Source: Methanoplanus limicola DSM 2279
GTDB lineage: Archaea > Halobacteriota > Methanomicrobia > Methanomicrobiales > Methanomicrobiaceae
Assembly (NCBI RefSeq): GCF_000243255.1
Contig: NZ_CM001436.1
Span: forward strand, 966,077-1,030,076
Direction of reading: 5' to 3'
Length of the DNA: 64,000 nucleotides
Positions 1 through 64,000 of the stretch are shown here, piece by piece (the stretch's first letter is position 1; each line of letters starts with the position of its first letter). The notes below the pieces were generated by a model. The model searched no databases. It saw nothing but the letters and a program-made list of their open reading frames with translations, and was not told where the DNA came from. A program made the position numbers and the translations under genes.

Positions 1-1598
1 TCACAGTTGATTATATTCCAGAGTAACTGATCGCCGTTGGAGGCGTATTCATCAACTAACGGCATGAAAGGAATAAAGTTGTTGAATACATAGGTCGTCG
101 AGAAACCGTCCGCTGCAATTGGAAGGAGTTTGCCTTTGGCTGACCAGTACTGATAATGGCCGTTATTCACAGAAGGCATCTTGTCCACCCAATTTCCGGG
201 CGATGACGGTCTGAGGGTTAAGGAATCCAAATCGCCGTCGAAAACATCTTCATCCCTTCCGTCAGCAAAGCTTTCATACTGATGCCTCTGGAGGCACAGA
301 ACCGTCTCATCTCCTACACCGGAACCCGTGGGTCCCATCTTTTCAGTAGTAGGTTGATAGGTCGTATGCAACAGGCCTTCGTCATGATCGACCGTATAAG
401 AGATCTCTGTATCTGTGATATAGTTGAAGGCATAAGGGGCAATTACCTTCGCCCAGTCCTCTGACTCGGAGAGTGCCTCTTCCTTTGTGGGAGTAAATTC
501 ATCCCGGTTGACTATTCCCTTAGGATATGAAACAACCGGAAGTCCGGCAATAACGAAGTGGCATTTCTCGCAGCCGGCTGTTTTCGGAATAAGGGATATC
601 CCCTGGGTATCATTGACAAAATCCATTTCACTTTTATTATAGAATACGGCAAAATAGTTCCAGTTCGTAACTGTGGATGTAGGTGTCGTATCCTGGGAGA
701 GTATATCCTGGTTTGTTCCGACAAGTACACACCCGAGATCTGGAATACCTGTATCAACCACGCTTATATTGACATATGCACGGCCTGACATTTCAGTTCC
801 ATGAAGTGCAGCGTTAAAAGGGGCACCTGTGTAGAACTTGCATGCCATCATCTCCCCGCTTCCCGGATTATTCCAGGTGAACCATGAAAATGGCGATCCC
901 TGTGCCATCGTAAATTCCAGGTTATCACTGCTGCTTTTATTCTGAAGCAGGAAATCGATATCCCAGTCGCCCATCCGTGTTGCAATGAGATTGTCGGGGA
1001 AATCATTGCCCCATGAAGGATCTGTCGCTCCTACATTATCTGCCGGGAATACCCTCAGACCTGAGTACCACCAGCCGTTCTGTACTACATGGTATGACGA
1101 GTTCTCAACTGGAAAAGTAGTATTTTTTCCCACGCCCGCTACCGGAATCGACATGGAGAATACAGGACCTGTAACCCTCCCGTCATTATTTTTATTTGAA
1201 AATTCACTTGCAGTGAAGGTCAGACTTAGCGGATCAGCATAGATGTTATCCTGAATAAATGAATTCTCCCATGGTGCAAATACCCCGGACTTTGGTTCCT
1301 GCATATAATAGGTAAGAGTGCTGTTCGGCCAGATCATAAAACCGGCCCATGAATGGAGCCTCTCCACAAGGCTTCCGTTCCGCATGCTGTCTCCTACAGA
1401 CGATTCATCCATAAAGAGCGGTGTCGGGTCCATCTGCCAGGTAACCGGACCGTCAACACCCTGCCATCTCCCTCCGCTGTCGGGAAGTTCGGTCTGTATA
1501 TACGCCTTTCCAATTTGAATCGGTTCTGCCGCCGCATTCGCAGTGCAGAGTAAAATCATTAAAATACCCAAAATCAAGAAGAGTTTACCCGGTTTCAT
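1..1598 (-). CDS. Secreted GH81-like endo-beta-1,3-glucanase, 3' part cut by window edge
   Basis: An open frame runs without a stop from an ATG at 1598 to the left edge (about 532 codons), so the C-terminus lies outside the window. The first ~24 residues are a signal peptide (MKPGKLFLILGILMILL, then AANA-like cleavage), so the product is exported. Family GH81 hydrolyses beta-1,3-glucans. Features that resemble GH81 are a GDWDIDF strand followed by MAQGSPFSWF, then NYITDTEISYTVDHDEGLLHT, a LCLQRHQYES segment resembling the family's LyPHqW region, and YQYWSAKGKLL before FNNFIPFMP. The catalytic half of the family lies further C-terminal and is not visible. The match is by recall of family patterns, so the exact activity is uncertain. 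No operon partner is visible on this strand. Confidence 0.68.
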   Translation of the reverse strand, partial: MKPGKLFLILGILMILLCTANAAAEPIQIGKAYIQTELPDSGGRWQGVDGPVTWQMDPTPLFMDESSVGDSMRNGSLVERLHSWAGFMIWPNSTLTYYMQEPKSGVFAPWENSFIQDNIYADPLSLTFTASEFSNKNNDGRVTGPVFSMSIPVAGVGKNTTFPVENSSYHVVQNGWWYSGLRVFPADNVGATDPSWGNDFPDNLIATRMGDWDIDFLLQNKSSSDNLEFTMAQGSPFSWFTWNNPGSGEMMACKFYTGAPFNAALHGTEMSGRAYVNISVVDTGIPDLGCVLVGTNQDILSQDTTPTSTVTNWNYFAVFYNKSEMDFVNDTQGISLIPKTAGCEKCHFVIAGLPVVSYPKGIVNRDEFTPTKEEALSESEDWAKVIAPYAFNYITDTEISYTVDHDEGLLHTTYQPTTEKMGPTGSGVGDETVLCLQRHQYESFADGRDEDVFDGDLDSLTLRPSSPGNWVDKMPSVNNGHYQYWSAKGKLLPIAADGFSTTYVFNNFIPFMPLVDEYASNGDQLLWNIINC

Positions 1599-2197
1599 AA
1601 TATCTACCCCATTCCCACCCCCACCAGGGAACATGAAATGAACTTCCACCTTAAAATATTTAATAATTATCGCACACAATTATAGCAAATATTTATGATT
1701 TTTTGTATCAGTATCCGGCATATGAAGTAATATATGAAGTAATTAATGAAACAAGAACAGTATCCGGAACAATGAAAGTATGCCAGCTGACAGATAATGA
1801 ATGACAGAGTGCACTGTTTCATAGGAGATTCTAAATCATCAGTGCCTCATATCTCATAATAATTAAGACTCTTTGAGGGATCTGTTTTTGTTATATTCTC
1901 TTACATAAGAACACGGTGAACAACTCTGTTTACTGTTCTGATTTCCTTAATCTTACAAACTTTCTCATTAGACAGTGACAAGGATGAACTCTCAAAACCA
2001 GATATTAACATTAATAATATCAATTGAATGTGATAAAGAACCACAATTTCAAATCTGAGAGAAACAATCAATACATTGCATGATCATTCAATATATTAAA
2101 CAATCATTCAATACAATGAATGCCCATATAACATGAAAATACCATATAGCCGGAAAGTATGTTCAGTGAATAAATAACTGATTAACCATGTGATCAT
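1599..2197. other. AT-rich intergenic region holding one dispersed-repeat copy
   Basis: No convincing gene in either direction. The left end carries the promoter side of the leftward GH81-like gene. One copy of the dispersed palindromic repeat lies at 1772-1829. From 2085 to 2125 there is a short tandem of related units (catgatcattcaatatatt, aacaatcattcaatacaatg), which could be an operator or slippage product. The rest is low-complexity AT-rich DNA. Confidence 0.6.
1772..1829 (+). repeat. Dispersed palindromic repeat, copy A
   Basis: Shares CCAGCTG, CAGAT-ATGAATGA and GTGCACTGTTTCATAGGA in the same order with the copy at 27176-27246 and the reverse-strand copy at 40952-41021. The left half of the core palindrome is altered (GACAGAGTG instead of GAAACAGTG), so this copy is partly degenerate. 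It lies in noncoding DNA like the others. Confidence 0.75.
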
Positions 2198-2743
2198 ATG
2201 ATTGAAGAATTCAGTAAATTTGCCGGGAACAAAATAATAGCATTTTTACTGAAAAATCCCGAAAATAAGATGGGAATTAACGAAATTGCAAGGGAACTGA
2301 ACCTTTCTCCGGGAAGTGTCAAACGATATACCGACCTGCTGGTTGAAGATGAACTGGCTGAAATAAAAAAGATCGGAAACATTCATCAGCCTCAGCTGAA
2401 ATATGAACATGCACTTGTTAAGGAGATGAGGAAAACATATTCATTACTCCTGTTATTTGAATCAGGAATTACATATATAGCTGAGAATGTTATTTCAATT
2501 GCATTATACGGGAGTTTTGCATCCGGAACATTTGATGATAAAAGTGATATTGACATACTGATTCTTTCAGAAAATAAAGAACTAAATTCAAATATTATAT
2601 TACAAATTGAAAATAATTTTAACCGGGAATTACAGGCAACAATAATTCCTTACTACAAATGGGAAACCATGAAGGCTAAAAACCATGATTTTGCAACAAG
2701 TGTCCTGAATAATCATATACTATTAACAGGAGCAGATTTATGA
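2198..2743 (+). CDS. Winged-helix DNA-binding protein with MNT nucleotidyltransferase domain
   Basis: 181 residues. Residues 1-60 form a winged-helix domain (INEIARELNLSPGSVKRYTDLLVEDEL). Residues ~98-180 form a minimal nucleotidyltransferase with GSFASGTFDDKSDIDILI, the GS-x10-DxD metal-binding motif of MNT antitoxin-type enzymes. Such proteins normally pair with a HEPN partner and either repress it or modify it with nucleotides. The stop overlaps the start of the next frame (ATGA at 2740-2743), so the two were translationally coupled. The partner is only a 41-residue stub, so this is probably an orphaned antitoxin. Base composition is AT-rich compared with the long genes to the right. Confidence 0.8.
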   Translation: MIEEFSKFAGNKIIAFLLKNPENKMGINEIARELNLSPGSVKRYTDLLVEDELAEIKKIGNIHQPQLKYEHALVKEMRKTYSLLLLFESGITYIAENVISIALYGSFASGTFDDKSDIDILILSENKELNSNIILQIENNFNRELQATIIPYYKWETMKAKNHDFATSVLNNHILLTGADL

Positions 2744-2865
2744 ACTGGAAAAAATGCCTGGAATCAGGCAGCATTAAAACAGATCCAAAGGCCATGGAAA
2801 GAGTAGATTCATCCCTGGAGAGGTCTGAAAGGTTTTTAAATTCTGCAGGAACAATTTATATCTAA
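2740..2865 (+). pseudogene. Truncated HEPN-type partner of the MNT protein
   Basis: A 41-codon frame starts at the ATGA overlap with the nucleotidyltransferase gene and ends at TAA 2863-2865. Its sequence (MNWKKCLESGSIKTDPKA, then ERVDSSLERSERFLNSAG) resembles the first helix region of HEPN-domain proteins, which are usually ~120-140 residues and carry an Rx4-6H RNase motif near the C-terminus. That motif is absent, and only 41 bases separate the stop from the next gene, so the rest appears deleted. It may still be translated but should lack toxin activity. Confidence 0.6.
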
Positions 2866-2906
2866 AACGACACTGACAGATAATAATTATATCAGGAGGA
2901 ATATTT

Positions 2907-4073
2907 TTGGCAGTTGCAATAATAAGTCCGGTTGTTCTGCGATGGGCACGTGAGCGTGCACATCTGGATTACGAGAGTCTGGCGAAAAGTGCCAAAGTTA
3001 AGCCGGAAAAAATCCTGCTCTGGGAAGAAGGAAAAGAAAGACCTACTTTCAGGCAGGCACAACAAATCGCCAAAAAATTGTATATTCCGTTCGGATATTT
3101 ATTTTTGCCTCAACCTCCTGAACAAAAACTGCCGATCCCTGATCTGCGCACTGTAGGAAGTGATATTTCCACAGAATTCGGTGCAGATATTTATGACCTT
3201 ATAATGGATGTTCAGCGTAAAAAGGACTGGTACAGAGATTATCTTCTTGAAAGGGGAGCTGAACCTCTCCCATACATCGGAAAATATGATACAAACAGTG
3301 ATCCAAAACAAATTGCTTCTGACATAACCAAAACACTGGGACCAGAAATTTCCGAAATAAAAACACCAAAAAGAGAGGACCAGTTTCTGAACTATTTAAC
3401 AGAAAAAGCAGAAGATGCAGGGATTGTTGTCATGCGAAGTGGTATCGTTTGCAACAATACCCACCGCCCGCTTGAAGTATATGAATTCCGTGGTTTTGCA
3501 ATATGTGACGATATTGCTCCGGTTATCTTCATAAATGGGAATGATGCAAAGGCTGCCCAGACATTTACATTAATACATGAACTGGCCCACCTGTGGATTG
3601 GCCAAAGCGGAATTTCGGACATATCGCTTGAAAACCAAATCAACAATAAAAAGCAGAATACTGAAAAATTGTGTAATACAGTAGCCGCTGAAGTTCTTGT
3701 CCCGGAAAATAAGTTTAGTGAAAAATGGAAAGTCACGGATTCTCTTGAGGATAATGCATTCCGTCTTGCAGAATATTTCCGCGTCAGTACTGTTGTTATT
3801 GCCCGCCGGGCATTTGATCTTGGCCTGATTGAAAGATTTGAGTATTCTAAATATTACAACAATCAGAAACAGCTGTGGCAGGAAAAGAAAACAGAAACTA
3901 AAAGAGGAGGGAATTATTACAGGACAATTCCTGTCCGGAACGGAAGAAAATTTACTGATGCAGTAATACGCAGTACTTTTGAACAAAGTCTTCTGCTCCG
4001 TGATGCAGGGAGACTGCTAAATATAAACCCTTCTAAAATCAGCAGGCTTGCTGAAGAGAGGAATATCGGGTGA
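2907..4073 (+). CDS. XRE-family HTH / ImmA-IrrE zinc peptidase protein
   Basis: 388 residues from a TTG start preceded by AGGAGGA six bases upstream. Residues ~10-65 form a Cro/CI helix-turn-helix (YESLAKSAKVKPEKILLWEEGKERPT). The middle carries an ImmA/IrrE (COG2856) peptidase domain with HELAH at 224-228, the HExxH zinc site, and downstream acidic residues. A basic C-terminal tail contains GRKFTDAVIRSTFEQSLLLRDAGRLLNI. Proteins of this layout are often encoded directly upstream of a DUF4411 PIN-domain gene as the regulatory half of a toxin-antitoxin pair. That partner follows here five bases after the stop but is broken. Function as a protease is inferred from the motif. Confidence 0.88.
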   Translation: MAVAIISPVVLRWARERAHLDYESLAKSAKVKPEKILLWEEGKERPTFRQAQQIAKKLYIPFGYLFLPQPPEQKLPIPDLRTVGSDISTEFGADIYDLIMDVQRKKDWYRDYLLERGAEPLPYIGKYDTNSDPKQIASDITKTLGPEISEIKTPKREDQFLNYLTEKAEDAGIVVMRSGIVCNNTHRPLEVYEFRGFAICDDIAPVIFINGNDAKAAQTFTLIHELAHLWIGQSGISDISLENQINNKKQNTEKLCNTVAAEVLVPENKFSEKWKVTDSLEDNAFRLAEYFRVSTVVIARRAFDLGLIERFEYSKYYNNQKQLWQEKKTETKRGGNYYRTIPVRNGRKFTDAVIRSTFEQSLLLRDAGRLLNINPSKISRLAEERNIG

Positions 4074-4078
4074 GACAT

Positions 4079-4147
4079 ATGTACTTAATAGATGCAAATG
4101 TATTCATCCAGTCCAAAAATTTCTATTATTCTTTTGAAAGCTGCTAA
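4079..4147 (+). pseudogene. Remnant of DUF4411 PIN-domain toxin
   Basis: A 22-codon frame beginning at ATG 4079, five bases after the ImmA/IrrE-type gene, reads MYLIDANVFIQSKNFYYSFE then SC and stops. YLIDANVFIQ and the following aromatic segment match the N-terminus of DUF4411 PIN nucleases, including the first catalytic aspartate (D5). Full-length members are ~150-170 residues. No later PIN motif is seen before tRNA-Leu at 4215, so almost the whole gene has been lost. Confidence 0.75.
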
Positions 4148-4214
4148 AAATATCCTGATGAGAACATAATAGAAACACAATGGAGATTAATAATTCGTAA
4201 AAAATAAAACCTGA

Positions 4215-4297
4215 TGCGAGAGGCAGGATTTGAACCTGCGAACTCCTGCGAGATCGGATCTTGAGTCCGGCTCCTTTGGCCACTCGGAAACTCTCGC
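4215..4297 (-). tRNA. tRNA-Leu (CAA anticodon)
   Basis: Read on the minus strand: acceptor stem GCGAGAG pairs with CTCTCGC, the discriminator is A, the anticodon loop is CTCAAGA with anticodon CAA, there is a long class II variable arm (TCGCAGGAGTTCGC) and a T arm GCAGGTTCAAATCCTGC. CCA is not encoded (TCA follows). One anticodon-stem end pair (C27/A43) does not match. It reads UUG codons. The truncated toxin island lies on its 3' side, a common integration position. Confidence 0.93.
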
Positions 4298-4517
4298 GCC
4301 ATTATACATACGCATTATTAGCTAATATAATTTCATAATGAATTAGATGACACCTGCTGTAAACCGTTCACCAAAGCCAAAATCAGGCAACTGTAAAAAT
4401 TGTTAAAAATTGTTAAAATAGAGATGTAATGTGATATCCTCCCCCACATTTGAGCAACACTAAACCGGCATTGACACCCCAATACACCCACGGTTTCCAT
4501 CCCGCAGTTTCCATCCC

Positions 4518-7500
4518 TCAGTCTCCAAGCTCCACCACAACCTGATGCTCTTTCTGGTCATCCACCATATGAATGACCATATCCGGCTGCTCAGCCCCGT
4601 CAGCAACAACAGACCTGACACCAGTTCCCTTCCCGGAATTCTTAACAACAATATGATAAACCGTAGACAGATACCGGTAATCAACCTGATATGAATCCCA
4701 TTCCTCCGGAACACAGGGGTCAAACGTCAGGCAGTCACCGGAAAGCCTGACACCAAGCAGAGACTCGAGGATAAGCGTGTACATATATCCCGCCGAACCT
4801 GAATACCACGTCCAGCCGCCCCGTCCTGTATGGGGAGCGGCAGCATAGATATCAGAAGAAAGTGCATACGGCTCAACACGGTACTTCCTGACATCTTCAG
4901 CCGTTTCGCTATGCCGGATCGGATTTATAAACGGCAGCAGATCCCAGGCCTGCTCATTATCCTTCAGAACCGCAAAGGCCGCCACAACCCAGATGGCAGC
5001 ATGGGAATACTGCCCGCCATTCTCCCTTACACCCGGAACATAGCCTTTAATATATCCGGGATTTTTCAGAGTCTTATCAAAAGGCGGAACTAAAAGCGGC
5101 AGAAGGCGGTCCTCACGCAGGATGAGATGATCCTTAACTGCCTGCATAGCAGTGACTGCCCGCTCTTCTGAAGCAGCTCCGGAAAGAACCGCCCAGCTCT
5201 GGGCAATAGAATCTATCATACACTCCTTATTTACAGCAGAACCAAGCGGCTCACCTGAATCAAAATAGGCACGGCGGTACCATTCCCCGTCCCACCCCTC
5301 TCCCTCAATATTCACCCTGAGCTTCTCAGCATTCACGCGGCAGAACTCTGCAAAAGAGAAGTCACCCCTGATACCTGCGACCTCACTAAATCTCATCAGG
5401 AGATCAAATATGAAAAATCCAAGCCAGACACTCTCCCCTTTACCTTCGGCACCGACAAGATTCATCCCGTCATTCCAGTCCCCCGTTCCCATAAGAGGAA
5501 GACCGTGCTCCCCAAGCCTCATGCCACGCCGGATAGCCCGGACACAGTGTTCATAAAGGCTCCCGGTAATTTCCGATTTCTCCGGGAGATCATAGTAGGA
5601 TTCCTCCCCGGGAGGCAGCTCCCTTCCTTTGATAAACCCAATCTTCTCATCCAGAACTGCAAAATCACGGGTGCTCAGCACATACCGGCATGCTGCAAAA
5701 GGAAGCCAGAGATAATCATCAGAACAGTGCGTTCTGACACCCCGGTCTAACGGAGGGTGCCACCAGTGCAAAACATCACCTTCAACAAACTGATGCCCCG
5801 CACAGAGCAGCAGCTGCCTCCTCATAAGGTCAGGCCTCGTATGGATAAGCGCCATCACATCCTGAAGCTGATCCCTGAATCCAAAAGCCCCGCCGGACTG
5901 ATAAAATCCGGAACGTGCCCATAAACGCGAAGCAATAATCTGATACACCAGCCATCCGTTGGCAAGCAGATCCGCAGACATATCAGGAGTTTTAACCTGA
6001 ACTGCACCAAGTGTCCGGCTCCAGTAATCTTTCACTGCCCTGAGTGCCGCATGTGCAGGCTCCACCCCGCGGTTCTTCAGGAGAAGAGCTCTTGCATCAT
6101 CGCGGTCCTGCCCCACACCAAGAGTGAATATAATCTCACGCTCTTCACCGTCAGTCAGTTCACAGTGAACCTGGATTGCAGCACAGGGATCAAGGCCGGC
6201 ACCCACCTTATTTGAGAGTCTGACCCTTTCCATCGCTGCCGGTCTGTCAGCCGAACCATTCCGCCCGATAAACTCATGCCGGTCGCCGGTCAGAGTCCTT
6301 TGAATTATATTTGAGTCAAGAAATGCCACCCGGCCCGGAAATTCACAGTTATATGGATTCCTGGCAAAAACCGCTCCTGAGATCTGATCAATTTCAGTTA
6401 CAACATAAGGCAGTGATTTAGACCTAAGCTCACCGAGAACCCATTCCGCATATCCGGTGACAGAAAGATATCTTCTGCGCCCGGACCTGTTCCTGAGCTT
6501 AAGAGAGAAATACTTCACAGGCGAATCAATTGAGACATATACAGTAAGTTCTGAGCTAATTCCCTGCTCAGAATACTCAAAGACCGAATATCCGAACCCG
6601 TGCCTGGTCACATAGCTGTTTACACCCCGCACAGGCCATGCTCCGGGGGACCAGAATTTACCGGTCTCCTCATCCCTGATATACAGAGCCTCACCGGAGA
6701 GGTCCTGAACGGGATCATTCATCCATGGAGTCAGCCTGAACTCATGGGAATTCTCACACCAGGTATAGGCACTGCCATTCTCAGAGATAACAGTTCCAAA
6801 GTTCTCATTCGCAAGTATATTTACCCATGGCGCAGGAGTAACATCCCATTTATCCGTAATGATTACGTACTCCCTGCCATCCGGAGAAAAGCCTCCAAGA
6901 CCGTTGAAATAAAGAAGTCCCTCCCCCGTATTAGCGGGGAGAGACAATTCATGAGAGAATAACCTGGTCGTAAGCAGATGGGGAACCTCAACCTCACACC
7001 AGCCGGCACGCTCCATCTGCTCTGCAAGTGAACCTGCTCTGTCTGAAATAACCGCGCGGGCAACAGTCCGCACAAGCGTAAAATCCTCATCTGACATCAG
7101 TTCAAGATTAAGGATAAAAATCCCGCCTTTCTTATTTAACAACTGTGAGTCCGGACCCTGTGGAATACTGTTTATAATCTCGTCCTGAAGCTCCTGGCGA
7201 TATCCCGACTTCTCTTCATTACAGATAACCAGATCGACCGTCAGCCCTTTCATACGCCAGTACGAATGCGCCTGTACCATATCCCGGATAAGAGTGATTC
7301 TTTTCCTGTTTTTTATCCTCACCAGCACAACAGGGACATCTCCCGATATCCCATATCTCCACAGACCGGACTGACCCAGTTCATTCTTCACAAGTATCTT
7401 ACCGGAAGCCCTTCTGACAGGATTTGAATAAATGACCGACGAAGCAAGAGAACCATATACCTGGGCATCGCGCTCAGTCGCATCCAGCTGCCTGAGCATA

Positions 7501-10500
7501 ACCTGTGCATGCGTCCAGGCCATTTCAAGAACCCTGTCAGTGATATTCTGGTCATAATATTTCTCAATCAGAGCAGCAGCACCCTCACGGCTCTCACTGA
7601 CCCCGGTAAATATATTGACACAGGCAGTCTCCTGAGGTTCAATGGAAATTGTGCACCTTATAGCCACAATCGGATCAAGAACCGGCCCGGAAGTATCGGA
7701 AAGAGTTGAAGAATCGATCATCGCAACCGGCTGTGCAAGTGAATTGCCACGCCCGATGAATTTAAAGCGATCCGTTTCAAAAGAGATCTTTCTTACCTGC
7801 TTCCCATTGACAGTCATCAGATGGAACATCCAGGGTGGACGCTCACCATCAGAACGTGGCCTTCTGGTTGCAAGGATTGCATTTCTCTCCCGTACAAGCT
7901 CAGTCCGGACAAAGAGGTTTGTAAAGGCCGGGTGACTTTCATCTGAGGCCTGAGGTGCCAAAACCACCTCAGCATAACTGGTAAACTCCAGAATACGGGT
8001 TTTCCACGACCTGTTTGTCACCCATATTCTCCGGAGTTCTACATCATCTTCAGGAGAGACGATTACCTCAGTCCGGGTATAAAAGTCCCACTCTTTACGC
8101 AGGAACTCCGCCTGCGCCTGCTGAAAAGTTGTCTGGAAAGAATCAGGTTTCTTTCTTGTCGGCTGATACCCGTTCGACCAGAACTCACCGCTCGCGAGGT
8201 CCCTGATATAGCAGAATATCCCGCTACAGTCAGCAGTAGGATCCTCCCGCCATCTGGTCACAGCAAGGTCATTCCACCTGCTGTAACCTGACCCGCTGTT
8301 GTTTACCATAACATGATATCTTCCGTTTGAGAGGAGATGCACTTCAGGTCTTGGAGTATTAGAAGTATGAAATGTGCGCATCACAGACTCCGACAGCTCA
8401 GTTGCCTTATGAACCCCCTCAACCTCGCCGGTATGCGGATAGAACGGAGTATTACGCGGCATCTTCTCCTGGAGCAGCATAACAGCCGACTGAAGAGTTA
8501 GATCTGACATAAACCTCCTCTGCATAGGGCGGTTTAGTATCACATATGCAAGAGAGAGCAGAGCCATACCCTGATGATGTGACATAAATGACTGAATTAC
8601 TGAATACTTCTGACCCGGAGGCGTACGGGACCGGGTGAAATCTACAGCTTCATAAAAACCATAGTCGCCGCAGTACCCTAAGGACTTCATCCTCTCAAGA
8701 TTCCTGCATGCCAGAAAAGGATTTACCATAAGCCCCATCACAGCAGCATAAGGAGCAATAACAAGATCATCTGCAAGACCGCGTTTAAACCCAAGCCCTG
8801 GAATGCCAAACGCCCTGTACTGGTAATTCAGACTTGTATCTGTAATATTATAACCGGATTCCGAAATCCCCCAGGGTACACCACGTTTTACTGAATAGTC
8901 AATCTGCCTGGAAACAACTGCATGATATGTCTGGTCAAGAAGAGTATTTTCATACGTAGGCATCACAAGAAGCGGCATCAGATATTCAAACATCGAACCA
9001 CTCCACGAGATGAGAGTCGGCTTTCCGCCATCGACATTTGTGAGCAGGCGGCCTAAGGCGAACCAGTGTTCCTGTGGAAGTTTCCCGTAAGCAATACCGA
9101 TAAAACTGGTGATTCGTGCCTCGGATGCAAGCAGATCATAGAAACTGGCATCCCGCCTGAGATCAGTCGCATTATATCCAATTGCAAGAAGACTGCTGGT
9201 ACTGTCATAGAGGAATTCATACTCAATCTCAGAAAATTCCTTACAGAGGTCTGAAAGGTGTGATATCGACATAAGTAATTTTTCTGCCCTCCCACATGAC
9301 TTCTCCATCTCTTCAAGAGTCAGAATCAGCCACATACGCCCCGGACCAAAGAACGAATCTGAATCTGAATCTGATGGATTATTGAGCCATTTACGAAGTG
9401 GCCCTATATTGTCATAAAGGGAATGCCTGATATCAGCGATATCTTTGAGAGCAGGAACCTGATTATCCAGTCCTTCAAGAGTGGTGCAGACCAGGGAGAC
9501 ATACGGAACCAGATACTCAGGAGTTTCAGACCATACAGAGTCAGGAGGAATGCCGGTGGACTGCCAGGATACAAAATAATTTAAATCCTTTCTGTGGCAC
9601 TCTGTCTGTCTTTTAACTGCACCGGCCCACCACCTGACATCATCATCCGGATGCTTACCCAGAGCATCCTCAATTTCAGAAGCAATCCCGTCAAGAGAGG
9701 AGAGATGCTTCAGGATTTCACCAGTCATACCAGGCTTCCGGGCTGCGCCATCCCTCAGTTCTGCAATCTTTGACCGGACATATGTTAAAGATCCACTGTC
9801 ATCCTCTTTTCCGGCAGTATCAAGGGCATCAGAGAGAAGAGATAGTGTATCAGACAAACCGTCTCCAAATCTATCCGAAAGAATCCTGCAATCCGGAAGT
9901 TCACACAGACCCTGCCGCAGTACAATCAGATGGCTGACAAGGTTTCCGCTGTCAACAGTGGAGATATACCTTGGAAGGAGCGGCTTTAATGTGATAGTGT
10001 CATACCAGTTGTAAAAATGACCGCGGAATCTGCTTAGCTGTTCCATAGTATTCATGGTATTTCCGGTACGCTCAATGAGACCTCTGAGTGAGATATATCC
10101 AAAGTCATACGCAGTGAGATTTGAAAGCAGTAATAGGCCTATATCTGTCGGAGAAGTGCGGTGTGCAACAGCTGAAACAGGCTGCTCCTGGTAATTATCA
10201 GGGGGGAGATAGTGATCTTCGGCAGTGACAAATGTCTCAAAGAAACGCCAGGTTTTCCGCGCAACAGACCTTAAAAAGAAGTTCTGATCAGGCGTAAGAT
10301 CCGGAATGCGGATCCTCTGTGGCTGGCTGAGCCAGGATGCAATAATCGGGGAGAGGATCCACGCACAGGCAAAAGAGGCAATAGCTACAGAAGAGACCAG
10401 GTACTTCTGTATCTGAAGAGTAAGCAGCCCGATCCCGATAAAAGGCCCGCCCCACATAATTCTGTACATTCCTCCAAGTCCTGAAGCTTTCGCCTGTGCA

Positions 10501-13295
10501 GCCTCCTGGTGGGTTGTCCACTCCAGCAGATGGCGGTGTGAACCGGCCATCCGGAAACATGACCTGAACATGGCATCAAATGAGATATAAGCCTCATAAG
10601 GGAGGAATATCAGATTGATCAGAGGCGGAATTATCTGACCGCGAATGATGGACGGGATAGCATGGAGATGGAGCATCCAGGTTAGATCCTCAGGCTTATT
10701 TACAACTCTCCAGCAGGATATAAGCACCGAAGGAATCAGGTACAGTGACACAATAAAGACAGTCCAGAAGAGTGGATCACCAAAGCTGAACCATGACATT
10801 ATAAGAAATAATAATGCTGCCGGAGCTACGAGGCTCCTCCTCAGGTTATCGAATATCTTCCAGCGGGAGAGAAGAGAGAGAGGATTTTTCCGGACTTTGC
10901 ATGAAGTGTCAAGGACATAGGGAAAAAGCCATGGCATTATCTGCCAGTCGCCCCTGATCCATCTGTGCCTGCGTTTGATATCTGCCAGATAGCTGTTTGG
11001 ATAATCTTCAAAGACCTGAACATCACTGACAAAACCGGTTCTTGCATAGCATCCTTCCAGGAGATCATGACTTAATATCAGATTTTCAGGAAAACACCCT
11101 TCAAATATTCTTGAGAATACTTCCAGGTCGTATATTCCCTTTCCAATGAATGACCCTTCCTTAAAGGCATCCTGGTACACATCAGATACTGCACGGGTAT
11201 ATGGATCAATTCCCGGTTCACCGCCGAATAGTGAAGCAAAGCGGGAAATGCCAGCTTCTGTCAGAGAGAGAGCAACACGTGGCTGCAGAATACCATATCC
11301 CTGCCGGGTAACCATGTTAACCGGATCTATTACCGGACGGTTGAGCGGGTGTGCCATAGTACCGATAAGTTTTTTTGCACTGCCACGTGGAAGTTCTGTG
11401 TCAGTATCAAGGGTAAGGACATACCTTACACTGCCCAGGATCTCCTGATCACCAATAATAGATGAGAAGTCTTTAGTCCCTCTGCCGGAGATCAGATTAT
11501 TGAACGCAGAGAGGATGCCTCTCTTCCTCTCATAACCCATCCAGACCCCTTCAGATTCATTCCAGGTCCTGGACCTGTGCATGAGAAAGAAGGTTGAAGG
11601 TTTATCATCATGGTATTTAGAGTTCAGGTCTTCAATACCGGCAGCAAGAAGACTGACAAGTTCTTTGTCTTCGGGCAGTTCCTGAACCGATGCATTTTTG
11701 AGATCAGTAAGCAGGGCAAAGTACAGATTATCATCCCGGTTTGCAAGATACCGGACCTCAAGTGAATCAAGGAGCGATGTAACATCCCCGGGTTTTGAAA
11801 GAAGAGTCGGAATTACAACAATAGTCCTCTGGTCATCAGGAACCCCGGATGAATAGTCCATCTTCGGAAGTAAGACGGGTGTGAGGAAAAGAGTAAATAA
11901 CCAGTTTATCAGCGCCACTGCGCCCTGACTTACAGGGAAGATAAGGATTAAAAGGACCGGCAGAGTGATGTACCATGCGTAAGGAGGAAGATAGCCATAA
12001 CCAAAAAGAGCTGCAATCAGAGTTATGACAAAAATTCCGGAGAAATAAAGCGGCAGAGAACATGAATAGACCCTTCTTCTGAAACGATCATAAATAGGAG
12101 GAACAAAGGAGAGAGCCTCTTCAAGCGCCTCCCTGCCTTCATCTGTCAGATAATAACCGACATGGTATGCCCTTACCTTTCCATCGTTCTGATTTTTCCG
12201 GTTATCGCCGGCAAGTTCCACGGCCTTTGCTGCAACATCAACCTCAATAAGTCCCCCCTTTTTTGCTATCTCCTCAACCACATGCCTGTACCTGTCACGG
12301 GTCTCAAAGTCCATCTCTGCATAGCTGTCCTCAGGATCACTCCGGAGTACATGCTCAACATGACTGACCTTTTCTACGAACTCACGCCAGTCTGTCATAT
12401 CCAGAAGACGGAGGCTGTTAATACTGTTGCCAAAGGAGACCTGATCAACAGCCTGGGACTGAGTCTCTGCATTGACCATCTGCTCAACTGTCAGATTCTT
12501 CTCAGAAAGCCTCTGTTCAATCCAGGTGAGCGGGAATGCAAATGAGCCTGACTGCCCCTGAAGCTGCCTCGCCATCTCCGCAACAAAAGCACTGGTCATT
12601 GGAAGATCTGCACGGGCCATATCTGCAATAAACGGTATCAGACCCTTTGGATCATCCCTTGCAACCTCAGTCATCCGGTCTACCCACTGATCAGCAGCGT
12701 CACAATCAAGCCTGTCTGCTGAAATTCTCTCGGCAATTCTGCGCAGATTCTCAATCAGGGAAAGCCTGAGCATAATTGGTACAGCCCAGAGTTCTCCAAT
12801 CTGCAGAATGCTGATACTCTGATATGATTCAATAAAAAGAGAGAGAGTCTGGTTATCAACCCTGCCGTCGCTGTGGGCAATTAATTCTATAGCTACGTGA
12901 TAAATACGGGGAAAGCCTTCAAAAGGTCCGTTTTCAAGACGTGGGAATTCCCGGCTGTACTCCTCAGAGAGATGACAGCGGGCAGTTCTTATCTGTTCTT
13001 CAATAAGGTAGAAGTTATCCAGAAGCCACTCACCGGCAGGAGCAATCCGGCGGCCGGCCTCATTGGCAGCATTCAGCAGATTGTAAGTCTTTAGGAGAAC
13101 CTTCTCGTTATCGGCAAGCCTTGGAAGAAGAGAGTCAAAACCATTTCCGGCACCTGTCCTGTACATACCGGCAATCCTCTCTGCATGCCTGACCATATGG
13201 TCCCGGCTGTACAGTTCCTCACGAAATGGAGCTGCATCAGAATGACTGACAGACATCTCTTTATTCTTCCCCAGGAATGCAAATTTATCCCACAA
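4518..13295 (-). CDS. Giant cyclic beta-1,2-glucan synthase-like protein (GT84 + GH94)
   Basis: 2,925 residues from a TTG start with GAGGTG upstream, close to the ~2,830-2,870 residues of bacterial NdvB/Cgs. Order: cytoplasmic N-terminal region; membrane segments at ~410-475; GT84 glycosyltransferase with LTLDTDTELPRG (~630, DxD) and RRHRWIRGDW (RxxRW); more membrane segments at ~822-865 and ~952-988; a glycoamylase-like region (~1060-1500); two GH94 beta-sandwich modules (~1640 and ~2130); and a GH94 phosphorylase-type barrel with GTGDWNDGMN (~2605), the usual general-acid Asp region. In bacteria this enzyme starts, extends, trims and cyclises periplasmic beta-1,2-glucan. No transporter (NdvA/Cgt) or modifying gene is adjacent, and an archaeon has no classical periplasm, so the product and its location are open. 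The frame is intact. Confidence 0.9.
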   Translation of the reverse strand: MWDKFAFLGKNKEMSVSHSDAAPFREELYSRDHMVRHAERIAGMYRTGAGNGFDSLLPRLADNEKVLLKTYNLLNAANEAGRRIAPAGEWLLDNFYLIEEQIRTARCHLSEEYSREFPRLENGPFEGFPRIYHVAIELIAHSDGRVDNQTLSLFIESYQSISILQIGELWAVPIMLRLSLIENLRRIAERISADRLDCDAADQWVDRMTEVARDDPKGLIPFIADMARADLPMTSAFVAEMARQLQGQSGSFAFPLTWIEQRLSEKNLTVEQMVNAETQSQAVDQVSFGNSINSLRLLDMTDWREFVEKVSHVEHVLRSDPEDSYAEMDFETRDRYRHVVEEIAKKGGLIEVDVAAKAVELAGDNRKNQNDGKVRAYHVGYYLTDEGREALEEALSFVPPIYDRFRRRVYSCSLPLYFSGIFVITLIAALFGYGYLPPYAWYITLPVLLILIFPVSQGAVALINWLFTLFLTPVLLPKMDYSSGVPDDQRTIVVIPTLLSKPGDVTSLLDSLEVRYLANRDDNLYFALLTDLKNASVQELPEDKELVSLLAAGIEDLNSKYHDDKPSTFFLMHRSRTWNESEGVWMGYERKRGILSAFNNLISGRGTKDFSSIIGDQEILGSVRYVLTLDTDTELPRGSAKKLIGTMAHPLNRPVIDPVNMVTRQGYGILQPRVALSLTEAGISRFASLFGGEPGIDPYTRAVSDVYQDAFKEGSFIGKGIYDLEVFSRIFEGCFPENLILSHDLLEGCYARTGFVSDVQVFEDYPNSYLADIKRRHRWIRGDWQIMPWLFPYVLDTSCKVRKNPLSLLSRWKIFDNLRRSLVAPAALLFLIMSWFSFGDPLFWTVFIVSLYLIPSVLISCWRVVNKPEDLTWMLHLHAIPSIIRGQIIPPLINLIFLPYEAYISFDAMFRSCFRMAGSHRHLLEWTTHQEAAQAKASGLGGMYRIMWGGPFIGIGLLTLQIQKYLVSSVAIASFACAWILSPIIASWLSQPQRIRIPDLTPDQNFFLRSVARKTWRFFETFVTAEDHYLPPDNYQEQPVSAVAHRTSPTDIGLLLLSNLTAYDFGYISLRGLIERTGNTMNTMEQLSRFRGHFYNWYDTITLKPLLPRYISTVDSGNLVSHLIVLRQGLCELPDCRILSDRFGDGLSDTLSLLSDALDTAGKEDDSGSLTYVRSKIAELRDGAARKPGMTGEILKHLSSLDGIASEIEDALGKHPDDDVRWWAGAVKRQTECHRKDLNYFVSWQSTGIPPDSVWSETPEYLVPYVSLVCTTLEGLDNQVPALKDIADIRHSLYDNIGPLRKWLNNPSDSDSDSFFGPGRMWLILTLEEMEKSCGRAEKLLMSISHLSDLCKEFSEIEYEFLYDSTSSLLAIGYNATDLRRDASFYDLLASEARITSFIGIAYGKLPQEHWFALGRLLTNVDGGKPTLISWSGSMFEYLMPLLVMPTYENTLLDQTYHAVVSRQIDYSVKRGVPWGISESGYNITDTSLNYQYRAFGIPGLGFKRGLADDLVIAPYAAVMGLMVNPFLACRNLERMKSLGYCGDYGFYEAVDFTRSRTPPGQKYSVIQSFMSHHQGMALLSLAYVILNRPMQRRFMSDLTLQSAVMLLQEKMPRNTPFYPHTGEVEGVHKATELSESVMRTFHTSNTPRPEVHLLSNGRYHVMVNNSGSGYSRWNDLAVTRWREDPTADCSGIFCYIRDLASGEFWSNGYQPTRKKPDSFQTTFQQAQAEFLRKEWDFYTRTEVIVSPEDDVELRRIWVTNRSWKTRILEFTSYAEVVLAPQASDESHPAFTNLFVRTELVRERNAILATRRPRSDGERPPWMFHLMTVNGKQVRKISFETDRFKFIGRGNSLAQPVAMIDSSTLSDTSGPVLDPIVAIRCTISIEPQETACVNIFTGVSESREGAAALIEKYYDQNITDRVLEMAWTHAQVMLRQLDATERDAQVYGSLASSVIYSNPVRRASGKILVKNELGQSGLWRYGISGDVPVVLVRIKNRKRITLIRDMVQAHSYWRMKGLTVDLVICNEEKSGYRQELQDEIINSIPQGPDSQLLNKKGGIFILNLELMSDEDFTLVRTVARAVISDRAGSLAEQMERAGWCEVEVPHLLTTRLFSHELSLPANTGEGLLYFNGLGGFSPDGREYVIITDKWDVTPAPWVNILANENFGTVISENGSAYTWCENSHEFRLTPWMNDPVQDLSGEALYIRDEETGKFWSPGAWPVRGVNSYVTRHGFGYSVFEYSEQGISSELTVYVSIDSPVKYFSLKLRNRSGRRRYLSVTGYAEWVLGELRSKSLPYVVTEIDQISGAVFARNPYNCEFPGRVAFLDSNIIQRTLTGDRHEFIGRNGSADRPAAMERVRLSNKVGAGLDPCAAIQVHCELTDGEEREIIFTLGVGQDRDDARALLLKNRGVEPAHAALRAVKDYWSRTLGAVQVKTPDMSADLLANGWLVYQIIASRLWARSGFYQSGGAFGFRDQLQDVMALIHTRPDLMRRQLLLCAGHQFVEGDVLHWWHPPLDRGVRTHCSDDYLWLPFAACRYVLSTRDFAVLDEKIGFIKGRELPPGEESYYDLPEKSEITGSLYEHCVRAIRRGMRLGEHGLPLMGTGDWNDGMNLVGAEGKGESVWLGFFIFDLLMRFSEVAGIRGDFSFAEFCRVNAEKLRVNIEGEGWDGEWYRRAYFDSGEPLGSAVNKECMIDSIAQSWAVLSGAASEERAVTAMQAVKDHLILREDRLLPLLVPPFDKTLKNPGYIKGYVPGVRENGGQYSHAAIWVVAAFAVLKDNEQAWDLLPFINPIRHSETAEDVRKYRVEPYALSSDIYAAAPHTGRGGWTWYSGSAGYMYTLILESLLGVRLSGDCLTFDPCVPEEWDSYQVDYRYLSTVYHIVVKNSGKGTGVRSVVADGAEQPDMVIHMVDDQKEHQVVVELGD

Positions 13296-13697
13296 ATAAA
13301 CACCTCAATAATATTCACCCGGCCAATACAAAGACCGGATTCCCTGATAAAAGCATATATCTCGCCATAAATATACCAAATCAGAATTTATCAGAACAAT
13401 TATCCGCATATTCAAAATACAGAATCTGTTATCCCCTGGAAAACATCTGACAATTTTCACAGATTAATTATCCTTCTTTTATGTGCAGCAGATATATTAT
13501 ATTTTGCAGGGCCGCATACTGAAAGAATAATTAATACAGATCATACCAATACTCTGCTGTTCTGATAATAAAGTCACTCATGATCAGGGCCCCACAGACA
13601 GTGGATGAAACAGTGAGATAAATTAAAGGAAATAAACTTCTCATTGTAAATATTACCGGCAAATAAAATTCAGAATAAGAATAAAAGGGGATTAAAA
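13296..13697. other. Intergenic region between divergent genes
   Basis: 402 bases separating the leftward glucan synthase gene from the rightward DUF523/DUF1722 gene. It should hold both promoters. A degenerate dispersed-repeat copy lies at 13569-13620. GAGGTG at 13302-13307 (minus strand) is the ribosome site for the TTG start at 13295. No small gene was recognised. Confidence 0.6.
13569..13620 (+). repeat. Dispersed palindromic repeat, degenerate copy D
   Basis: AAAGTCACTCATGA, then CAG, ACAGA and GATGAAACAGTG, occur in the same order as in the copy at 27176-27246. The centre differs (GGGCCCC) and the right half of the palindrome (CACTGTTTCAT) is missing, so this is an eroded or partial member. 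Confidence 0.5.
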
Positions 13698-14687
13698 ATG
13701 ACTATGAAGACAGAATTTGAAAAACCGGAGATCGTTGTGAGCCGCTGCCTTGGTTTTGGCCACGTCAGATATGACGGCAGCATGATCAAAAGTGATGAGG
13801 TTGAGGCACTAAAGAAATATGTAAATTTCATTCCGGTCTGTCCCGAAGTTGAGATCGGCCTTGGAATTCCAAGAGCAGTAATAAGGATAGTCAGGATAAA
13901 TAATGAAGACCGGCTCATTCAGCCCTCAACCGGAAGAGACATTACTGAACAGATGAATGAATTTTCTGAATCATTCCTATCAAAAACAGACAAAACAGAC
14001 GGATTCATAATGAAAAACAGATCACCGTCATCCGGCATCTCAAATGTAAATGTCTACCCCGGACCGGATAAATCAAACAAAATAGACAGGAGGGCAGGAT
14101 TTTTTGGCGGTGCAATAATCGACAGATTTCCAGATTACCCGGTTGAAGACGAAGGCCGGCTTAAAAATGAGAGAATAAGGGAACATTTCCTCACGAGAAT
14201 ATTCCTCCTCGCAGAACTCAGAAAAACTGAATCAGAAGGTAGTATAAAAGAGCTGAGAAATTACCACCACAAAAACAAGACACTTCTTCTCTCATACAGC
14301 CAGAAATACCTAAAAATTCTCGGGAATATAGCCGCAGAAGGTAACAGACCGGATGAAGAACTATTCAGTTTTTACAGGAGAAATCTCCTTTTGGCAACAA
14401 AACGGCCTGTAACTTACAAATCTGAGATAAACGCTTTCATGCATGCGTTCGGGCAGACATCTGACAGGCTGAATAAAAATGAGAGAGAATACTTCCTGGA
14501 AAGTCTTGAATCCTACCGAAAAAATCTCCTGCCCGCAGTGGCGATTAAAAAAATACTTTTTGGATGGGCATTAGCGGATGAAAAATCAGATTTAATGGAT
14601 CAGACATTCTTCAGGCCTTATCCTGACGATTTAACCTTCTACAGACCGGAAAGCATGCAGAGGGGAAAGGATTTTTCAACAGACTAA
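13698..14687 (+). CDS. DUF523 / DUF1722 (YbgA-like) protein
   Basis: 329 residues. The N-terminal half (~10-160) resembles DUF523, with a conserved opening SRCLGFGHVRYDG, then FIPVCPEVEIGLGIPRAVIRIV and a central NRSPSSG segment. The C-terminal half (~200-315) resembles DUF1722/YbgA, with YHHKNKTLLLSYSQ and RPVTYKSEINAFMHAFG. The fused arrangement is common in bacteria and methanogens. The biochemical role is unknown; links to cysteine-rich redox or DNA repair contexts elsewhere are not demonstrated. It stands alone and is convergent with the PolD gene, with 40 bases between the two stops. Confidence 0.85.
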   Translation: MTMKTEFEKPEIVVSRCLGFGHVRYDGSMIKSDEVEALKKYVNFIPVCPEVEIGLGIPRAVIRIVRINNEDRLIQPSTGRDITEQMNEFSESFLSKTDKTDGFIMKNRSPSSGISNVNVYPGPDKSNKIDRRAGFFGGAIIDRFPDYPVEDEGRLKNERIREHFLTRIFLLAELRKTESEGSIKELRNYHHKNKTLLLSYSQKYLKILGNIAAEGNRPDEELFSFYRRNLLLATKRPVTYKSEINAFMHAFGQTSDRLNKNEREYFLESLESYRKNLLPAVAIKKILFGWALADEKSDLMDQTFFRPYPDDLTFYRPESMQRGKDFSTD

Positions 14688-14727
14688 CCGACTGTAGCCA
14701 TCCGGAAATATACCAAACCCCCGGCAG

Positions 14728-17700
14728 TCACATAAAATCAGCAAGACCAAGCTGCTTCTCAGGCGGCTCACCAAACGTTGAGATAACCGCCATATTCAGC
14801 ACCTCAACTCTCTGCCGGGTATAAGCAGAAACTTTGTAATCTTCACACATCTTAAGCGACATATGGAGGTATTTCTTAACCGAACCCTCATGAACGGTGG
14901 CGATGAGCTTATTGCCGCACTTCGTGCATTTCCCTGCAAGAGGCATCCTCCTGTAACTTGAATTGCATTTCGTGCATCTGACCTTCTGCCTGGAATATGA
15001 ATTCAGATTTCCCATTATATCCCTGATAAAATGAGTATTCAAAACCCTCTCGGCAACATCATCCTCATCCACAGCACGGATAATTCTGCCCAGTTCAAGT
15101 TCAGCCTCAAGTTTATCAACCATAGAATGAAGTGTATTATATGAAGAGATCAGAGGACCGGCTGAGATATCAGTTGTGTTATGTGTAAACATAATCCCCT
15201 CGTACTGTTCAGGTTTACCAATACGAAGCTCAACATGGTCAACAATCTTCTCAAGATCCTTAGGGTGCACATAATCAAGGCCGGCGAGATACAGCTCAAG
15301 CGGATAAGAAGGACAGGCATCTACGTTATGACTCTCCTTGTCAACCTCAGCCGGGTCTATTCTCCGGGTCAGAACAAGAGGGGCATCCATCGATCCGCCC
15401 CTTGTTTCCGGCAGAAAAGACCGTGAAAAGTTGATAAGCCCGTCCAGAAGGAGCATCACGCAGTCCTCATCACCGTCACACTGTCCGGTAAAGATCCCGT
15501 TCACCTCGACAGTGTGGTCCTCAGAGACTGTCAGGCAGTAAACATAATCATCAGCACTGACAACCGGCTCTCTTTTGACAATCATATCCGGAATCATGGC
15601 CCCGCCTTCAAAACCGGGAATATAATCGCCCTCCTTTAACTCAAGCGCCTTAATCTTCCTCTGGTAATTAAGATCAGAGACAAGCATCGAATGCTCAGGT
15701 GTCACCATAATATTTTTGCCGCGCTGAGTCTCAAAATAAAGAAGAGTGTCCGGGGATTTATGAACGGAAACCGAGGTGACCTGCCTCATCCTGACATTCC
15801 CGTTCACATCGACAGCCCGAACCCAGTATGGCTTTACAGGGTCTGAATAATATGTCCCCACACAGTCAACGGATTTGCAGCTTACATCAAAATTTTCAAG
15901 GACAAATTTCTTTATCGGAAGAGTATCCCATCTCTGACCATCATAGACCGTAAGTTTAGTATCACCCTGAAAACAGTTCCTCCTCTTTGCAGCATGAAAG
16001 AACGGATGTCCATAGCCAACAAGTGCCTTTGTAAAGCCAATAAGCCTCACCAGCACACCTGCACTGGTATGAGGTGCAAGGCCCATCAGCAGGGATCCTA
16101 CAAGATCATCTCTCCTGGAGGCATTATAATACGGCTCCATACCGTAGACTTTCTCGAGCATTTCATCAACAAACTTTGAGACCTTGATGAGCCACTCTCC
16201 ACAATGCTCAGATACTAAAATATCCTGGCATTTAAGCTCAAGAATCTGTTCGTCAGATTCAAGGGGCTTACCATAGACATCATGGGTATATCCAAGTTCT
16301 AAAAGCCTCTGGTAACTGACCCCGATCTCACGCGGGATTATCTGGGTGAGGGGAAGGTCAATCATATCATACCGAAGTGTGCCGTCCTTAAAGACATAAA
16401 GGTCCTGTCTGGCTCTTAAAATTCCCTTCTCCAGTGCCTCAACACATCTCTCCTTTGACATCAGGCCCTTTACGCCCTTTACAAGTTTAAGTTCGGAATC
16501 ACGCATACCGAGCGCCTTTAATGCACGGTCATACTCATTCTTTACATTAATGGTAATAGTCTGTGCACAGACACCTTCAACCCCGCATACCGGACATACG
16601 CCCTTTACGACATCATGGCGGCATCTTGGGCAGACATAAACCGGCTCAGTATGTGTGCCACACTCACAGATATTAATATACGTCCGAAAACCACAGGAGG
16701 GGCATCTCCTCAGGCCTACTTCGGCGGTGATAAAACCACCGTCACGGTTATCTTTTGATTTTGCAACCTGCTGAAAAGATCTCCTCGAACCGCCCTCATT
16801 TCCGACAGGGTACAGCACATTGGGCGCAGGATTCATCTTCCTCTCCTTTGACTTGCCAGGTCTTCCCATCCTGCCGCCTATCCGTGTCCCGGCTTTTGAC
16901 CTCACCTTAAATCCGGAGAGATATGAGACAAGCTCAAGAGGATCTTCAGGATATTCCCCACCCGGAAATTCCTTTCTGTTCAGGCTGTCGTCAAGCCCGA
17001 GGCATGCAGTAAGAACTGCTGCATCCGAAATGACCAGATTTCCGGAGAGAACTTTATGGGGCAGGAGCAAAAGCTCCAGCAGCTCCTTTGTCCGTGCATT
17101 GTTGGGCAGGGTGAGAGTATCACCGGACATATTACCAAAACCGGATACAATATCTGAAAGCTCAAGAATGTCAGCCGCAGTCAGATCATCCCATATATAC
17201 ATAAAGTCAGGGTGAAGATACGCCCCTTCAAGTACCATATCAATGGCCTGCCTGCCGGAAACAGGGCGCTCTTTACCACCTTCAAGCACCCACCATTCAT
17301 GACAGTATGCAGACGGAATAAGAGTATGGTTATTCTCAAGAAACTCGCCATAAGAGACCAGAATTTCCCCGACATCAAGAATTCTCTCAACACTTTTCTC
17401 AAGTTTAATTGCTGTTGGTATGTCATCAACCCTCAGAACCTCTCCGGAATAAAGCCTGACAGTCGGACCTTCTATGGAATCAACCGGAACAACACCACAG
17501 GCTTTGCCGGGACGCTCAACCTTCATCTGTGTGCCCACCGCCAAAAAGTTGCCGAGCAGATGCAGGCCTGACGGGTTAAACCCTGCGGCAGCAAACCCGG
17601 TATTTCTTGAACGGCCATATCTCAGCCTGAAGCCGCCTGGCCTTAGTGGGTAGGAAAATACAGGCCTGCCGCCGACAAGGTCACGGATGTACTTGTCCTT

Positions 17701-18627
17701 CGGCTTGATTTTGCACTTCTTTGAGGAGTCAGCCTCTTCTTCTTCATCCTTCTCCTCCTCACCGCCTGAGGGCGCTGACGAGAATGACCCGGATATGATA
17801 TCATCAAGCCATTCCCAGCCCTCCATTTTTACCTTGCGCACAGTTTTCTGGATTTTAGGGGCCTTCAGCGCAAGACCTTCAGCCACAACAAGACCCATAC
17901 CGCCCCTTACAGTATTGGTCTCAATTCTCTCAAGATTCCTGTATCCGGAGACCTCAACACGTTCGGTAGGTTCGCCCTCAATACAGACAGGGCAGTTCCT
18001 GATGATATGCCTGAGTTCATCATCTGAAGGCATATACTGAAGGCTTGAGATAGAGTTGTACTTCTTAATCTCCTCGACATATCTCTCAACCTCCTCATTC
18101 CTTGGGATATATCGGCCGATGCCAAGACCTTTTCTGACATAATCCCCGACAAGAACAGAGAGGGCCTGCGCTGTTCCACCCGCACTACGGATAGGCCCAG
18201 CATAATAGATCTTTAAATATTCGGTCCCGTCATCATTTTTCCCGACGGCAATCTTACCGATACCTTCCGTAGGTGCGGCCACAACACCTTCGGTAAGAAG
18301 GGCCATTGATGTACGTATGGCATGGTCGAGGATCTCCTCCTTTGTCTCCTCACCAAACCTTCTGGCAATAAAATCATCACCTATCTTTAAGGAGACCTCT
18401 TCCCTGGACATCTCCTCCCCAAGTTCCCTAAGTCTTTTGGCAACGCCCGGATACCCCAAAAGTGCCTCCACCCTGTCGGCAAGGTCGCTCGCCACCGGAA
18501 TTTCAACATCAAGCGCGGGATCAATTCCGACCTTCCTTGCCTGTTTTGCTATTTCGATGGCCTTATAGAGGTCATCCTCAAGTGATTTGAAATAACTCTC
18601 CATCTCCGGTGATGCCTGCATAACCAT
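14728..18627 (-). CDS. polC: DNA polymerase II (PolD) large subunit DP2, intein-containing
   Basis: 1,299 residues, of which 165 are an intein, leaving a host protein of ~1,134, normal for DP2. DP2 is the catalytic subunit of the archaeal replicative polymerase PolD and works with DP1, which is not in this window. Visible landmarks: N-terminal [20 protein letters not shown]; zinc-binding pairs CPSCGF...CECG (~640-660) and CPRC...CPVCG (~663-680); catalytic-site segment NCDGDEDC re-formed by splicing; C-terminal zinc motif CTKC...CTKCG (~1213-1238); and a C-terminal [10 protein letters not shown] resembling a PCNA-binding PIP box. The intein splits the catalytic aspartate motif, so unspliced protein should be inactive. 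An acidic Glu/Asp-rich linker lies near ~290-305. Confidence 0.96.
15481..15975 (-). other. Mini-intein in PolD DP2 (165 residues, C-terminal Gln)
   Basis: The intein begins at Cys885 of the precursor ([13 protein letters not shown], block A), has the block B motif TPEH at intein residues 92-95, a block F-like segment [17 protein letters not shown], and ends IFTGQ before Cys of CDGDEDC. It is too short for a homing endonuclease and none of the LAGLIDADG motifs is visible. The last residue is Gln rather than Asn and the penultimate residue is Gly rather than His. C-terminal Gln is established for some archaeal PolII inteins that still splice. The insertion point is the classic one in DP2. Confidence 0.93.
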
Positions 18628-18776
18628 AATATTGGCAGATCATTTCATTAATGTTAGTGCATCCGGCACAACAACACCGGAAGACGGAGAAGATAATTAT
18701 CTTCAGAAAAAAGATCAAATAGATATCCGGAACTGTACCAAAATGATGCAGTTCACAACAGGGAGATTTTATCAAT

Positions 18777-19481
18777 ATGTTTAATATCAGGGCGTTTTCT
18801 ATAGGCAAAGGGCATGAAGAGGCGATAAAGACAATACTGAAACACGGTTGCTGCCTTCTGACCGAAGACGGGGAAAAGACGATAGAACTGCCAGAACCGC
18901 TCAATATTCACGTCAGAGATCCGTTTGAGGAATACATGATAAGCCCGTACAATATGTTTGGAGAGGGCGCGATGAAGCAGTATGTCCATGATCTCCTGCA
19001 CGGAACAGAGAGCGAATTTGCTTATACATACCATGACCGCCTCTTCGACCACCCTGTAAAAGACGGGGAAAATTACCTGGGAGACGGAGATAAAAAGGGA
19101 ATTGACCAGATAGAATATATTGTACAAAAACTGAAGGAAGAGCCAAATTCCCGCCGTGCACTCGGCATAACATGGTTCCCTCCGAAAGATACCAAATCCG
19201 GTAATCCGCCATGCCTCCAGAGAATACAGTGCCTTCTGCGTGACAATAATCTGAATATGCATGTGGAGTTCCGCTCAAACGACATGCTCTCAGCACTCGG
19301 CGCAAATATGTATGCCCTTGTAAACCTCCAGAAGATGATCGCAGAGAGGCTTGACGCAGGTACGGGATGGTACTCCCATACGTCAGTCTCTGCACACATA
19401 TACCATGAGCGCGACTATGAAGAACTCAGCAGATATATAAGAGGTCTTGGTTTGAAAGACATCCCTGAAAAGATGAAATAA
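18777..19481 (+). CDS. Thymidylate synthase, archaeal type
   Basis: 234 residues. Catalyses reductive methylation of dUMP to dTMP, supplying thymidine nucleotides for replication. The catalytic cysteine is C146 in NPPCLQRIQCLLRD, followed by the nucleotide-binding stretch RSNDMLSALGANMYALVNLQ and HIYHERDYEEL. Length and the missing long insert fit the short archaeal form, which is thought to use a pterin other than folate. It starts at ATG with GGGAG ten bases upstream, diverges from the PolD gene (149 bases between starts) and is transcribed alone. Confidence 0.93.
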   Translation: MFNIRAFSIGKGHEEAIKTILKHGCCLLTEDGEKTIELPEPLNIHVRDPFEEYMISPYNMFGEGAMKQYVHDLLHGTESEFAYTYHDRLFDHPVKDGENYLGDGDKKGIDQIEYIVQKLKEEPNSRRALGITWFPPKDTKSGNPPCLQRIQCLLRDNNLNMHVEFRSNDMLSALGANMYALVNLQKMIAERLDAGTGWYSHTSVSAHIYHERDYEELSRYIRGLGLKDIPEKMK

Positions 19482-19534
19482 AAAATGCTTTCTTCCCGGA
19501 AAAATTCCGGAAAACAACACGTACAATCAGAATA

Positions 19535-20095
19535 TCATCTGTAAGTATCAATTACAGATTCAACTTCTTCGGGCCTGTCTATGCCAATTCTCTGCAGTGT
19601 CAGAAGAGCGCACCTGTGAGCAACATCATCTGAATATTCGATAAACTCACTGAGGGGTTCGATAGCAGGCTCTCCGATTTTAATCAGGGCAAGTGAAGCA
19701 TAGCCCCTCATTTTCGCATCACCTGTAACAAAAAATGAGAGCAGTGCCTCTATAGCAGGTTCGCCAATGGTTCCAAGGGCAGATACTGCATATTTCCGGA
19801 CACTATCGTCCTCATAATCGTTCAGAATTTTTACAAGTAAAGGAATTGCAGGTTCACCAACTGATGCTAAAACATTTGCCGCATACCACCTGAAATCATT
19901 ATTATCGGTCTCCAGAAATGCATCAATAACCAAAGGAAGGCATTCTTCACCCATATCTGCCAGAAGAGAGACTGCACTTCTCTTCTCATCAAGTGTACCG
20001 CATTGAAGTCTCCTAATCAGCTCATCCACATTTTTTTTATCAGCCATATCAGAGAATTTAGTCATATAACAAGAATAAATATACAGTTTATGCAC
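19535..20095 (-). CDS. HEAT-repeat protein (PBS lyase type)
   Basis: Up to 186 residues, mostly short alpha-helical HEAT repeats of ~31 residues with the recurrent pattern IGEPAIEAL/VGEPAIPLL (for example ASVGEPAIPLLVKIL, GTIGEPAIEALLSFF, IKIGEPAIEPLSEFI). Such proteins act as protein-binding scaffolds; no partner can be named. The first 16 codons (MHKLYIYSCYMTKFSD) look unlike repeat sequence and contain a TATA-like TATATTTATT, so the true start may be ATG 20065 or 20047 (MADKKNVDELIRRL). Confidence 0.85.
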   Translation of the reverse strand: MHKLYIYSCYMTKFSDMADKKNVDELIRRLQCGTLDEKRSAVSLLADMGEECLPLVIDAFLETDNNDFRWYAANVLASVGEPAIPLLVKILNDYEDDSVRKYAVSALGTIGEPAIEALLSFFVTGDAKMRGYASLALIKIGEPAIEPLSEFIEYSDDVAHRCALLTLQRIGIDRPEEVESVIDTYR

Positions 20096-20213
20096 TGCAT
20101 GAGATTCTGCATGAGGTCAGCTACACCACGTTTTAGTTATCGCGCTTCCAGCGGGTTCAACGAAACCTTAACCTCCAGGATGTGCAGAAAATTATGGGAG
20201 AATTAATTACTCT

Positions 20214-20558
20214 TTGCTGAGAATACCCTATATGATGGTCTCCGAATTGTATGGTTTTCAGGAGCCAGAAACCAGAAATGAAAGAACATTAACAGTTGAA
20301 GCATATATCTCCGGGAAAGTACAGGGTGTTGGTTTCAGGGCATGTGTCAAAAAAATTGCAGCCCATCTGTCACTTACCGGGGAAGTTATGAATATCGAAG
20401 ACGGAAGAGTATACCTGATTGTGACAGGGGAGGGTGTAATCATAGAAAAATTATTATCTACACTCTATGAATGCCCAAGAGCGCATGTACGTGAGATAGA
20501 ATCCAGGGAAACCGGACTGAGAACATTTTGTGATTTTTCAATAATCCGGAAAAAATGA
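20214..20558 (+). CDS. Acylphosphatase
   Basis: 114 residues from TTG 20214; ATG 20232 or 20235 are alternatives because the domain starts only near residue 25. The signature GKVQGVGFRACVKKIA holds the phosphate-binding loop and catalytic Arg (GFRACV), followed by LTGEVMNIEDGRVYLIVTGEG; the catalytic Asn is N59 or close to it. The enzyme hydrolyses carboxyl-phosphate bonds such as acetyl phosphate or carbamoyl phosphate. The family is ~90 residues, so the N-terminus is extended. It is convergent with the cas1-like gene (44 bases between stops). Confidence 0.9.
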   Translation: MLRIPYMMVSELYGFQEPETRNERTLTVEAYISGKVQGVGFRACVKKIAAHLSLTGEVMNIEDGRVYLIVTGEGVIIEKLLSTLYECPRAHVREIESRETGLRTFCDFSIIRKK

Positions 20559-20567
20559 ATCTTTTCT

Positions 20568-20592
20568 GAACAAAATAAAAAAAATAAATTCA
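20568..20592 (-). terminator. T-rich terminator after the solo cas1
   Basis: On the minus strand the 3' flank of the cas1-like gene reads GAATTTATTTTTTTTATTTTG, the kind of T-tract that ends archaeal transcripts. On the plus strand, TGATTTTTCAATAATCC lies inside the acylphosphatase end, so termination there is less clear. Confidence 0.5.
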
Positions 20593-20602
20593 CTGCCGAA
20601 AT

Positions 20603-21538
20603 TCAGTAATAAACTCTGAAAGGGGTTTTTTTCACCAGATGATCCACATATGAAGAGACTGTAAAATCAATTCTCTTCTGGTCTATTGATTTATGAAGGC
20701 AGTCTGAGAGAACTGCCAGCAGGTCGTCCTTTAAATGACATCTTTTTGTGCTGAGCTCATAATGATCCGGGTTCAGATATTCCCTTGAAACCCTGAAAAC
20801 AGCAGAATCCACCATACCTGACTTTAAAGGAGCCATTATATCATTCACGAGCGAACCTGTGCCCTCTGAGAGAACACCATGGTCCGGGCTTAGATAAGAG
20901 CCTGCAACAGAGAGACTGACATTACCAAAAAGCATAGCATAACCTATAGAGAGCATAGCATTCACAGGATCATTATGGGGCCTTTTTGTGCGTCTCTTAA
21001 AGCCATGAACCGGGTTAATTCCCCTTGATACGACCTCATAATACATATCTGAGACAAGCCTGTGAAGCCTGCGGAGTTCTTCTATCTTTACAAGATAGTC
21101 AACATCTTCAAGTGATTTCAGGAATAGTTCGTGTTCTCCTTCATAAAATAAAACCCGCCCGGCTTCCCTCATAACCTCATCAATGAGATTCATCCTTGAT
21201 TTGAGTGAAGAGCGGACAATCTCAGAAGCTGCGTGATAAACAGGCGTTTTCCTCTGAAAATTCTCCATATTTTCGCGGCTTTCATCACCATAAGGGCTGA
21301 GAATACCCAGTGGAGATGCATCTGCATCAAAAAATGATATTGAGGATTTCTGTTTCAGAAGATTGGATACTGCGGAAGTATGCAGATTATGCCCGCCCAC
21401 CAGGAGGAGATGACCAACCTTTTCAAGAGGGATTTCCCTGAGATCACTCTTCTGCCGGATAGAAAGGGTTGTGGACGAAGCTTTAATATGTGCCCCAAAT
21501 CCAAAAACCGAGTGCCAGGGTATTGTAACTTTCTCCAT
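20603..21538 (-). CDS. cas1: Stand-alone Cas1-family integrase/endonuclease (Cas1-solo)
   Basis: 311 residues, the usual length for Cas1. The N-terminal beta domain has LREIPLEKVGHLLLVGGHNL and VSNLLKQKSSISFFDADASPLGIL. The helical domain has KRRTKRPHNDPVNAMLSIGYAMLFG, SYLSPDHGVLSEGTGSLVNDIMAPLK and SAVFRVSREYL. Putative metal ligands are E153 (in VKIEELRRLHR), H220 (PDHG) and D233 (VNDIM), so the enzyme looks intact. In CRISPR systems Cas1 works with Cas2 to integrate spacers. Here no cas2, other cas gene, repeat array, PolB or casposon terminal repeat is visible. Cas1-solo proteins outside casposons are known in methanogens, with unknown function. Neighbours are an acylphosphatase and an amino-acid transporter, giving no hint. 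Confidence 0.92.
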   Translation of the reverse strand: MEKVTIPWHSVFGFGAHIKASSTTLSIRQKSDLREIPLEKVGHLLLVGGHNLHTSAVSNLLKQKSSISFFDADASPLGILSPYGDESRENMENFQRKTPVYHAASEIVRSSLKSRMNLIDEVMREAGRVLFYEGEHELFLKSLEDVDYLVKIEELRRLHRLVSDMYYEVVSRGINPVHGFKRRTKRPHNDPVNAMLSIGYAMLFGNVSLSVAGSYLSPDHGVLSEGTGSLVNDIMAPLKSGMVDSAVFRVSREYLNPDHYELSTKRCHLKDDLLAVLSDCLHKSIDQKRIDFTVSSYVDHLVKKTPFRVYY

Positions 21539-21769
21539 AATTCACAGATTCCACACAATAATCGTATCTACTTATGTCTATTCCGGCAGACAGATTAATT
21601 AATCGTTTATGCCCGGAGAATTGAGGAGGAGAGAGAAACTGCCGGCTGTATATGAGAGGCAGGATTAGAGCAGACGGGTGAATCTCTCATGCCGGACACC
21701 TTACTCAGATTAGAACATTTAAAGTTGTCATATCCCGGATCAACTGTCAGAAACTCAAGTCATAAAAGA

Positions 21770-21777
21770 TATATTAA
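21770..21777 (+). promoter_or_regulatory. TATA box of the amino-acid transporter operon
   Basis: TATATTAA centred 26 bases before the ATG at 21799, preceded by A-rich AAAAG. There is no Shine-Dalgarno sequence between it and the ATG (CCAATCATCTTCTT). That spacing predicts a transcript starting at or within a base or two of the start codon, so a leaderless mRNA. Confidence 0.55.
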
Positions 21778-21798
21778 TATTTAACCAATCATCTTCTT

Positions 21799-22602
21799 AT
21801 GAACAGAAAGGTTTATGGAATACTTCTTATTCTGTTAGCTGTGTCAGCAGTTGCATTCTCCGGATGTACCGGTAATGCACCTGCCGAAACCGGAGATTCC
21901 GGACAGTCCGGGACAGCAGAGGAAAAAACGGTCTATGTAGTTGGTATTGACGGAGAATATCCTCCTTACTCATTAATTGATAAAGACGGCGGCGCAACCG
22001 GATTTGATGTCGAATCAGTTCAGTGGATCGCTGATGACATGGGCTTTGAAGTAGAGATAAAGCCGATCGCATGGGACGGTATTATTCCGGCACTTCAGGC
22101 AGGAAAGATTGACATGGTCTATTCAGGAATGACAATCACAGACGAGAGACTTGAGAAAGTGAACTTCTCGATTCCGTACCTGAAGATCAACCAGTCCGTT
22201 GCAGTGCATGATGACAATGAATTCACACTTGATCAGTTTAAGGCAGGAGAGCTTATTGTAGGTGCACAGAGAGGAACAACAGGACAGATCTGGGCTGAGG
22301 AGAACCTCGTAAATAAAGGCCTGATTCCGGCAGAAAATCTCAAGACATATGACAACTTCCCGCTTGTCATCGAGGACCTTAAAAACAAGAGAATTGACGC
22401 AGCAATCTATGACAGACCTTCAATGATTGCAGCAATCGAAGAGAAGCCAATCCACATAACAGGCGAGATTGACACAGGAGAGGAGTATGGAGTCGCAATC
22501 AGAAAGGACGACGTAGCACTTCTCGAAACAATCAACAACGGCCTTGCAAAACTTCACAAGGATCAGAAGTGGACTGAGCTTAAGGAAAAATACGGCCTTT
22601 AA
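21799..22602 (+). CDS. Polar amino-acid ABC transporter, substrate-binding lipoprotein
   Basis: 267 residues. Signal peptide with lipobox FSGC (Cys ~23), then an acidic linker and an SBP_bac_3 domain (VGIDGEYPPYSLIDKDG, GFDVESVQWIAD, AGKIDMVYSGMTITDERLEKVNFS, RGTTGQIWAEENL, DAAIYDRPSM, EYGVAIRKDD). It should be anchored outside the membrane by its N-terminal Cys and deliver amino acids to the permeases at 22751 and 24199. First gene of a four-gene operon. The protein at 27317-28117 is a close paralogue. Ligand specificity cannot be read from the sequence. Confidence 0.94.
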   Translation: MNRKVYGILLILLAVSAVAFSGCTGNAPAETGDSGQSGTAEEKTVYVVGIDGEYPPYSLIDKDGGATGFDVESVQWIADDMGFEVEIKPIAWDGIIPALQAGKIDMVYSGMTITDERLEKVNFSIPYLKINQSVAVHDDNEFTLDQFKAGELIVGAQRGTTGQIWAEENLVNKGLIPAENLKTYDNFPLVIEDLKNKRIDAAIYDRPSMIAAIEEKPIHITGEIDTGEEYGVAIRKDDVALLETINNGLAKLHKDQKWTELKEKYGL

Positions 22603-22750
22603 CCGTAAAAATCAAACTTAACTTTTTTAAAAATATAACTAAATAAAAATCTGTCCGAAATCGGCAGAATAAATAAGTATTAGGTAAAAAACAGAGATAA
22701 TGTTGTACCGGAATTATAGCTATCAGTTTTGGTACCGGGAATAATCGGGC

Positions 22751-23434
22751 ATGGATGCAATATCTATACTAATAGACTGGCTGCCGTATCTCCTATCCGG
22801 AATAATTGTCACAATGGGCCTTGTCGCCGCAGGACTTGGAATAGGTGTTCTTCTTGGTCTGCCGATGGCACTCGGACAGGTATATTCAAAATGGCCGGTC
22901 AGGGCCGCAATAGGCGTTTATGTATGGTTCTTCAGGGGCCTTCCTGTTCTTGTTCTTCTCTTTCTGTTTTACTTCGGTCTCTTCCCTGCAATTGGACTTG
23001 GAGATATGCCGGCGTTTTTCGTCGGAGCAACAGTGCTTGGGCTCAGAGGGGCCGCATATCAGTCGCAGATATTCAGAGGAGCTATTCAGTCGATAAGCGA
23101 CGGGCAGATGACAGCCGCAAGATCACTTGGAATGAGCAGATTTACAGCTATAAAATCAATAATTCTGCCTCAGTCAGTACGAATTGCACTTCCGGGATGG
23201 TCAAATGAATATCCGAATATTCTCACAGATTCAGCAGTCTGCTATGCCATCGGTGTAATGGAATTAATCACAAGAACCTCACAGATAGTCTCACAGACAT
23301 ACCTTACAATGCCAATCTACATTGCCTGCGCCGGAGTATTCATCCTATTAAATTATGCAGGTATGAAAGGACTCTACATACTTGAGAACAGGCTGGCGAT
23401 ACCTGGTTTTGGCGGAAACAGCGGGGAAGTATAA
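22751..23434 (+). CDS. Amino-acid ABC transporter permease
   Basis: 227 residues with about five hydrophobic segments and the HisMQ-family motif region SISDGQMTAARSLGMSRFTAIKSIILPQ, the EAA loop that docks to the ATPase. A 148-base gap after the binding-protein gene contains an AT-rich stretch and two GTACCGG copies, and may lower expression of the distal genes relative to the binding protein. Four bases separate it from the ATPase gene. Confidence 0.93.
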   Translation: MDAISILIDWLPYLLSGIIVTMGLVAAGLGIGVLLGLPMALGQVYSKWPVRAAIGVYVWFFRGLPVLVLLFLFYFGLFPAIGLGDMPAFFVGATVLGLRGAAYQSQIFRGAIQSISDGQMTAARSLGMSRFTAIKSIILPQSVRIALPGWSNEYPNILTDSAVCYAIGVMELITRTSQIVSQTYLTMPIYIACAGVFILLNYAGMKGLYILENRLAIPGFGGNSGEV

Positions 23435-23437
23435 ATT

Positions 23438-24187
23438 ATGTCAGACAATGATTATATCCTTAGAATAGAAGATATTCATAAAAAATACGGAAATAATGAA
23501 GTATTAAAAGGCGTCTCACTCGATGTAAAAAAAGGTGAGACGATCGTCTTCATAGGATCTTCGGGTACAGGCAAGAGTACTTTATTAAGGTGCATAAACC
23601 AGCTTACACCACCAGAAAAAGGGAGAGTATTTCTTAATGGTGAAGAGGTCACAAATTCCGGGAAGAGAATAAATAATTTCAGGCAGAAGATCGGTATGGT
23701 CTTTCAGAATTTTTACCTCTTTGACCACTTAACGGCAATCAGAAATGTTGAGATCGCCTTAATCAAAGTACGCGGGATGAAACCCGATGAGGCAAGAGAG
23801 AAAGCCATGAATGAACTCCGCCAGGTCGGAATGGAAGACTGGGCAGATCATTATCCTGCGGAACTTTCCGGAGGTCAGGCGCAGCGGGTCTCAATCGCAC
23901 GTGCACTTGCAATGGATCCTGATGTAATACTCTTTGATGAACCGACATCGGCACTTGATCCTGAACTCACAAGGGAGGTTTTGGAGGTCATGAAGAAGCT
24001 GGCAAAAGACGGGATGACAATGCTTGTCGTAACCCACGAGATGGGATTTGCACAATCGGTTGCGAACAGGATTATATTTATGGAAGAAGGAAAGATCCTT
24101 GAGGAGGGCACACCTGAAGAGATCATGAACAATCCTAAATCCGAGAGGACAAAGAGTTTTATCGGGCAGTTTAATAGCGGATACTAA
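23438..24187 (+). CDS. Amino-acid ABC transporter ATP-binding protein
   Basis: 249 residues. Walker [10 protein letters not shown] at 40-48, Q-loop in [15 protein letters not shown] signature LSGGQAQRV, Walker [13 protein letters not shown], and the H-loop in VVTHEMGFA. It matches the GlnQ/HisP class that energises polar amino-acid import. It lies between the two permease genes, starting four bases after the first and ending eleven bases before the second, with ATG preceded by GGGGAAG. Confidence 0.95.
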
Positions 24188-24198
24188 GGGAGGTATAA

Positions 24199-24867
24199 AT
24201 GGACCAGATGACATTTATTGCAGAAATTCTGATGCCGGCACTGATCGGCGGACTTGTAATTACGCTTCAGCTCATTGCGCTGTCCGCACCTTTCGGACTC
24301 CTTGGAGGAATAGGAGTTGCTGTAGGGAGGACATACGGGGGGCGTTATACAGTAATCTTCTGCAAGGCCTATGTCACATTCATCAAAGGGTGCCCGCTTT
24401 TACTTCTGCTGTTTATTCTGTACTTCGGCCTGCCTTCAGTCGGCATCACACTCACTGCCTTTGTGGCATCAATAACCGGATTTATACTGTGCAATTCAGC
24501 TTACAGTTCAGAGTATATCCGCGGTTCGATGAAATCGATACGGGAAGGTCAGTTGATTGCCGCAAGAGCGCTCGGCATGACAGAAAGGCAGGTAATTGTA
24601 AATATTGTACTCCCACAGGCACTCAGAAGAGCAATTCCCGGACTATCCAATGAATTCATCTACCTGATAAAATATTCGTCACTTGCATATATGCTCACAG
24701 TAATAGAGCTTACAGGTGCAGGAAAACTTGTGGCTACAAAATATTTCGCATACAATGAGGCATTTATAATGGTCGGTGCAGTCTATCTTCTGCTTGTGAC
24801 TATAACAACATTCGGTGCAAATATGCTTGAAAAGAAGTATGCAATACCCGGAACCAGCGGGCGCTGA
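24199..24867 (+). CDS. Amino-acid ABC transporter permease, second subunit
   Basis: 222 residues with about five membrane segments and the EAA-type loop SIREGQLIAARALGMTERQVIVNIVLPQALRRA (read in two parts). Together with the permease at 22751-23434 it probably forms a heterodimeric pore. ATG start preceded by GGGAGG. It is the last gene of the operon; an inverted AATTAATCATTAATTTTTT tract follows the stop and may terminate transcription. Confidence 0.93.
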   Translation: MDQMTFIAEILMPALIGGLVITLQLIALSAPFGLLGGIGVAVGRTYGGRYTVIFCKAYVTFIKGCPLLLLLFILYFGLPSVGITLTAFVASITGFILCNSAYSSEYIRGSMKSIREGQLIAARALGMTERQVIVNIVLPQALRRAIPGLSNEFIYLIKYSSLAYMLTVIELTGAGKLVATKYFAYNEAFIMVGAVYLLLVTITTFGANMLEKKYAIPGTSGR

Positions 24868-25053
24868 AAAATTAATCATTAATTTTTTCAGTGATTAAAT
24901 AAATCTCTATATACGGACAGATTATTCATATTATTAGCTACAGATTGATGCTGAATGGCTGCATATTAAATCCATTCCGATAAATATCTGAACAGAGGGA
25001 TTGTAATAAAAATTAAGAACAAGATAAATCTGATCACTCTTATTGTAGCCCTT

Positions 25054-26721
25054 GTGCTTATTCTGGGCCTTATTGCCGGAACTTACATAATAGTGCTTAA
25101 CGGCCTCTTCAATATCGAAGAACATGAGGCCATAGATAATTCAGAGAGAGCAGAGAACTATATCTATTACAAAATATCTGATGTTGACAGAATAAATAAA
25201 GACTGGGCATTCTGGGATTCATCATACTATTTTATGGATGATAAAAACACAGAATTCATCGGAGAGAATTTTGTTGACTCCACATATTATAACCTCAAAA
25301 TCAATTCAATCCTCTATTTTGACCTAAACAGCACACTATTTTATGGAGAATATTATAATCTGGATGATGATGAATTCACCAATATTCCAAAAGGGCTTTT
25401 AGATTCAATCAAAGAGCATATTTCAGTAAAAGGTCCTGATCCGTCAGAGGGCATCGCCGGATTCATGGAGGCAGATGGTAACCTCCACATTGTATCTATA
25501 AATCCGGTTCTGACAAGCAATATGGACGGAACTCCAAAGGGAATACTTGTTATGACAAAGGAGGTATCCGGAGAATATCTCAGTGAAATCTCAGATGAGA
25601 TCAATATTGAACTGGAATTAACCGGAATTACGGGTCTGAACAGGGAATACCCTGAAATTAACGGCATGAATTCACGCCTCATTTCATATGGACCAGATGA
25701 GGAGGAGATCTATGTCAAATCAATGATATCTGACATCAGCGACAGGCCGGTTGCAGTGCTTACAGTTACTGACAGCAGGGATTTATTCGCTTTAGGTCTT
25801 AGTACAGTGACATTCTTCTCAGGATATGTACTTATTCTCTGTGCAGCAGTCGTTATAATCCTGAATATAACTTTTGAATCATTATTTACCAGAAGACTTG
25901 AATCAGTCTCTTATGAACTGAAAAGAATAGCAAGCACAAAAGATTATGAGTCACGTCTTAAAGATGAGCATGACGATGAAATATCATTAATCTCAGACTC
26001 CGGAAACATCCTGCTTGAAACAATACAGAGAAATGTGCAGCATCTTGAGGAGAAGAACCGTGAACTGAACAGGACACTCCTGAAGAAATCAGAACTTATT
26101 GCAGAACTCCACCACAGAGTTAAAAACAACCTTCAGTACATAATAAGCCTCCTCGGAATAAAGTCACTTAAAATAAAAGATCCTGAGGCACTTGAAGTAA
26201 TTAATGATGCAACCGGAAGGATCAAATATCTCGGAATGATCCACGATGATCTCTACAGAAAAGAGGAGAGAAAAACTCTGCTCTTTAAGAGTCATCTCTT
26301 CGATCTGGCAAACCTTATCATGGAAGGCATGTCCGAAGAGAAGCGAGAGAAGATATCCGTTCAGATAACCGGCGATGAATTCGAGACCGATCTCTCATAT
26401 GCAATTCCTCTAAGCACTGCTCTGTATGAACTGATTAAGAACTCAACCGAACATGCCTTTGATCAAAAAGGAGGCAGGATTGATATAGATATCAAAAAGA
26501 GCAATTCCGGGATTATAATAAAAGTAAAGGATGACGGAACAGGAATCGGAAATCCAGAGGGCAAAGAGTTCAGTTTTGGGATCAATTTTGCCAAAAATAT
26601 CATTACAAAACAGTTATCCGGAACGATGGAAAATATCCGGTCCGAAACAGGGACATGCTGGTTGATATCACTTAAAAAGATCGGAACGGATGAAGAACAC
26701 TCCCATAACCCGAAGCAATAA
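25054..26721 (+). CDS. CHASE4-domain sensor histidine kinase (HisKA_2 type)
   Basis: At least 555 residues. Membrane segment at the N-terminus; an extracellular CHASE4-like sensor (INKDWAFWDSSYYFMDDKN, IGENFVDSTYYNL); a second membrane segment (~255-280); a HAMP-like linker and coiled coil; an H-box SELIAELHHRVKNNLQYII with phospho-acceptor His near 353; and a HATPase domain with ELIKNSTEHAF and DDGTGIG. It senses an external cue and probably phosphorylates the regulator at 26773. Start problem: coding sense continues upstream in frame through IKIKNKINLITLIVALV to ~25000 with no ATG, GTG or TTG, and GAGGG lies at 24995. A non-standard start (ATA 25006 or ATT 25000) may be used instead of GTG 25054. 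Confidence 0.9.
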   Translation: MLILGLIAGTYIIVLNGLFNIEEHEAIDNSERAENYIYYKISDVDRINKDWAFWDSSYYFMDDKNTEFIGENFVDSTYYNLKINSILYFDLNSTLFYGEYYNLDDDEFTNIPKGLLDSIKEHISVKGPDPSEGIAGFMEADGNLHIVSINPVLTSNMDGTPKGILVMTKEVSGEYLSEISDEINIELELTGITGLNREYPEINGMNSRLISYGPDEEEIYVKSMISDISDRPVAVLTVTDSRDLFALGLSTVTFFSGYVLILCAAVVIILNITFESLFTRRLESVSYELKRIASTKDYESRLKDEHDDEISLISDSGNILLETIQRNVQHLEEKNRELNRTLLKKSELIAELHHRVKNNLQYIISLLGIKSLKIKDPEALEVINDATGRIKYLGMIHDDLYRKEERKTLLFKSHLFDLANLIMEGMSEEKREKISVQITGDEFETDLSYAIPLSTALYELIKNSTEHAFDQKGGRIDIDIKKSNSGIIIKVKDDGTGIGNPEGKEFSFGINFAKNIITKQLSGTMENIRSETGTCWLISLKKIGTDEEHSHNPKQ

Positions 26722-26772
26722 TCACATAAAAATCCAAGGGAATAAAGAATAGTTCACATAACTCTGATTCAA

Positions 26773-27135
26773 ATGAGACGAATTCTGATTGTTGAAGACG
26801 AAGATCTGATTGGGGAATTTATAAGGACGGTCGTAACCGAAATTATGGGTCATGAGGGTATAGGCCCTGTAATTTCATCTAAAGAGGCGTATGAAACAGC
26901 CATAGCTCTTAAACCGGATTTAATCCTGATGGACATACGCCTTGCCGGTGAAGGTGACGGCATTGAGGCTGCTGAGAAAATCAGGAAAAGCGGAATAGAT
27001 ATCCCGATAATATTCACTTCGGCAAGCACTGAAGCGGCTACAGTGAAGAGAACTGAAGAGATCAGCAACTCAGAATTTCTTAAAAAACCCTTCGAGATCA
27101 AAGATCTGATCCGGCATATATCCGGATATATTTAG
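26773..27135 (+). CDS. Single-domain response regulator
   Basis: 120 residues, a receiver domain only. Acidic pocket VEDED near residues 7-11, phospho-acceptor D54 in LILMDIRL, conserved Thr/Ser in IIFTSAS and Lys in FLKKPF (~105). With no output domain it must signal through protein contact. It follows the histidine kinase by 51 bases and is very likely its partner. Confidence 0.93.
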   Translation: MRRILIVEDEDLIGEFIRTVVTEIMGHEGIGPVISSKEAYETAIALKPDLILMDIRLAGEGDGIEAAEKIRKSGIDIPIIFTSASTEAATVKRTEEISNSEFLKKPFEIKDLIRHISGYI

Positions 27136-27175
27136 TAATAGTGCGGGATATAAGCAATCTGAGTAAATCTGTATC

Positions 27176-27246
27176 AAAAAAGTCACTCATGAACCAGCTG
27201 GTTAACAGATGATGAATGAAACAGTGCACTGTTTCATAGGAAATTC
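27176..27246 (+). repeat. Dispersed palindromic repeat, best copy B
   Basis: Contains AAAAAAGTCACTCATGAACC, an inner CCAGCTGG palindrome and a perfect core palindrome GAAACAGTGCACTGTTTC extended by AT on both sides (ATGAAAC...GTTTCAT). Copies occur at 1772-1829, 40952-41021 (reverse) and, degenerate, at 13569-13620. It sits between the convergent response regulator and binding-protein genes. Confidence 0.8.
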
Positions 27247-27316
27247 CGGCTATAAAAACAGAAACTGACTGTTCAAACCGGAAATTTACAAAAAAAGATG
27301 ATTAAACCTGAATATC

Positions 27317-28117
27317 TCAGGCAAGTTTATACTTCTCAATAAGTTCTTTCCAGTATGGGTCTGCCATAAGCATATCAAGACCGTCATTGAGTGCGTTAAG
27401 AAGTCTTACATCGTCCTTCCGGACAGCAATTCCGTACTCTTCATCTGTCTGAATTGTACCGAGCATGACAACATCATCCTTTTCAGCGATAATGTCCTTT
27501 ACTACCGGAGTATCGTACATTGCTGCATCAATTCTCTTGTTTTCAAGATCTGAAACTGCAAGTGGGAAATTGTCATAGAGTTTGAGGTTATCCTCAGGCA
27601 TAAGTTCTGTCTTAATGAGGTTTGTTTCAATCCACTCTGCTGCTGTTGAACCTCTCTGTGCACCGCAGACAACCTTTCCGGCTTTATAGTCATCAAGTGT
27701 TATTTCAGAGTCTGCCCTTACAGCAACTGCCTGATTTGCAACCCAGTATGGCTTTGAGAAGTTTACTTTCTCAAGTCTCTCGTCTGTGATTGTCATTCCT
27801 GAATAGACCATGTCAATCTTTCCTGCCTGAAGTGCCGGAATAATACCGTCCCATGCCATTGGCTGAATCTCAACATCGAAACCTTTCTTATCAGCAATCC
27901 ATTTAATTGACTCAACATCAAAACCTGTGGGGTTTCCGTCTTTGTCAATGTATGAGTACGGAGGATATTCGCCGTCAATTCCGACAATGTACTTGACATC
28001 AATAATTGTCACTTTCTCTACAACAGGAACTGTCTCATCCGCACCGGTGCAACCTGCAATGGCAACTGCCATTACAGCAAGCGCGAGCATAAAAACAGTA
28101 GTAAACTTTCTGTCCAT
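27317..28117 (-). CDS. Orphan amino-acid substrate-binding lipoprotein, paralogue of 21799 gene
   Basis: 266 residues with lipobox IAGC (Cys ~22) and an SBP_bac_3 domain. Long stretches are identical to the operon-encoded paralogue (WDGIIPALQAGKIDMVYSG, MTITDERLEKVNFS), but ligand-region positions differ (KPYWVANQAVAVRADSE; DTPVVKDII). It has no permease or ATPase beside it, so it may feed the 22751-24867 transporter with a different ligand or serve the nearby histidine kinase as a sensor. It is transcribed alone and oppositely to its neighbours. Confidence 0.92.
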   Translation of the reverse strand: MDRKFTTVFMLALAVMAVAIAGCTGADETVPVVEKVTIIDVKYIVGIDGEYPPYSYIDKDGNPTGFDVESIKWIADKKGFDVEIQPMAWDGIIPALQAGKIDMVYSGMTITDERLEKVNFSKPYWVANQAVAVRADSEITLDDYKAGKVVCGAQRGSTAAEWIETNLIKTELMPEDNLKLYDNFPLAVSDLENKRIDAAMYDTPVVKDIIAEKDDVVMLGTIQTDEEYGIAVRKDDVRLLNALNDGLDMLMADPYWKELIEKYKLA

Positions 28118-28140
28118 AATGTAATTTAGGGTAGAGAAGA

Positions 28141-28146
28141 ATATAT
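28141..28146 (-). promoter_or_regulatory. TATA box of the orphan binding-protein gene
   Basis: On the minus strand ATATAT lies in AACCGATATATTCTTC, centred ~26 bases before the ATG at 28117, with no Shine-Dalgarno sequence in between. As for the paralogue at 21799, this predicts a leaderless transcript. Confidence 0.5.
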
Positions 28147-28302
28147 CGGTTATGAATTTGTTCGCAGTAACGGGCGCGGCAGATAGATCAGCTGCATCAG
28201 ATTAAAAAAGGTGTAAAATCCTGTACGTTAAGAGTTTGTGATAACGCCTTTAACGGAATAACAAAATATTCATGCCATGCTAAAGCATAACATACTATAG
28301 AT

Positions 28303-29595
28303 ATGTACTGGAACAAAGAGATGGAGACGCTCACCGGAGATGACCTTGACAGACTCCAGGCAAGGCACCTCAGGTGGACGGTAAAACAGGCACAAAAAGT
28401 TCCATTTTACAAAAAACTCCTTAATGACGCAGGAATTTATGCAGACGACATTCGAAGGAAGGAAGATATTGTAAAACTTCCTTTTACCACAAAAAAGGAT
28501 TTGCAGTCCGGATATCCGTTTGGATTTTTTGCTGTCCCTAAAAAGGAGATTGTCCGGATACATACCACATCCGGCACTACCGGAAAACCAACTGTAGTCG
28601 GATATACCAGAAAAGACCTTGAAAACTGGTCTGAACTTATTGCCAGAAATATGACAATGGTCGGCCTTACTGACGAGGATACATTTCAGAACGCAGTGAA
28701 TTATGGTCTTTTTACAGGCGGACTTGGATTTCACTACGGTGCAGAGAAAGTCGGCATGACAGTAATTCCAAGCGGCACGGGAAATACAAAACGCCAGATC
28801 GAGATGATCGATGACTTTGGCGTCACCGCAATGCACTGCACTCCCGGTTATGCGCTCCATCTCGCCGAGGTTGCAGAACAGATGGGGACAAAGCTTGAGA
28901 GCTTTAAAACCGGAATGTTTGGTGCTGAACCGTGGTCTGAGAATATGAGAAAGACCCTTGAGGAGAAGCTTGCCGTCACCGCCTATGATTCATACGGCAT
29001 GAGTGAGATGTACGGCCCGGGCGCTGCATTTGAGTGTCCCGAAAAGGACGGGCTTCATTTCTGGCATGACTCTTACTTAATTGAGATAATTGATCCTGAG
29101 ACCGGAGAGAGCCTCTCTCCCGGAGAGAAGGGTGAACTGGTCGTAACTCCGCTTGTAAAAGAGGCGATGCCGCTTATAAGATACAGAACGGGCGACATCA
29201 CATATATCATTGATGACGAATGCCCCTGCAAAAGAGGAGACAGGATTGCAAGGATTACCGGGAGAAGCGATGATATGCTTGTAATACGCGGAATTAACAT
29301 ATTTCCGTCACAGATTGAGCATGTACTGAAGTCACTTCCGGAAGTAGGGGATCAGTTTATGGTGTATGTTGACAGGGTTAATCACCTTGATGAGATGACC
29401 ATTGACACCGAGATAAAGAGAGAATATTTCAGCGGTGAACTATCTGACCTTGAAAAAATTCAGAAGAAAATAATTCATCAGTTAAGGGAGACACTGAATA
29501 TAAGGACAAGCGTGAACCTTGTCGAACCGGAATCACTGCCCCGTTTTGAAGGAAAGGCAAAGAGAGTCATTGATAAGAGAGGGGATAAGATATGA
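28303..29595 (+). CDS. Phenylacetate-CoA ligase family protein (first copy)
   Basis: 430 residues, typical PaaK length. AMP-binding motif TTSGTTGKPTVVGYT, then SYGMSEMYGPGAAFEC, RYRTGDIT, and the C-terminal RSDDMLVIRGINIFPSQIEHVL and lysine-bearing ending PRFEGKAKRVIDKR. The enzyme activates an aryl acid with ATP and CoA. The Cys pair in DECPCKRGDR matches the family. The stop overlaps the next start (ATGA), so it is an operon with the second ligase and the ACT protein. Upstream, a perfect ATGCTAAAGCAT inverted repeat (28276-28287) may be an operator. In methanogens this family accompanies reuse of aryl acids for aromatic amino acids; here the substrate is an inference. Confidence 0.92.
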   Translation: MYWNKEMETLTGDDLDRLQARHLRWTVKQAQKVPFYKKLLNDAGIYADDIRRKEDIVKLPFTTKKDLQSGYPFGFFAVPKKEIVRIHTTSGTTGKPTVVGYTRKDLENWSELIARNMTMVGLTDEDTFQNAVNYGLFTGGLGFHYGAEKVGMTVIPSGTGNTKRQIEMIDDFGVTAMHCTPGYALHLAEVAEQMGTKLESFKTGMFGAEPWSENMRKTLEEKLAVTAYDSYGMSEMYGPGAAFECPEKDGLHFWHDSYLIEIIDPETGESLSPGEKGELVVTPLVKEAMPLIRYRTGDITYIIDDECPCKRGDRIARITGRSDDMLVIRGINIFPSQIEHVLKSLPEVGDQFMVYVDRVNHLDEMTIDTEIKREYFSGELSDLEKIQKKIIHQLRETLNIRTSVNLVEPESLPRFEGKAKRVIDKRGDKI

Positions 29596-30893
29596 AAATA
29601 TGGGACCCAAGAATTGAGGAGATGCCGGCAGCAGATCTGAAGAAACTTCAGTACAGACATTTAAAGACACTTGTTTACCGGCTTTACAGCTTTTCAGAGT
29701 TCTATCACCGGAGAATGGATGAGCAGAAGGTCCATCCGGATGACATAAGGTCACTTGCAGACATTACAAAACTGCCGTTTATGTACAAGAGTGACTTAAG
29801 AGACAATTACCCAAACAGGATCTTTACCGCACCCCAGGAAGAGCTGGTACGGTACCACGTATCTTCAGGTACAACCGGCAAGCCGACGGTTGTCGGTTAT
29901 ACGCAAAAAGACCTTGACATCTGGACAACCTCACTTGCAAGGGCGCTCACCGCAGCAGGTCTTGGCCGGGGCGACATCATGCAGGTATCGTACGGTTATG
30001 GCCTCTTCACAGGTGGTCTTGGTCTGCATTACGGTGCGGAGAAGATCGGTGCAACGGTTGTCCCTACAAGTGTCGGCAATACAGAGAGACAGATTGAACT
30101 TATGCAGGATTTATCAGTTACAGCCATCGCCTGCACGCCATCATATATGGTTCACCTTGGAGAAACAGCCGAAAAAATGGGCATATCAATTAAGAACGAT
30201 ACCAACCTTAAAACCGCAGTTCTCGGGGCAGAACCCTGGTCAGAGACGATGAGGCAGAGAATTCAGGAGCAGATGGGAATTTCGGCATACAACATCTACG
30301 GCACATCTGAACTTTCAGGTCCGATGTTCACCGAATGTGCAGAGCAGAACGGGATTCATATCTGGGGAGATATTGCCTATACTGAAATTATCGATCCTGA
30401 AACCGGAGAGCAGCTTCCTCCGGGCGAGAAAGGGGAACTTGTTATGACAATCCTTCAGAAGGAGGCACTGCCGATGATAAGGTTCAGGATTGGTGACATC
30501 ACTTCCCTTGATGAATCTGTATGCCCGTGCGGCAGGACTCATCCAAGAATAGAACGCATTCAGGGGCGTGTGGACGATATGCTTATCATCCGGGGAATTA
30601 ATGTCTTCCCGTCACAGGTAGAGCATGCACTGCTCGGAATTCCGGAAGTATCAGGACATTTCCAGATTATTGTTGACCGGAAAGGTGCCCTTGATACTAT
30701 GCTTGTGCAGGTTGAGTTAAATCCGGACTCTTTTTCGGATAAAGTATCGGATATAATGGATATACGAAACAAGGTATCGCATCTGCTGAAAAATCAGCTC
30801 AATGTCGCCGCCGGTGTAGAACTCGTTGCACCGGGGGCACTGCCAAGATTTGAAGGAAAGGCAAAGAGAGTAACTGACAGGAGGGTAATGTAA
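29592..30893 (+). CDS. Phenylacetate-CoA ligase family protein (second copy)
   Basis: 433 residues, parallel in domain order to the upstream ligase: SSGTTGKPTVVGYTQKDLD, IYGTSELSGPMFTEC, RFRIGDIT, DESVCPCGRTHPRIERIQG, VDDMLIIRGINVFPSQVEH and an ending LPRFEGKAKRVTDRR. The two copies are clearly homologous but well diverged, suggesting different aryl-acid preferences or a heteromer. It begins within the ATGA stop overlap of the first copy and its own stop overlaps the ACT gene (TAATG). Confidence 0.92.
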   Translation: MKIWDPRIEEMPAADLKKLQYRHLKTLVYRLYSFSEFYHRRMDEQKVHPDDIRSLADITKLPFMYKSDLRDNYPNRIFTAPQEELVRYHVSSGTTGKPTVVGYTQKDLDIWTTSLARALTAAGLGRGDIMQVSYGYGLFTGGLGLHYGAEKIGATVVPTSVGNTERQIELMQDLSVTAIACTPSYMVHLGETAEKMGISIKNDTNLKTAVLGAEPWSETMRQRIQEQMGISAYNIYGTSELSGPMFTECAEQNGIHIWGDIAYTEIIDPETGEQLPPGEKGELVMTILQKEALPMIRFRIGDITSLDESVCPCGRTHPRIERIQGRVDDMLIIRGINVFPSQVEHALLGIPEVSGHFQIIVDRKGALDTMLVQVELNPDSFSDKVSDIMDIRNKVSHLLKNQLNVAAGVELVAPGALPRFEGKAKRVTDRRVM

Positions 30894-31327
30894 TGAATAC
30901 TGAGGATTATATAATCAAACAGATTTCCGTATTTTCAGAGAACAAACCGGGAAGACTTGCAGCGATTGCAAAGGCTATGGAGGAAGAGAAGATCAATATC
31001 TTTGCTTTCTCAATTGCCGAGGCAAAGGGTTTTGGTGTTGTGAGGGTTTTGGTTGACAAGCCAAAAGCAGCACTTGAGAAACTTGTAAATATCGGGTTCA
31101 TGGTCTCATTTACAGATGTAATTGCGGTAAGTATGCACGATGTCCCCGGCGGGCTGTACGAGATTGCAGACATCCTTGCAAAAAGTGAGATCAATATTGA
31201 ATACTCATACGCATATTCCGGAAAGGAAGCGGCAGTTCTGATCCTTCGTGTCGATCAGGCTGAAGAGGCAGTCCGGCGCCTTCTTGATAACGGTGCAAAT
31301 CTTCTTAAATCAGAGATGTTCACCTGA
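30893..31327 (+). CDS. Tandem ACT-domain protein
   Basis: 144 residues with two ACT domains: residues ~8-70 (QISVFSENKPGRLAAIAKAM, INIFAFSIAEAKGFGVVRVL) and ~77-140 (VPGGLYEIADILAKSEINIEY, AVLILRVDQAEEAVRRL). ACT domains bind amino acids and act as feedback sensors. It is coupled to the ligase gene by a one-base stop/start overlap. This gene order (ligases followed by ACT protein) is common in methanogens and suggests control of ligase activity by an aromatic amino acid; that is inference. Confidence 0.9.
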   Translation: MNTEDYIIKQISVFSENKPGRLAAIAKAMEEEKINIFAFSIAEAKGFGVVRVLVDKPKAALEKLVNIGFMVSFTDVIAVSMHDVPGGLYEIADILAKSEINIEYSYAYSGKEAAVLILRVDQAEEAVRRLLDNGANLLKSEMFT

Positions 31328-31561
31328 TCCGGGATTTGGATGATATTTCTGCTTTTTGAAACTATGCGGCCGGAAATTCTGCAATCAACTTTTTTTTCGT
31401 CAATCGGTTTATTGATAAAAATTTACGGATAATTCACTCCCAAAATATTGTTTCAGAAGAGGAAAAAGCCAAAATATAACAGATATCAGATCATATTAGT
31501 TAAGGTAATTCCGTTTGCAGGTGTAATCCGGATTATTTACGAAACTTTATGGCACTTTCCC

Positions 31562-31633
31562 GGATCCATAGGGTAGAGGATATCCTTTTGGGCTTCGAAC
31601 CCAAAGACGCGGGTTCGATTCCCGCTGGGTCCG
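31562..31633 (+). tRNA. tRNA-Arg (TCG anticodon)
   Basis: 72 bases. Acceptor GGATCCA pairs with TGGGTCC (one T-G pair), discriminator G. Anticodon stem-loop TTGGG-CTTCGAA-CCCAA gives anticodon TCG, and the T arm is GCGGGTTCGATTCCCGC. CCA is not encoded. Confidence 0.95.
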
Positions 31634-31634
31634 C

Positions 31635-31661
31635 TAAAAAAAATATAATTTTTTTATTCTA
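31635..31661. terminator. Bidirectional T/A-rich terminator between tRNA-Arg and vWA gene
   Basis: TAAAAAAAATATAATTTTTTTAT follows the tRNA immediately. It offers a T-run on the plus strand for the tRNA and, as AATAAAAAAATTATATTTTTTTT on the other strand, one for the leftward vWA-domain gene, whose last codons lie at 31654-31661. Confidence 0.55.
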
Positions 31662-34600
31662 TTTTAATATACGAAACATTGCCGGAAGCCACACCTATTC
31701 CGACTGAAACAGTTTCTGAGTCATCAGCAGCGTCAGTTGCAGACGCTATTACCCTGAAGAGGTAATTTCCGGATGGCATTCCATACACATTTATGGTTTC
31801 ACTACTGGTGTAATCAACAAGCGGCCCGGATAAACCACTGAGTGTTTTATACGGCAGCCAGATGCCGTCACCCTCACGGAGGTAATATATTTTATGACTC
31901 ACCTGTTCACTTCCGGAATAATTTACCTTCCATCCGAGATCAAATCTGTCAGTTACAATATCACCGGATGTGACCGTAAGTTCTTCTATGTCAAGTTCTG
32001 TAGAGGTGATTCCTGTAGAATTGAGGTCAGCCACCGCTGTAACATATGTAGCGGGGAGGGAGAGATAATCTGTTCCGTTATTGAAGCTTATCGTTGAGCC
32101 GGAACCGAATATATTCAGGTTGCCGCTCTTCATTATTTTAAGCCTGAAACTGGTCTCCCAGTGCTGACCAAGTTTTATTGTTCCGACATTGAAGTCCAGA
32201 TTCTGATCATCTGCCCAGTCCAGGGTCTGATCTTCAGTATAGAGAGGAATTATTGTTGCCGTCGAATTCCATGATTCAATCGTCGTTGAGACACCGTCCA
32301 GATAGACATAGTCAATAACGGGATCTTCCGCTGTATTAGGTACAGTCACATTATTGAGTTCAATGTTGTCAAATACAAGCTGCATTGTTGTGTTGACACC
32401 GGCCTCGGTCTTAAGTTCACCTGCAATGCTTGTATATATTGCCCCCAGATCATTACCTGTGGGTGCATAGTAGTATTTACCTCCCGTGCATTCCGCTATT
32501 TTTTCGAGAACTTCTTTTCCATCTGTTGAAATGGAATCGGCAAAAGCTATTGAATATATTGTAATATTGTTGTTATTTGCATAGACTGTAAGGTTCTGCT
32601 CTGCTGATGTGAGATCTGAAAACGGATAATAATTCTCAGTCAGGGTGCCGTAATATGTGGGACCGGAATAATAGTATTTATACCCATAATAATAGTAATA
32701 ACCGGCATAACCCCTTGCAAGCGGATCACCATAGTAGTTATAATCGCCATCAGAGAGAAGAATTACACCCTTTACTGCATCTGCTCTCCCGTTATCAACA
32801 AGCTCTTTTATGGCAAGGTACAGACCCTTCCTCATCGGAGTGCCGCTCATAGGGACAATTCTGTCCACTTCATAGTCAAAAGAAGAGCGGTCAGTAGTAA
32901 GTGAGAGATCGACAGTTGCATAACTGCTGTAATATTTACCATTGCCAGGATAATATAAACTTATGTATGAGCCGTCATCTGAACTTCTGTCGTCACGGCC
33001 GGCCCAGTAATCATAACCATAGTAATAGATATTGGACGAACCGGAAACACCAAATGAGGCAATTCCAACCTGATCACGCCCTTCAGACATCTCTGAACTG
33101 AATGTTTTGAGAGCTGACATAGCAGAGACCATCCTGTCCGGATAATCCTTTAACATACTGCCGGAACGATCAACAGATACCATCACATCTATTGGATCAG
33201 GAGTCAGTGCATACCCGTCACCATATATGCTCACGCTCACATCGACAGTGCCATTCACTGCCACAGTTTCAGGTTCTGCAAGAGTTGTAACACTGATATA
33301 CGGATAATTCTTCCATTCGACCTTTATTGTCCGGCTTACATTGCCCCAGTGGGCTGTGACTGTGCAGTTCGCCTCCGCAAGTTCGTTAAAATCCGGAGAT
33401 GACCAGGCAGTCTCAAATTCTCCGGGTATAAACTCAACTATCGCCTGCCCGTATTCATCAGATTCGGCAGTTGTCTGAAGCAGCTGAGGACCCTCAGCCT
33501 GGTACGCAGGGTATGTCTTATCTTCAAGGGAGAATGAAACTATTTCGTTCTTCACCGGATTTCCCCTCTCGTCAATAACCTTTGCACGGATCAGTGAATT
33601 TGAATCAGGAAGGACATCCACACTCGGCATAGTCTCCGGATTTGCAGTCAGGAGCATATTTACAGGTTCTGTGCTGTCAAACAGGAGATCATTGCTGACT
33701 GATGCACTTGAATTGTCTGTCGATGTTGCGGTCAGTGTAAACAGCCCCTTCTGGCTCTTGGGGCCGTATGTCACACTAATCCTGCCGGCAGAATTGGATC
33801 TCAGAGTAAAGTCATCTTCGTTTGGATCTGATGAGCTTATGGTGACAGTTCTGTTGCCGGAAGGATTGCCATGGAGATCATATAGAAAATACGTAACTGT
33901 AAACGGAGTCTCGCCGTCTGCGGGGACGTAAGGAGGGTCTGCCGCATGCGGGCTGACAGCAGATTCAATTACCGCAGGCGGAGCCGTTGAAATTCCATTT
34001 ATGACTATAAGGTTCTGACTTAGTGGTTCAGGGGGTTCAATATTGATGAGATTCTCCCCCGGTGTTGTAGAGATAAGGAATATTACATTTACAAAGCCGT
34101 CTGAACTCACCGTTTCTGTAATTGTATCCTCTGAATAATCAACACCGTTCCAGAATCCTGAGGTACCTCCGGAAGATGAAAATGTTATATATTCCGCCAA
34201 AGTTCCCTCAGCATCTTCCCTCCTGCTGTCAATGATATTCTCATAGGCATCGGTCATCCGCACCGAAATATCGATTTCACTTCCGACTTCAGATTCATAA
34301 TCATAATTTAAATATGATATTCTGTCAGGAACGGAATGATCGACATAAAGAGTTATTATTTTTGACAGAAAATATTCAGAATCATCCACGGTATAGTTGA
34401 CTTCCGCAACAATAGTTGGTTCTCCGCTTCTGACAGAGCTGAATGTTGTTTTGTAGGGAGATGATGTGTCAGATGTTATATCCGGCTCACCATAAATTTC
34501 CGGCTGAGTACAGTAAAACTCTACTGAAGATACAGAAACACTCAGGTTTGTAATCTCAACAGTTATTTCAGCGCCGTTTCCGCCGGCAGTTATCCACTGG

Positions 34601-34701
34601 CTGTCAGATGTAATATCTACTTCAGATTCCTCAAGTGCCGCTGAGAGACCGCACAGGAGAGAAAATGAGATCAGGAAAATTAATATCGGAATGAATTTCA
34701 T
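31654..34701 (-). CDS. Secreted von Willebrand A / Ig-like domain surface protein
   Basis: 1,015 residues with a signal peptide (FIPILIFLISFSLLCGLSAA). N-terminal half: about four Ig-like or invasin-like beta domains (for example VDHSVPDRISYLNYDYESEVGS, DLHGNPSGNRTVTISS, DERGNPVKNEIVSFSLEDK). Residues ~500-770: vWA domain with MIDAS motif VDRSGSM and later GVILLSDGDYNYYG. The vWA fold carries two Tyr-rich insertions (near IYYYGYDYWAGRD and YAGYYYYYGYKYYYSG). Residues ~930-1010: fibronectin-like domain. No PGF-CTERM or C-terminal anchor is seen, so it is either released or bound to the S-layer. Probably adhesive; the ligand is unknown. Confidence 0.85.
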   Translation of the reverse strand: MKFIPILIFLISFSLLCGLSAALEESEVDITSDSQWITAGGNGAEITVEITNLSVSVSSVEFYCTQPEIYGEPDITSDTSSPYKTTFSSVRSGEPTIVAEVNYTVDDSEYFLSKIITLYVDHSVPDRISYLNYDYESEVGSEIDISVRMTDAYENIIDSRREDAEGTLAEYITFSSSGGTSGFWNGVDYSEDTITETVSSDGFVNVIFLISTTPGENLINIEPPEPLSQNLIVINGISTAPPAVIESAVSPHAADPPYVPADGETPFTVTYFLYDLHGNPSGNRTVTISSSDPNEDDFTLRSNSAGRISVTYGPKSQKGLFTLTATSTDNSSASVSNDLLFDSTEPVNMLLTANPETMPSVDVLPDSNSLIRAKVIDERGNPVKNEIVSFSLEDKTYPAYQAEGPQLLQTTAESDEYGQAIVEFIPGEFETAWSSPDFNELAEANCTVTAHWGNVSRTIKVEWKNYPYISVTTLAEPETVAVNGTVDVSVSIYGDGYALTPDPIDVMVSVDRSGSMLKDYPDRMVSAMSALKTFSSEMSEGRDQVGIASFGVSGSSNIYYYGYDYWAGRDDRSSDDGSYISLYYPGNGKYYSSYATVDLSLTTDRSSFDYEVDRIVPMSGTPMRKGLYLAIKELVDNGRADAVKGVILLSDGDYNYYGDPLARGYAGYYYYYGYKYYYSGPTYYGTLTENYYPFSDLTSAEQNLTVYANNNNITIYSIAFADSISTDGKEVLEKIAECTGGKYYYAPTGNDLGAIYTSIAGELKTEAGVNTTMQLVFDNIELNNVTVPNTAEDPVIDYVYLDGVSTTIESWNSTATIIPLYTEDQTLDWADDQNLDFNVGTIKLGQHWETSFRLKIMKSGNLNIFGSGSTISFNNGTDYLSLPATYVTAVADLNSTGITSTELDIEELTVTSGDIVTDRFDLGWKVNYSGSEQVSHKIYYLREGDGIWLPYKTLSGLSGPLVDYTSSETINVYGMPSGNYLFRVIASATDAADDSETVSVGIGVASGNVSYIKIE

Positions 34702-34939
34702 AACATTTCAGCCACAGAGCTATAAGATTGATAAAAATAAGTAATTTCAGACTATATATCTTTTGGATATAATTCAGAGGGAAAAAAACAACACAGATTA
34801 AGGAGATAATTAAATAATATTTCACACTACTCTGTCAAAATCATAACAGGAAGAATGACCAGTCGTATTTATCGGAGGAATCAGAGCATATATAAGCCCT
34901 GAATTCCGGAATGTATTTTTTTTTGCCGGAAAATTGAGA

Positions 34940-36346
34940 TCAGAGAGTTCCGCCGCCCTTCCGACCCGATCTTCCCTTTGAACCGCCTTTTTTTAACCCG
35001 GAAAATCTCTTCAGACCAAAGAATACCGCCGCACAGACAATTATTATCAGGAGTGCTATTCCGCCTATGAAAACTATATCCATCTCTTTTTCAATTGTCA
35101 GGACTATCTCCATCTCAGTGCTGCCTTTGGGAACGTTCTTCAGAACAGCTGCATCTTTATATCCTTTGCAGGTTACATCAAATGTATAGTCCTGACCGGA
35201 CAGAAGCTGTGTGGTTATCTTTCCGGATGAATCAGTCACACCTATGGTGTTGTTATCCGATTTCACAACCGCACCCGGGACTGCTTTATGATCTCTGTCC
35301 TCAACAAATAATGTTACATCCGACTTGCCGTATTCGATTACTGCAATTATGTTGTCATCCGTTCCGTCTATTGTGTATTCGTTATACCAGTTTTCATAGC
35401 CGGTTTTTCTGACCTCAAATGAGTGTTTTCCGGCGATAAGGTTTGTAACGCCTGATCTTCCGTAGGTATCGGATTTGCCGAAGTAATCTGCATCTATGTA
35501 AATTTCAGCGTATTCTACGGGGCGTTTCTCAGAGTCATATACTGAGAGGGTTATAGGGTACAGTGATTTTGAGAGTGTTACAGGATAGATTACTTCAGCA
35601 CTTCCAAAGAAGTGGCTCTCTTCAAATACCTGATATTCATCTTTCTGTATTCTGACGTCATATGTTCTCTCATGTTCAATATATGCAGTAAGCCTGCCGT
35701 CACTTCCGGTTGTTCCCTGGAGTATCCCTTCAATATATACAGATGTGCCTGGAAGAGGTAGTCCGTTTTCAGCTTCTTTTACCTGAAAGACAATGATGTC
35801 ATTTCTTTTAATGAGGTAGTCAACCTTTTTTGTGCTCTGATCCATCTCAACGGTCTTTTGTATTGTATCATATCGTGGAAGCTGAACCTCTATGACATAA
35901 ACTGACTGAAGAGGCACTTCGAACACTGCTTCTCCGGATGAGTCAGTTGCCTCGCTGTCATCCGTTCCTGTGCCGGAGATCTTCACAACCGCACCTGAGA
36001 GTGCTTCAAGGGTGTCAGCATCGAGGACATTTATTGAGAGAATACCCTTTTCTCTTTTCATCTCTGCAAAGAAGGATGTCTTTGAGCCGGAGATGAGATC
36101 ATTCAGATATTTATACCCGCTTTTTTCAACACCAACTCTGAGTGAGTCAGAAAAGGAATGAGAGTATGTGTACTGCCCGTCACTGTTTGTACTTCCGATA
36201 TATGCACCGTTTATGTAAACCGATGCACCTTCAACAGGCGTCTGGTCAAATTCATCCCTTGCAGTTATTGTCAGGGTTGTAGCCTGAACTATGCAGCAGA
36301 GGGTTGTCAGTATTAATGCCAGGGCAATTATCCGGCGGAGATTCAT
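34940..36346 (-). CDS. Surface protein of tandem carboxypeptidase-regulatory-like repeats
   Basis: 468 residues. Signal peptide (RIIALALILTTLCCIVQA), then about five ~70-80-residue beta-sandwich repeats of the CarboxypepD_reg/PEGA kind, each with a phrase like PVEGASVYINGAYIGSTNSDG, LPGTSVYIEGILQGTTGSDG, PVEYAEIYIDADYFGKSDTYG or VPGAVVKSDNNTIGVTDSSG. A membrane anchor IVFIGGIALLIIIVCAAVFF precedes a basic, glycine-rich tail (KGGSKGRSGRKGGG). So it is an external stalk anchored at its C-terminus. It lies 238 bases downstream of the vWA-gene start on the same strand and may be co-expressed with it. Confidence 0.82.
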   Translation of the reverse strand: MNLRRIIALALILTTLCCIVQATTLTITARDEFDQTPVEGASVYINGAYIGSTNSDGQYTYSHSFSDSLRVGVEKSGYKYLNDLISGSKTSFFAEMKREKGILSINVLDADTLEALSGAVVKISGTGTDDSEATDSSGEAVFEVPLQSVYVIEVQLPRYDTIQKTVEMDQSTKKVDYLIKRNDIIVFQVKEAENGLPLPGTSVYIEGILQGTTGSDGRLTAYIEHERTYDVRIQKDEYQVFEESHFFGSAEVIYPVTLSKSLYPITLSVYDSEKRPVEYAEIYIDADYFGKSDTYGRSGVTNLIAGKHSFEVRKTGYENWYNEYTIDGTDDNIIAVIEYGKSDVTLFVEDRDHKAVPGAVVKSDNNTIGVTDSSGKITTQLLSGQDYTFDVTCKGYKDAAVLKNVPKGSTEMEIVLTIEKEMDIVFIGGIALLIIIVCAAVFFGLKRFSGLKKGGSKGRSGRKGGGTL

Positions 36347-36524
36347 GAAAAACTATTCTATCTCTATATTTTTAAATATGCGGGTTGTTTCCGGATGGAG
36401 AAGAAGAACCTGTTAATCCGTTTTGGCAGACTCATTTTCATATTATGCGAATTAATATATATGCCGGAATCCTACAATTTAGACGGTAAAATTGTCATCC
36501 AATATTCTGAAAAAGAATGAAATA

Positions 36525-36806
36525 ATGGAAATCAGGCAGTTGCAGAATAAATTAAACAGCCTTAGAGTAAGCTTTGGAGTTAAAAATATAGGTATATTTG
36601 GATCAGTTGCAAGGGGGGAAGAGAAAGCAACCAGCGACATTGATATTTTAGTTGAATTTAAAGAGGGAGAAGCAACTTTCCGGAATTTTATGGACCTCAT
36701 CTCCTGTCTTGAAAACCTGTTTGCAAGGAAGGTCGATCTTGTGACAACCGGAGGAATTGATCCTTACCTCCGGCCATATATTGAAAATGAGGTAGTCTGG
36801 TGCTGA
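36525..36806 (+). CDS. mntA: MntA-type nucleotidyltransferase antitoxin
   Basis: 93 residues from ATG 36525; the frame stays open back to TTG 36492. Contains GIFGSVARGEEKATSDIDILVEF, the GS-x10-DxD motif, and a later DLVTTGGIDP that holds the third acidic residue. In characterised MntA/HepT pairs this enzyme AMPylates HepT tyrosines and neutralises the toxin. It overlaps the next gene by 7 bases. A TATA-like TTAATATATATG lies at 36447-36458. Confidence 0.88.
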   Translation: MEIRQLQNKLNSLRVSFGVKNIGIFGSVARGEEKATSDIDILVEFKEGEATFRNFMDLISCLENLFARKVDLVTTGGIDPYLRPYIENEVVWC

Positions 36807-37174
36807 AATCCAGGGAAATATTTTTACGTCATATTCTTGATGAAATGCTCTTTCTTCATGAATACAGCAGTGGAATAACATTTGACGATCTCGTCGGTGA
36901 CGAAGTACTGAAAAGATCTTTTCTCCGGAGTATTGAAGTAATTGGTGAGGCAGCAAAGAATATTCCCTTGGATTACAGAGAAAAACATCCGAAATTACCA
37001 TGGAAAGATATGGCAGGAATGAGGAACCGCCTGATACATGCCTATTTCAGTGTTGACTGGGAGATCGTCTGGAATGTTGTCTCAGATGAAATACCATCAT
37101 TCATACCAATAATACGGCAGTTAATTGACAGTTGCAACAATCATAATTTCACAAAACCTGAAAATAATCGTTGA
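36800..37174 (+). CDS. hepT: HepT-type HEPN RNase toxin (DUF86)
   Basis: 124 residues from a GTG start overlapping the mntA stop. Helical HEPN domain with RSIEVIGEAAKNIPLDYRE and the catalytic motif RNRLIHAYFSVD (Rx4HxY), including the tyrosine that MntA modifies. Intact length and motif suggest a working pair, in contrast to the truncated MNT/HEPN locus at 2198-2865. Located just upstream of a MITE-like element. Confidence 0.9.
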   Translation: MLKSREIFLRHILDEMLFLHEYSSGITFDDLVGDEVLKRSFLRSIEVIGEAAKNIPLDYREKHPKLPWKDMAGMRNRLIHAYFSVDWEIVWNVVSDEIPSFIPIIRQLIDSCNNHNFTKPENNR

Positions 37175-37330
37175 AAAACATGGAGACGGATCACCATGTA
37201 TCCAACTGAACTTAATACCTTTGTAGCAGATTTTACAGTCTGATTCAATTATCACTGCCAATGACGAAACTTTCCTTACAGTTCTCAGCTGTTTTATGCC
37301 CGATAATCCAAAAGCTTTTCTGAAATTCAG

Positions 37331-37445
37331 ATAGGAGTTACGCAGTACAAAACTTATCTTAAATGTTTGGAAACTTCAAATCATTATTTTATTCAATGGA
37401 TCACCATATCTGGCTAACAAATTAATCGTTTCGCGTAAGTCCTAT
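37331..37445. mobile_element. MITE-like element with terminal inverted repeats
   Basis: The left end ATAGGAGTTACGCAGTAC and the reverse complement of the right end ATAGGACTTACGCGAAAC match at 14 of 18 positions. The unit is 115 bp, has no coding capacity, and is flanked by CAG on both sides (37328-37330 and 37446-37448), a possible 3-bp target duplication. Ends of the TAGGACTTACGC kind occur in some IS families, so it is probably a non-autonomous derivative or solo remnant. Confidence 0.6.
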
Positions 37446-37537
37446 CAGATAAAAACAGCTATACTCCCTATGGAATATTGCAGATAAGGAAAACTGCGTT
37501 TTGTAAAAAGACCACAGCGATTCTGCGAAGCTATGGC

Positions 37538-37556
37538 AAAAATAAAAAAAATGATT
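37538..37556 (-). terminator. T-rich terminator of the S-layer gene
   Basis: On the minus strand AAATCATTTTTTTTATTTTT follows the stop of the S-layer gene within ~10 bases, as expected for a strongly expressed archaeal gene. Confidence 0.55.
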
Positions 37557-37564
37557 TGTTTAAT

Positions 37565-40096
37565 TTAGTCTTTTCTGAGAACCAGTGCTGCGACTGCTCC
37601 AAGACCAATCAGTGCAATAAGTGCGCCAAATCCTGGTGAAGCTGTTGGCTTCGGGGTTGGCTGCTCTGTAGGTGCAACTGATGGTGCGGTTGTTGGACCG
37701 GTTGTTGGTGCAGTTGTTGGTGCAGTTGTTGGTGTGGTTCCCTTAAGAACATTGAATGTTGTGGTTGCGGTTGAATCTGCTTCGATTGCTTCTGCTTTAA
37801 CGATGTACTCGTCTGGCTTGAAGGTTGAAGCGTCAACGTCCATTGACCACTCATTGTATGTTGTTCCCTCTGCAACCTGAACGGTTGAAGATGCGCCGGA
37901 GAACTCGCCGCTCTGTGTCTTCTGTGTTGGCTGGAATGATGAAGATGTTACTTCAACAATAAGATCGTCGCCAACAGCGAGGTTTGTTGTTCCAGAAATT
38001 GTGAACTGGTCACCAACGTAGTGATCACCGATTGAATTGATCCTGATCCATGGCTCTTCTACGAGGAAGGTCAGCTTGTAGTATGTATCATCAATGTCTG
38101 GTGAGTTAATAGAGTTAATCAGTGCCTCTGCGGCGTCAGATCCCTGAAGCTTTCCTGTTCCCCAGATTATAAACTGGCTAGTTGCAGAGGTAGTACCCTT
38201 AGCCTGCTGAGTTACCTCAACTGAATTAGATCCTGTAGCAGAAGCATCCACATCAAATACACCATTGTACATCGGGTGCTGAACTACTACGAAATACTGA
38301 CCTGCTGCGAGATTTGCAGTATCTCCACTTCCAAGTTCATACTCAAATGAACCATCATCATTTACAGTTTCTGTAACCTTCTGATTGTTGTTGGTTATAC
38401 CATTCCAGTAATTCTTTCCAAGGATCCAGATTGCAACACCCTGAGTTGGATTACCTTCTGCGGTACCACGAACATAGAGTTTATCACCTTTTGCTACAGT
38501 AGATGCAGATGTTGTTGCTGTTACAAATGGCTTCTTTATGACAACAGAAACAGTATCATACTTTGTATTTGAAAGTCCTGACTTATCATACATTGATGAA
38601 GTAACATAAATTGTATATGTACCAGCATCAAGAGTCATACCTGATGAAGTATCCCACTTAAATTCCCATGTATCATCTGTCTTTACAGTTTCATGAGTAT
38701 ATCCATCTGTTCTAGAGAAATTAACATAGTCCTGTGGAGATGTTAAAATACCACCATCTTTAGGTAGATTTGGACCAGTAATAAAGAGATAGACATCATT
38801 TGTATCAGTATTAGTACCTGAGAGTGTAACTTCCTCTCCGAGATAATATGAACCATCACCAGAAGCTGTAATAGTTACTGCTCCCTTTTCAACTTTTACC
38901 TTAACAGTATCATATAACTGATCACTGAGCTTAGTAGGAGATACTACCTTTGCTGTGCGAATAGTATATACTGCATCTTTGGTACCACCATCGGTCATGA
39001 GACCTACAGTGATCTTTCCATCAGAACCAGTTTTAGCTTTTACTGCCCATTCATTTGTAACACAATCTGTTGCATATGGAACATCATCACTTACATTTGC
39101 ACCAGTTTTATAGGCCATTAATTCAATCTGTGCCTCTAAGAGAGGTGTAACTGAATCCTGATTTGGTACAAAGATTGGTGGATATCCACTATTTTTAGAC
39201 ATGTTTGTATAACTGTCAGTTCCAGATAGCCAAATGACATAATCTGTTTTTGGTGCACCTTCAACTGTAACTGTGAAATCATTATTGCGGACAACGGTTT
39301 CCTTGTCTGCTGTAATTGTAACAGTATCTTTATCAATTGTAAGTGTTCCAATCTCGGACTTAGTTACACCAGTTACTGTTCCAAGGTTGTCCTTCATGCC
39401 ATTAACATTACACTCTGCATAAATCTTGTATGTACCAGCCTTATAATCTTTCTGAAGGAGTTGCCAAACACCAGTCTGAGTTCCTGCGGGAAGCCAGTAT
39501 AGAGTATTGTTTGGTTTTACTGCAGATAAATTGGAGCTACCACCAGATTTATCGAAAAGCTTTGTAAGTGTCGCGCCATCCGGAGTCTCAACGTAAAAAT
39601 CAATTCCAGAACCTATTCCTGTTGCTGTACGGATACCACGTGCAAAGAGGGCATCAAGATTGCTGTTGACACGAATTGCAATATCATCATTGGTAATTGC
39701 CTTCTTGTTTGTAATTTCTTTACTCGAATTCATACTGAATAAAGAAACTGACAATGATGCTTTCTGAACGTAGAATGCAGCTTCAGTTGATGTACCATTA
39801 AACCATGCCCCTGTTTTTCCTGTAAAAACATCAGGGGAAACATAGAAATTAGTAGGATCAGAAACAGTTATAACTGATGATGGTGCATCTGTTCCAGGTT
39901 TGCTTCCTGAACTATACCAAGATAATGTATTCTCAGTTCCAAGAAAAACACTATTAATATTAAGCCCTGATTCTCCAATGAATGTTGTATTCCCTTTAAT
40001 TACGGTCTTGCCATAATCACCAGCCATTGCAGGTGCAACAAGGAGAAGTACAGCAACCAGAGCAACCAGTGCTATTCCTAATTTTTTACTTGTCAA
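37565..40096 (-). CDS. Probable S-layer protein with PGF-CTERM-type anchor
   Basis: 843 residues. TTG start with AAAGGAGG six bases upstream. Signal peptide LGIALVALVAVLLLVAPAMA. Opening GDYGKTVIKGNTTFIGESGL and the following MEMAR-type domain match S-layer proteins of Methanomicrobiales; repeated Ig-like beta domains follow (for example DKLYVRGTAEGNPTQGVAIW, YLGEEVTLSGTNTDTNDVY). The C-terminal stalk is rich in Pro-Thr (PTTAPTTAPTTGPTTAPS), followed by PGFGALIALIGLGAVAALVL and RKD, an archaeosortase-type sorting signal. Many N-x-S/T sites suggest N-glycosylation. It should assemble as the cell-surface lattice. The archaeosortase is not in the window. Confidence 0.88.
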   Translation of the reverse strand: MTSKKLGIALVALVAVLLLVAPAMAGDYGKTVIKGNTTFIGESGLNINSVFLGTENTLSWYSSGSKPGTDAPSSVITVSDPTNFYVSPDVFTGKTGAWFNGTSTEAAFYVQKASLSVSLFSMNSSKEITNKKAITNDDIAIRVNSNLDALFARGIRTATGIGSGIDFYVETPDGATLTKLFDKSGGSSNLSAVKPNNTLYWLPAGTQTGVWQLLQKDYKAGTYKIYAECNVNGMKDNLGTVTGVTKSEIGTLTIDKDTVTITADKETVVRNNDFTVTVEGAPKTDYVIWLSGTDSYTNMSKNSGYPPIFVPNQDSVTPLLEAQIELMAYKTGANVSDDVPYATDCVTNEWAVKAKTGSDGKITVGLMTDGGTKDAVYTIRTAKVVSPTKLSDQLYDTVKVKVEKGAVTITASGDGSYYLGEEVTLSGTNTDTNDVYLFITGPNLPKDGGILTSPQDYVNFSRTDGYTHETVKTDDTWEFKWDTSSGMTLDAGTYTIYVTSSMYDKSGLSNTKYDTVSVVIKKPFVTATTSASTVAKGDKLYVRGTAEGNPTQGVAIWILGKNYWNGITNNNQKVTETVNDDGSFEYELGSGDTANLAAGQYFVVVQHPMYNGVFDVDASATGSNSVEVTQQAKGTTSATSQFIIWGTGKLQGSDAAEALINSINSPDIDDTYYKLTFLVEEPWIRINSIGDHYVGDQFTISGTTNLAVGDDLIVEVTSSSFQPTQKTQSGEFSGASSTVQVAEGTTYNEWSMDVDASTFKPDEYIVKAEAIEADSTATTTFNVLKGTTPTTAPTTAPTTGPTTAPSVAPTEQPTPKPTASPGFGALIALIGLGAVAALVLRKD

Positions 40097-40878
40097 TTTA
40101 AACCTCCTTTAACATACTTGTAAGGATCAGGCCGTCAACCCAGTCCGGCAATCATAACGAAACAAACCAATTGGCACTTTGCGGTGCTGTCTTGATCAGT
40201 TCGACTTTTGCCGAATGAGGATTCACCTTGCCCCATACTCCGAACGACGGAATATACACCAATATTTGTGGAACACTAATTATATCCTTTGTGGTCGGAT
40301 TGAAGGACTGAAGGTTATAAAGGAAGAAGAAAAGGAAATCATAACGACGGGCATTCATTGTTATGGTCGCTCATTGTGATAATATAGTTATCCGGCCGGA
40401 TAATACGGCAGTAAAATCAGACGGGGAAAAAGCTCCCGGAAACTTGAAAAACAAATAAAATCAATTTAATATCAACCGGATAAACAATCAGAATCATATT
40501 TCAGCGATTTTTTGCATGCGCTTTTTTCGTCATTTACAGGAAACCCGCAGTAAGATAAACATTACAGAGAAAATAAGAGCAGTATTAATTTTAAATCTAT
40601 GAAAAAATGCTGAAAAATCAGAAAAAAAATGATGATGACGACAATAATAATAGCAACAGTAATAATGATAAACAAACTCTGACCATTTAATTACACCAGC
40701 CTATTACAACATTCACGACCGGCCCCGCCTTACCGGAAAACTGTGCGCAGATACATCCAATATTTACACATTTATCATAATTCCGGATCAAAATTCCAAT
40801 TATCAGGGAAATTATCCGGCCTGATTCGTCAGATTAATAAATCACCTGCACCAATATGTAAATGCACAATCTACTAGA
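40097..40878. other. Long region upstream of S-layer gene and tRNA-Gln
   Basis: 782 bases without a convincing gene. The part next to the S-layer start (40097-40380) is of more even composition and probably holds its promoter and a long leader; CGTTATGATT(T/G)CC occurs twice on the minus strand (about 40150 and 40335), with TTTATAACC at ~40316. The middle is AT-rich. A small N/D-rich frame (27 codons, 40607-40690) and a C-box-like ATGATGA with a CTGA ~45 bases later are discussed as weak findings. Confidence 0.5.
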
Positions 40879-40951
40879 AGTCCGGTAGTGTAGCGGTCAA
40901 TCATGTGAGACTCTGGATCTTGCGACAGCAGTTCGAATCTGCTCCGGACTA
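40879..40951 (+). tRNA. tRNA-Gln (CTG anticodon)
   Basis: 73 bases. Acceptor AGTCCGG pairs perfectly with CCGGACT, discriminator A. Anticodon loop CTCTGGA gives CTG; T arm AGCAGTTCGAATCTGCT. Starting with A and having a T-G pair at the end of the anticodon stem, it is typical of archaeal tRNA-Gln. A dispersed repeat abuts its 3' end. Confidence 0.93.
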
Positions 40952-41021
40952 TAACTCCTATGAAACATTGCACTGTTTCATTCATTATCTTTGAACTGAC
41001 AGGTTCATGAATGACTTTTTT
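40952..41021 (-). repeat. Dispersed palindromic repeat, copy C
   Basis: On the minus strand this reads AAAAAAGTCATTCATGAACC ... GATAATGAATGAAACAGTG, CAATGTTTCATAGGAG, matching copy B along its whole length with scattered changes. The core palindrome has one mismatch (CAATG for CACTG). It begins directly after the last base of tRNA-Gln. Confidence 0.8.
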
Positions 41022-41168
41022 TTGGAACTTGAATTACAATTCATCTCAATATTCTTAAAATATAATTTTGTGACAAATCTTATGATCTTTAACGGATATT
41101 TTATCAGCCACCCACAATACATACAGCAAACAAAAAACTATAATCCCGAACCTACAATATAATGCATT

Positions 41169-41600
41169 ATGCAGGCAGAAGAACAACACTCAAGGGTAAC
41201 ATTAACCATTCATCCGGACATCAAGGATCGTGTTTGTTCACTTAAAAGAGGAAATGACACATATAATGATGTTTTGAAAACAATGCCTGACACCATAGAA
41301 ATTGGTGAGGAAGGAGATTGCCACGGCATCATATTCCTTCATTCAGTTTTAGTAAAAGGTGACCTGAAAAAGTTAAAAAAACCCATCACTCTGCGTATGC
41401 ACATAGAAGATAATGGCACAATACACCTTGCAAATACTGAATTTAAACTTCTGGTCTTATGTGATAACTTAAACGAAGCTATTAAAGAAGCACAATACGA
41501 ATATTCAGATTTATTTGACATCTATAATAATTCAGAAACCAAAATGAGTAAGGATGCAGAAAAATTTGGTAAAAAACTGAAAGATTCTGTCTGGATGTGA
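41169..41600 (+). CDS. Possible antitoxin partner of a HicA-like protein
   Basis: 143 residues. The N-terminus VTLTIHPDIKDRVCSLKRGN followed by DTYNDVLKTM looks like the short beta strand and helix pattern of small archaeal antitoxin-like proteins (VTVRI-type start with a DSLKRGGESYDDV-like segment). The remainder (CHGIIFLHSVLVKGDL; TLRMHIEDNGTIHLANTEF) is not recognised. It is coupled to the next gene by an ATGA-type overlap (41597-41600). Assignment as antitoxin rests on operon structure and N-terminal pattern. Confidence 0.5.
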   Translation: MQAEEQHSRVTLTIHPDIKDRVCSLKRGNDTYNDVLKTMPDTIEIGEEGDCHGIIFLHSVLVKGDLKKLKKPITLRMHIEDNGTIHLANTEFKLLVLCDNLNEAIKEAQYEYSDLFDIYNNSETKMSKDAEKFGKKLKDSVWM

Positions 41601-41890
41601 ATATGTCTCTTCTGAAATGTGATAAAGTAAAAAGTTCGCTTAAAAAGAAAGGAGTTTGCACCATTTCCGGAAGACAAAAACATGTAGTATATACATTCTG
41701 TCACAAAGGGGAACTTCAGGCAATATCAACGCATATGAGTCACAATAATCAGGAGATTAACGATTTTCTCCAGAAAGAAATGGCAAAACAGATGCCCCTC
41801 ACAAAATCAGAGTTTATCGAATTTATAAAATGTAATATTACCAAAGAGGATCTAATTGACAAATATGCAGAGATGGACCTCATACAATAA
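41597..41890 (+). CDS. HicA-like small basic protein
   Basis: 97 residues. LKKKGVCTISGRQKHVVYTFCHKG, then STHMSHNNQEINDFLQKEMAKQM and KSEFIEFIKCNITKEDLIDKY follow the layout of a divergent archaeal HicA-like family (short beta strands, a conserved SH after the third strand, helix, then a C-terminal cysteine-containing helix). HicA toxins cleave mRNA; the catalytic His may be H29 or H48. Start overlaps the previous gene's stop. Function is inferred. Confidence 0.5.
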   Translation: MNMSLLKCDKVKSSLKKKGVCTISGRQKHVVYTFCHKGELQAISTHMSHNNQEINDFLQKEMAKQMPLTKSEFIEFIKCNITKEDLIDKYAEMDLIQ

Positions 41891-41977
41891 CAATAAAACG
41901 ATTTTTAAAAGATCAATTCAACATTATTCTGAATATCAATTATTTTAAAATCCAGTCAGACTTTAAATCAACTGTCC

Positions 41978-42682
41978 CTAAGCCAGCAGTGCTGCTATAA
42001 TTCCGGTAAGGAAAACCCCGTCAAAAGTTCCGGCACCACCAATACTCGCAACCGGAGCACCAATCTCCCCAAGTCGTTTCAGGTTTAACAGATCAGCGCC
42101 GGCAAGAGTGCCCATAGTGCCGCCGATATATGCAATGACAGGTGCGGCAAGGGAGTCACCCCATCCAAAGACAATACCGCACAGAAGAGCACATAGCGGA
42201 GGTACGAAAAACGGTGTCACAATCCCTACACCCTGAACCGGACCTGCAAACCTGTTTGTGACAAATGCTACAAGTAAAACAGCAACAAGAACTGAAATAT
42301 ATAATCCGGAATCATAACCCATGCTCATCATCCGGAAGAGCAGAATGATACTGATTAATACAGGAATTACAGCACCCCCAAAATTAACGGCAACCACAGT
42401 TTCGGTTGAGAAATCCGAAACCCTGTAGTATCTGTTCATTAAAAGACCATGTGGAACTTTAAAAGCCGTTGGATTTGATTTTATTTTAGCAACAGGAATA
42501 TTGATGAAACTTCCAATAATCGAACCAAAAAGAATCAGTATTACTCCGGCAGGACCAAAACCAAGCCTTGAAAGGGCACTGCCGATAATCCCGAGAAATA
42601 TGAGAGGAAGCAGGAATATTAATGCAAGAATTAAAAATATCAGAATTATTATCGAAAACGGATTGAAAAAATACCTGTGCAT
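41978..42682 (-). CDS. DUF1614 membrane protein
   Basis: 234 residues from ATG 42682; the frame continues to ATG 42718, but TTATATATCTTG, a TATA-like box ~30 bases upstream of 42682, lies within that extension. Six or seven hydrophobic segments, with GSIIGSFINIPVAKI, VAVNFGGAVIPVLIS, GPVQGVGIVTPFFVPPL and ADLLNLKRLGEIGAPVASIGGAGTFDG (in two parts) as recognisable DUF1614 features. Role unknown; found widely in methanogens. Single gene. Confidence 0.85.
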   Translation of the reverse strand: MHRYFFNPFSIIILIFLILALIFLLPLIFLGIIGSALSRLGFGPAGVILILFGSIIGSFINIPVAKIKSNPTAFKVPHGLLMNRYYRVSDFSTETVVAVNFGGAVIPVLISIILLFRMMSMGYDSGLYISVLVAVLLVAFVTNRFAGPVQGVGIVTPFFVPPLCALLCGIVFGWGDSLAAPVIAYIGGTMGTLAGADLLNLKRLGEIGAPVASIGGAGTFDGVFLTGIIAALLA

Positions 42683-42846
42683 GCCTGATGAAAAATTGGA
42701 TTTCAAGATATATAACATTCATGAAGACAGGCATCCTGAAAAGGATTAACACCTGCAGAAATATTACCCTCTTGTTACCCGGATATACCTTTAGCTACAT
42801 AAATGCCGGATTCTGATTAAAGAAATAAAACAATTACTGCCAATTA

Positions 42847-43461
42847 TTAGCCGGAAATCTCCTTTTTCCGGCAGATAATACAGGCGTGGTCATGATGATA
42901 AGGTTCAAGCCAGAGCGTGTCCTCAACAACAAGACCGCCAGCTTCCAGCTCAAGGATTGATGCCTCAAAGACCTCTTTGGCAGATCTGGTGACATCAACG
43001 CTTCTCGTCTTCAGCATAAGGATCAGAATGCCGCCATCTTTTAATAAAGGCAGATTTTTTATTGCAATTCCTGTCTGATCCGGCTGAGCTACATCCTGAT
43101 AGAGAATATCAGCAGGTTCGGTCAGCATAGCATACTCAGAAGGCCGGCCGGCATCACCCATGATCGGAACAATATTCTTTCTCCGCTCCGAAACAGCCAT
43201 CAGATCCTGCATGGGCCGTGGAGCAAATTCCACAGCATACACCGTATCCACATAATCAGCAACATGAGAAACAGTCGTACCGTTCGCCGCACCCAGATAG
43301 AGGACTACCGATTCAGGAGGAAGATCAATATCCTTCCTCTTCATAGCAAGTGCAGCAAATTTACTACGATAAGGATCCCACACCCTGTAACCGTCCATCA
43401 TCTTCTCCCCGTAAACACCACCTTTGCCTTCGGAGACAAGCACATTATTAATGCGAATCAT
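42847..43461 (-). CDS. flpA: Fibrillarin-like rRNA/tRNA 2'-O-methyltransferase
   Basis: 204 residues. SAM-binding Rossmann motifs VLYLGAANGTTVSHVADYV, VYAVEFAPRPMQDL, PIMGDAGRPSEY, LYQDVAQPDQTGIAIKN and ILMLKTRSVDVT. It is the catalytic subunit of the C/D-box sRNP that 2'-O-methylates rRNA and tRNA under guide RNA control, with Nop5 and L7Ae. The start lies within the stop of the nop5 gene (4-base overlap), so both are made together. Confidence 0.96.
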   Translation of the reverse strand: MIRINNVLVSEGKGGVYGEKMMDGYRVWDPYRSKFAALAMKRKDIDLPPESVVLYLGAANGTTVSHVADYVDTVYAVEFAPRPMQDLMAVSERRKNIVPIMGDAGRPSEYAMLTEPADILYQDVAQPDQTGIAIKNLPLLKDGGILILMLKTRSVDVTRSAKEVFEASILELEAGGLVVEDTLWLEPYHHDHACIICRKKEISG

Positions 43462-44363
43462 TCAGAACCACCTCTTTTATCTTTATCACCTGCTTTTTTT
43501 TCGTAATCGGCCCCGTAAAGTGTCCGGTCTATCCTCTCCTGCGCCCCACATATAAACTCTTCATTGTAGGAGCCGGTATAGTAATCAATTTTAGCAGCTA
43601 TAGCCAGTTTCCCGGCTAAAACCCTTGCAACCTTCCCACGGACAGGTCTCGGAGCATTATGGACACGCCTGTGCTGAAAGATAATTCCATGCTTGGGCGG
43701 CGGGGTTTTGGCCCGCATATGTGTAAACAGGGCACTCTCAGCACCAATCACCTGAATTGAAGATGAAGGCAGGGCTGAAAGTTCCTTAAGACTCCCGGCA
43801 CGGGATATAAGTCTTGCAGCAACAAGACCACCGACAAGTTCACTGCAGTTTGGTGCAAGATTTCCTGCCATAGCAGAGATCGCCTTCATAAGCCTTGTCC
43901 GTTCATCTGCAAGTTTTTCTATATGGCCGGCAAGATAACCAAGACCTGTACCCTTCTCCCTCTTCATCTGGCCAAGCATCTTCTTTGCCGGAATATTCTT
44001 GTATTTCCTTGAAAAACCAGGTTTTCTGACCAGGTACCATTCAGTTGCCCTTTCAGTCATCAGATTAATAACATTGTCCATCTCATCAAGCATCCTTACC
44101 ATCTGGACAAGTTCAAGATCTTCCTGACTGTAATAATCCTTTATCTTCTCTTCCGCATGGGCAAAACAGATTTTTCTGAGTGCAGACAGATATTCCCGCC
44201 GATCACTAAACATCCCGGCTTCAATGGCAATGTCGGGTTCTGCCAAAACAACATACCCTAAAGAGGACAATTCCTTAATACGGGCGAGGGATTCCTGAAT
44301 ATCACCTTTAAAGGGTCTAAAAACCCCGTCTTCATCCTTATCTCCAAACCAGAAACTCTGCAT
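43458..44363 (-). CDS. Nop5/Nop56-type C/D-box sRNP core protein
   Basis: 301 residues. Coiled-coil region (~60-140) and NOP domain with LAPNCSELVGGLVAARLISRAG, LPSSSIQVIGAESALFTH, PPPKHGIIFQHRRVHNAPR and GKVARVLAGKLAIAAKIDYY. It bridges guide RNA, L7Ae and fibrillarin. Somewhat short in its N-terminal domain compared with other archaeal Nop5 (~350-400). Overlaps flpA by 4 bases, the standard archaeal arrangement. Confidence 0.95.
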   Translation of the reverse strand: MQSFWFGDKDEDGVFRPFKGDIQESLARIKELSSLGYVVLAEPDIAIEAGMFSDRREYLSALRKICFAHAEEKIKDYYSQEDLELVQMVRMLDEMDNVINLMTERATEWYLVRKPGFSRKYKNIPAKKMLGQMKREKGTGLGYLAGHIEKLADERTRLMKAISAMAGNLAPNCSELVGGLVAARLISRAGSLKELSALPSSSIQVIGAESALFTHMRAKTPPPKHGIIFQHRRVHNAPRPVRGKVARVLAGKLAIAAKIDYYTGSYNEEFICGAQERIDRTLYGADYEKKAGDKDKRGGSE

Positions 44364-44571
44364 ACTGCAATATCATCAGTCAGGATTTTATAAAAAATGG
44401 CGTAAATATGCGCAAGTGTAAACATTCCTGCAATCAGAATATATATACATAATCCTCATTAATTAAAGAAAAAATAAGACAGGCCTTTTAACAAAAAAGG
44501 AAGAAAATAAGATCAATTCCGGATAAAATTCCGGCATACAACACAAAGCAACAAAATTTCAAAGTATTACT

Positions 44572-44607
44572 GGTGCGCCGGGAAATATCAGGAAATTCTT
44601 ACGCACC
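44572..44607 (+). promoter_or_regulatory. Hairpin in the leader of the Na+/Ca2+ exchanger gene
   Basis: GGTGCG (44572-44577) pairs with CGCACC (44602-44607) around a 24-base loop, ending 33 bases before the ATG at 44641. No Shine-Dalgarno sequence lies between. It could be a 5'-UTR element or a protein-binding site; no known riboswitch is recognised. Confidence 0.35.
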
Positions 44608-44640
44608 AACCCTGCCAAAATTAACGGACAACACAAAAAA

Positions 44641-45558
44641 ATGATCATAGAAGCAGCACTATTTGTCACCGGACTTATTTTCCTTGTAAAAGGAGCAGAT
44701 TATTTTGTAGAAGGGGGAGGAGGACTTGCATCAAGATATGGAGTATCACCTTCAACAATAGGACTTACAGTTATCGCATTCGGAACATCACTCCCGGAAT
44801 TTGTGGTGAGCATAAATGCAATACTGAGTGAAAATCAGGGCATTGCACTTGGCAACATAGTCGGGAGCAATATCGCAAATATAGGATTTATTCTTGCATT
44901 TTGTGCAGCAATAAAACCCGGAATATTTCTGCTCAAAAAAAAGAAGGGCCAGATCCTTTCAAACGAAGCCGGAATGATGATTGCGGCAACACTGCTCTTC
45001 CTGGCCTTTGCTGCGACAGGCACCCTTACATTTACTGCCGGAATTGCATTCCTGGCATTATTTGTAATTATAATGATATTCCTCTGGAAGAGTTCACCAG
45101 GCGAGGACGAGAAGATAGAATCTCACGGGAAAATGGATTTCGTATATCTTATTGGCGGGGTACTGGGTGTCATAATCGGTTCACAACTTGTGGTAAACAG
45201 TTCAACAGCCATAGCAGAGATGTTTGGAGTACCGTCATATATCATTGGTGTATCAATGGTCGCCATAGGCACATCACTGCCGGAATTTGCCACATCTGCG
45301 GTTGCGATATGGAAGAACCAGGGTGGCATATCAATCGGAAACATACTTGGCAGCAACATATTCAATCTGCTCTTTGTTATGGGAATAGGTGTTTTAATCC
45401 GGCCTATAGAGATCGCCTCAATGACAGACATTTTTATAATGGCAGGATTTTCGTTTGCAGCACTTCTTCTGTTCATCAGATCTGAGAAGTTTATCAGAGC
45501 GCTTGGAATACTGCTGCTGATCTCATATTCCGGATATATCTGGATGCTCTTTGCGTGA
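44641..45558 (+). CDS. Sodium/calcium exchanger family antiporter
   Basis: 305 residues, about ten membrane segments in two homologous halves. Each half has the alpha-repeat: VIAFGTSLPEFVVSINA with GNIVGSNIANIGF in the first, and VAIGTSLPEFATSAVA with GNILGSNIFNLLFVMG in the second; their Glu and Asn/Ser side chains form the ion sites. It resembles YrbG/NCX_Mj and should exchange Ca2+ for Na+ across the cell membrane. Convergent with the TctA-like gene. Confidence 0.95.
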   Translation: MIIEAALFVTGLIFLVKGADYFVEGGGGLASRYGVSPSTIGLTVIAFGTSLPEFVVSINAILSENQGIALGNIVGSNIANIGFILAFCAAIKPGIFLLKKKKGQILSNEAGMMIAATLLFLAFAATGTLTFTAGIAFLALFVIIMIFLWKSSPGEDEKIESHGKMDFVYLIGGVLGVIIGSQLVVNSSTAIAEMFGVPSYIIGVSMVAIGTSLPEFATSAVAIWKNQGGISIGNILGSNIFNLLFVMGIGVLIRPIEIASMTDIFIMAGFSFAALLLFIRSEKFIRALGILLLISYSGYIWMLFA

Positions 45559-45679
45559 CTGTCAAAATAACAGATTATTTTTCCACATCACCTAAACCAG
45601 ACGGAAATGCCTGAAAAATCAGGTTTTCCGGATCTCACCCCATTCTGTCTTTGACAGACTATACTTCCGCAGCAAAAAA

Positions 45680-46888
45680 TCACATCAGTTCAAGCGACCA
45701 CAAAATAACGGGGAGCATAATTGCACCCATACATGACACCCTCCTGACATTAATTATCGAAGGTACAACTCCGACAGCAGTCGCAAGTGCCAGGATGAAA
45801 AGGCCATACGGACCGGTCAATATGAAACTGAGAATAACACAGAATATAATTACAGTTATTCCAACATTCCGGACATTTAAACCCTTAAAAATACCCATAC
45901 GTCCTGCAAGGAAGAATGTAATCAGGTAAGCTGCAAGAGCCGCAAGTGCTCCGAATGCAGCAAGGAGCATCATGGGCGGGAGATCGATCAGGGAAATTGC
46001 AACCATAATGCCGTTTCTGGTTCTTGAAAGGGCATAGAGAGCCGCAAGACCTAAGAAAGCATTGGCTGTATTTGCAGCACCGGTAGCCACAATAAAACCA
46101 CCGCCATCCTCATCATAATTTATAAAAGAGGCTAAAACGGCATTGGCAGATGCATTCGAGAGGCCCGGAAGCCATCCGACAACAGCCCCGGCAACAGTAC
46201 CTGCAAGACTGCATTTAAGTATTGGACTGTCCCGGCCCAACCCGGAATTATTAACCTGCTCAGGCATCACACCTCCGGATGAGAAGAGCAGAACAGAAAT
46301 ACCAAAAAGACCGGTCAGAAGCGGCATAAGTATCCCTGATGCCCCCGCAATTCCGGCTGCGGGATATGGATAATTAAATGTAAACACACCCAGAATTCCG
46401 GATGTCAGAAAAACGGCGGTGAACCACTCCGGAGATTCGGACGAGAGCGCCAGAACACCTGCAACAGCGATCAGTAAAATGCCAATCCACCAGTCTATAT
46501 AATCCTGAAATAACGGAAGAAGAGTAAAGAACAATATAATCAGCGGCATTGAGAATATGACTGAATAAAGGCCGCCGACCGCAGAGAGGCGCACGGCCTC
46601 ACTGCCCCTTCCTTTAAGTACGAAATTGTGCGCCGGAAGAACAGTTATTGCAGTATCTGCGTCAGGAATTCCAAATACTGTTGAGGGAATTATGTCCAGA
46701 AACGTATGGGTTACCAGGGCAGAGAAGAGAGATACCGCCATAGCCTCAGGTCCTAAAATCAGAAGAACTGCCGCCTGGAAAGAGAGAAGAAATCCTGCCA
46801 TCGTATTTGCATGAATTCCCGGAATCAGTCCGCTGATGATTCCCATAATAAGGCCCAGAAAAAGACCTGCGAATAATTCAGGCAACAA
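45680..46888 (-). CDS. TctA-family (COG1784) membrane permease
   Basis: 402 residues with ~10-12 hydrophobic segments. N-terminal GLIMGIISGLIPGIHANTMAG and VTHTFLDIIPSTVFGIPDAD, then a repeat-like central GWLPGLSNASANAVLASF, are the inverted TctA/DUF112 signature. Bacterial TctA with TctB and TctC takes up tricarboxylates. No TctB or TctC gene is adjacent, and the archaeal group is usually solitary, so the substrate is unknown. Confidence 0.88.
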   Translation of the reverse strand: MLPELFAGLFLGLIMGIISGLIPGIHANTMAGFLLSFQAAVLLILGPEAMAVSLFSALVTHTFLDIIPSTVFGIPDADTAITVLPAHNFVLKGRGSEAVRLSAVGGLYSVIFSMPLIILFFTLLPLFQDYIDWWIGILLIAVAGVLALSSESPEWFTAVFLTSGILGVFTFNYPYPAAGIAGASGILMPLLTGLFGISVLLFSSGGVMPEQVNNSGLGRDSPILKCSLAGTVAGAVVGWLPGLSNASANAVLASFINYDEDGGGFIVATGAANTANAFLGLAALYALSRTRNGIMVAISLIDLPPMMLLAAFGALAALAAYLITFFLAGRMGIFKGLNVRNVGITVIIFCVILSFILTGPYGLFILALATAVGVVPSIINVRRVSCMGAIMLPVILWSLELM

Positions 46889-47036
46889 CTTTCAGTCACA
46901 TCCGCTAACCTGATATTCTGCCGGCACTGCAATAAGAATTCTGATTTTATCCCAAAAACCTGCCGCAATAAAGATTAACCCGGCATCCGGATTTTGAGAT
47001 AGTTTTTATCTGTATCAATCATATATTCATGATACA

Positions 47037-47726
47037 ATGAGAATCGCAGTCACAAGACTGAAGGAGAAAGCCGGGAGAGACAGGGAAACCTGCAAAGAAT
47101 ACGGCCACACCTGTAATACAGTCTCACCGATGAAGTCTGAAATATACCATGATTCAGCGGATATATTTATTGAAAAGGCAAATAACGGAAATTATGACTG
47201 CATATTCTTTACAAGTGCACTTCCGGCCGCTATAATCGCTCCACGCCTCAGGATCAGTGCAAGAGTTGTTGCAATAGGCCCGCAGACTGCCGCAACACTT
47301 GAAAAATACGGCATAAAAACCGAGATACTCCCCGCCTTTTATTCAAGGGATTTTGCACCATACCTTGGCGGGTGGCTGAAAGGTAAAAATATCGGAATAC
47401 CTCGTGCAGATGTACCCAATCCGGAACTCATCAGGTCTGTTGAGGAGGGCGGAGGAATTGTCGATGAGATTCCGGTCTATGCCCTAGAGGCCACAGGCGA
47501 GAGACTCAGACTTGAAGATGCCGATGCAGTACTCTTCACAAGCGCAAATTCATTCTCACTTGCAGTATGGGATAAAGAGACAGAGATTATCAAAATTGCA
47601 ATAGGCGATATTACCGCAGAAAGAATGAAGGATGCAGGAATAATTCCGGATGTTACAGGCGACGGGTCACTGAAAGGAACACTAAGGGAACTGAACAGAT
47701 ATACTGATAATTTAAAGAGAGACTGA
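47037..47726 (+). CDS. hemD: Uroporphyrinogen-III synthase
   Basis: 229 residues. Two-lobed HemD fold with N-terminal MRIAVTRLKEKAG, YDCIFFTSALPAAII, VVAIGPQTAATLEKYGI and second-lobe DAVLFTSANSFSLAV. It closes hydroxymethylbilane to uroporphyrinogen III, the precursor of cofactor F430, sirohaem and cobamides in methanogens. Other haem genes are not in the window. The next gene starts one base after its stop. Confidence 0.9.
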   Translation: MRIAVTRLKEKAGRDRETCKEYGHTCNTVSPMKSEIYHDSADIFIEKANNGNYDCIFFTSALPAAIIAPRLRISARVVAIGPQTAATLEKYGIKTEILPAFYSRDFAPYLGGWLKGKNIGIPRADVPNPELIRSVEEGGGIVDEIPVYALEATGERLRLEDADAVLFTSANSFSLAVWDKETEIIKIAIGDITAERMKDAGIIPDVTGDGSLKGTLRELNRYTDNLKRD

Positions 47727-47727
47727 A

Positions 47728-48669
47728 ATGGTTACTGATGCAGAGATAAGTAAAAAGATAAAGAGCGGGATTATTGTCATAGACAAACCGCAGGGCCCTT
47801 CAAGCCACCAGGTTACTGCGTGGGTAAAGGAGATACTTGGCGGTGAGAAGACAGGCCACGGAGGAACTCTGGACCCGATGGTCTCAGGCTTGCTTGTGAT
47901 AATGCTCGGACGGACAGTAAAACTTGCCCCCGTTCTGTTAAACCACAGAAAAGAGTATGTCGCACTGCTCAGGCTTCACGGGGATGCAAAAAGAGAGGAA
48001 ATCGAAAGAGTTGTATCGGAGTTTAAGGGGAAGGTCTACCAGAGGCCGCCAAGAAAAAGCGCTGTGAAAAGGCAGCTCAGAATCAGGGAGATGTATGACA
48101 TTGAAGTCCTTGATGTAAAAGACAGACTTGTTCTGCTGAGGGTAGACTGTGAGGCAGGAACATATATCAGGTCATTATGTATCCATATCGGGTTCGCACT
48201 TGGCACAGGTGGGCAGATGGTGGAACTCCGGAGAACAAAATCAGGCCCTTTTACAGAGAAGGACTGCATAAGGCTTCATGACTTAAAGGATGCCGCGGTT
48301 TATGAAGAGGAGGGAGAACCTGCTATGCTCTCTGAGATGATCCTGCCGGCAGAAAGACTTGTTGATACAATGCCAAAGGTTGTCATCCGCGATTCCGCTG
48401 TTGACGCCATATGCAGAGGAGCCGCGCTTGCCGGGGTAGGCGTTCTTCAGAAAGAGAGCTACAAAAGAGGAAGCACAGTTGCGGTAATGACAGATAAGGG
48501 GGAACTTGTCTGCACTGCCAAAGCCTTAGTTTCATCCGAGGAATATAAACCCGGAGATACGGGAATTGTTGCAGGATCAGTTGCCGTAATCATGGAACCC
48601 GGAACATATCCACGCGGGTGGACAAAGAAACCAAAGGATGCAGAAAAAAAAGCTGATAAAAGGGCATAA
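47728..48669 (+). CDS. Archaeal Cbf5/TruB-type tRNA/rRNA pseudouridine synthase
   Basis: 313 residues. Catalytic motif GHGGTLDPMVSGLL with D49, IVIDKPQGPSSHQV near the start, KRQLRIREMYDIEVLD, CEAGTYIRSLCIHIG, and a C-terminal PUA domain (~225-300, VVIRDSAVDAICRGAALAG; YKPGDTGIVAGSVAVI). With Nop10, Gar1 and L7Ae it forms the H/ACA sRNP and also makes tRNA Psi55. Basic tail KKPKDAEKKADKRA. Start ATG 47728 follows hemD with a one-base gap. Confidence 0.95.
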   Translation: MVTDAEISKKIKSGIIVIDKPQGPSSHQVTAWVKEILGGEKTGHGGTLDPMVSGLLVIMLGRTVKLAPVLLNHRKEYVALLRLHGDAKREEIERVVSEFKGKVYQRPPRKSAVKRQLRIREMYDIEVLDVKDRLVLLRVDCEAGTYIRSLCIHIGFALGTGGQMVELRRTKSGPFTEKDCIRLHDLKDAAVYEEEGEPAMLSEMILPAERLVDTMPKVVIRDSAVDAICRGAALAGVGVLQKESYKRGSTVAVMTDKGELVCTAKALVSSEEYKPGDTGIVAGSVAVIMEPGTYPRGWTKKPKDAEKKADKRA

Positions 48670-48910
48670 ACGGATGTTGACTGCATCAAACTAAAAATCA
48701 TATGAAATCCTTCACCACTGAAATCAGGGAGGCGGAATTCAGGAAAAATAATCATTTTTATCCGGAAAACTGATAATTGCAGGTATTTACAGTTATTATT
48801 GCGGATCGGCAGTATATAAAATTCTCCGGACAAAAGGGATAGAATTAATAAAACCGGAGTCCTATAAAATAAGGCACAGGAAGTGTGCATGATTTCTTTA
48901 CACTTTTTCT

Positions 48911-48996
48911 GCTGAGGTAGTCTAGTCTGGAAGGGCGCAGGCCTGGAAAGCCTGTGGGGCATCCGCCCCTCGGGAGTTCAAATCTCCCCCTCAGCG
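48911..48996 (+). tRNA. tRNA-Ser (GGA anticodon)
   Basis: 86 bases, class II. Acceptor GCTGAGG pairs with CCTCAGC, discriminator G. Anticodon loop CTGGAAA within GCAGGC...GCCTGT gives GGA; long variable arm GGGGCATCCGCCCC; T arm GGGAGTTCAAATCTCCC. A TATA-like CTATAAAATA lies at 48862-48871, about 45 bases upstream. Confidence 0.94.
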
Positions 48997-49188
48997 CTCA
49001 GACAACCCGCTTTAATTAAAGCACATAATGTTTATGAATATATCCTAATTAATTAAAATCTCTGATTGAAAACCCGGACCTGTGATTATTATTAACTGTG
49101 GACAAATAAACCACACTGAAAAAAAAGATTAATTAATCAGACTATATTAAATGGTAAGAGATTTTCCGGAACACACATTTCTGCTTAT

Positions 49189-49524
49189 TCACCGGTTTTG
49201 CTGAAGCTTCTGCAGAATCTGTTGCTGTTTCTTTATCTCCTGCTCCTGCTGTTTCCAGTTTTTCTCATGGTTCTGCTGCTGCTGTGAAACTTTTTCCACC
49301 TGCTTTTGAAGTTGCTGAATCTGCTGAACCTGTTGCTTCTCCTGCTGTTCAAGATTTTTTATCTGGTTCAGATTCTGTTCCTCAAGCTGCTGAAGCTGTT
49401 TGATCTGACTTATCTGCTGCTCTTCATTCTTTTGCAGCTGTTTAAATCTCTCCTCCCAGTCATGACCTGCTGACTGGCCCCGGTACTGCCCTGGCTGATC
49501 TTTCTGCTCAATATTTGGTGCCAT
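49189..49524 (-). CDS. Glutamine-rich coiled-coil protein of unknown function
   Basis: 111 residues, about a third Gln. After MAPNIEQKDQPGQYRGQSAG there is a single long predicted coiled coil (~25-110) built from short units such as QIKQLQQLEEQ, QIKNLEQQEKQ and QIQQLQKQ, with Leu/Ile spacing consistent with heptads. No signal peptide or membrane segment. The start is well supported: GGGAGGT lies seven to eight bases before ATG. No family is recognised. Codon use is mostly CAG, so it is not simple repeat slippage. Confidence 0.75.
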   Translation of the reverse strand: MAPNIEQKDQPGQYRGQSAGHDWEERFKQLQKNEEQQISQIKQLQQLEEQNLNQIKNLEQQEKQQVQQIQQLQKQVEKVSQQQQNHEKNWKQQEQEIKKQQQILQKLQQNR

Positions 49525-50602
49525 TTTTTTACCTCCCTAAAAGGATTATTTGATAATTTACATTCATAAATAAACATTTATGCCGGGAGAACTGTTTTTA
49601 CAGTCTGAATTAATGGTAAGAAAAACAGGGTGACAAAAGAGTAAAATAACCTGTAAAATTCATTAAAATAAAAAAATCCTCTCAGATTAAAAATATCAGA
49701 AGCGCCGGCAAAAACTGCATTCAGCCACTGACAAAGAGAACAAAATACATAATAACAGATATATTTCCGGATAAATAATTTGATCAGCAAAGGAGAGTGC
49801 AATCCCGGGCTATCACCCGGAAATCCTGGGTGTTTGACAGGATTCCGGGTGAAAACATGGTTCTCTGGGATTGGGATTGGGGATTTCAATTTCCAGATTA
49901 TATATTTTGCCTGCTTCTCCCTTTCATTGTTTTGCCGGCAGATGAAAGGGAATTATCTTTGGCACATCAATTAGTTTGTTCGGTTGTATTTGGGACCATT
50001 TTTATGAAGGTACACATCTTACCTTCATTTCAGAGATTAAGACACTTAGGTCTTAAACCCATATCTGGTATTCACATCATTTTACTCCGGAAACAGAGCC
50101 GAAAGGATTACAAACCTCAGGGCATTTTTCCGGTGCATGAGCCATATGCCATTTTATTTAGCCAATAAATCAATAATGACTTCTGAATAACATCGGATTC
50201 AAAGATGAAAACCAGCATACAATCTTTCTCCTGCAACATATGTAAGTATTTGAATGATTAAATGCTGATTTCTGCGTATTCGCAGGGTTTAACTGCAAAT
50301 AAAACCATTCACTCTTCTTCAGCTATCACCCCCCGGACAACTCAGAATTTTTATCACCACAGATATATTAAAACATATGCGGGGCACTCACAATATAAAG
50401 GGTGAAAATACAGTCAGTACATCTTTAAAAGTATCATAAGCAACATTCATAAATAATTATCAGTTATGCCATGCAGAATATCGCCGTCCTGCCACCGTTC
50501 CGGAACAGAATAATCAGGTCATTCACAGGCATAATCAGAGAGATAACCAAAAAAATGGCAGACCAGAAATATATCCTGAAAAATCAGCCATAATTCCGTC
50601 AT
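49525..50602. other. Orphan ~1.1-kb region without a convincing gene
   Basis: The longest gene-free stretch. A plus-strand frame of 123 codons (49797-50168) and a minus-strand frame of 103 codons (49578-49889) exist but have no ribosome site, family resemblance or normal composition. The region contains a strong hairpin (49813-49852) followed by four G runs (49847-49897), while the remainder is AT-rich and unremarkable. It may be a relic, a noncoding RNA locus or a degraded insertion. Confidence 0.45.
49813..49852 (+). ncRNA. Strong hairpin, possible RNA element
   Basis: TCACCCGGAAATCCTG (49813-49828) pairs with CAGGATTCCGGGTGA (49838-49852) across a 9-base loop with a single bulged A, giving 15 pairs. 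GC-rich against an AT-rich background. Followed by GGGATTGGGATTGGGG. No T-run follows closely, so a simple terminator is unlikely. RNA status is unproven. Confidence 0.3.
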
Positions 50603-51187
50603 TCACTTAGCCTTTCTTGTGTACCTTGCAAGTCCGCGTTTAGGAATCCTCCCATCCGCGGAGAACATTGCCCCCCCGGCATGCCTGATGTCCTCAATTG
50701 TGTAAAAAGCATTTGGATTGTACTTATGCACCTGCCTTAATGCCTCAGATATGTCTTTCCTCTTAACAACCGAATAAATAATACTGACTGGCCCAAACTG
50801 ACCCATTGCATCCACAGAAGTCGTCCGGAATCCAGACTCCTTTAACTGGAAGATAAGCTCCTCTGCATTATACTGCGTAATAACCCTGACAACAGATATT
50901 CCAAGGGCCATCTTCTCCTCTATAGTAATTCCGACATAATTTCCGGCTGCAAAACCAAGTGCATAAGCCAGAAATGCAGCAGGAGAGAGACCCTGGCTGA
51001 AAACTTCTGATATTGCAAGAAGCCATATACTTATCTCAAAAAATCCAAGAACAGCCGAGAGTAACTTCATACCCCTGGATATGAAGATGATTCTGAGAGT
51101 TCCGCATGTAACATCAGCAATCCTTGCAAAAAATATCAGTGCCGGCAATATTAAAAAACTTAAAATCTCCGGATCTATAGTAACCAA
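50603..51187 (-). CDS. DUF2179/DUF5698 membrane protein
   Basis: 194 residues from TTG 51187, chosen because AGGAGGGAG lies seven bases before it; the frame extends to 51229. Three membrane segments (PEILSFLILPALIFFARIAD; MKLLSAVLGFFEISIWLLAI; AAFLAYALGFAAGNYVGI) then EEKMALGISVVRVITQYNA and a C-terminal soluble domain PVSIIYSVVKRKDISEAL with FYTIEDIRHA. The soluble part is the DUF2179 ligand-binding-like domain seen in YitT-type proteins. Function unknown. Confidence 0.88.
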   Translation of the reverse strand: MVTIDPEILSFLILPALIFFARIADVTCGTLRIIFISRGMKLLSAVLGFFEISIWLLAISEVFSQGLSPAAFLAYALGFAAGNYVGITIEEKMALGISVVRVITQYNAEELIFQLKESGFRTTSVDAMGQFGPVSIIYSVVKRKDISEALRQVHKYNPNAFYTIEDIRHAGGAMFSADGRIPKRGLARYTRKAK

Positions 51188-51311
51188 AAATACACTCCCT
51201 CCTATATTAAGGATAAAACATATGACCATTTATCACTTTTGGACAGAGCATAAAAACAAAAAAACGCCATACAATTATAAAATATCTGACTGAGATCTAA
51301 TAGTAACAAAG

Positions 51312-51743
51312 ATGAGACGAAACACATATTTCATAATAGTCGCAGGAATTGCATTCCTGGAGCTATGTCTCCTCTGGTGGTCTATAAACAATCCTCCAAA
51401 GCCGCCCGGAAGGGAAATTCTGGCAATATTAATCGCTGCCGGAATTATTATCGCACTTCTGCTTAAAGGAAAAACTGAGGATTTACCGGCGGGAGATGAA
51501 AGGCTTCATTTAATTAATGAGAAGTCCGCGATTAAAACGCTCCAGATCACCTGGGTTCTGCTTTTCTCCTTCGCAGCATCATCAATTGTTTTCATTGTAA
51601 ACAGAGGAGACTTCTTCATAAAACATTTCCTTGGATTCCCGTTCATCCAGATGCTGATACTGTTTTCCGTAATTGTGATCTTTGCAGCATTCAGAATATA
51701 TTACACAGATAAATACGGAGGATTCGACTCCGATGAGGAATAA
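51312..51743 (+). CDS. Small membrane protein (DUF2178-like)
   Basis: 143 residues with four hydrophobic segments (YFIIVAGIAFLELCLLWWSI; REILAILIAAGIIIALLLKG; WVLLFSFAASSIVFIVN; IQMLILFSVIVIFAAFRIYY) and a cytoplasmic-type GDERLHLINEKSAIKTLQ, which resembles DUF2178. The last 11 bases overlap the HTH regulator gene, a common pairing in which a membrane protein and a small Cro/CI regulator are coupled. Role unknown. Confidence 0.72.
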   Translation: MRRNTYFIIVAGIAFLELCLLWWSINNPPKPPGREILAILIAAGIIIALLLKGKTEDLPAGDERLHLINEKSAIKTLQITWVLLFSFAASSIVFIVNRGDFFIKHFLGFPFIQMLILFSVIVIFAAFRIYYTDKYGGFDSDEE

Positions 51744-51924
51744 TATCAAGGTTTTCCGTGCAATGAATGATATGACACAGCAAGACCTTGCAGAAAAGGT
51801 AGGAGTTACAAGACAGACAATACTTGCAATAGAAAAAGGGAAATATGACCCTTCATTAAGCCTTGCCTTCAAAATATCAAGAGTATTTAATGTAAATGTA
51901 GAAGATGTATTCTTCTATGATTAA
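51733..51924 (+). CDS. Small Cro/CI-type HTH regulator
   Basis: 63 residues from ATG 51733 inside the end of the preceding gene: MRNNIKVFRAMNDMTQQDLA, then EKVGVTRQTILAIEKGKYDP, LSLAFKISRVFNVNVEDVF. A single helix-turn-helix of the YozG/XRE type. Such proteins usually repress their own operon, here with the DUF2178-like membrane protein. Confidence 0.93.
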   Translation: MRNNIKVFRAMNDMTQQDLAEKVGVTRQTILAIEKGKYDPSLSLAFKISRVFNVNVEDVFFYD

Positions 51925-51968
51925 AATTATTTCATCAGTTGGAACATAATTAACCCCAAAAAATTTCT

Positions 51969-53189
51969 TCATTCCGCCCTTAATGCCTCAATGGGATCAA
52001 GATTAGATGCCCTCCATGCAGGATATATTCCCGACAGGACACAGACCATAACACCAATAAAAACTCCGACCGGGATATAAATCATACTCTCAGGCATAAA
52101 GAAATAATCCGTTGTGCCAATCATCCCGAATGTCAGAGCATATCCGCCAATAAAACTGCATACCGCACCTATAACTGAACCGATGATTCCAAGAAGCAGT
52201 GATTCATAGAGAAACATCCTTCTTATCTCCCTTCTCTTTGTACCGATACTCCTTAAAATACCAATCTCCTTTATTCTTTCAGTAACTGACATCATCATCA
52301 CATTGAAGATGGAAACCGCTGCAACAAGAAGGGAAATCGCACCAATTGCAGTCATAAACGAGGTAATTGTCCCAAGTGACTCACTTATTCTCTCAAGCAT
52401 TGATCCGGAGTCCTGAATCCTCACCTCATCTTCACGGTAATTGAGCTGCCTGTCAATCTCCTCTTCAAGTTCTTCAATATCATCTATATCTGCGGCAATC
52501 ACGTTCACCTGGTCATACTCACCTTCACCGCCGTAAAATGAGGTGAACCATTTCCCGTCCGCAAGAATGGCATTATCTGAATTTAAATCCATGGACATAC
52601 CTTTCTCTTCTAAAATACCATTGACTTTGACCGTGCTCTGCCCCTCATCCTCATCTCCGACCTTAATCCTGCTTCCGACTTTAAGATCATATCTCTCTGC
52701 GAGTGTAGGCCCTACAACAACACCGCTGATGCTTACAGGATATGTACCTTCCGCAATCTCAACAAGTTCAGGAATTATTGAGGGATCAAGACCGTATATC
52801 GTTGCCCGGCCATCCTTACCGCCGGCACTTATAGTATCAGACTCCGAATATAGAGCAACAACAAGATTTTCAGCCCCGGTAATTTTCTCAATGGTTCTGA
52901 GTTGCTTTTCATCAATATATTCATCGTCATCTAAAGAACTGCCACTGTTTCCACCGGGTCTTCCCATATCACCACCGCTGCCCCCTCCACTGTCCGGAGA
53001 GATCATTATAATGTTGCCGCTCTCAGAAAGCTGTGCAGTAACAGAGAGAGTCATATTGGCGCCCATTATTCCGATTGACGTGATTGCAACGACACCGATC
53101 ACAATACCAATTGCTGCAAGTAGTGAACGGAGAAAATTAAGCCTGATATTCCTGAGGGACAGCTCAAAGAATATATCCTTAATTATCAT
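51969..53189 (-). CDS. MacB-type ABC transporter permease
   Basis: 406 residues. N-terminal membrane segment with LRSLLAAIGIVIGVVAITSIG, a large external MacB_PCD domain (~50-280) with a low-complexity Gly/Ser loop (SPDSGGGSGGDMGRPGGNSG), and three C-terminal membrane helices including SVTERIKEIGILRSIGTKRREIRRM, the FtsX coupling motif, ending IYPAWRASNLDPIEALRAE. This class moves lipids, peptides or proteins outward or works mechanically. Overlaps the ATPase gene by 11 bases. Confidence 0.93.
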   Translation of the reverse strand: MIIKDIFFELSLRNIRLNFLRSLLAAIGIVIGVVAITSIGIMGANMTLSVTAQLSESGNIIMISPDSGGGSGGDMGRPGGNSGSSLDDDEYIDEKQLRTIEKITGAENLVVALYSESDTISAGGKDGRATIYGLDPSIIPELVEIAEGTYPVSISGVVVGPTLAERYDLKVGSRIKVGDEDEGQSTVKVNGILEEKGMSMDLNSDNAILADGKWFTSFYGGEGEYDQVNVIAADIDDIEELEEEIDRQLNYREDEVRIQDSGSMLERISESLGTITSFMTAIGAISLLVAAVSIFNVMMMSVTERIKEIGILRSIGTKRREIRRMFLYESLLLGIIGSVIGAVCSFIGGYALTFGMIGTTDYFFMPESMIYIPVGVFIGVMVCVLSGIYPAWRASNLDPIEALRAE

Positions 53190-53922
53190 TCAGGTACCTC
53201 CCGTTATCACTCAGAATGCGTCCGTCCGAGATCACAATTTTCCTTTGCGCATATTCGGCAATATCATCCTCATGAGTGACCATCACGATGGTTCTGCCCT
53301 CTCGGTTGAGAACTGTCAGCATATCCATAATCTGTGCACTGGTCTTTGAATCCAGATTTCCGGTGGGCTCATCACATAAAAGAATAGCCGGATCGTTTAC
53401 AAGTGCCCTTGCCACCGCAACCCTCTGCTGCTGACCACCGGAAATTTCAGCCGGTTTATGCTTAAATCTCTTATCCTCAAGACCTACCATTTTAAGAAGT
53501 TTCTCAGGATACCCGGACTCGTCCTTTTTTTTATGCTTCAGGATGAGGGGATACTCCACATTCTCCCTGAGATCGAGGAGCGGAATTAAGTTGAACTTCT
53601 GGAAGATATACCCGATCTTGTCCCTTCTCAGTTCAGTCAGCTCATCATCATTCAGATCACGGACATTTCTGCCGTCAATATAGAGAGCCCCTGATGTAGG
53701 GAGATCAAGGCACCCGATCTGGTTCATAAGCGTTGACTTCCCTGAACCCGAAGGCCCCATTATTGCAACAAACTCACCTTTTTGGATATCAAGCGAAACA
53801 TCATCAAGAGCCACCACTTCATCAGACGGAAGAACATACACTTTTGTCACATTCTTAAGGCTGATTACAGGTTCCGGAGTCATCTGCTGCCACCTCCGAA
53901 AATCACTTCTTCCCCTTACCAA
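53179..53922 (-). CDS. MacB/LolD-type ABC transporter ATP-binding protein
   Basis: 247 residues. Walker A GPSGSGKST, Q-loop YIFQKFNLIPLLDL, signature ISGGQQQRV, Walker B AILLCDEPTGNLD and H-loop VTHEDD. The frame's first ~14 residues (MVRGRSDFRRWQQM) overlap the upstream gene; ATG within MTPEPVISLKNVTKVY (about 53880) is an alternative start. Pairs with the permease at 51969-53189. Confidence 0.94.
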   Translation of the reverse strand: MVRGRSDFRRWQQMTPEPVISLKNVTKVYVLPSDEVVALDDVSLDIQKGEFVAIMGPSGSGKSTLMNQIGCLDLPTSGALYIDGRNVRDLNDDELTELRRDKIGYIFQKFNLIPLLDLRENVEYPLILKHKKKDESGYPEKLLKMVGLEDKRFKHKPAEISGGQQQRVAVARALVNDPAILLCDEPTGNLDSKTSAQIMDMLTVLNREGRTIVMVTHEDDIAEYAQRKIVISDGRILSDNGRYLNDN

Positions 53923-55195
53923 GTTTTGCCTTCACTGCTTCAGATCCTTTTTTTATGTACCCTTTCTTCCACACAACTACAAGTCCAAGGCCGGCAATGA
54001 TGATGACAACGATCTCAAGGATTGGAATCTTTGAAAAGCCTCCGCCCATACCGCCCATCATGCCACCTCCGCCTCGTGGAGCGTTTGAACCACCTTCAAA
54101 GGAATCCGGTGATGAAGAATCTGAAGATACAGCAGACCCCGAACCTGATGAAACGGAATACTCCTTCTCATAGCCATTCCCGTTCAGGTCTTTGTATGTG
54201 ATTATTACAGGCATTTCACCTGTATTTTTACCACTCTGCAGCGTATAAGTGAGATCAAAACTTGAGAAGTCATCAGGTTCAAGGGAACCTATCACATACA
54301 TCTTATACGGATCAACAGGAACTGCCGGAGAACCAACTGTAACAACTATTGACATTGCATCCTCAAGTCCGGCATTGGTGATGTCACCACTGACAGTAGA
54401 GTAGCTTCCCGATGTTGTGGTCTTCACATTGTTTAAGATCGGTTCTGCACCTGTTTTGTCATCACCATAGAATACAGGAATAGAAACTGAGGAGATATGC
54501 TTATTTATGCCGTTTCTCCATAAAGCATCAAATTTAATATATTCAGCATCCGCCGGCGTAATATCAAATTTTATCTCACGTGACTCATCTGGATCAAGAT
54601 TTCCGATAAAATAACTTGTCTGGCCAGATGTGACTCCCTCTCCTGAAGGAGAGAGCTCAACTCCTTTTACTGCATTCTCCCTTGGATTGCCAATGAGAAG
54701 GATTATCTGATCCTCATTACCATTCTGCCATGAATCAGGTGAATCAATTACAGATATAGACAGTCCTGTGCTCTCAATTTTTACAGGGATATTATAGGAA
54801 AAACTGTTTGAACCTGTATAATCAAGATAAAATCTCGGGTAGTAAATCCCGTCCGGAGCATCGGCATCCACAGTGAATGAGAACTTCATCTCATTGCCTG
54901 CACCAATAGGGGTTACGGTGTCATAGGCATCATCGTTTACCACCGATATATCGCTGGAATATAGTTCGGCACGGTTTATAGAGACCGATTCTGTGCCTGT
55001 ATTTTTTACAGTAACTGTAATTATTCCGGTATCACCTTTTACAAAAACTTCCGGTGATATATCCACGTCAGTTACTGCAACATAGGTGTAGGCACTGCTT
55101 CCGGAATCATCTGCCGACACAATCCCGCAGAAAGACACTGCAATAAGGAATATTAAAATTCCTGAAAATATTCTTTGACTATTCATATTTATCAC
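53903..55195 (-). CDS. COG1361-type extracellular membrane-anchored protein
   Basis: 430 residues. Signal peptide IFSGILIFLIAVSFCGIVSA, then three or so Ig-like NEW3/CARDB-like domains (PEVFVKGDTGIITVTVKNTG; SYFIGNLDPDESREIKFDIT; YVIGSLEPDDFSSFDLTYTL), a Ser/Gly-rich linker, GGGMMGGMGGGFSK, one membrane helix (ILEIVVIIIAGLGLVVVWKK) and a basic tail. First gene of the operon with the ATPase and permease, so it is probably the external partner, comparable in position to MacA, though not homologous to it. Confidence 0.85.
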   Translation of the reverse strand: MINMNSQRIFSGILIFLIAVSFCGIVSADDSGSSAYTYVAVTDVDISPEVFVKGDTGIITVTVKNTGTESVSINRAELYSSDISVVNDDAYDTVTPIGAGNEMKFSFTVDADAPDGIYYPRFYLDYTGSNSFSYNIPVKIESTGLSISVIDSPDSWQNGNEDQIILLIGNPRENAVKGVELSPSGEGVTSGQTSYFIGNLDPDESREIKFDITPADAEYIKFDALWRNGINKHISSVSIPVFYGDDKTGAEPILNNVKTTTSGSYSTVSGDITNAGLEDAMSIVVTVGSPAVPVDPYKMYVIGSLEPDDFSSFDLTYTLQSGKNTGEMPVIITYKDLNGNGYEKEYSVSSGSGSAVSSDSSSPDSFEGGSNAPRGGGGMMGGMGGGFSKIPILEIVVIIIAGLGLVVVWKKGYIKKGSEAVKAKLGKGKK

Positions 55196-55393
55196 AAATT
55201 CCTTACAGGAAACATGTAAAAAAGATTTAACATTATGTTATAAAAATGATACCTATGCCAGAAGTTAAACGAAGATATTGAGAGAGATTTATAGGAGAAT
55301 TAGAGAAAAACTCAGAAGTTTTGTCCATGCCCGGAAATACAATTAAAATCAAAGAACCCATAACATAAATTCAGAGAGGGGTGGTAAAAGATT

Positions 55394-56344
55394 ATGAGGA
55401 AAAACACATTAGTAATCATAATAATCTATATCTCTGCAATACTTCTTCTGATTGCAGAAATATATGTATATTCTGACAAAAATATCCAGAATGCATTCTA
55501 CTCAGCATTTTCCCTGGCATCGGTTCTTACAGCTGTGAAAATTCTCAACGAATATATTCTTGAGAAGAGAATAAAAGACACCAGATCATATTACAACCTG
55601 AAAAAAGCCATATCCATCATTGCAGCCCTGTTATTGCTCACTATAATCTTCAGAATATGGGTTGAAAATACAGAATCTCTTCTTTTGTCATATGGAATTA
55701 TAGTTGCAGGGATTGCAATCGCCCTTCAGGACATATTCAAAGACTTTGTAGGAGGAATATCAATAATTATACTCAGCAGTTTCAGAGTTGGTGACAGAAT
55801 TGAGATAAACGGAATTACAGGCGATGTTATAGACATAGGAATAATGAATACAACAATGATGGAAATTTCCGGACCTGGAAAATTCGACAGAATATCAGGA
55901 AAAATTGTGACTGTACCAAACGGATTAATTCTGTCCAATACAATTTTAAACTTCACCAGGGACCACAACTATGTATGGGACAGCATAATCGTACCGATTA
56001 CATATGACAGTGACATTTCACTCGCAGAAAAACTGTTACTAAAAGCTGCAAACAAAGAAACAGAGGCAATATCTAAGAAGGCAAATGAAGAATTCTGGAA
56101 TATAGGCAGGAAGTATTACCTTCCGGAAAAACCGACAGAAACTTCAGTCATGATCAGTCTCACCGATAACTGGATAGAATTTGAGATCAGATATATCTGC
56201 GGGGTAAGATCACTTACACTTACGAGAAACTTAATATCAAGAGATATTCTGAGGATAGTCAGAGAGAATCCCAATGTAAAAATAGCAGGCGAAAGCCTCT
56301 CGATCACCGGAGAGCATAAAATTGAGATAATATCAGAGAATTAA
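55394..56344 (+). CDS. MscS-family mechanosensitive channel
   Basis: 316 residues. Four hydrophobic segments, the pore-lining helix LLLSYGIIVAGIAIALQDIF, and the MscS beta domain with ISIIILSSFRVGDRIEINGI, TGDVIDIGIMNTTMMEI and VTVPNGLILSNTILNFTRD. It releases solutes during osmotic down-shock. GGGTGGT lies before the ATG. Monocistronic. Confidence 0.93.
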   Translation: MRKNTLVIIIIYISAILLLIAEIYVYSDKNIQNAFYSAFSLASVLTAVKILNEYILEKRIKDTRSYYNLKKAISIIAALLLLTIIFRIWVENTESLLLSYGIIVAGIAIALQDIFKDFVGGISIIILSSFRVGDRIEINGITGDVIDIGIMNTTMMEISGPGKFDRISGKIVTVPNGLILSNTILNFTRDHNYVWDSIIVPITYDSDISLAEKLLLKAANKETEAISKKANEEFWNIGRKYYLPEKPTETSVMISLTDNWIEFEIRYICGVRSLTLTRNLISRDILRIVRENPNVKIAGESLSITGEHKIEIISEN

Positions 56345-56437
56345 ATCAATTATACTTTCCAGAGATATTATCACCGACAATATCTCTGATAATATTCATC
56401 CGAAATGAGGGAATACAGAATTTTTTTGGTTAGATTG

Positions 56438-57058
56438 TCATTCCCCGTATTCATCGCCGAAGAGAATGTCACTCAGTTCAGCCGGAATTCTTGCCCTCCC
56501 AAAGTGATATATCATGTCAAAGACTCCGGCATCGGAGATCTTAACCTCATCTTCAAGGAAACTTTTCATGCCCGACAGCATCCTGTTGCTGTATCTTCTC
56601 TCATTTGAAGTGACCGGATTTTCATATACAAAAGTCCCTCTGGCGGCTATGCTGTCCCAGTCCGGTCTTTTCTCTTCAAAAGCACCTCTAAGGTAGTCAA
56701 TATTTGTCCATTCCCCGTCAAGACTCTGTCTGAGGCCCTCGCGGTGACGGTTAATCTCATCAAGAAGGGCTTTAAAATCCTTAAGAAACTCAGAGTAGTT
56801 GTTCCTGAACTCATCAAAGATTACATCTGCTTTCTTCTCAGCGTCAGGAGGATCAATAATCAGACCCAGAACCGATGAACCGACAACGACATAAAAACTG
56901 TTCATAAATCTCTCAAATGAATCCCAGGCCTTAATCAGCGGATTTCTGACACTCTTCTGTGCCTCTCCGGCATCCTCAGCGCTGTAAATTTTCTCATACA
57001 GCATCAGAAAAAATGCAGGCAGAGCAGCCAGAACTGATACAAAGGAGAATATTCTCAT
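56438..57058 (-). CDS. Hypothetical membrane-anchored protein
   Basis: 206 residues. N-terminal hydrophobic segment (FSFVSVLAALPAFFLMLYE), a second one at ~52-68 (FYVVVGSSVLGLIIDPPD), and a helical, charged remainder (EKKADVIFDEFRNNYSEFLK; MLSGMKSFLEDEVKISDAG). No family is recognised. The start region duplicates ATGAGAATAT (57049-57069), so initiation could be at either of two nearby ATGs; no strong ribosome site is seen. Confidence 0.65.
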   Translation of the reverse strand: MRIFSFVSVLAALPAFFLMLYEKIYSAEDAGEAQKSVRNPLIKAWDSFERFMNSFYVVVGSSVLGLIIDPPDAEKKADVIFDEFRNNYSEFLKDFKALLDEINRHREGLRQSLDGEWTNIDYLRGAFEEKRPDWDSIAARGTFVYENPVTSNERRYSNRMLSGMKSFLEDEVKISDAGVFDMIYHFGRARIPAELSDILFGDEYGE

Positions 57059-57588
57059 ATATTCTCATTTATCCGGGTGCAAAATAAACCCTCTGCCATC
57101 AGAACTGACAGATACAGGAAAAGAGGTACGAGATACAGTCCGGACATGCTCCCGGTATGTGAGAGTTACATTCGGAACACTGGATAAACCGGACAGAGCA
57201 TACACTTCCGCACAGACCCACGATATGGGATAATTACATACTGAAAGCCACAACAGCGGCCACCATAAACTCATATACAGTTTATGAGTAAATTTAAAGG
57301 CACACAATGGCCACCAAAAATCCGGCAGGAAATAGCAGGAGAAGATAAATAAAAGACCATAAAGAGATTAAAATCAAAAAAAATAGGAAATAAAAGATAA
57401 CAGAGATTACATCAGCAGGAATCACCAAAGACAAACATAAAGTATTACAATACAGAGAAGGGCCTGTCCGAAAAAACTGAAATTCTTCAGAAAACCCATT
57501 TAAAAAGAATTTTATGAAAAAAATTAGATTGAATTTAAGATTAACTGTCGTTCGGAATTAATCAGATCCGGAATATAATCCGGAGATT
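57059..57588. other. Intergenic region with partial inverted repeat
   Basis: 530 bases, no convincing gene; the 80-codon minus frame at 57065-57307 lacks a ribosome site and family resemblance. ACTCATA...TATGAGT at about 57270-57290 is an imperfect palindrome, and GGCCACCA(T/A)AAA occurs on either side of it. The right end is A-rich and gives, on the minus strand, T-runs suited to terminating serA. Confidence 0.5.
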
Positions 57589-59175
57589 TTAGATTTTAGC
57601 ATATTTTGCAGTAAATACGCCGTCAATCTGCACTATCTCATCCATGGCATCCTGTGGCACTTCTGAGTCCACATTCAGGACCATAATTGCCTCATCACCA
57701 GGACGGTTCCTTCCTACCTGCATACCGGCAATATTCACATTCTTCCGGCCGATAATCGTTGCAAACTTTCCGATAACCCCGGGGACATCATGATGCCTTG
57801 AGATGACAACATGGCCTGTCGGAGTCATATCTGTCATGTACTCACCAATCTTGACAATTCTTGGTTTTCCAGGGGACGAGACATTTCCGGATACAGATTC
57901 TTCCATCTTATCAGTCTTAACCCTTATTGTGATGACATTGGTAAAACCGAATGACTCTTCAGTAATGGTCTCAGAGACACGGATGCCCCTCTCTTTTGCT
58001 GCAAGCTCGGCATTGACAATATTTACAGGAGTCTGGAGAATAGGATCAAGCATTCCCTTAAGGGCAAGCCTTGTGATATACTTAGTATTCTGCCCGAATT
58101 CTGCCGTTTTGCCACCGTACTCAACCTCAACAGATTCAATTCTGCCTTCAACAAGCTGAATCAGAAGCTTTCCCATCTTCCGGGCAAGATTTGCATAGGG
58201 TTCAATTCTCTCAATCTGATCCGGAGGGATCATAGGTGCATTGACAACAAATTTCGCTGAACCGCCCTTTAATACCTCAATACACTGCTTCGCAACCGAA
58301 ACTGCAACATTGAGCTGAGCCTCAACTGTAGATGCGCCGAGGTGCGGAGTGGAGATCACCTGATCAAGAGAAATAATTCCTGAAGCTACCGGAGGCTCCT
58401 CTTCATATACATCAAGTGCTGCACCTGCAACCTTTCCCTGAACAATTGCATCATAAAGATCAGACTCATTGATTATACCACCGCGTGCACAGTTGATGAT
58501 CCTGACACCGTCTTTCATCGTTGCAATGGTTGTGCTGTTGATTAAGTGCTTCGTCTCCTTTATGAGCGGCGTGTGGACTGTGATAAAGTCTGCAACCGGA
58601 AAGAGTTCATCAAGTGTCATTACCTCAACACCGAGTTCCTTTGCCCTCTCACGGTTGATATAAGGATCATATGCCACAACTTTCATCTCAAGAGCTAAGG
58701 CACGCTTTGCAAGTTCCTGGCCGATCCTTCCAAATCCTACAATCCCAAGAACCTTGTCGTTAAGCTCAACGCCCATAAATGCAGAGCGCTTCCATTCGCC
58801 CTTCCTGACCGATGCAGTTGCCTGGGGAATGTTTCTTGCAAGTGATGCCATCATTGCAAGAGTGTGCTCACATGCCGCGAGAGTATTGCCCGCAGGTGCA
58901 TTTGCAACAATAATTCCCTTCCTGGTTGCCGCATCAAGATCGATATTGTCAACGCCGGCACCGGCGCGCCCTACAAACCTGAGTTTATCAGCAGCATTAA
59001 TGACAGATTCGGTGACCTGTGTACCGCTTCTGACGAGAAGGCCATCATATTCACCTATTATTTTTATTAACTGGTCCTCGCTCAGTCCTGTTCTGACATC
59101 AACTTCGCAAAAACCGCGAAGAATCTCTATTCCTTCCTCAGCCAGCGGATCGCTGACAAGCACTTTATAGTTCAC
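57589..59175 (-). CDS. serA: D-3-phosphoglycerate dehydrogenase
   Basis: 528 residues, the long archaeal/bacterial form. Substrate domain at both ends of the first 315 residues, NAD-binding VLGIVGFGRIGQELAKRA with D of VVAYDPY, catalytic Arg in INCARGGIINE, and Glu/His in DVYEEEPP...STPHLGAST. An intervening domain (~320-450) precedes a C-terminal ACT domain (HVVISRHHDVPGVIGKFATI), which allows serine feedback. First step of serine synthesis. Monocistronic. Confidence 0.96.
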   Translation of the reverse strand: MNYKVLVSDPLAEEGIEILRGFCEVDVRTGLSEDQLIKIIGEYDGLLVRSGTQVTESVINAADKLRFVGRAGAGVDNIDLDAATRKGIIVANAPAGNTLAACEHTLAMMASLARNIPQATASVRKGEWKRSAFMGVELNDKVLGIVGFGRIGQELAKRALALEMKVVAYDPYINRERAKELGVEVMTLDELFPVADFITVHTPLIKETKHLINSTTIATMKDGVRIINCARGGIINESDLYDAIVQGKVAGAALDVYEEEPPVASGIISLDQVISTPHLGASTVEAQLNVAVSVAKQCIEVLKGGSAKFVVNAPMIPPDQIERIEPYANLARKMGKLLIQLVEGRIESVEVEYGGKTAEFGQNTKYITRLALKGMLDPILQTPVNIVNAELAAKERGIRVSETITEESFGFTNVITIRVKTDKMEESVSGNVSSPGKPRIVKIGEYMTDMTPTGHVVISRHHDVPGVIGKFATIIGRKNVNIAGMQVGRNRPGDEAIMVLNVDSEVPQDAMDEIVQIDGVFTAKYAKI

Positions 59176-59486
59176 TTCAAAGTCCCCGTTATTAATTTGG
59201 CCTATCTTATCTTCATATTTTCCGAAAAATCAATAAATATTCCGTCAGTACGTCACTTACATTATGATCTGTTACAGATCCGCCGGACATAAACTTCAGA
59301 GCAGGCCTTTATTCATGAAGCTGGACCACAGATAATACTCATCTTCATATGAAAGATATAGCATTTTTCAACATTTTCAGGAGTTCATGCAGCATATCAT
59401 AAACCCATTTTCCGGAAAGGATTGGCAAAGGTAAATTTAGGCTCTGACAATATATAATATACAACCTGATTAGGTGGTGTTATAAC
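59176..59486. other. Divergent promoter region of serA and ppsA
   Basis: 311 bases between oppositely oriented genes. AATATATAATATAC at 59449-59462 is a TATA candidate for ppsA, and TAGGTGGTG (59471-59479) is its ribosome site. No small gene was recognised. Confidence 0.5.
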
Positions 59487-61754
59487 ATGAATAAAATGCC
59501 GGACATTCTGTGGCTAGCAGAGATAAAAAAAGAAGATATCCCCTCTGTCGGTGGCAAGGGAGCATCGCTTGGAGAGATGACAGCCGTGGGACTGCCCGTA
59601 CCACCCGCGTTTGTTGTCACAGCTCAGGCCTTCAGAAGATATCTTGTAGGAGCCGGAGTTGAAGAGAAACTCTACTCAAGACTTGAAGGGCTTGACGTAG
59701 ATGACGCTGAACTCCTGGAAAAGACCGCAAATGATGTGATGAACATCATAATGGAGACCGAAATGCCAGAGGCACTTGGCAGAGAGATCATTGCCGCATA
59801 CAAAAAGATGGGCAACAATGAGATCGTTGCAGTAAGGTCAAGTGCAACAGCAGAAGATCTTCCGGATGCGAGCTTTGCCGGACAGCAGGAGACGTACCTC
59901 AATATAAAGGGGGACAATGACCTTCTGGAGTCCATACACAAATGCTGGGCCTCACTCTTTGGTGCAAGGGCAATATATTACAGGGCCAAACAGGGTTTTG
60001 ACGACCGGAGCGTTGACATTGCCGTGGTTGTACAGATACTTGTATTCTCAGAAAAAGCCGGTGTAATGTTCTCATCCCACCCGGTTACAGGAGAGACTAC
60101 AACAATAATTGAAGGGTCATGGGGACTTGGAGAGGCCGTAGTCTCAGGAACAGTATCACCTGACAACTACGTATTTGACCAGAGTACAGGAAGAGTTGTT
60201 GACAGATATATCGCAAATAAGATAGTTGAAATTCTTCCTGACGGTGAAAAAGGCACAAAAGAGGTAGAAGTTGATAAGGAACGCCAGGATATTCCTGTAC
60301 TCAACGATAATGAAATCAAAAAACTGGCAAAATTTGCAAAGATTGCAGAAGAGCACTACGAAAACCCACAGGATATTGAATGGGGCATAGTAGGAGAAGA
60401 GATTTACATCCTCCAGTCACGTCCAATCACCACAATCAAAAAAGGATCCGATAAAGAGGAAGCTAAAATGGAGAACGAAGGCAAAATACTCCTTGAAGGA
60501 CAGGGCGCGTCACCGGGTATCGCAACCGGAAAAGTGGTCATTGTAAGCTCCATAAAGGACCTCGGCAAGGTAAATGAAGGGGACATAATGGTTGCAAAGA
60601 TGACCAATCCCGACATGGTCCCGGCAATGAGAAGGGCATCTGCAATCATCACCGATGAGGGGGGTATGACCTGCCACGCTGCAATTGTCAGCAGGGAACT
60701 TGGAACACCTGCAACAGTGGGCACAAAGAAAGCAACAAAGGTACTGGCCGCAGGGCAGACTGTCACCGTTGACGGTGAGAAAGGAATAGTCTATGAAGGT
60801 GCGGTTGCCAAAGCCAGTGATGCAGGCCAGCCGGCAATTCAGGCAGCATTTGCAGCAGCACCTATAATCACCGCAACGAGCATAAAAGTGAATGTCTCCC
60901 TTCCTGAAGCCGCAAAGCGTGCATCAGCAACAGGTGCTGACGGTGTCGGACTGCTCAGAATAGAACACTTAATCCTCGGCCTTGGCAAGACGCCAAACTG
61001 GTTTATCAGGAATGATAAAGAGGATGAGTTTGTTGATGAACTCTACACCGGAATAAAGACTGTAATGGACGAGTTCAACGGCAAACCTGTCTGGGTGAGG
61101 ACCCTTGATGCACCGACCGATGAGTTCAGGAATATGAAGGGCGGCGAGGACGAACCTGAAGAGCACAACCCAATGCTTGGATGGCGTGGAATTCGCCGTG
61201 ATCTCCAGTCATTTGACCAGTTCCGCCTGCAGGTTGAGGCATTTAAGAGGCTGTGGGATGAAGGTTATGACAACCTCGGAATAATGTTCCCGCTTGTCGG
61301 TCACCCTGACGAATTCCTACAGGCAAAGGATATGATGTATGACTTAGGCGTCGATGTTGATAATAAGACACTGGGAATTATGGTGGAAATTCCAAGCAGT
61401 GCCATCTTAATTGATGACTTCATCGATGCCGGAATCGACTTCGCATCATTCGGAACAAACGACTTAATCCAGTACACACTTGCAATAGACAGGAACAACC
61501 AGAATGTTGCGGATATGTACATGCCAAAACATCCGGCCGTCCTTAAAATAATCAAATACGCAATTGACCGCTGCCGCAGAGGCGGGGTTGAATGCTCAAT
61601 CTGCGGACAGGCAGGATCAGATCCTGACATGGTAAAATGGCTTGTTGAAACCGGAATTACAAGCGTTTCAGCAAATATTGATGCAGTACAGAAGATTCGC
61701 GAAACTGCCGCAAGAACGGAAGCAAAGATAATACTTGATGCATCAAGAAAATAA
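59487..61754 (+). CDS. ppsA: Phosphoenolpyruvate synthase
   Basis: 755 residues. N-terminal ATP-binding domain (SVGGKGASLGEM; AVRSSATAEDLPDASFAGQQ), swivelling phosphohistidine domain with H397 in GGMTCHAAIVSREL, and a C-terminal PEP-binding barrel with DGVGLLRIEHL, SFGTNDLIQYTLAIDR and CSICGQAG. It makes PEP from pyruvate, the entry to gluconeogenesis in an autotrophic or acetate-assimilating methanogen. ATG with GGTGG upstream. Confidence 0.97.
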   Translation: MNKMPDILWLAEIKKEDIPSVGGKGASLGEMTAVGLPVPPAFVVTAQAFRRYLVGAGVEEKLYSRLEGLDVDDAELLEKTANDVMNIIMETEMPEALGREIIAAYKKMGNNEIVAVRSSATAEDLPDASFAGQQETYLNIKGDNDLLESIHKCWASLFGARAIYYRAKQGFDDRSVDIAVVVQILVFSEKAGVMFSSHPVTGETTTIIEGSWGLGEAVVSGTVSPDNYVFDQSTGRVVDRYIANKIVEILPDGEKGTKEVEVDKERQDIPVLNDNEIKKLAKFAKIAEEHYENPQDIEWGIVGEEIYILQSRPITTIKKGSDKEEAKMENEGKILLEGQGASPGIATGKVVIVSSIKDLGKVNEGDIMVAKMTNPDMVPAMRRASAIITDEGGMTCHAAIVSRELGTPATVGTKKATKVLAAGQTVTVDGEKGIVYEGAVAKASDAGQPAIQAAFAAAPIITATSIKVNVSLPEAAKRASATGADGVGLLRIEHLILGLGKTPNWFIRNDKEDEFVDELYTGIKTVMDEFNGKPVWVRTLDAPTDEFRNMKGGEDEPEEHNPMLGWRGIRRDLQSFDQFRLQVEAFKRLWDEGYDNLGIMFPLVGHPDEFLQAKDMMYDLGVDVDNKTLGIMVEIPSSAILIDDFIDAGIDFASFGTNDLIQYTLAIDRNNQNVADMYMPKHPAVLKIIKYAIDRCRRGGVECSICGQAGSDPDMVKWLVETGITSVSANIDAVQKIRETAARTEAKIILDASRK

Positions 61755-61767
61755 ATCTGTTTTCGCC

Positions 61768-62865
61768 ATGCAAAAAAAAGGTTGCCCAGAAGAAGAAATC
61801 TTCTCTTTTCTATCTTTTGCAAGAGATAAAGACAGAAAATACGATAAAGTTCTGTCTTCAATGTGCACTATCCCGCACCCGGTTGCGGTGCGTGCACACA
61901 ATATGTTTATTGAATCAAATCTCGGAGACCCAGGTCTTTTTGCAGGCACTGCCGAACTGGAGAGCCTGCTGGTCAGAGAGATCGGTGAACTTATGCACAT
62001 ACCGGATGCCTGCGGCTATGCAACATCAGGCGGCACTGAGTCAAATATTCAGGCTCTGCGGATTGCGGGCAAGCAGGCCCGGAGGAAGATGCCGAATGTC
62101 GTTGTTCCTGAATCTGTCCACTTCTCATTTGAGAAGGCGTGCGATATCCTCTCATATGAACTCAGAACAGTTCCATGCGATGGTAACCAGAAGATAGATA
62201 CGTCAGTGCTTGAGGACTATATTGACAAAAACACAGTATGTATCACAGGCATCGCCGGTTCAACTGAATACGGGGTCGTTGATCCGATAGAGCACCTCTC
62301 GGATATATGTTCTGACCGGGAGATATTTCTCCACATTGATGCCGCATTCGGCGGTTTTGTCCTGCCCTTCCTGAAAAATGCACCAAAATTCGACTTTGAA
62401 CTGGACGGGGTATCAAGCATATCGGTGGACCCGCATAAGATGGGAATGTCAACAATTCCCTGCGGATGCCTTATTGCAAGGGATCCGTCTTATTTCAAAT
62501 CCACCGAGGTTGAGACACCCTACCTGACTGTGCAGAAGGAGTGCACCCTCCTTGGCACAAGGCCCGGAGGACCTGTGGCAGGCGCACTTGCTGTACTTAG
62601 ATATCTTGGAAGAAGCGGTTTTGAAGAGATAGTCGGGAAGTGCATGAACAACAACAGAAGACTGATAGACGGGATGGCAGATCTCGGCTATGAAGTGGCC
62701 GTGCAGCCGGACGTGAACGTAGCCTCATTTAAATGCGAAAACAGTCCCAAAGGCTGGATAGTCTCAAGGACAAGAGAAGGACATATGAGAACAGTCTGCA
62801 TGCCCCATATTACAGAAGATATTATTGACGAATTTTTAAAGGATGTTAGTGAGATAAATGTTTAA
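61768..62865 (+). CDS. mfnA: L-tyrosine/L-aspartate decarboxylase
   Basis: 365 residues from ATG 61768 ([20 protein letters not shown]); the frame extends to 61735 into the end of ppsA, and 61768 fits the usual family N-terminus. PLP enzyme with [44 protein letters not shown] lysine K224 in [10 protein letters not shown], and [20 protein letters not shown]. MfnA makes tyramine for methanofuran, or beta-alanine from aspartate. Its stop overlaps the next gene (ATG at 62858). Confidence 0.95.
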
Positions 62866-64000
62866 TAAGCTGACAGAATCACTGGAAAAATGCCCGATTG
62901 TTAAAAGGGGCGAATATAATTATTTTATACATCCGGTAAGCGACGGAGTGCCCATCGTTGAACCGGCACTCTTAAGGGAAGTTGCTGTTCTGATGATAAA
63001 AAAACTCAATCTGGAGGGAGTTACAAAGATTGTGGTCGCCGAAGCTATGGGCATTCATATAGGAGTTGCACTCTCCCTGATGACCGATATTCCGCTGACA
63101 ATTATCAGGAAGAGAGAGTATCAGCTTGAAGGTGAAATTGCACTTCACCAGACAACCGGATATTCAAAGGGAGAACTTTACCTGAACGGAATAGAGAAAG
63201 GCGAGAAGGTAGTTGTAATAGACGATGTCTTCTCAACCGGAGGGACAATGAAGGCTATCCTTGAGGGCATTTCCAGGAAGGGTGCTGAGGTTGCCGATGT
63301 TCTCGTAGTAATAAAAAGAGGTGAATGCGACATCGGAAGGCCGTACAAATACCTCGTCGAAATTGAAGTGACCGGAGACGGTGTGTGTGTGTCACTGACA
63401 CTCAGTTCTGATCTTCTGGAGAAGATTAAAAGATCAGGTGCAGAGACAGTTGCACTCCAGTTCCCCGAAGGCCTTAAGAGAAAGGCATCTCTTTTTTCAG
63501 AGCAGTTAAAGAAAGAGGGTTACAGAGTTATTATCTCCGGAAACCCGTGCTGGGGGGCCTGTGATCTTGACCTTGAGATACTCGGACAGGCCGATATTCT
63601 GGTTCATTTCGGTCATGCACCTGTAGGGGAGTATGACAGGGTGATTTATGAACCCTATTTTCAGGAGATTGATACCGGTTCACTGAATAAAGTGCTGCCG
63701 CATATCTCATCCGGAAATATCTCTGTTGTAACAACAGTTCAGCACGCCCCTCAGATAGATGAGATCATAGAATTTTTCAGATCTGAAGGGTACTCATGCA
63801 CAACAGGAGAGGCATCTGAGAGAACGCCGTACAGAGGGCAGGTCCTCGGCTGCACATACAGTGCCGCAAAGAATACAGGTGCTGATGAGATACTGTACAT
63901 AGGCACAGGGGTGTTTCATGCAATCGGTGTTAAACTCGCAACCGGGATTAAGGTGACGGCATTCGATCCTGTAACAGGTGAGATTCAGGTTATTGACGAG
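62858..64000 (+). CDS. Hpt-type purine phosphoribosyltransferase fused to Dph2, 3' cut by window edge
   Basis: A single open frame of 381 codons to the edge. Residues ~1-173 match archaeal hypoxanthine/guanine phosphoribosyltransferase: [40 protein letters not shown] loop [17 protein letters not shown]. After a short linker, residues ~188 onward match diphthamide synthase Dph2: [30 protein letters not shown] with cluster-type Cys, LVHFGHAPV, then [12 protein letters not shown] with a second cluster Cys; the third Cys lies beyond the window. Dph2 is a radical-SAM-like Fe-S enzyme that begins diphthamide synthesis on EF-2. The junction contains (GT)6 at 63381-63392, and no separate start codon for Dph2 is seen. 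Overlaps mfnA by 8 bases. Confidence 0.85.

Follow-up and report, generated by a model that had tools for sequence, protein, structure and literature searches.

We analyzed a gene found on the reverse strand at positions 20603..21538 of a 64-kb stretch of DNA (the window), which encodes a 311-residue Cas1 homologue with a degenerate active site. As far as its sequence can tell, this Cas1-solo is a domesticated pseudo-Cas1 and not a working integrase, and we hold both its domestication and its loss of catalysis to be highly probable. The open reading frame is a member of the Cas1 superfamily, by its significant matches to the profiles TIGR00287 (E=2.3e-29, above the cut-off) and PF01867 (E=7.6e-43) and to PADLOC Cas1 (E=1.7e-38), and by its AlphaFold2 model (pLDDT 95, pTM 0.90), which displays the full Cas1 fold. 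A preliminary description of this DNA had proposed a Cas1 protein here, and the homologue is indeed full-length and occupies exactly these coordinates. Foldseek matches the model to Cas1 and casposase structures, with TM-scores not exceeding 0.81 among the matches listed. The best solved-structure match, in sequence as well as in fold, is the Cas1 from Archaeoglobus fulgidus (4N06), a CRISPR Cas1 with reported nucleolytic activity that, unlike the window protein, has a full metal site.

The metal-ligand columns were located in an alignment that combined 61 orthologues and CRISPR Cas1s from their own order. They correspond to residues 159 (the Glu of the CRISPR Cas1 motif LRGIEG), 224 (the His of GFLH), 233 and 236 of the window protein; the equivalent residues of the M. 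mazei casposase have been named E162, H232 and E247 (PMC6977970), the latter falling in column 236. All four letters E/H/D/E are present in 29/29 sequences of our CRISPR-type comparison set, two members of which, L102 and L103, proved to be casposases, versus only one (L061) of the 114 distinct solo orthologues. The window protein reads H/S/D/A. Its codons, all on the reverse strand, specify a His in the catalytic Glu column (codon 159, 21062..21064; E in 29/29 CRISPR Cas1), a Ser in the catalytic His column (codon 224, 20867..20869; H in 29/29) and an Ala in the second acidic ligand column (codon 236, 20831..20833; E in 29/29). The sole catalytic-column residue kept is the Asp of codon 233 (20840..20842), found in 114/114 solos and 29/29 CRISPR Cas1. 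Among the 114 solos, residue 159 is H in 68, F in 12, E in 9, Q in 7, S in 6 and another residue in 12; residue 224 is H in 46/114; residue 236 is D in 51, E in 51, N in 9 and A in 3.

The protein had previously been thought to be catalytically able, with E153, H220 and D233 as its likely metal ligands. D233 does lie in a ligand column, but E153 and H220 are six and four residues away from the true ones, the first in a column where the solo family displays E/D/P/Q/S/K and the second at a nearly unconstrained position. Since this protein has kept one catalytic position out of four and 113/114 orthologues are deprived of the full set, we do not retain this claim, nor the suggestion that the protein performs DNA integration or branch cleavage. 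That the solo Cas1 would have lost the residues required for cutting or joining DNA is, on the contrary, well supported. As for L061, its three genus-mates lack the His and have N or K in that column, and it is placed inside the solo clade in a tree that includes casposases; a chance match to E/H/D/E is therefore likelier, and we rejected the possibility of an active site ancestrally retained in this genus.

One could assume that the active site has been shifted rather than lost, D233 and other invariant acids or histidines (e.g. D190, E168, H50 and H43) forming a new metal site that would cleave branched DNA. Such an enzyme would account for the invariance of D233 and of many acidic or His positions, and the E/H/D/E of L061 could be quoted in its favour. 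However, columns 159, 224 and 236 have changed at least 16, 18 and 12 times, respectively, on a tree of 60 solos, with no consistent replacement, and ordinary Cas1 conserves D190 and D244 to about the same degree, so that they need not belong to a new site. We regard this explanation as improbable. On the same tree, columns 157, 168 and 233 show zero changes.

The solo gene is nevertheless not decaying. Orthologues were found in 217/232 Methanomicrobiales genomes, that is in 133 of the 135 high-quality genomes for this order and in 38 of its 40 genera. Cas2 was detected in 68 of these 135 genomes, and since neither of the two that lack the solo gene (G093 and G160) is Cas2-positive, the gene is present in 68/68 Cas2-positive and 65/67 Cas2-negative genomes. 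It is thus a single-copy core gene of Methanomicrobiales, present with or without Cas2, and the dN/dS ratios of 0.06-0.28 obtained for 14 measurable solo pairs indicate purifying selection. It is also confined to this order as one clade. The solo profile gives 328-471 bits inside the order, the best score outside being 159 bits among 393 genomes of the phylum, and when 84,980 genomes of named species were scanned with a solo-motif profile, a relative was encoded at 153 places, the best 80 of these 153 matches coming from Methanomicrobiales or from MAGs labelled just Euryarchaeota. A match in the genome contigs was given by this profile scan and not by a single-protein scan. The earlier proposal that this Cas1 is maintained on its own, independently of CRISPR, is supported by dN/dS, by the 133/135 genomes and by the presence of the gene without Cas2, though not as an intact enzyme.

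Cas1-solo group 1 was reportedly recognised by Makarova in 2013. The group was described by Krupovic in 2014 as restricted to Methanomicrobiales, located outside CRISPR loci, endowed with an incomplete active site and showing no sign of horizontal transfer (PMC4046053). By its order range, its non-CRISPR context and its incomplete catalytic set, the window protein appears to fit this group, from which we found no difference save the 1/114 orthologues with all four catalytic letters. It had been fairly presented as part of a poorly understood system, yet one described since 2013-2014 as Cas1-solo group 1 (PMC4046053); what is new here is the universality of the gene in the order, its selection, its residue set and its neighbourhood. 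A later paper considered group 1 solo proteins as probably vestigial (PMC9755687). Our data agree with what Krupovic described and contradict the vestigial view. The loss of catalytic residues is what one would expect from a vestigial, decaying cas1, but open frames in 133/135 high-quality genomes, the dN/dS values and many invariant positions are not, and a pseudogene or vestige is ruled out by the near-universal presence of the gene and its dN/dS of 0.06-0.28; we give this reading practically no credence.

The host genome is one 3.2-Mb contig whose sole cas1 is the window gene: it contains no second Cas1, no Cas2 and no match to the RAMP superfamily or to Cas3-HD. An orphan of an adaptation module was consequently ruled out, the genome being without Cas2. 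Neither a CRISPR array nor a tandem CRISPR-like repeat was found within the 64-kb window, and no array was detected in the neighbourhoods of cas1-solo genes, the array scan having been positive in almost every CRISPR locus of the control. Close to the solo cas1 of genome G056, we observed a regular 48-bp repeat (L053, position ~8883), which is probably not CRISPR in view of its constant spacing. No exact inverted repeat of at least 14 bp, the shortest class covered by the search, spans cas1-solo within 15 kb on each side, and a family-B polymerase (PolB) is absent among the conserved neighbours of the gene, DP2 near the window gene being the cellular family-D polymerase and not a family-B one. 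The preliminary description had depicted a Cas1 without cas partners, array, PolB or casposon inverted repeat in the window, and our scans, which covered Cas2, RAMP and Cas3-HD among the cas partners and exact inverted repeats of 14 bp or longer, agree with it; the search for cas2 in the rest of the genome, which it had advised, likewise gave none.

One would also wonder whether the solo protein could be a dominant-negative regulator of active Cas1s, of CRISPR or casposon origin, acting via mixed dimers or by occupation of their target sites. Solo, casposase and CRISPR Cas1 do meet in some genomes, for example in G109 (L037, L127 and L104, respectively). On the other hand, the solo gene is present in 65/67 genomes without Cas2 and the host genome has no other Cas1 to be regulated, which makes this role very improbable in our opinion.

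In our phylogeny, the solos are monophyletic (support 100/100) and their inner branching mostly follows families. The nearest Cas1s are type III CRISPR-associated proteins (L112-L118 and L124, support 92/75), whose genes adjoin arrays and Cmr2, Cmr1, Cmr3 or other type III genes, with Cas2 next door in several cases. These type III Cas1s have their fold and scaffold residues in common with the solos. They differ in that those examined lie beside Cas10/RAMP genes, Cas2 or Cas2-sized genes and arrays, whereas the solos are outside CRISPR loci, and in that they keep the E/H/D/E set (29/29 in the comparison set) that the solos do not. The solos probably descend from a type III CRISPR Cas1. Seven casposase-type Cas1s, used as a control set, form a separate clade (100/100) and 6/7 are near a PolB-like gene. 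A tree in which solos and casposases are sisters was not rejected by the AU test (p=0.20), so that descent from type III is likely rather than proven. Placing the gene among Cas1s including casposases, as had been advised, yields a solo clade of its own.

The casposase (Cas1-solo group 2; M. mazei 6OPM) resembles the solos by its Cas1 fold (TM 0.81 to 6opm_B) and by a gene that also sits outside CRISPR loci. However, the casposases found here are ~400 residues long with a C-terminal extension, and the solos have neither this extension nor PolB; the strict conservation of catalytic residues expected of a casposase is not seen in the solos (1/114 complete); and no casposon terminal inverted repeat of at least 14 bp, counted as exact, was found at the window solo locus. 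A casposon was hence ruled out on PolB, inverted repeats and catalytic residues, the sisterhood with casposases in the tree standing at AU p=0.20. Two Methanomicrobiales genomes, G109 and G158, carry the solo gene plus a casposase-type Cas1 (L127 and L128, respectively, 407-413 residues), and a PolB-like gene lies a few kb from the latter; against the M. mazei casposase structure 6OPM, L127 gives E=7e-179. Weak Cas1 matches at L104-L111, considered as another solo group, are better read as the usual Cas1 of array-bearing operons of I-E-like type, a subtype assigned from gene layout and sequence rather than from a model search.

The most conserved neighbour of cas1-solo is a convergent acylphosphatase gene (20214..20558, forward strand; PF00708, E=7.5e-17), which lies tail-to-tail with it in 43 loci from 26 genera. 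The 3' ends of the two genes overlap in 24/43 loci, and since such an overlap alone can preserve gene order, this pairing is no proof of a functional link, for which we make no claim. The literature gave nothing useful on this link or on solo expression. In the window's own family, the conserved neighbours also include a HEAT-repeat protein (19535..20095, reverse strand; from neighbourhood and Pfam comparison), thymidylate synthase and the DNA polymerase D large subunit. Farther away are two phenylacetate-CoA-ligase-like genes, one ACT-domain-like and one phosphoglucosamine-mutase-like gene, all named by eye from their sequences, as well as MobB, DUF5806 and a 1,190-residue protein without Pfam match. 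No partner gene is co-transcribed with cas1-solo throughout. Altogether, these surroundings look like stable chromosomal housekeeping synteny and not like a mobile or defence island, which is what the comparison of conserved neighbours across genomes, also advised beforehand, brings out with the acylphosphatase of 43 loci.

The protein of ~1,190 residues (L077:5568-9152 and family members), which has no Pfam match and looks like an alpha-helical repeat protein, is encoded ~2.5 kb from cas1-solo and occurs near the acylphosphatase in 14 genera, and the DUF5806 protein (L074:7278-7895) recurs near cas1-solo in 18 genera. In the window, the DNA polymerase D large subunit (14728-18627, reverse strand) carries in its catalytic domain an insert whose match to the splicing domain of inteins is weak and falls short of the Pfam cut-off. 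Positions 21799-24867 hold a cassette for an ABC transporter of the amino-acid type, made up of an ATPase, a binding protein and two permeases, and a second, similar binding-protein gene is found at 27317-28117 on the other strand from this cassette.

The solo clade has a conserved set of its own, consisting of E154, R157, MYYE 165-168, R172 and R182/R183, and 19 columns are invariant in 60 aligned solo orthologues, several of them being peculiar to the clade. A first solo-specific element is the helix segment E154-R157...MYYE(165-168)...R172 (21023..21079, reverse strand). R157, which stands in place of a Gly two residues ahead of the lost Glu, is found with Y166, E168 and R172 in 114/114 solos, and E154 in 111/114. 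Solos show little or no variation at MYYE, R172 and R182, which vary in CRISPR Cas1s, where the column of E168 is among the more variable ones; Y166 is common to both. A second element is the solo-conserved basic loop K181-R182-R183-T-K-R186 (20981..20998, reverse strand), in which residues 181, 182 and 183 are K or R in 93, 97 and 100% of solos. The solos also retain R183, D190, N193, Y200, D233 and D244, which Cas1s in general conserve.

What this protein binds may be approached through its charges. Conserved basic columns are found in solos at 115, 156, 157, 172, 181-183, 239 and 266, and over the same region of CRISPR Cas1 mainly at 183 and 239. Residue 239, matched by hand from alignments, is the position of casposase R250, which contacts the DNA phosphate backbone (PMC6977970), and this position was counted, together with the conserved basic columns, in favour of nucleic-acid binding. 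On the other hand, the catalytic domain is acidic in solos (net charge about -2.8 per 100 residues) and basic in CRISPR Cas1s (+1.7), which makes DNA binding of a broad kind less likely and is compatible with a protein or a small ligand as the partner. We infer that DNA binding could be the actual activity of the solo protein, a proposal to which we give a little less than even weight. Another hypothesis is that DNA handling has been lost altogether, the invariant helix face (E154, R157, E168 and R172) being a protein interface of a non-catalytic scaffold, or the pocket binding a phosphorylated metabolite. The acidic catalytic domain, the invariant charged residues where CRISPR Cas1 varies (e.g. 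at 168) and the metabolic nature of conserved neighbours including the acylphosphatase could be understood in this way. But R183, D190, N193, Y200, D233 and D244 are all kept as across Cas1s, and the convergent orientation of the acylphosphatase does not imply co-transcription; we find this hypothesis rather unlikely.

The explanation that we favour, as a whole with reasonable though limited confidence, is that of a domesticated, vertically inherited, non-catalytic and probably dimeric scaffold. A former CRISPR-type integrase would have been domesticated by the ancestor of Methanomicrobiales and then passed down vertically as a single-copy core gene. As in other Cas1s, its two-domain body would form dimers through the N-terminal beta domain. 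What was once the metal pocket, which conserved Arg/Lys now flank and in which His often takes the place of Glu, could hold DNA, or else a protein or some other partner bearing phosphate, and leave it uncut. As the catalytic residues are lost and yet selection is nearly order-wide, a non-cutting housekeeping job is most likely, which might be, for example, the recognition of DNA structures in repair or replication. More tentatively still, one could propose that this captured integrase, having lost its catalytic metal site, is now an indispensable chromosomal protein such as a DNA-structure-binding or genome-maintenance factor.

If true, this would be the first housekeeping role for Cas1 beyond adaptation and transposition. 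Group 1 solos have been set aside since 2014 because they look inactive, and the present gene belongs to the core of a major methanogen order, being found, and kept by purifying selection, in ~98% of its genomes of good quality, of which half have no Cas2. It thus provides a clearly delimited example of exaptation of a Cas protein to a non-immune, non-transposon job, with R157, E168, R172 and R182/R183 as residues that may be mutated to find out what this job is.
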